Assembly: GCA_902386535.1 (NCBI GenBank) | Contig: CABMJK010000042.1 | Span: forward strand, 1 to 33,705 | DNA: 33,705 nt | Reading direction: 5' to 3' | From: Candidatus Burarchaeum australiense | GTDB lineage: Archaea > Micrarchaeota > Micrarchaeia > Burarchaeales > Burarchaeaceae | In this document: piece by piece, positions 1 through 33,705 of the stretch | How the letters are laid out: each line of letters begins with the position of its first letter | How positions within the stretch are numbered: position 1 is the first letter of the stretch | Notes under the pieces: generated by a model | Told to the model about the DNA's origin: nothing | Database searches by the model: none | The model's input: the letters and a program-made list of their open reading frames with translations, nothing else | Position numbers and translations under genes: made by a program

Positions 1-2
1 AG

Positions 3-797
3 TCGATAGCCAAGCTGCAGCAAAACATCGCCGAGCTGCTGCTCAAGAGCATGTTCACCATCGGGCCCTACGAGTACTTCGCCCTCATCCTGGGCGCGGC
101 GCTCAGCGCGTTCGTGCTCTCGTCGTTCTTCTTCCTCGTGCTGGCCGTGGTATTCCACTTCTCGGTGCTCACGGGCTTCCTAATGGCGCTCGCGGTCACC
201 ATAATCTCTCCGCTCATCGCGCACCACTACATCATCTTCACCGTGCAGAAGCGCATCCGCGAGGTCGACGTGAACCTGCTGGACGCGCTGAGGCACCTGC
301 TGAGCGAACTGAGCGCGGGCATCCCGCTCGGCACTGCCATCGAGTCCATTGCGAACGCGGATTACGGCATGGTGAGCGAACTTTTCCGGGAAAGCGTAGT
401 GCTCATAAAGGGAGGCGAGGACGTGGACGAGGCCTTCCGCATAAGTTCCGCGCGCACCAAGTCCCTGCCCTTCCAGCGCTTCGTGGCCACGTTGAGCTAT
501 GCGACCGCGAGCGGCGCGAACATCGAGGCCGCGCTCAAGGCCTACATAGATGAGCTCGAGTTCACGCAGGCCAACGAGATTTCGCTCTATGCCAACGAAG
601 CCATCAGGGACTCGACCTTCATGGTCATAATCACCGGCGTAATACCGGGCCTGCTGGTGTTCATGATTTCCCAAGGCTCGGTCATCTCGTCCATCCGCAT
701 CCCCGTAATCTACCTCCTTCCCATCTACCTCATCGCCTTCCCGCTCGTGAAATATCTCCTGACAGTGAGGCTAATCAAGTCCTCGCCTGGTGTTTAG
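3..797 (+). CDS. Type II/IV secretion F-domain (FlaJ/TadC-like) membrane protein, 5' end cut by window
   Basis: Assembly-platform protein of an archaeal type IV pilus-like machine, sitting in the membrane. The open frame runs without a stop to the left edge of the window, so the Met at 51 is probably internal and the true start lies upstream; 264 residues are visible. The layout is typical of one T2SSF domain: two hydrophobic segments, a cytoplasmic helical region with the usual LSAGIPLGTAIESIA-type helix-turn-helix and a Gly-rich stretch, then two C-terminal membrane segments. The next gene starts on the base after the stop, so the two are translationally linked and probably act as a pair in place of a single two-domain FlaJ. 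No secretion ATPase is visible here; it would be expected upstream of the window. Confidence 0.85.
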   Translation, partial: SIAKLQQNIAELLLKSMFTIGPYEYFALILGAALSAFVLSSFFFLVLAVVFHFSVLTGFLMALAVTIISPLIAHHYIIFTVQKRIREVDVNLLDALRHLLSELSAGIPLGTAIESIANADYGMVSELFRESVVLIKGGEDVDEAFRISSARTKSLPFQRFVATLSYATASGANIEAALKAYIDELEFTQANEISLYANEAIRDSTFMVIITGVIPGLLVFMISQGSVISSIRIPVIYLLPIYLIAFPLVKYLLTVRLIKSSPGV

Positions 798-1772
798 ATG
801 GCTGCCGCACGTTCCCAACCAGCTGTCCAACCTGTGGCCCAAAGCCAATTCAAGTTCAAGGCCTACGCGAGGCTGCATGAATACCTGGTGAAGCGGCTCG
901 CCACCTACTGCGACATCATCGGAGGGCCGAAAGGGCCGGACTACTGGGCGCGCACCGCCATAACCGCCGGCCTCGCGGGCTTCGCCCTCTCCTTCATCCT
1001 CATAATCTTCTTCACGGGCAGCATACTCTATGGCCTCCTGGGCGCCATCCTGGTCGGCTTCCTCGCGGGCTACACCGTGACCACCAGGCCGCAGTCTGCG
1101 GCCATCGCGAAGGTGGATGCCATGGAGCGCGCCCTCCCGCTGTTCCTCTCGCACCTCATCTCGACCTACGCGAGCAGGAAGAACATGCGAGACGCGCTGC
1201 TCATGAGCTCGCGCATAGACTACGGCCCGCTCACGGGCGAGCTGGTGGGCGCCATGCGCATCTACGAGGCCACTTCAGACGTCAACCAGGCATTCTACCG
1301 CTTCAAGGGCTTCGGCAACCGCTACATAACGCGCACGTTCGACCTCATCTCATTTTCCATGGAGAGCGGTGTGGACATCGTGAAGACCCTGAACATGATG
1401 ACGAGCGACATACAGCAGATAATCGAGGCGCGGGACGACAAGAACAGCCGCACGGGCCTCTCGGTATGGATGGTCTTCGCCTCCTCCGCCCTCTTCTACC
1501 CGCTTTTCGCCGGAGTGGGCTTCACCATCCTCGCAATTTTGGAAAACCTGCTGGGAGCGCACCTCTATTCGGCCAATGACAAGGGCCTGCTGCTCTTCAT
1601 CCTGCTCGCCTACATGGTCATCGGCGTGTGCATAGACGCCGTCTACATCGGGCAGGTGCGGTACAACTCGGTGAAGCAGGGCATAGTGAAGTTCCTGCCC
1701 TTCATGCTCGGAGTCGCGATAGCGGTCTTCCTGATTTCGATGACCGTGCTGCAGACGATGCTGATAGGGTAG
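798..1772 (+). CDS. Type II/IV secretion F-domain (FlaJ/TadC-like) membrane protein
   Basis: Second assembly-platform protein, 324 aa. After a basic, soluble N-terminus of about 55 residues there are two hydrophobic segments (about 55-95), a long cytoplasmic helical domain (about 105-220, with LPLFLSHLISTYAS and FSMESGVDIVKTL typical of T2SSF domains) and three C-terminal membrane spans. The ATG directly abuts the stop codon of the preceding F-domain gene, so one operon and possibly a heterodimer are likely. The gene ends facing a set of pilin-like genes on the other strand, which supports a role in assembling those pilins. Family call is firm; which pilins it handles is inferred. Confidence 0.85.
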   Translation: MAAARSQPAVQPVAQSQFKFKAYARLHEYLVKRLATYCDIIGGPKGPDYWARTAITAGLAGFALSFILIIFFTGSILYGLLGAILVGFLAGYTVTTRPQSAAIAKVDAMERALPLFLSHLISTYASRKNMRDALLMSSRIDYGPLTGELVGAMRIYEATSDVNQAFYRFKGFGNRYITRTFDLISFSMESGVDIVKTLNMMTSDIQQIIEARDDKNSRTGLSVWMVFASSALFYPLFAGVGFTILAILENLLGAHLYSANDKGLLLFILLAYMVIGVCIDAVYIGQVRYNSVKQGIVKFLPFMLGVAIAVFLISMTVLQTMLIG

Positions 1773-1791
1773 GTGGCCGACGTGGTTTCAA

Positions 1792-2145
1792 ATGTTAGAA
1801 GCTCTTCTGGCTGAAGAAAAACCCTTGCCGGGCCTACCTCTGTTTGCGAACAAAATATTCCGCTTCATCTTGCTGCCAGGTTGCTTGCTGGCCGTTTTAG
1901 TGGCTCTCGCTTCCAATTACTTTTTGATCGTTTCTCCCGGATTTCCACTTTTTCTGTTTTTGCTGTTTCCGCCCGCGTTCATCCTATTCATCGGCGTCAA
2001 TGGCGTTATTGCAAAAAAACTCGTTTCGTGGCATTACGGATGTGAAGTAACCGGCCTCTTAGCCGTGGTTTTCGGGATATTATTTATCTGCGTGGCAGCA
2101 TTCGCATTGTTCCTGCTCCTCGCGAATCTTGGCCATTTCTTTTGA
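1792..2145 (+). CDS. Small hypothetical membrane protein
   Basis: A 117-aa, very hydrophobic protein with about three to four membrane spans (near residues 25-45, 50-72, 85-115) and no recognisable motif. It begins 19 nt after the F-domain gene, so it could be transcribed with it. Base composition is visibly more AT-rich and codon use looser than in the two genes before it, which suggests a different origin or weaker selection. Function unknown; an accessory membrane subunit of the pilus machinery is possible but unsupported. Confidence 0.6.
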   Translation: MLEALLAEEKPLPGLPLFANKIFRFILLPGCLLAVLVALASNYFLIVSPGFPLFLFLLFPPAFILFIGVNGVIAKKLVSWHYGCEVTGLLAVVFGILFICVAAFALFLLLANLGHFF

Positions 2146-2194
2146 CTGCTCCTTCGAGAAATAGTTTGGAACCCGGAGTGACTGGCTGTCATGC

Positions 2195-2545
2195 CTACCC
2201 GCTGCGCCCGGACGGCAAAAAGAAGCTCGCACTCATGCCGTAGGTGCGGTCCTCGAGCACGCAGTAGGGCGGGTTGGCGGTGTTCATCGCAAACTCGATG
2301 TCATACTTGGGTGCGAGCTTCTGCTCTATTGCCGCTCGCCATGTGCCGCGGTTCCGGGGCTCGACCAAGACATAGCTCTTCTCAATCACGTTCCTGAGCA
2401 CCGAGAGCCTGTTGCTCCTCACCTCGTTGACGGCCGCCTCCTTGGACAGCAGCTTCGCCTCGCGCACGTTGTTCTGGAACACCCAGGCCAGCGTGCCGAG
2501 CAGCACTACGATGACGATGAACATCCCTGCCATGGCTTTTTTCAC
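2195..2545 (-). CDS. Pilin-cluster protein with single N-terminal membrane helix
   Basis: Last gene of the minus-strand pilin operon, 116 aa. It starts with GTG at 2545, preceded by GTGATC as ribosome binding site, and lies 4 nt after the stop of the gene before it. The N-terminus is Lys-rich then hydrophobic (residues about 8-24), followed by a soluble charged domain with a single Cys. It lacks the K-G-Q-x-x-x-E prepilin motif of its neighbours, so it may be a minor, non-processed component. Assignment to the pilus system rests on operon context and topology only. Confidence 0.6.
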   Translation of the reverse strand: MKKAMAGMFIVIVVLLGTLAWVFQNNVREAKLLSKEAAVNEVRSNRLSVLRNVIEKSYVLVEPRNRGTWRAAIEQKLAPKYDIEFAMNTANPPYCVLEDRTYGMSASFFLPSGRSG

Positions 2546-2549
2546 ATGA

Positions 2550-2978
2550 TCACGTCCAAACAGTGACAGTCACGAGCCTGTTGTCCTCGCCGCCCCTCAG
2601 CGGCAGGAGGGCGTAGAAGGTTTCCTTGTCCAGGGGCTCGGGCGCGTTCTCGTTCGTGCCCGAAAAGGTGCCCGCGCCCTCGACCGCCACGTCCACTTCC
2701 CCGAGGCCCAGCAGGTCCGCATACTGCGCCAGCCTGCCGTTTATGCGGAGCGTTTCGTCCGTGGTGTAGGCGCCCCGCTCGCTGCCGTCCATCAATGCGT
2801 CGTGCAAATCGTTGTCAAGGTAAATGGCGTTCACGCAGTCATAGCCCGCGCGCTCGAGCTGCATGTCCCAGGTCTGGTTCGTGCCAGTGCCCAGCAGAAG
2901 GTAGATGAACAGGATGGCGATGAACAGGGCAAGGACTGCCTCCAGCGTAAGCGCCTGCCCGCGCCCTATTCCTCCCAT
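2550..2978 (-). CDS. Pilin-like protein with variant class III signal peptide
   Basis: 142 aa. The N-terminus reads GRGQALTLEAVLALFIAILF: a basic/Gly-Gln prepilin cleavage-type motif directly before the hydrophobic helix. The Glu is five residues after the Gln rather than the usual four, so it is a variant of the class III (DUF361-like) signal. The rest is a soluble, probably extracellular domain. A GGGTAAT-type ribosome binding site precedes the ATG, and only 4 nt separate it from the upstream gene's stop. Likely a minor pilin processed by a prepilin peptidase encoded elsewhere. Confidence 0.65.
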   Translation of the reverse strand: MGGIGRGQALTLEAVLALFIAILFIYLLLGTGTNQTWDMQLERAGYDCVNAIYLDNDLHDALMDGSERGAYTTDETLRINGRLAQYADLLGLGEVDVAVEGAGTFSGTNENAPEPLDKETFYALLPLRGGEDNRLVTVTVWT

Positions 2979-2982
2979 CGGA

Positions 2983-4212
2983 TTACCCCGTCACCACGTG
3001 CAGCTTGTAGGTAAACGTGCCGTCGATGTAGGTGAAGTTCAGGGTGTTCATGCCCGGCTGCAGGTAGGGCGAGATGTCCATGCTCGTCGCGAGCGGAACC
3101 ACGAGGCCGTTCACCTTCAAGGCGTTCATCACCTTTTCCGGCTTGGCTGTATTGCTGTCCGGGCCGTAGTAGGAAACCTGCAGCAGCGCGGTGCCGAGCA
3201 CCTCCTGGTTGCAGCTGTTGGAGCCGCAGCCGCCTGTGGGGCTCTGGGCCTGCACGTTGATCACGTTGGCGCCCGTGTGCACGAGCGAGCGCGTCTCGTT
3301 CCTGGTGGCGGGCGGCGCGATGAGCGTCCTGCCGCTTATCCATACCGTGGCGCTTGAAATGTCCAGGTCCGCATCGTAGATTATCGCGTCGTCGGGCACC
3401 ACGGCGATGAGCGGGCTGTTGGTGTCATGGAAGGACGTCACGCCCGTGGCGCTGCCCTCGATGAACACGCTGTGCTTGAACACCCAGTCATAGGCGTAGA
3501 ACGAGACGTTCCTGAAAACATACTCGTGCGTGTCCGCAAGCTCTAACGTAGCCGACCTGATGGTCGCGTTCGGCAGCTGGATCGTCTCGACGAAGTGCGT
3601 GTTCATGGGTTCCACGATCTTGCGCTCCACCACCACGTCCGCCCCGCCCACGCCCCCGCCAACCACTGCGAACGGCACCTTCTTCTCCTTGAGCTTCTGG
3701 CCGTCCGCATCGATGGCAGTTACCGTGACGTTGTAGTTGCCTATCTGGTGCGGCACGAAGGTCACGGTTATCGAGCGCACGAGCGTAACGGTGACGTTGA
3801 ACTCCGAACCCGGCGAGGAAGTTATCTCGTTGCCATCGGGCCCGGTGATTGTCGCCCTCAGCTGGGGCACTAGCATTACCCCGGAGTAATCGTTCCAGAC
3901 CATGACCTGCATGACCGCGGGCTGGTTCGCGAAATACGGGTCGCTCTTCGCGACCTCGAGCCTCACGAGGCTCGCGTCCACCTCGCTCACGTTCGTGAGC
4001 TGCAGGCCCACGCGCTGTTCGGCGAACTGCTGGAGGAGCGAGAGCGAGGCGTTCTCGACGCCCGAGCGCACGGCCTGGGTGGCGTTCTGCTGCACCTTGC
4101 TTATGTCGGTGACCGTGGTTATGGCTGCCAGTATGAGGAGCACCACAACGCTCAGCAGGAGCAGGAATTCGATGGTCGTTTGCCCTTTTCTCGCGCTTTC
4201 CAACAAGTTCAT
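2983..4212 (-). CDS. Large pilin-like surface protein, class III signal peptide
   Basis: 409 aa from the ATG at 4212, chosen over the upstream in-frame start at 4248 because GGTGACGTGGTG precedes it and the leader becomes the expected short length. Residues about 9-35 hold ARKGQTTIEFLLLLSVVVLL, a textbook class III prepilin signal (cleavage expected before or at the Gln). After about residue 60 the protein is beta-rich with Ig-like segments (NYNVTVTAID), many NxT/NxS sequons and a Gly-rich hinge around 185-190, all consistent with an exposed, possibly N-glycosylated pilus or surface subunit. It is much longer than a typical pilin, so it may be a tip adhesin or minor subunit. Confidence 0.75.
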   Translation of the reverse strand: MNLLESARKGQTTIEFLLLLSVVVLLILAAITTVTDISKVQQNATQAVRSGVENASLSLLQQFAEQRVGLQLTNVSEVDASLVRLEVAKSDPYFANQPAVMQVMVWNDYSGVMLVPQLRATITGPDGNEITSSPGSEFNVTVTLVRSITVTFVPHQIGNYNVTVTAIDADGQKLKEKKVPFAVVGGGVGGADVVVERKIVEPMNTHFVETIQLPNATIRSATLELADTHEYVFRNVSFYAYDWVFKHSVFIEGSATGVTSFHDTNSPLIAVVPDDAIIYDADLDISSATVWISGRTLIAPPATRNETRSLVHTGANVINVQAQSPTGGCGSNSCNQEVLGTALLQVSYYGPDSNTAKPEKVMNALKVNGLVVPLATSMDISPYLQPGMNTLNFTYIDGTFTYKLHVVTG

Positions 4213-4272
4213 CACCACGTCACCAATTTTTCGCCCGTTTTCGCCCAAAAGTGCAATCCCGCCCGAACAAAC

Positions 4273-4647
4273 TCACCAGGTCTCGACCGTCAGCAGCTGC
4301 GCCCTCCCGTTCACGAACACGAGCCTGTTGCTCGCGTACACCTCGCCCAGGAGCGGCGCCTCGCTTCCGAACCGCAGCGCGCCCACGTCTATCTCCACGT
4401 TGTCGGGCAGCGGCCTGTCGCTGAGCGCGCTGAAATCCAGCTCGCCCGCGCCGGTCACGTATTTCTTGACTATCTGGTCCGCCGCGCTGTCCGCGCCCCA
4501 GGCCTTCCTTGCCGAGAGCATCTGCTCGACAGTTCGGTGGTCAAATATAAAAAGGTTCGATATGACGAGCGCCGTCGATATGGACAGGATTATGAGCGCG
4601 AGGATGAAATCCTCGAAAGTGAAAATTCCCTTCTTCTTTTTGTCCAT
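4273..4647 (-). CDS. Pilin-like protein with degenerate class III signal
   Basis: 124 aa from the ATG at 4647, supported by GTGATTGC just upstream; the longer in-frame start at 4692 has no such site. The N-terminus MDKKKKGIFTFEDFILALII resembles the class III prepilin signal, with a KG and a Glu just before the hydrophobic helix, but the Gln is replaced by Ile. A soluble domain of about 85 residues follows. Fourth gene of the pilin operon. Whether it is still cleaved by the prepilin peptidase is unclear. Confidence 0.65.
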   Translation of the reverse strand: MDKKKKGIFTFEDFILALIILSISTALVISNLFIFDHRTVEQMLSARKAWGADSAADQIVKKYVTGAGELDFSALSDRPLPDNVEIDVGALRFGSEAPLLGEVYASNRLVFVNGRAQLLTVETW

Positions 4648-4732
4648 GCAATCACGCCGCTTGCCCGTGCATCCGCCGCTGCCTGCCCGCACAGTTGCCG
4701 TCCGTTCTCATTCCATGCCCGTCTGCCCCTCA

Positions 4733-5140
4733 TCACATGCTGCGGATGACCAATACCTTGCCCGCGCTGTTCGGATGCTGCTCCATGAGCACCGCGTCCA
4801 GCGGCCTGCCCGACTCCACCGCCGCCTTGCCGTACCCGTAATCGACCACGACCTGGCTGCCCGAGAAATACACCTTGTAGTCCAGCTGCCTGCCGAGCGA
4901 GTCTATCCTGTTCGGCAGGACCACCGTGGTCGAGCACTCGAAGCCGCAGGAGTCCCGGAACATTGCGTCCACGGCCATGACCGTGCGCTGGCCTATGGAC
5001 ACCGCGGCTATGCGCGCGCTGCTGTCCTCGAGAGTGTCCTTCACCCCGCCGGCCACGTAGAGCAGCGAGGCGAACACTATGACTGCCGAGGCCACGGTCA
5101 TGGAGAACTCCATGCTGAGTTGCCCTTTTCGCGTCCGCAT
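4733..5140 (-). CDS. Pilin-like protein, class III signal peptide
   Basis: 135 aa from the ATG at 5140, which has GTGGTG about 7 nt upstream; a GTG at 5152 is the alternative. The leader MRTRKGQLSMEF followed by about 20 hydrophobic residues is a clear class III prepilin signal. Two Cys residues in DSCGFEC could form a disulfide in the extracellular part. Lies in the middle of the minus-strand operon, about 100 nt after the upstream gene. Confidence 0.7.
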   Translation of the reverse strand: MRTRKGQLSMEFSMTVASAVIVFASLLYVAGGVKDTLEDSSARIAAVSIGQRTVMAVDAMFRDSCGFECSTTVVLPNRIDSLGRQLDYKVYFSGSQVVVDYGYGKAAVESGRPLDAVLMEQHPNSAGKVLVIRSM

Positions 5141-5240
5141 AAACAACACCACGCATTATTTCTTCCCGCTCCGCACCCGTCCGCACAGTCTCAACCGCCG
5201 CCCCTGCCCGAACAGCGCCCTTTCCCAAATCATTTCCCGC

Positions 5241-5732
5241 CTAGCTACCGACCACCTGTATTACCACGTCTCCCGGCGCGCGGGAGTAGATTACTGCCGT
5301 GTATTCTCCCGGCTTGTAGAGGATGTCCTGCGGTATGAACGAGAGCTTGTAGGGCACCCGCCGGCTCCACTGCTGGCCGTTGAACTCGAAGTTTATGTTA
5401 TACCAGCCGCCGCCCAGGCCGACCTGCTGGAAGTTCTCGAGGCTCGGCGGTATGCTGAGCTGGATGTGCCTCTGCGAGCCCGGCTGCAGCGAATCGGCGG
5501 AGTTGAATATCACTTCGAGCGAATTCACGAACCTCGTGGCGCCCGAGGCGCTCTTTATGCCGCCCACGCCCTGCTGGAACGTGAGCAGTGCAATCATGAA
5601 GATGAGCGAACTGATGGCCAGCACGAGCATGAACTCGACCGCTATCTGCCCCTTCAGTTTCCCGCGCACGAAGCCTGCGGCCGCCATGCGTCCCCGCCTT
5701 GCCTCTAGAAACCTGCTCCTTCCAATCTCCAT
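5241..5732 (-). CDS. Pilin-like protein, class III signal peptide with long leader
   Basis: 163 aa. The motif KLKGQIAVEFMLVLAISSLI marks a class III prepilin signal, but the leader before it is about 26 residues and rich in Arg, longer than in its neighbours; the ATG at 5732 is supported by GGCGATC immediately upstream. A shorter start at the internal Met 16 is possible. The C-terminal domain is beta-rich (GWYNINFEF, YTAVIYSRAPGDVVIQVV). It starts 19 nt after the first gene of the operon. Confidence 0.7.
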   Translation of the reverse strand: MEIGRSRFLEARRGRMAAAGFVRGKLKGQIAVEFMLVLAISSLIFMIALLTFQQGVGGIKSASGATRFVNSLEVIFNSADSLQPGSQRHIQLSIPPSLENFQQVGLGGGWYNINFEFNGQQWSRRVPYKLSFIPQDILYKPGEYTAVIYSRAPGDVVIQVVGS

Positions 5733-5751
5733 CTGATCGCCATTTTTCCTG

Positions 5752-6234
5752 TCAGCACGTCGTGACCGTGAACTGCCCGCTGCCAGGCTCGTTGTCGTGC
5801 TTCTCCGCGCTTACGGTGTAAAGGCCCGCTATCTGGGGCGTGAACGTCACCGTGCCGTCAGCCGCCGTATTCCTGCTATCCACGGTCGTGGTCTCGCTGT
5901 TGAGCTTGACAGTTGCCTCGGCCACGGGGCCGTCCTCGTTCTTCACCGTCACGGTTATGGTCTCGAGCACGCAGTGGACCGCGCCCAGCTCCGGGTTGGT
6001 GGTGACCGTCAGATGCAGCGAAGGCCCGTTCGGCTCGGAGCCCACCTGCCTGAGGTTCTCGAGCTGGCTGCCTATCGCGCCCACGGGCGTCTCCTCCTTG
6101 CCGCTTATGTTCACCGGCTTCTCGGCCTCGGACTTGAGGGAGTTGACGGTCATCAGCACGCCCGCGAAAAGGAGCACTACGACGGATATTAGGAGCAGGT
6201 ACTCGATCGTTGTTTGCCCTTTTTTCGACAGCAT
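5752..6234 (-). CDS. Pilin-like protein, class III signal peptide, first gene of operon
   Basis: 160 aa from the ATG at 6234, which has GGTGATG 10 nt upstream; in-frame starts at 6246 and 6249 would put the binding site inside the gene. Leader MLSKKGQTTIEYLLLISVVV is a classic class III prepilin signal, nearly identical to that of the 409-aa surface protein. The mature part carries a carboxypeptidase-regulatory/Ig-like beta domain (VAEATVKLNSETTTVDS, ADGTVTFTPQIAGLYTV) typical of exposed surface proteins. Being promoter-proximal, it may be the most abundant of the set. Confidence 0.75.
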   Translation of the reverse strand: MLSKKGQTTIEYLLLISVVVLLFAGVLMTVNSLKSEAEKPVNISGKEETPVGAIGSQLENLRQVGSEPNGPSLHLTVTTNPELGAVHCVLETITVTVKNEDGPVAEATVKLNSETTTVDSRNTAADGTVTFTPQIAGLYTVSAEKHDNEPGSGQFTVTTC

Positions 6235-6267
6235 GGTCGCGCCCATCACCTTATAAACTGGGGTTAT

Positions 6268-6283
6268 TTAATAAACTTTCGAG
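6268..6283 (-). promoter_or_regulatory. AT-rich TATA-like promoter of the pilin operon
   Basis: Read on the minus strand, AGTTTATTAAATAACC stands out as an archaeal TATA-like element. It lies about 35-50 nt before the ATG at 6234, which leaves room for a short leader with the GGTGATG ribosome binding site. A second AT-rich hexamer, TTTATAA, lies closer to the gene at about 6250-6257. Confidence 0.5.
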
Positions 6284-6325
6284 TTAGTTCGGACAACGCA
6301 GAGTTTATTGCGTGATTGCGCGCAT

Positions 6326-6397
6326 GATGGCGGCGTTCACGAGTTCGGAGTCGGTCGTGCCCCTGATGGCAGCGTTCATGAGTTTGGAGTCGGTTCG
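6326..6397 (+). repeat. 39-bp tandem duplication upstream of glycosyltransferase
   Basis: Two copies with a period of 39 bp: unit 1 starts at 6326 and unit 2 at 6365. The first 30 bases match with three substitutions. Each copy contains GGAGTCGG-type sequence; in the second copy this is the likely ribosome binding site (GGAG) of the glycosyltransferase ATG at 6398. The period is a multiple of three and the frame stays open, so it could also be read as a repeated 13-aa N-terminal extension. Confidence 0.7.
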
Positions 6398-7570
6398 ATG
6401 AGGCTCGCGATAGCGCACCCGTTCCTGCACGTGAAAGGCGGGGCTGAGAAGGTGGTGCTCAAAATAGCGCAGAAGTTCGACGCCACGGTTTTCTGCACCG
6501 ACTACGACCAGCACAAGACCTACCCCGAGTTTTCCAGCCTGGACATCCGCGTGCTGCCGCGCGGCCACATGACCAAGCTCTTCGCGTTATTCCCGAAACG
6601 GGCGCGCGAGGCGGCCATAGCGGGCCAGCAGTTCTGGAACTGGAAGGCGCCGGACGAGTTCGACGTCGTGAATGCGCAGGGCACGCCCAGCGAGTGGGTG
6701 AGGCACAGGAATTCGCCCGTGGCCTGGTTCTGCCACTCACCCAACCGCGAGGCCTTCGTTCTCTATGAATGGCGCCAGAGGCAGCGCAACATCGCCGAGC
6801 GCGCGGTCTACCGCTCCTTCGTGCACATGTACAAGCACTTCGAGTTCGCCACCGTGCCGAAAATCGAGCACATATTCGCCAACAGCGAGACCACGCGCGA
6901 GCGCATTGCAAAATATTTGCACCGCAAGGACGCGGAAGTGCTCCACCCGGGCGTGGACTGCAGGGAGTTCGAATGCAAGGGCTACGAGAAGTTCTTCTTC
7001 TACCCCTCGCGCATCGTGCCAGAGAAGCGGTTCGAGCTCGCCATCGAGGCTTTCGAGAAATTCAGGAAAGCGAGGAAAGCTGCGGGCGGGAAGGCCAGGA
7101 ACGAAAGATGGAAGCTCGTGCTTGCAGGCGCGCTGCACCACGGGATACCTCACCACGTGGACTACTACAACAAGCTCGCGGAACTCGCCTCCAGGGACCC
7201 GGACGTCGAGATTCTCCTGGACCTCCAGTCCAACAAGATACGCGACCTCTATGCTCGCTGCTATTCTGTTCTTTACACACCCATCCACGAGGACTTCGGC
7301 ATAGTGCCGCTGGAAGGCTTTGCCTCGTGCAAGCCAGTGCTGGCCTGGAACGAGGGCGGGCCGCGCGAGATAGTGGAAGAGGGCAAGAACGGATACCTGG
7401 TGAACAACACGAACGAGCTGGCCGCGAAGATGGCCTATCTTGCGGACAGGCCCAAGCTCGCGGAGCAGATGGGCAAGGCGGGCCGCGCCCGCGCAGAGCG
7501 AGACTTCTCGTGGGAAAGATTCCTGACGAGGTTCGGGGCAGCGTGCGAGAAGCTTAGTGCTTCTCGCTGA
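6398..7570 (+). CDS. GT4-family glycosyltransferase
   Basis: 390 aa, GT-B fold. The N-terminus MRLAIAHPFLHVKGGAEKVV is the usual donor-loop start of GT4 enzymes. The C-terminal half has the retaining-GT EX7E motif: E298 to E306 in HEDFGIVPLEGFA, followed by GGPREIV. No membrane span is evident, so a cytoplasmic or membrane-associated enzyme that transfers a sugar from a nucleotide-sugar is likely, for glycolipid, N-glycan or surface glycan. ATG 6398 is preferred because homology starts there and GGAG lies 9 nt upstream; the open frame extends back to a TTG at 6308 through the tandem repeat. It ends tail-to-tail, overlapping the opposite gene by 17 bp. Confidence 0.85.
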   Translation: MRLAIAHPFLHVKGGAEKVVLKIAQKFDATVFCTDYDQHKTYPEFSSLDIRVLPRGHMTKLFALFPKRAREAAIAGQQFWNWKAPDEFDVVNAQGTPSEWVRHRNSPVAWFCHSPNREAFVLYEWRQRQRNIAERAVYRSFVHMYKHFEFATVPKIEHIFANSETTRERIAKYLHRKDAEVLHPGVDCREFECKGYEKFFFYPSRIVPEKRFELAIEAFEKFRKARKAAGGKARNERWKLVLAGALHHGIPHHVDYYNKLAELASRDPDVEILLDLQSNKIRDLYARCYSVLYTPIHEDFGIVPLEGFASCKPVLAWNEGGPREIVEEGKNGYLVNNTNELAAKMAYLADRPKLAEQMGKAGRARAERDFSWERFLTRFGAACEKLSASR

Positions 7571-8300
7571 GCGGCGGATTGGCGAGCGCTTCCAGTTCCT
7601 GGGATTTCAGATGGCACGCGGAAGCTTCGAGAAGCGCGGTGTCCGCACGAATTTGGCTGGCCTGGGCGGCATAATCTGCCAAGGGAACTGCCGCATGCTT
7701 TCCCACGACCTCATACCCTCCTTTCACATACTCATAGTGCGAGCCTGCCAGCACGTATGCTTCGTTGGCGGCCGCATAGCACGCTGCCGCTTTTTTATAG
7801 CATGTAATTGACGCTTTCCTGTCATAGATATGTTCCGTGCTTTCGCCATTTTTCTGGCTGAAATCCGCCAAATACATGAGCAGGTGGCCCTTTGCCGCCA
7901 TCAGCTCGGCAGCCTTCCACCGGTTCGTCACGTCGGGCATTTCCTTTACGCTGTCGTAGGCAGCATCCAGCGTTTTCACGCACTCTTCATTGGAACCCAA
8001 AAGCCCGCGTATGGTGTGCAAGATCTCGATCTTGTCTCTGGGCGAGACACCCTCTGCGTCAGGCGCCAGCGCGCGGCATGCCTCCAACGCCTCGTCCATG
8101 GCGCTTTTGATTTTCGTTTCGGGATGGGAGACTTTGTCATAGAGCCTGCTATGTATGCCGCCCCTGCCGGTGCGAATCCGGTTCAGCCTCATAAACCGCC
8201 TATGGGCGCCTGCGATGGAATTGTAAAAAGAATTCGCGGTTCTGGTCCCGGCTACAACCTCCTTCTCGCCAAGCACGGGTGTTTTTGCAGTAATTATCAT
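7554..8300 (-). CDS. Hypothetical all-alpha protein, TPR-like
   Basis: 248 aa, not recognised. After a short N-terminus with Arg-rich patches the protein is almost entirely helical and Ala-rich, with TPR-like helix pairs near the C-terminus (for example KASITCYKKAAACYAAANEAY, residues about 165-185). No signal peptide or membrane span. It is less GC-rich than the sugar genes beside it. The ATG at 8300 has AGAGGTTGG upstream, and the upstream element TTTAAAAAGCCGGAAAGGC closely resembles that of the 533-aa orphan at 12010. This suggests independent transcription and possibly shared control. Confidence 0.6.
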   Translation of the reverse strand: MIITAKTPVLGEKEVVAGTRTANSFYNSIAGAHRRFMRLNRIRTGRGGIHSRLYDKVSHPETKIKSAMDEALEACRALAPDAEGVSPRDKIEILHTIRGLLGSNEECVKTLDAAYDSVKEMPDVTNRWKAAELMAAKGHLLMYLADFSQKNGESTEHIYDRKASITCYKKAAACYAAANEAYVLAGSHYEYVKGGYEVVGKHAAVPLADYAAQASQIRADTALLEASACHLKSQELEALANPPLSEKH

Positions 8301-8330
8301 CAGACCAACCTCTCAGGAATAGCTATCTAC

Positions 8331-8354
8331 TATGCCTTTCCGGCTTTTTAAATT
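8331..8354 (-). promoter_or_regulatory. Promoter-like element shared with other orphan genes
   Basis: On the minus strand the sequence TTTAAAAAGCCGGAAAGGC then ATA precedes the 248-aa orphan. Its core AAAAGCCkGAAAsGGCATA recurs upstream of the gene at 12010 with nearly the same distance to the start codon (30 versus 31 nt). A looser version occurs before the gene at 22607. The AT-rich 5' part would be the TATA box. Confidence 0.5.
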
Positions 8355-8357
8355 GAA

Positions 8358-9107
8358 CTAAGCCGAGTGCTCCTTCCTCGCCCTTTGCAGCTGCTCGTGC
8401 GTGCCGATGTCGAACCACTTGCCCTTGTAAACATGGCCCTTCAGCCTGGCCCTCTTGACGAGCCAGCCGATGAAATCCCCGACCCTGTCAAGCCCGCCGC
8501 CGGCCTGCGCGTACTCGGGCAGGAGCTCTAGCAGCTCCTTATTCAACACGTAGCAGCCGGTAGAAGTGAGCGTGCTCTTCGGCTTTGCCGGCTTCTCCTC
8601 GAAATCAGTCACCACGCCCTGCCTGTTCACGGCGCAGACGCCGTAGTGCTTCGCCACCTCGCGGTCCTTCACGTCCACGAGCACTATGGCATTCTCCTTC
8701 TCGTTGGCCGCTATCTCCTCCAGCAGTTTGGTGATGCCGGGCCCGAACAAATTGTCCGAGGCCATTATGAGCGTGCGCCCATTCAGCAGCCCCTTGTTGT
8801 GCATGTGCAGAAGCGCGCCCACCGCGCCCTTCTTGCTCGACTCGCTAGTGCCCTCCTCCACGAGCATCTCGACCCTTTTCTTGCACCGCATCTTCCACTT
8901 CAGCAGGAAGTTGTGGAAATTCGGCGCGAACTTCTCGTTGGTGGTGAGATAAATGACCTCGACCTGCGGGATGCAGTCGAGCTGGTTAAGCACGTGCTCG
9001 AGAATCGTCTTCTCGCCCACCTCGAGCAGGGCCTTTGGCTTGTCTTTTGTAAGCGGCCAGAGCCGCGTCGCGTATCCGCCTGCCAGCAGCACAACCTTGA
9101 GTTTCAT
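8358..9107 (-). CDS. Sugar-phosphate nucleotidyltransferase (RmlA/GlmU-N-like)
   Basis: 249 aa, Rossmann-like NTP_transferase domain making an NDP-sugar from sugar-1-phosphate and NTP in the cytoplasm. The signature LLAGGYATRLWPLTKDKPKA sits at residues 6-25 with the expected Arg and Lys (the usual GxGTR is GYATR). Further family marks are ASDNLFG (metal-binding Asp), HYGVC, FEEKP and GKWFDIGT near the C-terminus. No left-handed beta-helix follows, so it is not a full GlmU. Third gene of an apparent operon behind the WecB-like epimerase (gap 49 nt). Exact sugar and nucleotide cannot be told from sequence. Confidence 0.85.
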   Translation of the reverse strand: MKLKVVLLAGGYATRLWPLTKDKPKALLEVGEKTILEHVLNQLDCIPQVEVIYLTTNEKFAPNFHNFLLKWKMRCKKRVEMLVEEGTSESSKKGAVGALLHMHNKGLLNGRTLIMASDNLFGPGITKLLEEIAANEKENAIVLVDVKDREVAKHYGVCAVNRQGVVTDFEEKPAKPKSTLTSTGCYVLNKELLELLPEYAQAGGGLDRVGDFIGWLVKRARLKGHVYKGKWFDIGTHEQLQRARKEHSA

Positions 9108-9156
9108 TTCCGCATCCCCGCCATTTTCCTTTCCCCTTTTCCGCCCGCACCTTCAC

Positions 9157-10296
9157 TCACACTATCTTATTCTCCCATCTTTCCATCTTCCCTTCGAACT
9201 TCTCAATTAAATCAATTATCCTGCCCGCGCTCTTCCCGTCGCCATAGGGGTTGGGCGCCGCCCGCATCTTCGCAGCCAGCTTCCCGTCCTCCATCACCTT
9301 CCGGGTCCAATCGACAATGCTGGCCTTCTCGGTGCCCACGCACCTGTTGGCCCCGACCTCCACGCTCTCGGGCCTGTCGGTCACGTATCTTATCGTGAGG
9401 CACGGGATTTTTAGCGAGCAGCACTCCTCCTGCAGACCGCCGCTGTCGGTCAGGACGAGCTTGCTCTCGAGCATTATGCGCAGCGCGTCAGTATATTTGG
9501 GCAGGCAGGGAACCCAAATCAGGTGCTTCGCCTTCGCCAGCCTCTCGGCATAGCCATACCTCTCGGCCGCCTGCTGCGTGCTCGGCAGCACTGAGCAGAA
9601 CACCTTGTAGTCCTCGAGCGCGAGCAGGGACTCGAAAATGCCCCTCATCCTCTCCTCGTGCAGCATGTTCTCCTTCCTGTGCACTGACCAGAAGATGAGC
9701 TTCTTCTCGCCCTTCAGCCTGAACTGCTCCAGAATCGTACTCTTCTTGCGCGCAAGCTCGGCGTGCTGCAGCGCCGCATCCACCACCGTGTTCCCGACGA
9801 CGAAAATCCTGTCAGCCGGCGCGCCCTCAGATAGGAGTGCCCTCCGGTTTTTCTCGGTGGCCGCGAAGAAAAGCGCCGAGCACGCGTCGTTCGCGCGTGT
9901 GCATATCTGCTCAGGATACGGCTCCCAGGAGTTCGTGCGTAGGCCCGCCTCCACATGGCCCACTGGCACGAGCGCCAGCGCGCCCGCGAGCGATAGGAAC
10001 ATGGCAGTGAACGTGTCCCCGTGCGTGAGCAGGATGTCCGGCTTCTCCTTCTTCAATATCCTCTCGGCTTCCACCAGCATCTTCGCGCCCATCTCGGTGG
10101 CCGTGCCCCGCGCGCCGATGTCGTAGTCCGGCCTCGGCAACTCCAGGTCATCGAAAACCTCCTCGTACAGGTTGGGCGAGTAGTGCTGGCCCGAATAGAG
10201 TATTTTCGTCTCGTGGCCGCGCTTCAGGCTCTCGCGCACGAGCGGAGCCATTTTGATTGAGCAGGCCCTCGTACCAAACGCATGCATTATTTTCAT
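9157..10296 (-). CDS. wecB: UDP-N-acetylglucosamine 2-epimerase-like protein (WecB family)
   Basis: 379 aa, non-hydrolysing UDP-GlcNAc 2-epimerase family, which interconverts UDP-GlcNAc and UDP-ManNAc for surface glycans. Residues aligning with known active-site positions are present: K15 in SIKMAPL, D94 in THGDTFT, E116 in HVEAGLRT, E129 in YPEQ, H206 in SVHRKEN; DSGGLQEE and NPYGDG follow. Two oddities: the usual GTRPE is GTRAC, and the PEExxR helix has one extra residue before the Arg. ATG 10296 is preferred to the GTG at 10311 because that GTG lies inside the GGTGAGG ribosome binding site. It follows the RHH-nucleotidyltransferase by 35 nt. Confidence 0.83.
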   Translation of the reverse strand: MKIMHAFGTRACSIKMAPLVRESLKRGHETKILYSGQHYSPNLYEEVFDDLELPRPDYDIGARGTATEMGAKMLVEAERILKKEKPDILLTHGDTFTAMFLSLAGALALVPVGHVEAGLRTNSWEPYPEQICTRANDACSALFFAATEKNRRALLSEGAPADRIFVVGNTVVDAALQHAELARKKSTILEQFRLKGEKKLIFWSVHRKENMLHEERMRGIFESLLALEDYKVFCSVLPSTQQAAERYGYAERLAKAKHLIWVPCLPKYTDALRIMLESKLVLTDSGGLQEECCSLKIPCLTIRYVTDRPESVEVGANRCVGTEKASIVDWTRKVMEDGKLAAKMRAAPNPYGDGKSAGRIIDLIEKFEGKMERWENKIV

Positions 10297-10331
10297 TTTA
10301 TCAAACCTCACCTGAATGGTCGCCTATTTCA

Positions 10332-11180
10332 TTAGCCCAATTCCTTCTCGGCCCTCTGCAGGCTCGCCCTGTCGCCCAAGTCCACCCACTTGCCGCTGAA
10401 CACGTAGCCCCGCATGAGGCCCTTGCGCGCCAGCGACGGGAAGACATCGCGCTCGAGCATTCCCTGCCCGGGCAAAGAATCGAAAATCCTTTCGCTCAAC
10501 ACATACACGCCCGCGTTAACCAGCCTGCTCTCGCCCTTTTGTTTTGCTTTTTCCTCGAACTTCACAATCTTCTCGCCTTCGGTCTCGGCCACCCCATAGC
10601 GGCCCTCATCTCGCACAGACTTCAATGCCATGGTGGCCAGTGCGCCGCTCTTGCGATGGGCTTCAAGCATGGCACGCAAATCGAAATCGCACAAAACATC
10701 TCCGTTGAGGACAACAAACGTTCCGTTCATTTTTTCCTCCGCATTTTTCACAGCGCCTGCAGTCCCGAGCGGTTTGCTTTCCCGCACAAAATCAATCTCA
10801 ACCCCAAAAGCCTCTCCGTTCTTGAAATACGCCGCAATCTCCTCGCCGCTCTGCCCAATTGCAAGCACAATGTGCTTCACGCCGTTGGCCTTCAGCCATT
10901 CAATTGTCCTTTGCAGGATGGGCTTGCCGCCAACCTCGACGAGCGCGCGCGGAAGATGGTAAGTGGAAGGCGTGAGGCCCCTTTTCTCCCCGCCGCACAG
11001 AACCAGGGCGCGCGTCTCGCTCCCGCCGCCCAACGCCTTCATCAACAGCAATTCCATGGCGTGCGAGCGCGACTTCACGTTGGTGCCGTCCACCCGCGCG
11101 TCGACGCGCTTCAGCAGTCCCGCGTCTATGCTGATTGCAACCTTCTCCTTCCCGTGCTTTCCCGCGCTTCCACCACCCAT
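10332..11180 (-). CDS. Ribbon-helix-helix domain fused to sugar nucleotidyltransferase
   Basis: 282 aa. Residues 12-50 form a CopG/MetJ-like ribbon-helix-helix: strand KVAISID, helix AGLLKRVDARV, then SRSHAMELLLMKALGG. From about residue 57 a NTP_transferase domain follows with LNGD (metal Asp161), PLGTAGAV, VNAGVYVL and GKWVDLGD. Its N-terminal signature is altered: GGxGTRLxPLT...PKA reads CGGEKRGLTPS...LPRA, so catalysis is uncertain. Cytoplasmic. ATG 11180 is chosen over 11186 because AAGGT then has usable spacing. It heads an operon with the WecB-like epimerase and a second nucleotidyltransferase; three 10-bp repeats cover its start region and suggest that it controls its own operon. Fusion is read directly; regulation is inferred. 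Confidence 0.8.
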   Translation of the reverse strand: MGGGSAGKHGKEKVAISIDAGLLKRVDARVDGTNVKSRSHAMELLLMKALGGGSETRALVLCGGEKRGLTPSTYHLPRALVEVGGKPILQRTIEWLKANGVKHIVLAIGQSGEEIAAYFKNGEAFGVEIDFVRESKPLGTAGAVKNAEEKMNGTFVVLNGDVLCDFDLRAMLEAHRKSGALATMALKSVRDEGRYGVAETEGEKIVKFEEKAKQKGESRLVNAGVYVLSERIFDSLPGQGMLERDVFPSLARKGLMRGYVFSGKWVDLGDRASLQRAEKELG

Positions 11181-11210
11181 TGTCATACCTTTTCATACTA
11201 TTTCATACCG
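11181..11210. promoter_or_regulatory. Three tandem 10-bp repeats, candidate RHH operator
   Basis: The plus strand reads TGTCATACCT, TTTCATACTA, TTTCATACCG: three adjacent units of exactly 10 bp sharing TCATAC (GTATGA on the other strand). They lie between the TATA box and the start codon of the RHH-nucleotidyltransferase, over its predicted transcription start and ribosome binding site. One recognition element per helical turn is what ribbon-helix-helix dimers bind cooperatively, so this is a good candidate operator for the protein encoded immediately downstream. Confidence 0.65.
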
Positions 11211-11215
11211 CACTC

Positions 11216-11223
11216 TTTATAAA
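11216..11223. promoter_or_regulatory. Palindromic TATA box between divergent genes
   Basis: TTTATAAA is its own reverse complement. It is centred about 39 nt before the RHH-nucleotidyltransferase ATG (minus) and about 34 nt before the SdpI-like ATG (plus), so one TBP site could serve both directions with short leaders. Confidence 0.6.
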
Positions 11224-11253
11224 CCTGCCCGCCGAAAAACACGTGGTGATCGC

Positions 11254-11916
11254 ATGGACAGGCGCATGTACTATCCCTTACTCATCGTGCTGGTCATGAT
11301 TTTCATGGGCGCCTACTTCTACCCGCAGCTTCCCGCCCGCGTGCCATCGCACTGGGATGCGTCGGGCGAGGTGAACGGCTATTCCTCGCGCGCGGTCGCG
11401 GTCGTCTCGCTGCCCCTGATCGCCCTTCTGCTCTACGGCTTCTTCCTGCTCATCCCGCGCATCGAGGTCTTCAGGAAGAACGTCGAGTCCTTCTACCGCA
11501 CCTCGGGCCCGGGCTTCGTCTCTGTCTTCATGCTCTTCTTCCTCATACTCTACGTGGCCACGCTGCTCGCGGGCGTGGGCTACCAGTTCAGCATGAACTA
11601 CGTCATACTTCCCCTGCTCGCGCTGCTCTTCGGCTACATCGGCATCGTGCTGCCCACGGTCAAGCGCAACTTCTTCATCGGCATCCGCACGCCCTGGACC
11701 CTGGCGAGCGAGCGCGTGTGGAAGAAGACGCACGAGATGGGCGGCAAGGTCTTCATCGGCATGGCCGTGCTCATGCTGGTGGCGATGCTCCTGCCTGCCC
11801 ATGCCTTCTGGATTATGATGATACTCGCGCTCTTCGCAGTAGTCTGGACTTTCGTCTACTCGTACCTGGAGTTCAGGAAGGAGAAGCGGAAGGGCGAAGG
11901 GATTGACGGGCTGTAG
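11254..11916 (+). CDS. SdpI/DUF1648-family membrane protein
   Basis: 220 aa, integral membrane protein. The N-terminal DUF1648 part has a membrane span followed by the family signature LPARVPSHWDASGEVNGY (residues about 25-42). Further spans lie near 45-65, 87-107, 115-133 and a pair near 165-205. The SdpI-like part contains KRNFFIGIRTPWTLASERVW. Bacterial SdpI is an immunity and signalling protein for the SdpC toxin, but archaeal homologues are common and of unknown role. ATG 11254 follows GGTGATC directly; the longer open frame upstream lacks homology. It shares a palindromic TATA box with the divergent sugar-nucleotide operon. Confidence 0.85.
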   Translation: MDRRMYYPLLIVLVMIFMGAYFYPQLPARVPSHWDASGEVNGYSSRAVAVVSLPLIALLLYGFFLLIPRIEVFRKNVESFYRTSGPGFVSVFMLFFLILYVATLLAGVGYQFSMNYVILPLLALLFGYIGIVLPTVKRNFFIGIRTPWTLASERVWKKTHEMGGKVFIGMAVLMLVAMLLPAHAFWIMMILALFAVVWTFVYSYLEFRKEKRKGEGIDGL

Positions 11917-11955
11917 CCGCCCTCCCGGCAAGTTCGGTTTGCGCGCCTGCAGAAG

Positions 11956-11978
11956 CATTAAAAGCCTGAAACGGCATA
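11956..11978 (+). promoter_or_regulatory. Promoter-like element of the 533-aa orphan
   Basis: ATTAAAAGCCTGAAACGGC then ATA lies 31 nt before the ATG at 12010. It matches the element upstream of the 248-aa orphan at 8300 in sequence and in distance to the start. The AT-rich left end would be the TATA box. Confidence 0.5.
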
Positions 11979-12009
11979 TCTATCCCTTATTCTAGTGGGG
12001 ATGTGTCTG

Positions 12010-13611
12010 ATGGCAACAACTGGATCTTATCAAGTAGCGAGAATCATGAGCGTTGGCGGAAGAGAAGTCAACCCAAAGCAGGCGGCCAGAATAGAGGGGC
12101 GCTATGATGCATTCGCACATAGAAAGATGTATATTCACAGGGGAAGCCCCACTGATGCACTAAATAAGCTCACGCAGAGGCTTGATGAGAAAGGACCCAA
12201 GTACGTCCTACCAGGGAACCTGGAAACCGACAAGGGCGCATTGGCCATTGCTGCCTTAGAAATCCTGAAGGCACCTTATGCATACGGCCATGCAAAAACT
12301 GCTGCATTCAAGGCGTTGTGGCGCGTCTATCGTGCTGACGGCGCGGAAGTCATAGAGGGCGAGTTGAAGCGCGCGGGCCAGGAGAGCGGCTCGAAGGAGG
12401 CTGCGGGCGATGCAAAGATAGTTGCGCTAGCGTATCTTTTGGAAAATGACCCCAAAAGCTGGCAGGCCATATCCCGCGCCCTTGACACGCGCTACGATGG
12501 GGACGAAGAGCGGAGCCCGAGTCATAGTGCCACGAAGGAGCTGAATCCGGACCAGCGGATGGCGCTTCTCAACTCGATGCTCGCATATGCAGGGCCCAAA
12601 ATGCTGAACGTCGATAAGCACTACTTGCGGCGCGAGATTGGCGAGATTCTGACGGAAAAAGCGGCCTCGGCAGTTGCGGACAGGCGATACGTTGGCGCTT
12701 TTGAGAACTATTTGCGGGTTTTCGAGAACTACCTTCAAATGGCCAATGAGGCTGGCGCTTCCGAGGAGCGGCTGAAATATGCCTTCAGAAAAACTTTAGG
12801 CGTGCTCGCAGCCGCAGAGAATGTTGAGCGACAGATACTGGTTGCCGGCAAAGCCGATGACATACGCGTGGCTTTTCCGAAAATCAGCAATTTCTACCGG
12901 GAGGTCCAGATACAGTGCACTTACTGGCTCGATATAAATGCACTTCTCGGCGGAGTTCCTCCTGCGCTGGTTGACTTTGCGTCACAGCAGCTGAAGAACT
13001 TCGATTCCAAAGAAGAGGCCGTAGGTGCAAAGCTCATGGAGGCGGGCAAGAATCTGGAGGGCCAGAAAAACTACGCTGCCGCAGCCGCGGCTTACGAGAC
13101 CGCACACGGCATTTTCGAGAGCGCAAGGCGCCTATACGTTGATTCGCAAATGGAGGATCGCGCGGAGCTGGTCAACAACAAAGGCCTCGCAGCCCTGCAG
13201 ACACTGGACAAGATGGGTCAGGGGCTGATAATCTCAAGCGTAAATATGGTCAAGGATGCAAACGCCTCCATGGGTGAAAGCATACTGTTGACGCAAAATG
13301 CACTCGACCTGGCCGCCGAAGCGGCAAAATCAACCGATGTTGGCGACGCGGCCGAAAAGCTATCCAAAGCCGAAAACGCGCGCAAGGGCGCGGAGGAGAG
13401 CAAAAAGCGTGCTGAGGATCTGAGTGCTGATACGCTAGCATCCCTTCAGGCTGCACTTGCAATCTATTCTACTGCCTACGAGCTGTATGGCGCGCGGGAA
13501 CTTGCTGTCGAGCAAGCGGCAGTGAAGGAGAACGCAGAACAGGCACGTTCCCTCATGAATAGCCTCCTGGCAGTACCTGGAGTTTCCGAACGCGCAGCAC
13601 ATAACCAATAG
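12010..13611 (+). CDS. Hypothetical large all-alpha protein
   Basis: 533 aa, not recognised. Nearly all predicted helix with Ala/Glu/Lys-rich repeats; residues about 350-420 look TPR-like (NLEGQKNYAAAAAAYETAHG) and 430-530 look like amphipathic or coiled-coil helices (AAEAAKSTDVGDAAEKLS). No signal peptide, membrane span or catalytic motif. A scaffold or protein-binding role is plausible but unproven. Three in-frame starts exist (GTG 11995, ATG 12001, ATG 12010). I prefer 12010 because GGGGATG then lies at ribosome-binding distance and the promoter spacing matches the 248-aa orphan at 8300. Base composition is less GC-rich than the flanking metabolic genes. Confidence 0.65.
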   Translation: MATTGSYQVARIMSVGGREVNPKQAARIEGRYDAFAHRKMYIHRGSPTDALNKLTQRLDEKGPKYVLPGNLETDKGALAIAALEILKAPYAYGHAKTAAFKALWRVYRADGAEVIEGELKRAGQESGSKEAAGDAKIVALAYLLENDPKSWQAISRALDTRYDGDEERSPSHSATKELNPDQRMALLNSMLAYAGPKMLNVDKHYLRREIGEILTEKAASAVADRRYVGAFENYLRVFENYLQMANEAGASEERLKYAFRKTLGVLAAAENVERQILVAGKADDIRVAFPKISNFYREVQIQCTYWLDINALLGGVPPALVDFASQQLKNFDSKEEAVGAKLMEAGKNLEGQKNYAAAAAAYETAHGIFESARRLYVDSQMEDRAELVNNKGLAALQTLDKMGQGLIISSVNMVKDANASMGESILLTQNALDLAAEAAKSTDVGDAAEKLSKAENARKGAEESKKRAEDLSADTLASLQAALAIYSTAYELYGARELAVEQAAVKENAEQARSLMNSLLAVPGVSERAAHNQ

Positions 13612-13639
13612 TCTTCTATGCGGTCACGCAGCACGGCCG

Positions 13640-14242
13640 CTACAGGAACAGCAGCGCGAACGTGCCGCCTATGATCAGCGCCCACACCGCGACGTTCCAG
13701 TCCATGACCTTCTTGCCGTCTAGCGGGCCAAAGGGCAGCATGTTGAAGAACGCCAGCCAGAGGTTTATCGCAATGCCCTGCCCCACGAGCATGAGGCCGA
13801 CCATGCCCGGCAGGAGCACCAGAAGGATCGGGCTCGCCAGGAGGAAAACAAAGGCCAGGGCGATGTTGGTGAGCGGGCCGATGACCGAGACGATGCCGCT
13901 CTCGCGCTTGCTCATGTAGGGGTTGTAGATGTAAGTGGCGCCGGGCGCGGCGAAGACTATGCCGAAGAGCGAGGTCAGGAGCGCCAGCTGCAGGCCCATA
14001 GGCCAGGCGCGGTAGGCTGCCCACGAGCCATACCTGATGGCCATGTACTTGTGCGCCAGCTCGTGCAGCACGAAGCCAATGCCCACGGTGAAGAGCGAGA
14101 CCACGAAAAGCAGGCCGAAGTCGCCCAGGGTGAAAGTCGAAGCCCCGGTCAGCGCAGCAATGGGCTCCGAGCGGGCTATGGTGAAGGCCAGCGAGATGGC
14201 AAGCACGGAAATCAGGATGTCGTTTATTTCCCCGCGGTCCAT
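13640..14242 (-). CDS. Site-2 protease family intramembrane metalloprotease (M50)
   Basis: 200 aa with about six membrane spans. The zinc motif HELAH is at residues 60-64 (VLHELAHKYMAI) and the second metal motif NMLPFGPLDG at 167-176 supplies the Asp ligand; both are intact. It lacks PDZ or CBS domains, so it is the minimal archaeal/YwhC-like form. Such enzymes cut transmembrane segments of regulators or signal-peptide remnants; the substrate is unknown. ATG 14242 is chosen over 14266 because GGAGATGA lies just upstream. Convergent with the 533-aa orphan. Confidence 0.88.
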   Translation of the reverse strand: MDRGEINDILISVLAISLAFTIARSEPIAALTGASTFTLGDFGLLFVVSLFTVGIGFVLHELAHKYMAIRYGSWAAYRAWPMGLQLALLTSLFGIVFAAPGATYIYNPYMSKRESGIVSVIGPLTNIALAFVFLLASPILLVLLPGMVGLMLVGQGIAINLWLAFFNMLPFGPLDGKKVMDWNVAVWALIIGGTFALLFL

Positions 14243-14312
14243 GTCATCTCCTCGCCATGAATTCAATCTTCTGGTTTGGCCCGATTCTTCCCGTCCGCTC
14301 CCCGGCCCATGC

Positions 14313-14717
14313 CTACAGTATGCTGATGCTCACATCGGCCTCGAGCAGGCGCACGCGCGCCGGAGTGACCATGCCGGCATAGGCAAGCACAACCGCCTCG
14401 CGCCAGGTGCCGTCGGGCATCGAAACCCGTATGTGCGAGCCCAGCCGCCCGTCGTCCAGCGACACGTTGCCGCCGAAATTCAGGAACGGGATGGGTGGGA
14501 TTATCGACTTCTGGGGCGAGTTCACGACCATGACCGTGTCGCCTTTCCTCACGCCCCTAATGTGCGGGTAGGTGAGGGGCACGAGCATCGACATGGCAGC
14601 CGAAAGCGCGAGCAATCTCGCCAGCGTGCCCAGCGTCATGCCCGGCGCCAGGGTGTAGACTAGCAGCGAAAGCGCTGTCGAAAGCAGGAGCACGCGCAGG
14701 AACAACGGGAGTTGCAT
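14313..14717 (-). CDS. Small membrane-anchored hypothetical protein
   Basis: 134 aa, not recognised. Two hydrophobic helices at about residues 4-22 and 28-52, then a soluble beta-rich domain with GNVSLDDGRLGSHIRVSMPD and a C-terminal strand ending in ISIL. Upstream in-frame codons back to 15038 run inside the divergent gene and show no membrane or family signal. ATG 14717, preceded by AGGATT, is therefore preferred. It diverges from the 211-aa exported protein across an AT-rich intergenic region and precedes the M50 protease gene on the same strand (gap about 70 nt). Confidence 0.6.
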   Translation of the reverse strand: MQLPLFLRVLLLSTALSLLVYTLAPGMTLGTLARLLALSAAMSMLVPLTYPHIRGVRKGDTVMVVNSPQKSIIPPIPFLNFGGNVSLDDGRLGSHIRVSMPDGTWREAVVLAYAGMVTPARVRLLEADVSISIL

Positions 14718-14780
14718 GGCAATCCTTCGGCAGTTAACTACCAAACCGGCCTTTCTTGCACTAAACCTCTTCGGCAAACC

Positions 14781-14805
14781 TTTTAATATTGCCTCAATTA
14801 ATAAC
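14781..14805. promoter_or_regulatory. AT-rich divergent promoter region
   Basis: Two AT-rich boxes, TTTTAATATT (14781-14790) and AATTAATAAC (14796-14805), lie between the divergent genes starting at 14717 (-) and 14821 (+). The first is about 35 nt before the plus-strand GTG. Which box serves which gene cannot be decided by eye. Confidence 0.4.
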
Positions 14806-14820
14806 TTTCGGTAGATTTGC

Positions 14821-15456
14821 GTGAATAAGCTCATTCCGGCGCTGCTTCTGGTGGTCGTGGTTGCGCTAGCATACGTAGTCTTCTCAACGGGAGGCGTGCC
14901 CACGAAAGACGAGGCCCTCCGCTTCGTGCAGGAGGACCTGGCCTCCAAATACCCGGGCGCGCTCCAGGACATAATCTCGGCCGAGAAAGACGGCAACAAC
15001 TGGAACATCAAGGCGCGCGTGACCTTTGATGCAGGCACGCCCTGCCCGACAAGGCTGCACGCGGAGTATAGGTATCCCGAGTTCGGCTATGTCGTGCGCG
15101 AGGAATGGATTACGCGGGGCGAGAAGCTGGGCGACTGCAGCGTTTGCGTGGGCCTGACTGCCGACAAGTGCCTCATATTCTTCGAGGAGGAGGCCGTCAT
15201 AGCAAGCCACACCCGGATTGGCTCTGAGGAAGTGAGCCGCTATGTTCTGGCTCACCCGGATGCCGTGCCAACCGCCACCTTCTTCGGCGAGGACAACGGC
15301 TATGCACCGATCTTGCCCAGCGAGTCCGAACCTATACCCCAGGTCTACTACAACGTGTGGCTGGTTACCTGGCACTCGGCCTCTGACAGCAGCGTGCTGG
15401 ACGTGCTGCTGACCAAGGAACAGGGCAGGATAGTCAAGGTATGGACGCCGGCCTAG
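14821..15456 (+). CDS. Exported or membrane-anchored hypothetical protein
   Basis: 211 aa starting with GTG. The N-terminus MNKLIPALLLVVVVALAYVV is a signal peptide or membrane anchor without a lipobox Cys. The soluble part is alpha/beta with four Cys (CPTRLH, GDCSVCVG, DKCLIF) that could form disulfides outside the cell, and an amphipathic start (KDEALRFVQEDLASKYPG) reminiscent of PepSY-like or inhibitor domains, which I cannot confirm. Divergent from the small membrane protein at 14717. Function unknown. Confidence 0.65.
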   Translation: MNKLIPALLLVVVVALAYVVFSTGGVPTKDEALRFVQEDLASKYPGALQDIISAEKDGNNWNIKARVTFDAGTPCPTRLHAEYRYPEFGYVVREEWITRGEKLGDCSVCVGLTADKCLIFFEEEAVIASHTRIGSEEVSRYVLAHPDAVPTATFFGEDNGYAPILPSESEPIPQVYYNVWLVTWHSASDSSVLDVLLTKEQGRIVKVWTPA

Positions 15457-15499
15457 CATCGGGTCGGATGAGCGTTTTTCCGCACGCAGCCCAATAAGG

Positions 15500-15507
15500 A
15501 TTTAAAC
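15500..15507 (+). promoter_or_regulatory. TATA box of amino acid dehydrogenase gene
   Basis: ATTTAAAC lies about 60 nt before the ATG at 15564. This predicts a transcription start near 15530 and a leader of roughly 34 nt that contains the GAGGGGGTG ribosome binding site. Confidence 0.5.
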
Positions 15508-15563
15508 TAATCATTTTCAAAATGGAAAACGCGAATGTTTAGCGATAGAGGGGGTGCTCGACG

Positions 15564-16715
15564 ATGGTTTCATTTGACGATTATGGGCCCGAGGAAGTCG
15601 TTATCATGCAGGACCCGAAGACCGGAATACACGGCTTTTTGGTAATCGACAATACCGCGCTCGGGCCTGGCAAGGGCGGCGTGCGCCTGATGCCCGACAT
15701 CACGGTCGACGAGGTTGCCAGGCTGGCGCGCGCCATGACCTGGAAGAATGCCATGGCCGGCCTGCCTCTGGGAGGCGCCAAGGCTGGCATACGCGCAGAC
15801 CCGTACAAGGTGGACAAGAAAGAGGCGCTCCGGGCGCTCGCTCGCGGGCTGAAGGACCTCATACCCCACAAATATGTGGCCGGGCCTGACATGAATACCG
15901 GAGAGGCCGAGATGGCTGCCTTTGCAGAGGAAGTGGGCTCGCCCAAGGCTGCGACAGGCAAGCCGCGCGAGATGGGCGGCCTGCCGCACGAGCTCGGTTC
16001 CACGGGCTTCGGGGTTGCACACAGCACCGCGGTTGCGCTCGAGTTTGCGGGCATTCCGGTCCAGGGCGCGCGCATTGCGATCGAGGGCTTTGGCAATGTC
16101 GGCTCCTTCACAGCCAACCATCTGGCCAGCTGGGGTGCCAAAATAATAGCCGTGAGCGAGCGTGCCGGCACGCTCTACAACCCCGACGGCCTCGAGGTCT
16201 CGCACCTGATAAAGGAGAAGGCCAAGAGGAAGACGTTGGTCAAGCTCGTGGGCGGCAAGTGCCAGCACTTCGCGAAGGAGAAGCTCTTCGGGCTCGAGTG
16301 CGACGTGCTCATACCCGGCGCAAGGCCGGATGCAATTGATGAGAGCAACTGGCAGGAGATACGGGCCAAGATAATCGTACCTGGCGCGAACATACCTATT
16401 CAGCCCGAGATTGAGAAGAAGCTGGCCGACGAGAAGAAGGTGCTGATAGTGCCGGACTTCGTTGCGAACGCGGGCGGCATAATCTCGTCTTACACCGAGA
16501 TGATGGGCGGAACACCTGAGCAAATGTTTGAACGGGTTGAGAAGACCATACGAAAGAACACCAAGCTCGTGCTCGAGAAGGCGCGGGACGAGAAGAAATA
16601 CCCCCGCGATGCCGCCATGGAGATAGCGCGGCAGATAATCGACGATGCGATGGCGAAGAAAGGCTGGAGGAAGCAGGGCTCTGGGACAGAAACAGGCGCA
16701 ACGCACGTAGTCTAG
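15564..16715 (+). CDS. Glu/Leu/Phe/Val-family amino acid dehydrogenase
   Basis: 383 aa, NAD(P)-dependent oxidative deaminase linking amino acids and 2-oxo acids. The substrate domain shows LGPGKGGVR (33-41), catalytic Lys73 in LPLGGAKAGI and D109 in AGPDMNT; the Rossmann domain has GFGNVG at 175-180. The C-terminal VPDFVANAGGIISSYTEMM is typical of glutamate dehydrogenases. It is some 30-40 residues shorter at the N-terminus than usual GDH. The segment LVIDNTALGPGKGG recalls leucine dehydrogenase, so substrate is uncertain. GAGGGGGTG precedes the ATG. Its stop codon abuts the stop of the convergent tyrosyl-tRNA synthetase gene with no base between. Confidence 0.88.
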   Translation: MVSFDDYGPEEVVIMQDPKTGIHGFLVIDNTALGPGKGGVRLMPDITVDEVARLARAMTWKNAMAGLPLGGAKAGIRADPYKVDKKEALRALARGLKDLIPHKYVAGPDMNTGEAEMAAFAEEVGSPKAATGKPREMGGLPHELGSTGFGVAHSTAVALEFAGIPVQGARIAIEGFGNVGSFTANHLASWGAKIIAVSERAGTLYNPDGLEVSHLIKEKAKRKTLVKLVGGKCQHFAKEKLFGLECDVLIPGARPDAIDESNWQEIRAKIIVPGANIPIQPEIEKKLADEKKVLIVPDFVANAGGIISSYTEMMGGTPEQMFERVEKTIRKNTKLVLEKARDEKKYPRDAAMEIARQIIDDAMAKKGWRKQGSGTETGATHVV

Positions 16716-17822
16716 CTATCTGGTAGCCTTCTGCTCGCGCAGGAACTTCAGCGTGTCCTGCGCTTCCTTGTTCTTCTGGAAGTAGTCCCGCACGGGCTCC
16801 AGGATATCGACCAGTTCGCCCGCAACCGCATTCTTGAGGTCCATCGGGTGCAGCTTGCCCTCGGCGTAAACTTTCGACAGCTCCTCAAAAGTCTGGAGCT
16901 CGAGCCTGCCTCCAAATTTCGCAGGCCTCTCAATAGTCATGCCCTTGCCCGCCTTCTCCCTGAAGACTATCTGTCTTGCAATGTCGACGACCGGATTGAA
17001 CTCGACCTCGCGCTCGGGGCAGAACGCGTTGCCAAGCTTCTTCTTGATGTCCTCGGGCGAGTCGTAGATGTAAATGCACGTTTCGGGCCTGCTCTTGCTC
17101 ATTTTCACCGATGAGAGGAGCCGCTTTCTTTCTGTCGCATCTGCGGGCAGCGGCCATTGCGGCGGCTTTGCCAGCCCCTGCAGCAGGTGATGGTGCACGC
17201 ACACTGGCTTCCAGAAGCCGAGCTTCTCGCCCACCTCGCGCGCGACCATGTTCGCCTTGCGCTGGTCAGTGCCGAGCTGGCAGATCCTCACCTTGAGCCT
17301 GAAGATGTCGGCCACCTGCATAGGTGTGTAGAGCAGCTCCGCGACTTTCCGAGTCTCGTCGCCTTCCTCTCCCCTTCCCGCAATCTCGAGCGTCCGGACA
17401 GTCCTTGCGACCGTGAGCTCCTTGGCAACCTTCATCACGAGGTTCCAATAGTCGATGTCATCGTAGATTTCCTCGGGCCACACGAACTCGATCTTGTCCT
17501 CAGGCACTCCGCACGCAATCCACGCATGCTTGAAGTGCAGCGCAGCCTTCCTTATGGCCTCCATGTCGCCGCCCAGCTTGCCGTTTATCCAGCCGTGCCA
17601 TGTCGCGAGGTAGGCCTTGAACTTCACTCCCGCGTCGATGAGGTCCTTCATCTTGTACGCGCACATCAGGCCAGTGCCCAGGTGCACGAGGCCCGAAGGC
17701 TCCCAGCCGTTGTATGCTATCGGGTGCTCTTCTTTCTCGAGCAGCGCGCGCAGCTCGTCCCGCGTGACAACTTCCTCAGTGGGCGCCCGCGCGATGAGTT
17801 CAATCCTTTTCTCGAGGTCCAT
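16716..17822 (-). CDS. tyrS: Tyrosyl-tRNA synthetase (archaeal type)
   Basis: 368 aa, class I aminoacyl-tRNA synthetase charging tRNA-Tyr in the cytoplasm. HIGH-type motif HLGT at 47-50 (EPSGLVHLGT) and an intact KMSKS at 240-244; AYNGWEPSG upstream forms the tyrosine pocket. It lacks the bacterial S4-like C-terminal domain, as archaeal and eukaryotic TyrRS do, and shows no TrpRS-specific features. A TATA-like CTATTTATTT centred about 26 nt before the ATG points to a leaderless transcript. Confidence 0.93.
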   Translation of the reverse strand: MDLEKRIELIARAPTEEVVTRDELRALLEKEEHPIAYNGWEPSGLVHLGTGLMCAYKMKDLIDAGVKFKAYLATWHGWINGKLGGDMEAIRKAALHFKHAWIACGVPEDKIEFVWPEEIYDDIDYWNLVMKVAKELTVARTVRTLEIAGRGEEGDETRKVAELLYTPMQVADIFRLKVRICQLGTDQRKANMVAREVGEKLGFWKPVCVHHHLLQGLAKPPQWPLPADATERKRLLSSVKMSKSRPETCIYIYDSPEDIKKKLGNAFCPEREVEFNPVVDIARQIVFREKAGKGMTIERPAKFGGRLELQTFEELSKVYAEGKLHPMDLKNAVAGELVDILEPVRDYFQKNKEAQDTLKFLREQKATR

Positions 17823-17843
17823 GGGCAGATGTGCGAGGCAGAG

Positions 17844-17853
17844 AAATAAATAG
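17844..17853 (-). promoter_or_regulatory. TATA box of tyrS
   Basis: On the minus strand CTATTTATTT is centred about 26-27 nt before the tyrS ATG (17822), the spacing expected for transcription starting at the start codon. Confidence 0.55.
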
Positions 17854-17861
17854 GTTCGTGC

Positions 17862-18197
17862 CTACGCACGCGCCGCAGTCTTCATTCCTTTCTTTTCAAC
17901 CACAACTGCCTCTGCAAATTCCTTGCTCAATTTCAAATCCAGTGCAAGGAGCTGCTGCACTATCGGGCTCTTTTCGTTTAGCGCGTAAAGTTCCGTCTTG
18001 CCCATGCGCCGCGTAACCCTCACAATCTTGTGCTCGAGGAATGCCGGCCACACTTTGTAGAGCGACACGCGCGAGATGCCGGAATTCTTGGCAATGTCTG
18101 TCTTGGTGTAGTCAAACAGCTTGTTCTCCATCAGGAAGTCGAGTATGCGCACGAGCGGCGCATCGCCGAAGAATTTCACGAACAGCGAGTTTTCCAT
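17862..18197 (-). CDS. Winged-helix transcriptional regulator (module copy 1, protein A)
   Basis: 111 aa, small winged-helix DNA-binding protein. Helix-turn-helix around residues 30-58 (YTKTDIAKNSGISRVSLYKVW), wing near 65-82 (IVRVTRRMGKTELYALN), then a short helical tail. It is clearly paralogous to the 119-aa protein at 23042: FFGDAPLVRILDFLMEN versus FFGGRPFFRVVDFLLEN, and VSLYKVWP versus ATLYNHWP. The ATG at 18197 lies 26 nt from the palindromic ATTTAAAT, which favours a leaderless start and rejects the GTG at 18215. It is divergently paired with protein B at 18259, the same pairing as at 22660-23401. Confidence 0.75.
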   Translation of the reverse strand: MENSLFVKFFGDAPLVRILDFLMENKLFDYTKTDIAKNSGISRVSLYKVWPAFLEHKIVRVTRRMGKTELYALNEKSPIVQQLLALDLKLSKEFAEAVVVEKKGMKTAARA

Positions 18198-18219
18198 GGT
18201 TTTGCTTCTCTGCACAGGT

Positions 18220-18227
18220 ATTTAAAT
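18220..18227. promoter_or_regulatory. Palindromic TATA box between divergent module genes
   Basis: ATTTAAAT is palindromic. It is centred about 26 nt from the minus-strand ATG at 18197 and about 36 nt from the plus-strand ATG at 18259, so it can serve both divergent genes. Confidence 0.55.
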
Positions 18228-18258
18228 CTATACGTTGAGTGTAAAGTGGAGTGAACAC

Positions 18259-18540
18259 ATGCCGAGGCTTGAAAAGGCCGACTTGGAAGGCTGGATACTC
18301 GACAAGCTCTCGCGCCACGGCCATTGGGAGGCGCGGCATACATCGTTCGACAACATACCGAAAGGCGCGCCGACACACATGCACAAGGAGATTTCGGAAG
18401 CCGCCAAAGAGCTCGTCAGGTGCGGGCTAATCAGAATAAAGCCGACAAGCTACGGGCAGGAAGTGAGCCTGAATTTCGCGAGAAAGGACGAGATTTACGC
18501 GATTATTGAAAAATGGAAGATGAAGGGCGCAAATGACTAG
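18259..18540 (+). CDS. Small winged-helix-like protein (module copy 1, protein B)
   Basis: 93 aa from the ATG at 18259, which has GGAGTGA 4 nt upstream. All-alpha/beta with a C-terminal strand pair (GLIRIKPTSYGQEVSLNFARKDEI... pattern), suggesting a winged helix. It is paralogous to the 92-aa protein at 22660-22938; shared positions include KLxR, W, HT, N, AKEL, G, VSL, R and EI in the same order. Each copy is divergent from a protein A gene. Function unknown; a DNA-binding partner or regulator of protein A is a reasonable guess. Confidence 0.7.
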   Translation: MPRLEKADLEGWILDKLSRHGHWEARHTSFDNIPKGAPTHMHKEISEAAKELVRCGLIRIKPTSYGQEVSLNFARKDEIYAIIEKWKMKGAND

Positions 18541-18567
18541 TTGTTTCAGCCCGGCATGTGGCCGTGC

Positions 18568-18577
18568 TAATAAATAG
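18568..18577 (+). promoter_or_regulatory. TATA box of SpeD-like gene
   Basis: TAATAAATAG is centred about 27 nt before the ATG at 18600, fitting a leaderless transcript and deciding that start over the upstream in-frame one at 18558. Confidence 0.55.
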
Positions 18578-18599
18578 TTTTGTCACCCAGAAAACCCAC

Positions 18600-18956
18600 A
18601 TGAAGAACATCGCGCCCGGCATAATGCGCCAGCGCCTCGTAATCGAGGGCTTCTATGAGATTCCGGTGAGCCGCGCAACAATACTGCGCTTCTTCGCTGG
18701 CATCACCAAGGCGCTCGGGCTCAGGACATACGGCAAACCCACAATCCATGCCACGGGCGGGAAGGGCAAGGCAATAAACCAGGGCTTCGACGCCTTCGTT
18801 CCGCTGATAGACTCAGGCATCGCACTTTACGTTTGGGGCAACGCGAAATTCTTCTCGACCGTAATCTACACGTGCAAGAAATTCGATGCGAGACGCGCGG
18901 TAGCCTTCACGAGAAAATTCTTCAAGGCGAAAAAGACAGTCCATGCTTCTTTCTAA
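18600..18956 (+). CDS. SpeD-like (S-adenosylmethionine decarboxylase-like) protein
   Basis: 118 aa. The order of motifs follows the small prokaryotic AdoMet decarboxylase: RQRLVIEGFYEI near the N-terminus, a central VPLIDSGIALYVW aligning with the ESHxxIHTW processing site, and VIYTCKKFDARRA aligning with LFTCG. S72 matches the pyruvoyl-forming Ser and C92 the catalytic Cys. The His after the Ser is Gly (G73) and the HTW is YVW. The fold call is moderately firm; self-cleavage and decarboxylation are doubtful, and it may be a diverged family member with another role in polyamine metabolism or elsewhere. Start chosen from the TATA spacing. Confidence 0.6.
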   Translation: MKNIAPGIMRQRLVIEGFYEIPVSRATILRFFAGITKALGLRTYGKPTIHATGGKGKAINQGFDAFVPLIDSGIALYVWGNAKFFSTVIYTCKKFDARRAVAFTRKFFKAKKTVHASF

Positions 18957-18962
18957 GCCCCG

Positions 18963-19427
18963 TCATTTTCGAACGCGCACGATTTGGCCGCTATTGGCCT
19001 CTTGCATCTCCTTTGGCGAAAGCCGGGTCAGAGAGCTTTCTGAGCCTCCGCCGGAGTATATGGTTTCCATTTCCATAACTTTGGAGTCTATTAGGAATTT
19101 TGCAGCATAGCCGAAGGAAGGCGTGCCGCCGCATGGATAGCCGGTCTTTTGCAGTATCTCGTCAGGTGTAGCCAGGCGCGGCCTTTCGATTCCGAGAGCT
19201 TCCGCAACCCGCGTAGTGCTCGCCCTGTCCTCGCCTTTCACAATGGCGACAATCGGATTGCCCTGCGCGTCAAGCATGCACACGTTCTTCACGAACGCGG
19301 ACACTGGCGCATTTGCAGCCTTGGCTGCATCTTCCACCGAATGGCACGACTGCTGGAATGAAAGGTGCTCTGCACTTATGCCGTGCTCGGTTATGAAGCG
19401 TTTGAGCTTCTCTTCGTACGCATCCAT
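18963..19427 (-). CDS. YbaK/EbsC-family aminoacyl-tRNA deacylase
   Basis: 154 aa, YbaK/ProX-like trans-editing domain that hydrolyses mischarged aminoacyl-tRNA. Typical features: SVEDAAKAANAPVSAFVKNV (the conserved KNV/K.L strand region), IVAIVKGEDRAS, and the Gly-rich GYPCGGTPSFGY loop. It is single-domain and full-length for the family. A GTGATT ribosome binding site precedes the ATG and a TTATTTAAA box lies about 35 nt upstream. Convergent with the SpeD-like gene, 6 nt apart. The amino acid it clears (Cys-tRNA-Pro or other) is not decidable. Confidence 0.88.
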   Translation of the reverse strand: MDAYEEKLKRFITEHGISAEHLSFQQSCHSVEDAAKAANAPVSAFVKNVCMLDAQGNPIVAIVKGEDRASTTRVAEALGIERPRLATPDEILQKTGYPCGGTPSFGYAAKFLIDSKVMEMETIYSGGGSESSLTRLSPKEMQEANSGQIVRVRK

Positions 19428-19457
19428 CGAATCACGAGGGCATTTCCGTTACATAAC

Positions 19458-19466
19458 TTTAAATAA
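19458..19466 (-). promoter_or_regulatory. TATA box of ybaK-like gene
   Basis: TTATTTAAA on the minus strand, centred about 35 nt before the ATG at 19427, leaves a leader of about 9 nt with GTGATT. The stretch from here to 19632 holds no supported gene. It contains an AGGAGGTG (19527-19534) with no standard start codon in range, and a CTTTATACG TATA-like box (about 19559-19567). Confidence 0.45.
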
Positions 19467-19632
19467 TCCGGGCGCGGCAATGAGTGATGCGCGGAAACGT
19501 GCGGAGCTGAGAATATGAATTCAAACAGGAGGTGCTCGGAAGTAGCGGAAAGGGATTTCCTTTATACGGTCTGCTGATTCTGATTCGCCTAGGGGCCGCC
19601 CTCCGAAGCTGAGGGGTGAGACGCTGCGGGAA

Positions 19633-19758
19633 TTGAAAGACATCTGGCTTAGCGAGAGCGCAAGCCTTCGCGAGATTGCGAAATGGCTGGGCGTCTCTCA
19701 CATGGCCGTCTGGCGCGCCGTGAACTCGGACGAGTTCCGCGAGCTGCTGAGGGCTTAG
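19633..19758 (+). CDS. Very small HTH protein or remnant of a resolvase-like HTH
   Basis: An open frame from 19546 to the stop at 19756-19758 encodes a clear helix-turn-helix: LREIAKWLGVSHMAVWRAV, preceded by GRPPKLRGETLRELKDIWL, a layout like the C-terminal DNA-binding domain of Hin-type recombinases. There is no upstream ATG or GTG; the best start is TTG at 19633 (41 aa), with GGGGTGAG 13 nt before it. A CTTTATACG box at about 19563 would start transcription near 19589. Its stop overlaps the ribosome binding site of the next gene, so the two look like an operon. It may be a genuine mini-HTH protein or the remains of a mobile-element gene. Confidence 0.45.
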   Translation: MKDIWLSESASLREIAKWLGVSHMAVWRAVNSDEFRELLRA

Positions 19759-19767
19759 GTGATGGCC

Positions 19768-20301
19768 ATGGAACTGAAACCCAAACATATTGGAAATTGG
19801 CAAGAACGCAGCATACGCCCCAAACTACCAGAACCAAAAACGGACTGCCTCGGCCAGCCGCTCTCAATGCGGAACAAGCTGGATCTCGCAGTAATAGGAG
19901 CATTCACCACACTGAGCCTGCCCCGGATTGGAAAACCAAGGCCCCAGACTGGGGAAGAGTGGAAAATCGCCATAACGCGGGCGGCGGATGAGCTGGGGCG
20001 ACTGATGGATGTGCCTGTGCTAGATGTGGAACGCATTGGCGAGCTTCTTCACCGGCTAACCGAAGAATGCACAATCCTTAGAATGGAGGCAGCACGACAA
20101 GGAGTGTGCCTGGTCCACCAAACGGGCGAAGATACTGCCTGGGCAATACTGGACTTTAGCTTCGCACGGTGGGGCTCCCACTTTGCCATACTTAGAAAAA
20201 GCGGGCAAAGCGATGCACCTGGGGTCGTGCGCGGATGGACCGTGCACATTGAATGGCGCGAAGCAGAGGAACTGCCCATAGCGTTCCGCCTGGGAGATTA
20301 G
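19768..20301 (+). CDS. Hypothetical protein downstream of small HTH
   Basis: 177 aa from the ATG at 19768; GGTGAT 4 nt upstream decides this start over 19762 and 19759. No recognised family. The N-terminal 45 residues are basic and Pro-rich, the middle is helical (EEWKIAITRAADELGRL, VERIGELLHRLTEECTILR) and the C-terminus has Trp-rich strands (GWTVHIEWREAEELP). It follows the mini-HTH frame directly, so co-transcription is likely, resembling small regulator-plus-partner pairs such as toxin-antitoxin loci; nothing in the protein proves that. Codon use is less GC-biased than the neighbours. Confidence 0.55.
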   Translation: MELKPKHIGNWQERSIRPKLPEPKTDCLGQPLSMRNKLDLAVIGAFTTLSLPRIGKPRPQTGEEWKIAITRAADELGRLMDVPVLDVERIGELLHRLTEECTILRMEAARQGVCLVHQTGEDTAWAILDFSFARWGSHFAILRKSGQSDAPGVVRGWTVHIEWREAEELPIAFRLGD

Positions 20302-20326
20302 GTTGGGCGCATTAGCGCAGAATAAA

Positions 20327-21487
20327 TCAGGGCTGCTCCCACTCTATCTCGTAGTATTCGTACTTCGAGCCCGGCAGCACGATGCGCTTCACGTGGTAGT
20401 AGGTGACGCCGCTTTCGCGGTCCGCGATTGCCAAAAGGAGCTCGAGACCTGCGTCCTTTGCCATTTCAATGGCCTTGGCGAGCTCCTCGCCGCCGATGTA
20501 TTCCTCCTCGCTGAGCGAGAGCATGAAATACTTGGGCTTGCCTTCCTTCGGGTTCTCGATGCCGCCCTTGTTGCGGTGGAAGAGCAGGAAGTCCAGCTCG
20601 GCCTTCGCGACCTTGCCCTTGCCGGGTATGGCCAGGATGAAAGTCTTCTTCACGCTGTGCGCCACGCGGATGGCGCGGGCCCACTCGCTGATTAGCATCT
20701 TGCTCGAGCGCGGGAAGACATGGATAACATGCTTCGAATGAATCCACTCGTCCTGGTCGCGCACCGGCGAGGCGCCCGGGAAGTAAAGGCGGAAGTGCGT
20801 GCCGAACTTGAAGCCGGTCTTGAGCACAAAGCCCCGCAGCCTCCAGTCCTCGTAAACCTCGTACATCAACGGGAAGTCCTTGCGCCTCTTCGTGGCCTCC
20901 TTGATCACCCTGGCCTCATTGGAATTCTTGAGCGAGAGACCACAATGCCTTATCATGAACAGTGTCTCATAGGCGTCGAGCTTGCTCAGCCTTCCGCGGT
21001 GCTCCGCCTTGTAGGAGCCGAACTGGCCGAGCCAATAATCATGGTAGAGCTTGCGCCCCACTTCCTCGTCATCGATAACGGTGTACAAATCATCGGGATA
21101 GAACATGCCCTGCAGGACATATTTCGGCGCCTCGAAGCTGCCCGAAGGATAGCGCTTCACCGCGCTCCTGCCGTAGTTCCCGACGCTCTCCTCAATGGGC
21201 CGCGCAATCAGGCCGCGGTCGCGCCAGTCCTTGTAGGTGAAATAGCGCGCCATCTTCTTGCGCGCCTTGTAGCTGTCCGCGATGTCGTTGAACTTGTACT
21301 CATTGCCGCTCGAGTCGTAGCAGCGCGCGTTGCGGATGTCCATCAGGTAGAGCGCCTCGTCCGGGAAAAGCGTAATCACGCCCCTGTGCATTATGCCATA
21401 ATAGCCGCGCACGAGCGAGCTGACGCTCTCGGGCTGGCTGACCGTAATCACTTTGGTCTTCGGTTCGAACTCCAGTTGGACTCCCAT
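20327..21487 (-). CDS. endA: tRNA-splicing endonuclease, long fused form
   Basis: 386 aa, cuts introns from pre-tRNA at bulge-helix-bulge sites. The catalytic triad is visible in VYEDWRLRGFVLKTG...: Tyr235 (HFRLY), His250 (IHSKH) and Lys280 (AHSVKK), with the same 30-residue His-Lys spacing as known enzymes. N-terminal and middle segments (KKMARYFTYKDWRDRG, about 78-91; AYETLFMIRHCGLSL, 172-186) look like further, degenerate units, so several units are fused in one chain. The length exceeds the usual two-unit form (about 300 aa) and is close to the three-unit epsilon-type enzyme known from ARMAN archaea (about 395 aa), which supports a DPANN origin. Confidence 0.88.
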   Translation of the reverse strand: MGVQLEFEPKTKVITVSQPESVSSLVRGYYGIMHRGVITLFPDEALYLMDIRNARCYDSSGNEYKFNDIADSYKARKKMARYFTYKDWRDRGLIARPIEESVGNYGRSAVKRYPSGSFEAPKYVLQGMFYPDDLYTVIDDEEVGRKLYHDYWLGQFGSYKAEHRGRLSKLDAYETLFMIRHCGLSLKNSNEARVIKEATKRRKDFPLMYEVYEDWRLRGFVLKTGFKFGTHFRLYFPGASPVRDQDEWIHSKHVIHVFPRSSKMLISEWARAIRVAHSVKKTFILAIPGKGKVAKAELDFLLFHRNKGGIENPKEGKPKYFMLSLSEEEYIGGEELAKAIEMAKDAGLELLLAIADRESGVTYYHVKRIVLPGSKYEYYEIEWEQP

Positions 21488-21555
21488 TCAATCTTGCCTC
21501 AGCTACTGCCTTCTGTTTGCGCAGGAATTTAAGGGTATGGGAAAAGCCCGCGCCT

Positions 21556-22086
21556 TTATTTCACAACAGCTGCGAACGCAGACGTGTTCTTGCCAACCGG
21601 CGCGAGTGCAGACCTGTCTTTGCCATTAGGCAGCGTTCCGAACGCCTGTATGGCGCTCTTTTCCAAAATCCGATTTTCAATCTTCCCAATGGCCTTGCAT
21701 AGTTGGCTCCAGTTTTCCCTGTCATTCTCGGTATTGAGCCGTTTCCTGAGTTCGGTGAGAGCATAATCTCCGCCCCTGCCGCCGAGCACATTCAGGACCT
21801 CCCGGTGCGCGATTCTGGCTTCAACAGCGCCCTCCTTCTTTCCCCACATATCCAAAACATTCAGGAGGCTTTGCAGGTGCGGTTTGCTGAACTCCCCCAG
21901 TTCCTCTCCCTTGGCGCCATATGACAGTATGCGCAGGTCGAGGCAGGTGTCTATGAAATTCTGCAGAAGCGCGCGCCTGGTCTCGCCGCTCATCGGATGC
22001 GTCTTGTCCCGCTCCGATGCCGCTATTATCATCGTCAGATCCCTGAGCTGAATGATGCCTTCGTCTATTGTTTTTGGATTTGCCAT
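21556..22086 (-). CDS. Hypothetical helical-repeat protein (paralogue 2 of tandem pair)
   Basis: 176 aa from the ATG at 22086, which has GGAGG 8 nt upstream. All-helical, with HEAT-like pairs: LQSLLNVLDMWGKKEGAVEARI then LNVLGGRGGDYALTELRKRL (residues about 75-125). This region aligns with the gene just upstream (VERLLKVFDSQKDGAVRSRI, DVLGAHGEKTALEALEVR), so the two are tandem paralogues in one operon, 23 nt apart. No enzymatic motif, signal or membrane span. Function unknown; protein binding is likely for such folds. Confidence 0.6.
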   Translation of the reverse strand: MANPKTIDEGIIQLRDLTMIIAASERDKTHPMSGETRRALLQNFIDTCLDLRILSYGAKGEELGEFSKPHLQSLLNVLDMWGKKEGAVEARIAHREVLNVLGGRGGDYALTELRKRLNTENDRENWSQLCKAIGKIENRILEKSAIQAFGTLPNGKDRSALAPVGKNTSAFAAVVK

Positions 22087-22109
22087 TTCTAAAACCTCCA
22101 ATTTTTAAT

Positions 22110-22607
22110 TCACTGGCCTTTTGCTGTCGTAGCGTTTGGACGGACTACTTTGGCCTCTGGACGGATGGGCCGCGCCCTTTTCGGCACGGCGTTTGGAAGC
22201 ACTCTTTCAAATGCCTGGCCCTGGCTCTTGGCACTTCTCCTTTCATTTTCCTCTGAAGCAAGCCGTATCCCTAACTCCTGCCTTGCCATGTTTATGCGAG
22301 TCGCGACAAAAGCACTCTTTTCTTTTCTGCTGCGCACTTCCAGGGCCTCGAGGGCCGTTTTTTCTCCGTGCGCGCCAAGCACATCGGCGATGCGGGACCG
22401 AACGGCCCCGTCTTTCTGGGAGTCGAAAACCTTCAGCAGCCTTTCCACCTGCGCAGCGCTGAACTTGCCGGTTTTCGTCCCCGCCGCGGCTTCCCCTATG
22501 GCGTTTATGTTTTCCTGAACCGCTGACTTCATTTCCTTGTTAACGTGGATGGACTCGAGCTTGCCCAGCAGATCATCTACGCTAGGTTGAGTAACACGAG
22601 TAACCAT
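22110..22607 (-). CDS. Hypothetical helical-repeat protein (paralogue 1 of tandem pair)
   Basis: 165 aa. The N-terminal 120 residues are helical, with a HEAT-like unit shared with the following gene; the C-terminal 45 residues are basic, Pro/Ala/Arg-rich and probably disordered (PKRARPIRPEAKVVRPN). The ATG at 22607 lies about 26 nt after an AAAAAG TATA core, so the transcript may be leaderless. Part of the upstream region (AAAAAGCCGAAAACCCATAA) resembles that of other orphan genes at 8300 and 12010. Confidence 0.6.
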   Translation of the reverse strand: MVTRVTQPSVDDLLGKLESIHVNKEMKSAVQENINAIGEAAAGTKTGKFSAAQVERLLKVFDSQKDGAVRSRIADVLGAHGEKTALEALEVRSRKEKSAFVATRINMARQELGIRLASEENERRSAKSQGQAFERVLPNAVPKRARPIRPEAKVVRPNATTAKGQ

Positions 22608-22616
22608 GAAGGCTAA

Positions 22617-22647
22617 TTATGGGTTTTCGGCTTTTTATGCCTTTCCT
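22617..22647 (-). promoter_or_regulatory. Promoter-like element of tandem helical-repeat operon
   Basis: On the minus strand GGAAAGGCATAAAAAGCCG then AAAACCCATAA precedes the ATG at 22607. It shares AAAAAGCCGrAAA and GGAAAGGCATA words with the element before the 248-aa orphan, though in a different arrangement. Confidence 0.4.
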
Positions 22648-22659
22648 TGCGAATGCCGT

Positions 22660-22938
22660 TCACCAATATTGCTTTCCGAGGTATTTTTCAACGAAGCCGA
22701 CTATTTCCTGCCGCCTGCCCGACTGGAGCGAAACATGGATCTGGCCGGTCTTTTTCAGCCACGTAAGGAAGCCTGCATCTGCGAGCTCTTTCGCAAGCCT
22801 TTCGGCATGATGGCGCTGCTCCTTCGGCAAGGCCGAGCGCACGTTGATGAGCTCGGTGTGCTTGCCGCCCCACCTGTTCTTGCGCGCAAGCTTGTAGAGC
22901 ATATGCGCTTTCAATTCTTCGTCGGAATAATCGTGCAT
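22660..22938 (-). CDS. Small winged-helix-like protein (module copy 2, protein B)
   Basis: 92 aa. Helical N-terminus (DEELKAHMLYKLARKNRWGGKH) and a C-terminal strand pair (GQIHVSLQSGRRQEIVGF), paralogous to the 93-aa protein at 18259. A TATA-like CTTAAAAGG sits about 25 nt before the ATG, fitting a leaderless transcript. It is divergent from a protein A winged-helix gene at 23042, repeating the arrangement at 17862-18540. Function unknown. Confidence 0.7.
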   Translation of the reverse strand: MHDYSDEELKAHMLYKLARKNRWGGKHTELINVRSALPKEQRHHAERLAKELADAGFLTWLKKTGQIHVSLQSGRRQEIVGFVEKYLGKQYW

Positions 22939-22958
22939 GTCGAAACGAGCGGAACGGC

Positions 22959-22970
22959 CCCTTTTAAGGC
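22959..22970 (-). promoter_or_regulatory. TATA box of module copy 2 protein B gene
   Basis: On the minus strand GCCTTAAAAGGG is centred about 26 nt before the ATG at 22938. Confidence 0.5.
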
Positions 22971-23011
22971 AGACGAAAGCTGGGCGCGGGTGACTTGCAG
23001 CCTGGAGATGG

Positions 23012-23034
23012 ATATATTTTTAAATAGCACTATT
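23012..23034 (+). promoter_or_regulatory. TATA box with inverted repeat before module copy 2 protein A
   Basis: TATATTTTTAAATAG forms an AT-rich promoter ending about 15 nt before the ATG at 23042. Overlapping its right end is a perfect inverted repeat AATAG-CA-CTATT (23023-23034), a candidate binding site for a small dimeric regulator such as the gene product itself. Confidence 0.5.
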
Positions 23035-23041
23035 CAAATAG

Positions 23042-23401
23042 ATGAACATGGACAAAGATGACGGGAAGTCGCTCTTCCTGGAGTTCTTCGGCGGCCGGCC
23101 GTTCTTCCGCGTGGTGGACTTCCTGCTCGAGAACCGGCTGCAGGACTTCAGCAAAAGCGAGATTGCGCGCGGCGCGGGCGTGAGCTGGGCTACGCTTTAC
23201 AACCACTGGCCCAAGCTCGAGAAGCAGGGCATCGTGAAGGCCACGAGAAAGGTGGGCAACATCACGCTCTACCAGCTGAACGAGTCGAACCCGCTCGTGA
23301 AAAGCATGAAGAGGATGGAGCTGGCGCTCATTGAGCGGGCCGCGAATGCCGAGGAGGCGAATGCCAAAATGAAGGTTCGCCCGGCACAGGCGCTGCACTA
23401 A
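23042..23401 (+). CDS. Winged-helix transcriptional regulator (module copy 2, protein A)
   Basis: 119 aa (or 117 from the second ATG at 23048). HTH at about residues 35-62 (FSKSEIARGAGVSWATLYNHW), recognition helix then wing (IVKATRKVGNITLYQLN), and a helical tail. Paralogous to the 111-aa protein at 17862-18197. An AT-rich promoter and an inverted repeat lie directly upstream, so autoregulation is plausible. The orc1/cdc6 gene follows 32 nt later but has its own TATA box. Confidence 0.75.
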   Translation: MNMDKDDGKSLFLEFFGGRPFFRVVDFLLENRLQDFSKSEIARGAGVSWATLYNHWPKLEKQGIVKATRKVGNITLYQLNESNPLVKSMKRMELALIERAANAEEANAKMKVRPAQALH

Positions 23402-23404
23402 TCG

Positions 23405-23412
23405 TTTATTAC
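23405..23412 (+). promoter_or_regulatory. TATA box of orc1/cdc6
   Basis: TTTATTAC is centred 25-26 nt before the GTG at 23434, supporting a leaderless transcript beginning at that GTG. Confidence 0.5.
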
Positions 23413-23433
23413 TTTTTCACCCCAATTCACCTC

Positions 23434-24546
23434 GTGCCAAATTCCAACCTCTTCGCGAAGGGCAGGGCCGAGAGCCGCATCTTCAGGGACGAGCGCGTGC
23501 TCCTGCCCGAATACCTGCCCGATGTCCTGCCGCACAGGGACAGGGAGATTTCCGGGCTGGTTGCGGCCCTGCAGGGCGCTGCCGAGGGCGAGGGCTCGGA
23601 GAACGTGCTGCTCACCGGCCCGCCGGGAACGGGCAAGACCTCGACCGCGCGCTACGTGTTGCGCGAGCTGCAGGACTATTCTTCGCGCGTGGTCACGCTC
23701 TACGTCAACTGCTGGGAAGTGGGCACGAGGCATGGCGTTCTGACGCGGCTGGCCAACGCGCTCGAGCTCGTCACTCCCAGGCGCGGGGTCGCGACCGACG
23801 AGATAATGGAGCGGCTGGCCGAGGCCCTGGGCAAGAGCGGCAAGGCCATAGTCATAGTGCTGGACGAGGTGGACCGGCTCTTCGCGGCCAAGTACGAGGA
23901 ATGGCGCGTGCTCTACGACCTCTCGCGCGGCAACGAGCTTTTCTCGGCGCGCATAGGCCTGATTTCAATCACCAACAACGAGGACATAACCGCGGGCATG
24001 GACGTGCGCGTGAAGAGCTCGCTGGTGCAGAGGCACGTGAAGTTCTCGCGCTATTCTCCGGTAGAACTCAAGGACATCCTGCGCGAAAGGGCCAAGCTCG
24101 CGTTCCTGCCCGACGCGCTTCACCCCGAGGTCATGCCCCTCTGCGCTGCCATGGCCGCCAAGCGGGGCGGGGATGCTCGCATAGCCCTCAACATCCTCTG
24201 GCGCGCGGGCAAGCTGGCCGAGCGCGAGAACGCTGGGCAGGTTTCCATCGAGCACGCGCGCCGCGTGCGCGACGAGGTGGCTTCCGAGCAGCCCACGCGC
24301 GAGGAAATCGAGCCGAGGCTCGAGGGGTTTGAGAAGAAAATCTACGAGCTGGTGAAGGAAAAGGGCGAGATGACGAGCGGCGAGCTTTACCGGCTCCTGG
24401 ATGCGAGCGAGCGCACCGCGGGCGAGCACGTGAGCAGGCTCGAGAAGCTGGGCGTGCTTGAGACCAGGTTGCTCGAGACGAAGGAGGAGACAGGGGGCGT
24501 GCGCGGAAAGACCAGGCTGATTTTCATAAAAGGGAAAGGCAAGTGA
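23434..24546 (+). CDS. cdc6: Orc1/Cdc6 replication initiator
   Basis: 370 aa, AAA+ ATPase that binds replication origins and loads MCM. Walker A GPPGTGKT at 62-69, Walker B VIVLDEVD with D144-E145, sensor 1 in ISITNNED, arginine-rich lid RGGDARIALNILWRAG (sensor 2), and a C-terminal winged helix from about 285 (KIYELVKEKGEMTSGELYRLL). Full length for the family. The GTG start is supported by the TATA spacing; no ATG is available near the N-terminus. Archaeal origins often lie next to this gene, but the upstream gap is only 32 nt and I see no long origin-box repeats nearby. Confidence 0.93.
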   Translation: MPNSNLFAKGRAESRIFRDERVLLPEYLPDVLPHRDREISGLVAALQGAAEGEGSENVLLTGPPGTGKTSTARYVLRELQDYSSRVVTLYVNCWEVGTRHGVLTRLANALELVTPRRGVATDEIMERLAEALGKSGKAIVIVLDEVDRLFAAKYEEWRVLYDLSRGNELFSARIGLISITNNEDITAGMDVRVKSSLVQRHVKFSRYSPVELKDILRERAKLAFLPDALHPEVMPLCAAMAAKRGGDARIALNILWRAGKLAERENAGQVSIEHARRVRDEVASEQPTREEIEPRLEGFEKKIYELVKEKGEMTSGELYRLLDASERTAGEHVSRLEKLGVLETRLLETKEETGGVRGKTRLIFIKGKGK

Positions 24547-24552
24547 CTTGCG

Positions 24553-25188
24553 CTAAAGCCTTATGCTGAAAGTCGTGCGGTAGATGCGCTGCCCGTCTTT
24601 TACCCCGTGCAGCTTGTTTGAGATTTTGGGCTTCAGGCCGAGCCTTTCGATGAGCTCGCTGGCCGCCTGGCGCGAGCCCACGTAGATGTCTGGCCCCCTT
24701 TTCGATTCGTCTATCTTCGGTATGAACGTCTCGCGCTCGAGGATGGCCACCATCTTATCGCGCATCTTCTCCACCGCGTCGCCGGCCCCGCGCAGCTGGA
24801 TGATGGCCTCGAAATAGCCGCTGCTCTGCCGCGAGCAGTTCTCGCACATGGTCGGCACGAACTTTATGCCCACGTGCTCGCTCACCTCTATTATCGCGCC
24901 CTTTGCCCTTATGGTGAAGCTCACGTCGCACTCGCCGTCCTCGGTGACCTTCGCCTTTGCAGTATCGTAGTGCACGTTGCATTGCTTCAGGATGAATTCG
25001 CCCATGGCATTCGCGTTCTTCTCCTGCCACTTCCCGAGCTTCACGCGGTCGCAGTGCCGGCACACAAGAATGTCCACTGCCGCGGGCGTGTCCACGTCGA
25101 TGTAGCGCTTGAAGCAGTCGATGCAGAAGTTGTCGACGAATTTTTTCTCGCCGCTTTTCGCGCCGCAGTGGGGGCAGATGATGTCCAT
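24553..25188 (-). CDS. nmd3: NMD3-like 60S/50S ribosome export-family protein
   Basis: 211 aa from the ATG at 25188, decided by the TATA box 27 nt upstream. Four CxxC pairs at residues 5-8, 22-25, 43-46 and 115-118 (CPHC, CIDC, CRHC, CENC) form the zinc-binding N-terminal domain typical of archaeal NMD3; the rest (YFEAIIQLRG, GPDIYVGSRQAASELIERL) matches the family core. Eukaryotic NMD3 acts in large-subunit maturation and export; in archaea a ribosome-linked role is assumed. It is a short form without the C-terminal extension. Ends 6 nt from the convergent orc1/cdc6 stop. Confidence 0.88.
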   Translation of the reverse strand: MDIICPHCGAKSGEKKFVDNFCIDCFKRYIDVDTPAAVDILVCRHCDRVKLGKWQEKNANAMGEFILKQCNVHYDTAKAKVTEDGECDVSFTIRAKGAIIEVSEHVGIKFVPTMCENCSRQSSGYFEAIIQLRGAGDAVEKMRDKMVAILERETFIPKIDESKRGPDIYVGSRQAASELIERLGLKPKISNKLHGVKDGQRIYRTTFSIRL

Positions 25189-25211
25189 GAAGAGAGTCGC
25201 ACCGAACAATC

Positions 25212-25219
25212 TTTATAAC
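25212..25219 (-). promoter_or_regulatory. TATA box of nmd3
   Basis: GTTATAAA on the minus strand, centred about 27 nt before the ATG at 25188, predicts a leaderless or near-leaderless transcript. Confidence 0.55.
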
Positions 25220-25247
25220 GTTTGCCCGCGCGCGTCCGCGGAAAGCA

Positions 25248-25254
25248 TATATTA
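25248..25254 (+). promoter_or_regulatory. TATA box of 70-aa orphan gene
   Basis: TATATTA centred 25 nt before the ATG at 25276, consistent with a leaderless transcript. Confidence 0.5.
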
Positions 25255-25275
25255 GTTGTCCTGTAAACTGCAAAC

Positions 25276-25488
25276 ATGCAGGAAGAGCTTGTCGGTGTGA
25301 ATGCTGAGCTGCGTTACATAACTGTGGAGCTCATGAAAATAGCTTCACAGCGCAACGTTTCCTTTGAGGACATTGCGCAGGAGTATATCAACAACGTCTA
25401 TTTCTTGGATACTGCCGTAAGGGCTGGCAGGGTGACCACGGACGCGAAGGCAAGGAAGGTTCCGACCAAGGAGAATTCCCGGCACTAG
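25276..25488 (+). CDS. Small hypothetical protein
   Basis: 70 aa, not recognised. An N-terminal amphipathic helical region (LRYITVELMKIASQRNVSFEDIAQEYINNVYFL) followed by a basic tail (AKARKVPTKENSRH). No signal or membrane span. Independent promoter as judged by the TATA box. Divergent from nmd3, so a role near translation or RNA is conceivable but unsupported. The clean promoter spacing and normal amino acid makeup argue that it is a real gene. Confidence 0.6.
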   Translation: MQEELVGVNAELRYITVELMKIASQRNVSFEDIAQEYINNVYFLDTAVRAGRVTTDAKARKVPTKENSRH

Positions 25489-25545
25489 CCGCGAATCTTG
25501 CGCGCTTTCTCCCGCTTCCCGGGCAGCGGCCTTGCATCATCGAGT

Positions 25546-26166
25546 TCATTTCACGAGAAGCACTCTTATGTCATCGCACGCCTTCTCGCAGGCATCGCTC
25601 ACGTTCTCGAGTTCCGAGAAGAGCTCGTAGGTCATCAGCAAGGCCGGCGCGTCCAGGCTCTTCATCTTGAGCATCATGCGCCGCGCGGATGCGTACAGCT
25701 CGTCATTCTCCTCTTCGAACCGTTCGACCGCATCCGCCAGCCGCAAAGTCTCGGCGCGGCTGCCCCGCGCAAGCGCGTCCATGCACTTCGCAAGGGTCTC
25801 GACGCACTCCTCGTTCTTCGCCTGGACGAGCTTGGCCTTGGAAAGTATCGTGCCTGAAGGATGCAGCATGTCCAGGAGCTTCGCAACCGCGTAGAGGTGG
25901 TCCACGACCCTGTTCGCGTGCTTTGCAAGCGAGGAGAACGTGAGCTTGTCCATCCGCTCAAGCTCGCTCCTGACCAGGTCGGCCGCCACCCTCTTCCTTA
26001 TGGCGTCCGTCTCGCGCTCAAAGGCCCGGAGTTCCTCGAGCCGGTCCTCCCCATCAAGCATCAGTCCAACGGCATTGCTCGACTTGAGCATGTAGCCCGA
26101 ACTTTCCTGCAGGGCTGACATCATCTTTTTCTCGCTTCTTTTTCCCAGCCACTCAAGCACTTCCAT
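25546..26166 (-). CDS. PhoU-like / DUF47 family protein
   Basis: 206 aa from the ATG at 26166, preceded by GAGGTGGTGG; the upstream in-frame start at 26199 would overlap the ABC ATPase gene. All-helical PhoU-like fold of the DUF47 (Pit accessory) type: MEVLEWLGKRSEKKMMSALQ, then ELRAFERETDAIRKRVAADLV (the E..D/E..A.(R).I metal-binding helix) and a second such helix with ELFSELENVSDACEKACDDI. DUF47 proteins normally accompany Pit phosphate permeases; here it is the last gene of an ABC importer operon, 29 nt after the ATPase gene. It may adjust transporter activity. Family call fairly firm; role inferred. Confidence 0.8.
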   Translation of the reverse strand: MEVLEWLGKRSEKKMMSALQESSGYMLKSSNAVGLMLDGEDRLEELRAFERETDAIRKRVAADLVRSELERMDKLTFSSLAKHANRVVDHLYAVAKLLDMLHPSGTILSKAKLVQAKNEECVETLAKCMDALARGSRAETLRLADAVERFEEENDELYASARRMMLKMKSLDAPALLMTYELFSELENVSDACEKACDDIRVLLVK

Positions 26167-26195
26167 TCCACCACCTCGATTGCAACTCCTGGCCC

Positions 26196-27224
26196 TCATA
26201 TCGACAATTCCGCCTCAAGGCCCCGCGCCGGGTACGGGAAGAATATCAGCTTATTTTCGTCAAATGAAATGCGCACGCTGCCCGCCTGCTGCTCGCGCGA
26301 GCGCACCTTCAGGACCTGGCCGGCGGCCTCCACCTCGTAGTGCGTGTAAGGTCCCATCAGCCTGCTGCTCCTCACCTTGGCCTCAACCCCGCTCCCGAAA
26401 AGCACGTGCTCCTGCCGGAGCATCGCGACATACTCGCCGTCAGGGAGTTCTGCCTTCAGGTTCCTGCCCAGCAGCTCGGCCTTTCCGTGCTTGACCGACG
26501 CGAGGATGAAGTTCGGCTCGCCGATGAAGCCCGCCACAAAAAGGTTTGCGGGGTTGTTGTAAACCTCGGCGGGCGTGCCCACCTGCTGCACGGTGCCTGC
26601 GCGCATTACTATTATCTTGTCCGCGAGCATCATGGCCTCCTCCTGGCTGTGCGTGACGTGAATTGCCGTGAGCCCCCTCTCCTTTACCATGCGCCTGAGC
26701 TCGACGCGGAGCCCGCTCGCTATCTTCGCGTCCAGCGCGCTCAGGGGCTCGTCCAGCAGCATGAGATGCGAGCCCGTTGCCAGCGCGCGGGAGACTGCAA
26801 GCCGCTGCTGCATTCCGCCCGACAGCGTGGTGGGCAAGTCGCCTTCCCTGCCCTCGAGCATTACGAGCGAAAGCATCTCGCGCGCGATCTTGGCCGCGGT
26901 TGCGGGGTCGCTTCCGCGCGCCATCAGCCCGTAGCGCGCGTTGTCAAGCACGCTCATGTGGGGAAAGAGCGCGTAGTTCTGGAAAATGAAGCCAATGCCC
27001 CTGTCCTCGGGCGGCAGGTCCGTGACATCCGAACCGTTTATGAGCACCCCGCCCGCGTCCGGCTTGTTTATGCCCGCAATCGTTTTCAGCAGCGTGGTCT
27101 TGCCGCATCCGCTGGGTCCCAGGAGCACGGCATACTCGCCGTCGGCTATTGAGATGCTGACGTTCTCCAGCGCCACGACCGGGCCGAAGTTCTTCGAGAT
27201 GCCTTTTGTTTCAACGGATGGCAT
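26196..27224 (-). CDS. ABC transporter ATP-binding protein (FbpC/PotA-like, TOBE domain)
   Basis: 342 aa, cytoplasmic ATPase of an importer. Walker A GPSGCGKTT at 36-44, Q-loop FQNYALFPHM around 81-90, signature LSGGMQQR at 134-141, Walker B LMLLDEP at 154-160 and switch His192. A TOBE-like C-terminal domain follows from about 240, as in iron, sulfate, molybdate and polyamine importers. The gene sits 64 nt after the double permease. Substrate not determinable from sequence. Confidence 0.9.
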   Translation of the reverse strand: MPSVETKGISKNFGPVVALENVSISIADGEYAVLLGPSGCGKTTLLKTIAGINKPDAGGVLINGSDVTDLPPEDRGIGFIFQNYALFPHMSVLDNARYGLMARGSDPATAAKIAREMLSLVMLEGREGDLPTTLSGGMQQRLAVSRALATGSHLMLLDEPLSALDAKIASGLRVELRRMVKERGLTAIHVTHSQEEAMMLADKIIVMRAGTVQQVGTPAEVYNNPANLFVAGFIGEPNFILASVKHGKAELLGRNLKAELPDGEYVAMLRQEHVLFGSGVEAKVRSSRLMGPYTHYEVEAAGQVLKVRSREQQAGSVRISFDENKLIFFPYPARGLEAELSI

Positions 27225-27288
27225 TTGATTACCCCTGCAGTTACGTTATCCCGGCAGTCACAATTCATTTCGTCTCAGCGGTTGCCTT

Positions 27289-28785
27289 TCATCTCTTGTA
27301 TGCGAGCTTGCGCAGCGCGATTATGGCGAGCAGGGAGAACACGAGCACGAGGAGGCTGGCCGAGGTGGCCTCCGCCATGTTGCCTGCCTTCACCAGGTCG
27401 ACTATAAGCACCGATATTGGTTTTATCGTTTTCGATAACGCTATGGTCGCCCCCGTGTCGCTGAGCGAGCGCATGAACGCGAGCACGCAGCCCGCCAGCA
27501 CCGATGGCAGGACGAGCGGCAGCAGTATGGTGCGGAACGCGAAGAAGGGCTTTGCGCCAAGCGAGCGGGCCGACTGCACGAGCGAGGAGTCCACCTCCGC
27601 TATGGCGCCGGCTATGGGCTTCACGACGAACGGGTAGACCATCGCAATGTGCGCGACCAGGAGCGCGAGCCACTCGCTCGAGCCGCCGAGGAAGAGCGAG
27701 AGCGACATGCCCACCGAGACAGTGGGCATCATGAGCACGACGTCGAGCAGCGAGTCGAGCACGGCGCCCAGACGCGTCCTGCGCGCGATTATCTGCGCCA
27801 TCGGGAATCCGAAGACGAGGCTGACCATGGTTGCGCCGAAAGCTACTGCCAGCGAGATGAGGAGGGCCGGCAGAACCGCGCCATAGTCTCCTCCCAGGCC
27901 GCCAGCGTGGATGAAGAAGAAGGACGGGAGCAGGACTATCGCAAGGAGGAAGAGCAGCGAGAGCCCGTAGGCAATGCCGCTCCGCGAGCCGAGCGCCAGG
28001 TCCCTCACGCGGTTGACGGCGCCGAGCGAGTAAATTTTTGCGCCCGCGCTTGCGCGCAGTATGGCGAAGGCGATGCCCGCGACCAGCAGGAGCAGGACGC
28101 TGAGGGAAACCGCCGAGCTCACGTCCCCGGCATTCTTGCTGGCCAGCGCAAGCGTGGGCACGGTGTTGACAAGGCCCGAGACCACCATGGTGGCGCCGGT
28201 CTCGTTCAGCGAGCGCGTGAATGCGAGCAGCGCGCCTATCAGGAGGCCGGACCGCAGCAGGGGAAACCAGATTGTCCTGAAGGAGGTGAACGCAGTCGCT
28301 CCCAACGAGCGCGAGGCAGTCTCAAGCGTCGGCTCGATCGACTCGATGGCCGCAACCGTGGTGGTCACCACGTAGGGGAAGGTGAAGACTATGTGCAGGG
28401 CAAGTATGAGCCAATAGCCCTGGGTCAGTATCCCGAGTCCGCCCGCCCCCCAGAACAGTCCCACCGAGAGCCCGAGAGTGCTAGTGGGTATCACGAGCGG
28501 CAGGTCGACGAGCGAACTGAGCAGGGTTTTTCCGCGGAACTTGCGCCTCGTGAGCAGCCATGCCAGCGGCAGGCCGAATATAACGTCAATGGCCGTTGCG
28601 AGGGCGGCTATGGTTATGGAATTCCAAAGAGCAGCCCACATCTCGGGGCTGATGCTGAAGGAAGGTCGGAGCAGGAGGAGGTAGATTATCGGCAGAAAAA
28701 CAACGGACACGAAAAATATGATGGCTATCGCGTCGAGCGCCTTCTTGGCCGCATTGTTGGAAGCCAGCCGCTCAACGTGACGCAT
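27289..28785 (-). CDS. ABC importer permease, fused double unit (FbpB/AfuB/ThiP-like)
   Basis: 498 aa with about 12 membrane spans in two homologous halves. Each half carries an EAA coupling loop: ETASRSLGATAFTSFRTIWF (first half) and a QSARSLGAKPFFAFRTILLP-type loop (second half); SLNETGATM and SLSDTGATI repeat as well. Such two-in-one permeases belong to Fe(III), thiamine, putrescine or 2-aminoethylphosphonate importers. It starts the operon permease-ATPase-PhoU-like. A TTTTTATTTATTT TATA-like stretch (about 28812-28824) lies 27-39 nt upstream, so the transcript has little or no leader. No substrate-binding protein lies in the operon. Confidence 0.88.
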   Translation of the reverse strand: MRHVERLASNNAAKKALDAIAIIFFVSVVFLPIIYLLLLRPSFSISPEMWAALWNSITIAALATAIDVIFGLPLAWLLTRRKFRGKTLLSSLVDLPLVIPTSTLGLSVGLFWGAGGLGILTQGYWLILALHIVFTFPYVVTTTVAAIESIEPTLETASRSLGATAFTSFRTIWFPLLRSGLLIGALLAFTRSLNETGATMVVSGLVNTVPTLALASKNAGDVSSAVSLSVLLLLVAGIAFAILRASAGAKIYSLGAVNRVRDLALGSRSGIAYGLSLLFLLAIVLLPSFFFIHAGGLGGDYGAVLPALLISLAVAFGATMVSLVFGFPMAQIIARRTRLGAVLDSLLDVVLMMPTVSVGMSLSLFLGGSSEWLALLVAHIAMVYPFVVKPIAGAIAEVDSSLVQSARSLGAKPFFAFRTILLPLVLPSVLAGCVLAFMRSLSDTGATIALSKTIKPISVLIVDLVKAGNMAEATSASLLVLVFSLLAIIALRKLAYKR

Positions 28786-28811
28786 CAAAAACACTGCTTG
28801 CTAATCGGGGA

Positions 28812-28824
28812 AAATAAATAAAAA
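28812..28824 (-). promoter_or_regulatory. TATA-like promoter of ABC importer operon
   Basis: TTTTTATTTATTT on the minus strand lies 27-39 nt before the ATG at 28785 and about 18-30 nt before the alternative GTG at 28794. The surrounding 84-nt gap (28795-28878) holds no gene. Confidence 0.5.
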
Positions 28825-28878
28825 GGAAAAAAGAGGCCGGCTAGATAGGCCTATTTAGACAGGCGAACCGGGCCCGCC

Positions 28879-29679
28879 TCAATAGCCGCCATAGCCTGTC
28901 GTGCTCGGAAGCTGCATTGGCGTTGCGGGCAGAGTAAAGTCCGCGGGATCCACTGAGCCTACCTGCACGCTCGTTGCGGTCTTCAGCATCTCGCCCGACT
29001 GGGCGCTCGTGTAGTGCAGATAGAGCAAGATGCCCTCGGCCGAATAGCAGGTTTCCATCTCGCCCTCAAAGTCCGCACCGGCGATTCCGAAGCAGCTGGC
29101 TGCAATATTCGCGATTGTGCGGCCTGGCAGTGCCGTGATGGTGTATTTTGCCGGGTTCGCCGTAACTTCCTGGCTTGCGTCCGACGCAGGTGCCGTCGCG
29201 CTATAGCAAACGGCCGTTCCTCCTGTGGTAGTGCACATGTAGGCCGTTCCATCTATGACATAGGTGGAGGACACCTGGCCCATCACGGTGGTGTCAATCC
29301 TCATCTTGGTTCCCTTCAGTTCTTCCATCGTGTCCATGGTCGTGGTTTGGCCCTGTGCCGTGACTGTCGTAGTATATTCCGCCTTGTACTCGCTGTTCTT
29401 CACCATCGCCGCAATCGCCTCGAACGCGGACGTGGCGCTGACAGCCGCGGGTTCGGTCGCTGCCGGCGTGGTCTGGGCCGGAGTTCCGCTCGGCTGCTCG
29501 GCAGGCGCCTGCGGCGTGGACCCGCTGCTTCCTGCCGGTTGCGCGGGTTGCGTCGCTGCCGGAGAGGCTGGCGTCTGTGCTGGCGGGGTTGCCGCCGGCT
29601 GCTGCGTTGCTGGCTGCGAGCCCGCGCATCCGAGCAGCAGGGCTGCGACTAGCAAGGCAAAGACAAATCTGAAATCCAT
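28879..29679 (-). CDS. Lipoprotein with Pro/Thr/Gln/Ala-rich linker
   Basis: 266 aa. N-terminal signal peptide (VFALLVAALLLGCAGS) with a lipobox Cys at about residue 18, then a low-complexity Ala/Pro/Gln/Thr stalk to about residue 85, then a globular C-terminal domain of about 180 residues with four Cys (CTT, CYS, SCF, TCY), probably disulfide-linked, in a LolA-like beta layout (KMRIDTTVMGQ). It has its own TATA box and a strong GAGGTGATG ribosome binding site. It is upstream of the ABC permease, but nothing in it resembles a type I solute-binding protein. Similar in design to the lipoprotein at the right window edge. Confidence 0.75.
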   Translation of the reverse strand: MDFRFVFALLVAALLLGCAGSQPATQQPAATPPAQTPASPAATQPAQPAGSSGSTPQAPAEQPSGTPAQTTPAATEPAAVSATSAFEAIAAMVKNSEYKAEYTTTVTAQGQTTTMDTMEELKGTKMRIDTTVMGQVSSTYVIDGTAYMCTTTGGTAVCYSATAPASDASQEVTANPAKYTITALPGRTIANIAASCFGIAGADFEGEMETCYSAEGILLYLHYTSAQSGEMLKTATSVQVGSVDPADFTLPATPMQLPSTTGYGGY

Positions 29680-29711
29680 GATTCATCACCTCGCACGGCT
29701 ATCGGACTGAT

Positions 29712-29722
29712 GTTATATAAAA
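29712..29722 (-). promoter_or_regulatory. TATA box of lipoprotein gene
   Basis: TTTTATATAAC on the minus strand predicts transcription about 25 nt downstream and a leader of roughly 10-15 nt holding GAGGTGATG. Confidence 0.6.
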
Positions 29723-29746
29723 CTAACGAGTGCGTTTCTCGGCTTT

Positions 29747-29983
29747 TCACGATTTCGCAATCTCTATGTCGCTCGAAGTGACCGTCTTCCTGCCCGCGTG
29801 CTTTGCAATGGTGGTGGCGCGCGATGCGAGTGAAAGGCCCGCGGACTCGAGCACTTCGGCCAGCGCCTCGGAGGCGCTCGCGCCAACGCGGTCCGCGCCC
29901 GCGCGCCTGATCAGCCTTTCGACAGCTGCGCGCGGAAGAATCCGGCCCTCATGCCTGCCGCCCGCTGCGCTTCGCTTTGCCAT
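29747..29983 (-). CDS. Archaeal histone (HMf family)
   Basis: 78 aa, DNA-packaging histone-fold protein. ILPRAAVERLIRRAGADRVGAS (helix 1 and loop), SEALAEVLESAGLSLASRATTIAKHAGRKTVTSSDIEIAK covers the long helix 2, the loop with the conserved KHAGRKT and the start of helix 3. Compared with HMf (about 69 aa) it has a basic N-terminal extension of about 10 residues and stops right after EIAKS, so helix 3 is short. A TATATAAA box lies about 25 nt before the ATG, suggesting a leaderless mRNA. Confidence 0.92.
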   Translation of the reverse strand: MAKRSAAGGRHEGRILPRAAVERLIRRAGADRVGASASEALAEVLESAGLSLASRATTIAKHAGRKTVTSSDIEIAKS

Positions 29984-30003
29984 GCGGTTGCATCCGCTCC
30001 GCG

Positions 30004-30013
30004 CTATATAAAG
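30004..30013 (-). promoter_or_regulatory. TATA box of histone gene
   Basis: CTTTATATAG on the minus strand, centred about 25 nt before the ATG at 29983. Confidence 0.6.
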
Positions 30014-30061
30014 ATGAGCCCTGGTGCGCGGAATGCGCTGCGGTTCTTCTCGGTCGTCTAC

Positions 30062-30790
30062 TTATTTGAGCCGTATGGATCTGCTAATGCGAGTTCCGCT
30101 ATACTCTCGCAGAACATCGTCAACCGCAACTAGAAATATGTACTTATTTTGATCGCCCATTGCAACTCCGATTTCCGAAGGCATTTCTATGGTGCGAGTC
30201 GGGAAGCTGATGAATGCACTCTCTGGCCTGCTGAAAATCGCCTCCGCTTCTTCGCGTGCGACTGGCTTGCCGACGGGAACTCCGCGCTCCAGTTTGCAGG
30301 GACCGTTTCCAGCCAACTCTACGAGGCCAATTCCCTGCAGCGGAACCTCCACCGTGAATGTGCCGTCTCTGTTTTCTACGGCCTTGAATGTATATTGGCT
30401 TAGGACGTTTTCACGGCTCATAAGGGAAATCCTGAGCGCACCCTCTTTGCCCCGATGCTTCTTTGGCACCGCGATTTCGTAGCCATTTGCTGAAATTACG
30501 GCGCCAAGCAGCGCTCCCGGAGCTTCGGCGCCCAGCATGGGGCCCAAAATAAACTCCGTGCCCGCCATAAACTCCAGATCATATTTGTCGGGCTGCCTTA
30601 TCATTTCGCTGAAGTGGTTGACGGTAACGGGCATCAGGTGCCCCCTGCTGATGACGTCGAAGGCTTCGTGGCGAGTGAAGAAGAAGCATTTCCGGTTCAG
30701 GCTCCAATCCGAGCATAGCAGGCCGAATTCCTTTGCGTTAGAGCCTACTGGCTTGTTGACCGGCATTATCGCGTATCCTCGGAGGCTCAT
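30062..30790 (-). CDS. Hypothetical cytoplasmic protein
   Basis: 242 aa, not recognised. Soluble, mixed alpha/beta; the N-terminal third contains aromatic and Cys residues (LLCSDWSLNRKCFFFTRHEAF), the middle is beta-rich (ALRISLMSRENVLSQYTF, TFTVEVPLQGIGLVELAG). No signal peptide or membrane span. The ATG is well supported by AGGTGAT 3 nt upstream and a GTTATAAGT TATA box (30826-30834). Codon use is less GC-biased than neighbouring housekeeping genes, like the other orphan genes in this window. Confidence 0.6.
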   Translation of the reverse strand: MSLRGYAIMPVNKPVGSNAKEFGLLCSDWSLNRKCFFFTRHEAFDVISRGHLMPVTVNHFSEMIRQPDKYDLEFMAGTEFILGPMLGAEAPGALLGAVISANGYEIAVPKKHRGKEGALRISLMSRENVLSQYTFKAVENRDGTFTVEVPLQGIGLVELAGNGPCKLERGVPVGKPVAREEAEAIFSRPESAFISFPTRTIEMPSEIGVAMGDQNKYIFLVAVDDVLREYSGTRISRSIRLK

Positions 30791-30825
30791 CGCATCACCT
30801 TACGCCATAAAATCTGCCTTCTCAT

Positions 30826-30834
30826 ACTTATAAC
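30826..30834 (-). promoter_or_regulatory. TATA box of 242-aa orphan gene
   Basis: GTTATAAGT on the minus strand, about 40 nt before the ATG at 30790; it leaves a leader of about 14 nt with AGGTGAT. Confidence 0.55.
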
Positions 30835-30875
30835 ATTTCGTTCGGGCGGGGTTCGCGCTTCAACGTGAAAAAAGC

Positions 30876-30884
30876 TTTTATAAC
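30876..30884 (+). promoter_or_regulatory. TATA box of TRAM gene
   Basis: TTTTATAAC is centred about 51 nt before the ATG at 30931, predicting a leader of about 25 nt that holds the GAGGTG ribosome binding site. Confidence 0.55.
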
Positions 30885-30930
30885 AGGCGCGAGATTGTGC
30901 GTGCAGGAAGAATCTGGCGAGGTGGGGCCG

Positions 30931-31128
30931 ATGAAAGTGGGAAATGCGCCGGTCGAGGAAGGCAAGGAATACGACGTCAAGATAGACGCCCAGGGAAGCA
31001 AGGGCGACGGCATCGCCCACTACGAGGGCTTCGTGATTTTCATCCCCGGCGTGCAGCTGGGGCAGGATGCGCACATCAGGATAACCGCCGTGCGCCGGAC
31101 TTTTGCCATAGGTGAAGTGGTGAAGTAG
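30931..31128 (+). CDS. TRAM-domain protein
   Basis: 65 aa, a stand-alone TRAM domain (small beta-barrel RNA-binding module). Family marks: EGKEYDVKIDAQGSKGDGIA, then FVIFIPGVQLGQDAHIRITAVRRTFAIGEVV. Stand-alone TRAM proteins of archaea bind RNA and are proposed RNA chaperones. The ATG at 30931 is preferred because GAGGTG lies just before it and the predicted leader fits; an in-frame start at 30865 would precede the TATA box. Confidence 0.9.
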   Translation: MKVGNAPVEEGKEYDVKIDAQGSKGDGIAHYEGFVIFIPGVQLGQDAHIRITAVRRTFAIGEVVK

Positions 31129-31200
31129 GCAGGCCGCCGATGCGATGGCTTTCGCGATAGGCAAGGTCGTCCACTGGCCGCGCCGGCTTCCGGCTCGCCG

Positions 31201-31220
31201 CTCTTTTTAGTTCGCTTTTT
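31201..31220 (+). terminator. T-rich terminator after TRAM gene
   Basis: CTCTTTTTAG and CGCTTTTT-type oligo-T runs, the usual archaeal termination signal, lie about 75 nt after the TRAM stop and just before glmS. The adjoining ATTCTTATTA (31221-31230) may act as the glmS TATA box, about 29 nt before its ATG. Confidence 0.4.
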
Positions 31221-31255
31221 ATTCTTATTACTCGAAACCAGCCTTAGGCGAAATT

Positions 31256-33007
31256 ATGTGCGGCATTGTAGGCTACATCGGTCATCGCAAAGCGGCGCCC
31301 CTGATTCTGGGCTGCCTCAGGGCGCACGAATACAGGGGCTACGACAGCGCAGGCATAGCCACGGCGCATGACGGCAAAATTACGGTCAAAAAGGGAGTGG
31401 GAAAGATCGCCGAGGTGGACGCCAAATATGATTTGGAGGACATGGAAGGGCACGCGGGCATCGGGCACACCCGCTGGGCAACCCATGGCGCGCCAAGCAG
31501 GGCAAATGCGCATCCGATTACGGACTGCACGGGCAGGCTCGCAATCGTGCACAACGGCGTAATCGAGAATTATGCCGAGATAAAGAAGGAGCTCGCGAGG
31601 CGCGGGCACAAGTTCAAATCCGAGACTGACACCGAAGTTGCCGCTCATCTTATAGAGGAATATTTGAAGAATGGTCTGGAATTCGAAGCCGCCGTAGGCA
31701 AGGCCGTCGCGCGCTTCAGGGGCAATTATGGCTTCGCGGTGCTGAAGGCCGGCGAGGACAAGCTCGTGCTCGCGCGCAACGGCTCGCCGCTCGTGATCGG
31801 CTTCGGCAGGAACGAGGTATTTGCGGCGAGCGACGTGCCCGCCCTGCTGCGCCACACGCGCGAGTTCGCATTCATGGAAGACGGCGACCTGGCGGTCATT
31901 GACGCGAAGGGCGCGAGATTCATGCACGATGGCAGACCGGTAAGGCGCAGGAGGATGCACGTAAGCTGGACCGCAGACATGGCGCAGAAGGACTGCTATC
32001 CGCACTTCACGATAAAGGAAATCGAGGAGCAGGCCGCGAGCATACCTGCCGCGCTGCGCGTTGACGTTGGGCGGGCCGCAAAGCTCGTGCGGGCGGCGAA
32101 GCGCATCCACGTGCTCGGCTGCGGCACTTCCTATCATGCGGGCCTCGTATTCAAGCACCTGCTGGCCCGGGCCGCGGGCAGGGAATGCGAGGTATTCGTG
32201 GCTTCCGAGTATGGCGAGAGCGCGGTGATGAAGCCCGGCACGCTCGTAATCGCGGTGAGCCAGTCGGGCGAGACCATCGACACCATGATGGCCGTGAGGC
32301 ATGCGCGCCTGCACCGGGCAAAGGTGCTGGCAATCACGAACGTGGTCGGCAGTTCCCTTTCGCGCGGCGCGGATGCGAACGTTTACATAAACGCGGGCCC
32401 CGAGGTCGGCGTGGTTGCGACCAAGACATTTACCTCGCAGGTGGCGGTGCTCACGAAGCTGGCGCTCGCGGTTGCGGGCAGGAAGGTTGCGGTGAACGGG
32501 TTTGCAAAAAAAGTGAAGGACGTGCTTGCGCTTTCCGGGAAAATGAAGGAAATTGCCCATGCGCTGCGCAACACCGATGACTTCTTCTTCATAGGCCGCT
32601 CGCTTTCCGCGCCCGTTGCCATGGAGGGCGCGCTCAAGCTAAAGGAGATTGCCTACGTGCACGCCGAGGCCTACTCTGCGGGAGAGCTGAAGCACGGGCC
32701 GCTGAGCCTTATTGCCGAGGGTATTCCCGTGATCGTGATTGCGCCCGCTGCCGGCGAGACGCACCATAAGCTGCTGGGCAACATACGGGAATGCAAGGCA
32801 AGGGGCGGCAAGATAATGGCGCTGAGCGACAGTTCGCGCCTGCTCGATGAGGGCAAATGGAAGGTTCCGATGCCTCCTGTGAGCGAGGAGCTTTCGCCCC
32901 TGCTCTACACAATCCCGCTCCAGTTCCTGGCCTACTATTCGTGCCTCGAGCGCGGCTTCGACCCGGACAAGCCGAGGAACCTCGCCAAGAGCGTGACGGT
33001 GGAGTAG
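31256..33007 (+). CDS. glmS: Glucosamine-6-phosphate synthase, isomerizing
   Basis: 583 aa, makes glucosamine-6-phosphate from fructose-6-phosphate and glutamine, the first step to UDP-GlcNAc. The N-terminal nucleophile Cys2 (MCGIVGYIG) and glutaminase marks GHTRWATHG and HNGVIENY are present. Two SIS domains follow, with GCGTSYHAG near residue 290, SQSGETIDT, and the C-terminal DKPRNLAKSVTVE typical of GlmS. It supplies the amino-sugar pathway that the WecB-like epimerase and nucleotidyltransferases at 8358-11180 would use. The start is fixed by the Cys2 requirement and the transcript is probably nearly leaderless. Confidence 0.95.
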   Translation: MCGIVGYIGHRKAAPLILGCLRAHEYRGYDSAGIATAHDGKITVKKGVGKIAEVDAKYDLEDMEGHAGIGHTRWATHGAPSRANAHPITDCTGRLAIVHNGVIENYAEIKKELARRGHKFKSETDTEVAAHLIEEYLKNGLEFEAAVGKAVARFRGNYGFAVLKAGEDKLVLARNGSPLVIGFGRNEVFAASDVPALLRHTREFAFMEDGDLAVIDAKGARFMHDGRPVRRRRMHVSWTADMAQKDCYPHFTIKEIEEQAASIPAALRVDVGRAAKLVRAAKRIHVLGCGTSYHAGLVFKHLLARAAGRECEVFVASEYGESAVMKPGTLVIAVSQSGETIDTMMAVRHARLHRAKVLAITNVVGSSLSRGADANVYINAGPEVGVVATKTFTSQVAVLTKLALAVAGRKVAVNGFAKKVKDVLALSGKMKEIAHALRNTDDFFFIGRSLSAPVAMEGALKLKEIAYVHAEAYSAGELKHGPLSLIAEGIPVIVIAPAAGETHHKLLGNIRECKARGGKIMALSDSSRLLDEGKWKVPMPPVSEELSPLLYTIPLQFLAYYSCLERGFDPDKPRNLAKSVTVE

Positions 33008-33010
33008 CTA

Positions 33011-33025
33011 GTTTTTAAAATTTCC
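33011..33025 (+). promoter_or_regulatory. AT-rich promoter of ferritin-like gene
   Basis: GTTTTTAAAATTTCC lies 28-42 nt before the ATG at 33053, leaving a short leader with GGTGGTGAT. The oligo-T part could double as the glmS terminator. Confidence 0.45.
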
Positions 33026-33052
33026 TTCCGATGCCTATCCGGTGGTGATGGC

Positions 33053-33496
33053 ATGGCACGCGAGAAGCTGATAGTCATGTTCAACAAGGCGCTCGAGCTC
33101 GAGCACGCGGCGCGCATCCAATACCTGGCGCACGTCGAGGAGTTGAAGGGGCTCGGCTGCGAGCCGATAATCGCAAGGCTGAAGGAAATAGCGGGCGACG
33201 AGCAGAAGCACGAGGGCATGTGGCGCGAGTGCATCACGATGCTGGACGGCTCGTGCTCAATGAAGCTTGCTCCCACCTACGGGGCAAAGGAAACCACCAA
33301 GATTCTCGAGATAAACCTCAAGGCGGAAAAAGAGGCAGTGGACTTCTACACCCAGATTTACGAGGAGCTGAAGAAGAGCAAGGCAGAGCTGAAATACCAG
33401 TATGAGTTCCTGGAGCACAGCGTAAGGCACGTTCTTATAGCTGAGCAGGAGCACATCTTCGAAATCGACACATTGCTCGACAAGAAGGCTCCATAG
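33053..33496 (+). CDS. Ferritin-like diiron protein
   Basis: 147 aa, four-helix bundle of the ferritin/rubrerythrin/bacterioferritin type, for iron storage or oxygen and peroxide handling in the cytoplasm. Diiron ligands are visible as E17 (LELEHAARIQY), E50 and H53 (GDEQKHEG), E94 (KAEKEAVDFY) and E131 with H134 (AEQEHIF). There is no rubredoxin domain, so it is not a full rubrerythrin. GGTGGTGAT supports the start, and the lipoprotein gene follows 11 nt later, probably in the same operon. Confidence 0.88.
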   Translation: MAREKLIVMFNKALELEHAARIQYLAHVEELKGLGCEPIIARLKEIAGDEQKHEGMWRECITMLDGSCSMKLAPTYGAKETTKILEINLKAEKEAVDFYTQIYEELKKSKAELKYQYEFLEHSVRHVLIAEQEHIFEIDTLLDKKAP

Positions 33497-33507
33497 GGGT
33501 GATTTTG

Positions 33508-33705
33508 ATGGACTCGAGACTACGCATAATCGGCATCGTTTTGCCCATTGTGCTTTTGCTGGCACTTATTGCCGGCTGCTCGCAGCAGTCTGCCCAGCAA
33601 CCGCCCGCCACGACTCCCCCGGCAACGCAGCCGCCGGCCACCACACCCCCCGTTACCACGCCCCCGACAACCCAGCCTCTGGAAACCGCGACTGCCGCGG
33701 TCTCC
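33508..33705 (+). CDS. Lipoprotein, 3' end cut by window
   Basis: 66 residues visible. A signal peptide (IIGIVLPIVLLLALIAGCSQ) with lipobox Cys at about residue 24, then a Pro/Thr/Gln-rich stalk. GGGGTGATTTTG precedes the ATG. The same design as the lipoprotein at 28879-29679. The functional domain lies beyond the window. Confidence 0.75.
   Translation, partial: MDSRLRIIGIVLPIVLLLALIAGCSQQSAQQPPATTPPATQPPATTPPVTTPPTTQPLETATAAVS

Follow-up and report, generated by a model that had tools for sequence, protein, structure and literature searches.

The locus

The window analyzed here (the whole stretch of DNA, 33,705 nucleotides from Candidatus Burarchaeum australiense) carries on its minus strand a three-gene arrangement headed by a gene encoding a ribbon-helix-helix (RHH) domain fused to a sugar nucleotidyltransferase (NTase) fold, with tandem GTATGA hexamers immediately upstream. 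The features concerned, all on the minus strand, are:

10332–11186: RHH-NTase fusion gene, 284 aa (ATG at 11186, stop at 10332; placed from the ORF and its orthologues)
11031–11147: RHH domain, residues 14–52 (predicted DNA-facing strand residues K15, A17 and S19; helices 22–31 and 40–51; invariant R40-S41)
10335–11012: NTase-fold domain, residues ~59–284 (GTAG, NGD (D163), EK, NAG and WxD (D269) retained)
10947–11000: degenerate nucleotide-binding signature LCGGEKRGLTPSTYHLPR, residues 63–80, in place of xxGGxGTRLxPxTxxxPK
11216–11223: TATA-box-like sequence TTTATAAA, just 5' of the repeats, recognized by inspection
11203–11208: predicted operator hexamer 1, GTATGA
11193–11198: predicted operator hexamer 2, GTATGA, 10 bp after hexamer 1
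11183–11188: predicted operator hexamer 3, GTATGA, overlapping the start codon (ATG, 11186–11184)
9157–10311: operon gene 2, non-hydrolysing UDP-GlcNAc 2-epimerase (WecB; TIGR00236, 8.3e-96, above cut-off)
8358–9107: operon gene 3, NTase with near-canonical signature LAGGYATRLWPLTKDKPKALLEV

The initial annotation placed an ORF at 10332–11180. It is real, and yields a 282-aa protein from the second ATG (11180), but it lies on the minus strand, and the ATG at 11186 is also possible, giving 284 aa. The gene order fusion-WecB-NTase is found at five other loci as well. At the operon end (7554–8300) is a 248-aa ORF with no Pfam match. A divergent plus-strand gene for an SdpI/DUF1648 membrane protein (~11254–11916) shares the intergenic region 11187–11253, and the predicted operator may affect this gene too.

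Domains and fold of the fusion protein

The C-terminal domain was recognized by Pfam (NTP_transferase, PF00483, residues 60–282, 1.2e-36), as the initial annotation had it. Single-sequence evidence for the RHH domain, which had been placed at residues 12–50, is weak, since RHH_1 (PF01402) scores 15.7 bits on the window protein alone, under the Pfam cut-off of 20.5. The domain nevertheless held up at the family level: a profile of the N-terminal 55 residues from 22 members matched two NikR structures in the PDB, that of E. coli (1q5v) at 2.3e-8 and 2bj1 at 4.5e-6, and RHH_1 was matched at E <= 0.01 by 15 of these N-terminal domains. In an AlphaFold2 monomer model built with 15 family members (mean pLDDT 85.8), an extended stretch is followed by helices at residues 22–31 and 40–51, the order required for an RHH, so that the loss of the claim through a missing fold did not come about. 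The strand-helix-helix arrangement, alternating DNA-facing strand residues and an RS-A motif in helix 2 are those of the RHH (MetJ/Arc/CopG) superfamily. For the remainder of the model, Foldseek matches included tlr0611, GMPPB, VTC1 and MurU, with the GMPPA/GMPPB complex among the best; the fold is that of an NTase (GT-A like).

Distribution of the fusion

A class-wide profile search of 301 genomes recovered at least 49 RHH-NTase fusions in at least 46 Micrarchaeia genomes, representing at least 13 families, and when 236 genomes sampled from a second DPANN phylum were searched, starting from a Woesearchaeota genome, at least 75 proved to have them. The domain pair, for which a search of DPANN genomes had been proposed, is therefore widespread there. 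Relatives carrying it are 85, 52, 48 and 34–43% identical to the window protein. An assembly artefact or isolated frameshift, the other outcome that could have undone the original proposal, is ruled out by an orthologue 83–85% identical in another Burarchaeum genome and by the many distant copies: the fusion is conserved in relatives. In the one genome of Sulfolobales (Thermoproteota) that was checked, only unfused NTases were found. Searches of the open-access literature turned up no description of an RHH-sugar-nucleotidyltransferase fusion.

The tree of Micrarchaeia fusions has two large groups and weak deep support, and is compatible with a single clade (p-AU 0.47). Some genomes have more than one copy. 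A second fusion is present in the window genome (L003:1477–2274, minus strand, = G000:C24:15209–16006); this paralogue has GTATTA-type repeats and adjoins RmlD-like and dTDP-sugar isomerase-like genes and another NTase. One Woesearchaeota genome (L278) has three, of which two, at G301:C1:501785–502594 and 510210–511001, have degenerate signatures, and the third (L276) keeps GVR..PK; TAATAC-N4-GTATTA occurs at one of the two degenerate copies.

Repeats upstream of fused genes

The upstream regions of fused genes differ between genera except for tandem GTATGA hexamers. In the window, three of these fill the stretch from just past the TATA box to the start codon. With the 49 Micrarchaeia promoters grouped at 60% identity and spacings scanned, a same-orientation GTATKA pair at period 10 was found in 16 of 29 promoter clusters. 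Periods 6–9 and 12–19 gave none and period 11 one; periods 20, 21 and 30, near helical multiples, gave one to three clusters each. Dinucleotide-shuffled promoters had a 10-bp pair in a mean of 0.005 (maximum 1) of 49. The same period appears in the second phylum (12 of 34), giving a combined consensus of GTATGAnnARGTATGA. An exact 10-bp pair is missing from about half of the fused promoters.

In 501 kb of DNA around fused genes, 25 pairs fall in the 10.2 kb of fused promoters and three in the remaining 491 kb, a density ~400-fold above that of the surrounding DNA; the three outlying pairs are all ~0.9 kb from a fused start, just beyond the fused gene's 3' end. Genome-wide, the strict pattern is restricted to the region preceding the fused gene in ten genomes, namely the window genome, its sister, G141, G142, G143, G167, G171, G283, G284 and G291, and in the window genome GTATGA pairs remain confined to the fusion promoter even when one mismatch is allowed. 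Among genomes with no recognized fusion, sites were found in 0 of 9 Micrarchaeia and 0 of 20 from the second phylum. The position of the repeats varies: in the window and among its closest relatives they follow TATA and precede the ATG, and many second-phylum promoters have the pair upstream of a TATA-like box.

The best evidence that it is the RHH of the fused protein that reads GTATKA sites is covariation between a residue of its strand and a base of the operator. Where the middle DNA-facing strand residue is Ser, the paired sites are GTATTA (8 of 8); Ala or Thr at this position goes with GTATGA in 28 cases and with mixed sites in 3, never mainly with GTATTA (Fisher 3e-8, a p-value inflated by related sequences). 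The Ser/GTATTA combination is on at least three separate branches: the paralogue clade, L190, and L262 from the other phylum. L185 and L188, tree neighbours of L190, carry Thr. Most fusions have a recognition strand of the form R-x-T-x-T, as in the aligned NikR sequence; the corresponding positions in the window protein are K15-A17-S19. Conservation of the sites and this covariation strongly support specific binding of the predicted operator by the RHH strand residues. Together with the 10-bp-spaced repeats in the gene's own promoter, the covariation is independent support for the DNA-binding part of an earlier suggestion that this could be a metabolite-sensing repressor.

Loss of the catalytic loop

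The motifs described in the initial annotation (LNGD, PLGTAG, NAGVY, CGGEKRGLTPS and PRA) are all present, and its rewritten signature has turned out to be common to the whole fused family in Micrarchaeia rather than an oddity of one gene. The window protein has CGGEKRGLTPS..PR in place of GTR..PK, and so lacks the GxGxR(x)nPK of active enzymes. It retains both metal-binding Asp residues, in LNGD (D163) and WVD (D269), and may therefore have residual catalysis. The GTR loop is absent from all 47 aligned Micrarchaeia fusions: inspection of the alignment rows shows Arg in the GTR column only in L208 and L214, and in several fusions this region is shortened by 8 or more residues. Among unfused or flanking NTases, 53 of 54 have the GTR Arg, the exception being a fused gene truncated at the edge of its contig. 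In the same 47 fusions, the first metal-binding Asp is kept in all, the EKP-motif Glu in 37 and Lys in 42, and the GTAG-type loop is largely kept; the WxD Asp is kept in only 10. Since the first Asp, EK and GTAG are retained while GTR is lost, the nucleotidyltransferase pocket looks to be under selection in Micrarchaeia fusions, and the catalytic loop not.

Homologues in the second phylum, which the single-sequence annotation had no means of seeing, include many with an intact catalytic loop: 28 of 34 sampled fusions, mostly best-scoring copies, have the full GTR..PK signature. Loss of GTR in Micrarchaeia fusions versus its retention in most of these suggests that in the window protein an enzyme has probably become a sensor, and that its second-phylum kin are probably bifunctional enzyme-repressors. 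The simplest reading would be an active enzyme-repressor ancestor, with the Micrarchaeia branch becoming a sensor.

Neighbouring genes and candidate regulon

Recurrent neighbours of the fusion are a cupin protein (11 loci), NAD-sugar epimerases (8), phosphomanno/glucomutase (6), FBP aldolase/phosphatase (5) and GlpX (4). In one Micrarchaeia family (L209–L222) genes for a two-cupin protein and a CPDase/2'-5' RNA ligase-like protein often lie divergent to the fusion or come after it.

Non-self promoter sites were found at genes for FBP aldolase/phosphatase (G006, G393), GlpX (G058), GAPDH (G003, G024), enolase (G424), phosphofructokinase (G445), phosphomanno/phosphoglucosamine mutase with a divergent NTase (G298, G299), a glycosyltransferase (G298), dihydrolipoyl dehydrogenase (G024) and alanine dehydrogenase (G425). 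Their agreement in function is striking, the grouping having been made after the genes were seen. Other non-self matches are within ORFs or adjoin genes of unidentified role. Across whole genomes the looser pattern is about as frequent as a reversed-pattern control and not clearly above it, so single non-self sites are only candidates. With few of them, with matches in ORFs or by genes of unidentified role, and with counts near the control, the case for a regulon is weaker than that for autoregulation; in the window genome, no target beyond its two fused genes was found even with one mismatch. Operator sites and neighbours nonetheless point to sugar-nucleotide and gluconeogenic genes, in keeping with the operon for sugar genes that had been envisaged.

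Two further arrays were seen in one genome. At L121:1501–1526 (minus strand; G008:C12:6429–6454) three tandem hexamers come directly after a TATA box and before a small zinc-ribbon (Elf1-like) ORF, and at L139 (G008:C73:3184–3219) four tandem hexamers follow a TATA-like box and precede no obvious gene.

Possible mechanism and its alternatives

The conserved RHH-NTase fusion is probably an unrecognized repressor sensing sugar metabolites. For the window protein in particular, we consider it likely, from sequence and predicted structure, that it is a one-component, self-regulating transcription factor, with its RHH on the 10-bp GTATGA repeats and an NTase-fold sensor domain, repressing its own operon. 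RHH dimers would sit side by side on successive hexamers; with direct repeats one helical turn (10 bp) apart, neighbouring dimers would share one face of the DNA. Because the repeats run from just after the TATA box up to the start codon, bound protein should occlude the transcription start, blocking expression of the RHH-NTase, WecB and NTase genes. The C-terminal domain, lacking the GTR..PK loop and with its pocket kept, would most likely bind an NDP-sugar or sugar-1-phosphate, and binding would probably change DNA affinity, as end-product feedback; an end product acting as co-repressor is our guess. Ligand binding, the direction of the response, and repression rather than activation are all inferred for the window protein.

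A different possibility is a trigger enzyme of the PutA type, whose NTase domain would still produce an NDP-sugar and whose RHH would repress at low substrate. The intact GTR..PK of most sampled second-phylum fusions, which share the RHH and operator, would fit this, as would LNGD and WxD in the window protein itself; the missing GTR loop in the window and all aligned Micrarchaeia fusions, with its sometimes long deletions, the loss of WxD from most of them, and the presence in the window operon of a separate NTase with a near-canonical signature make it unlikely here. Location of the pair upstream of a TATA-like box in many second-phylum promoters suggests that activation is possible there, by recruitment of basal factors. 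That the window protein is such an activator is quite unlikely: its repeats, like those of its closest relatives, are placed where binding should block.

The RHH domain might also serve for oligomerization only, with the GTATGA repeats bound by another regulator. RHH domains are obligate dimers, and NikR, a user of GTATGA half-sites, occurs in some of these genomes. The sites track presence of the fusion, though, and it is the middle strand residue of the fusion's own RHH that covaries with the operator base. NikR_C is absent from most genomes that have sites, the window genome among them, and NikR was for this reason rejected as binder of the window repeats. Oligomerization alone is thus very improbable. 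Hardly any weight can be given to chance, in which case the repeats would simply reflect AT-rich promoters and the fusion would have no regulatory meaning: near-control counts of the looser pattern would agree with this, but the strict period, its rarity in shuffles and the enrichment in fused promoters do not, and both the second-phylum pairs and the residue-base covariation contradict it.

More broadly, we lean slightly towards a regulator that serves central carbon and sugar-nucleotide metabolism throughout DPANN: a trigger enzyme of RHH and NTase, decayed in Micrarchaeia to a pure NDP-sugar/sugar-phosphate sensor, with a NikR-like strand on 10-bp repeats, and with operator base and strand residue switched after duplication (the GTATTA paralogue in a rhamnose-type cluster). 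Gene control in DPANN archaea is little known, and this would be a regulator family found in many genomes, for which an operator and a specificity residue can be predicted and whose candidate targets lie in glycolysis, gluconeogenesis and glycan-precursor synthesis. It may also offer, within one architecture, an evolutionary series from a probably active enzyme-repressor to a catalytically dead sensor.

Comparison with known systems

The sugar-1-phosphate nucleotidyltransferases RmlA, MurU, GlmU and GMPPB share the fold and most pocket residues with the window protein, which differs in its rewritten GTR..PK loop and extra RHH. Dimers of ParR and of other RHH proteins likewise bind short direct repeats in tandem arrays, but ParR acts in plasmid partition and has no metabolite domain.

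NikR of E. coli is the closest RHH in the PDB by profile, with a GTATGA half-site and a ligand domain C-terminal to its RHH. Its operator, GTATGA-N16-TCATAC (PMC7055735), has inverted half-sites 16 bp apart, unlike the direct repeats every 10 bp of the fusion, and its C-terminal domain binds nickel where the fusion has an NTase; the window protein has neither NikR_C nor an operator of this form. Human GMPPA, an inactive NTase paralogue that binds the NDP-sugar product and serves as a feedback sensor (PMC11228364), is a precedent for an NTase-fold product sensor lacking activity, although it works via protein contact with GMPPB and has no DNA-binding domain.

The trifunctional PutA of E. coli, an N-terminal RHH fused to a metabolic enzyme, is an autogenous repressor of its own regulon (PMC5293562); the window protein likewise has an N-terminal RHH and a predicted operator in its own promoter. 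PutA, however, is a proline dehydrogenase/P5C dehydrogenase that stays catalytic and switches to the membrane, while the window lineage has a catalytically degenerate NTase fold. The sequences argue against a PutA-like, substrate-relieved active enzyme in the window protein and for one in the second phylum. The RHH-NTase would be a new family among enzyme-derived, ligand-responsive repressors.
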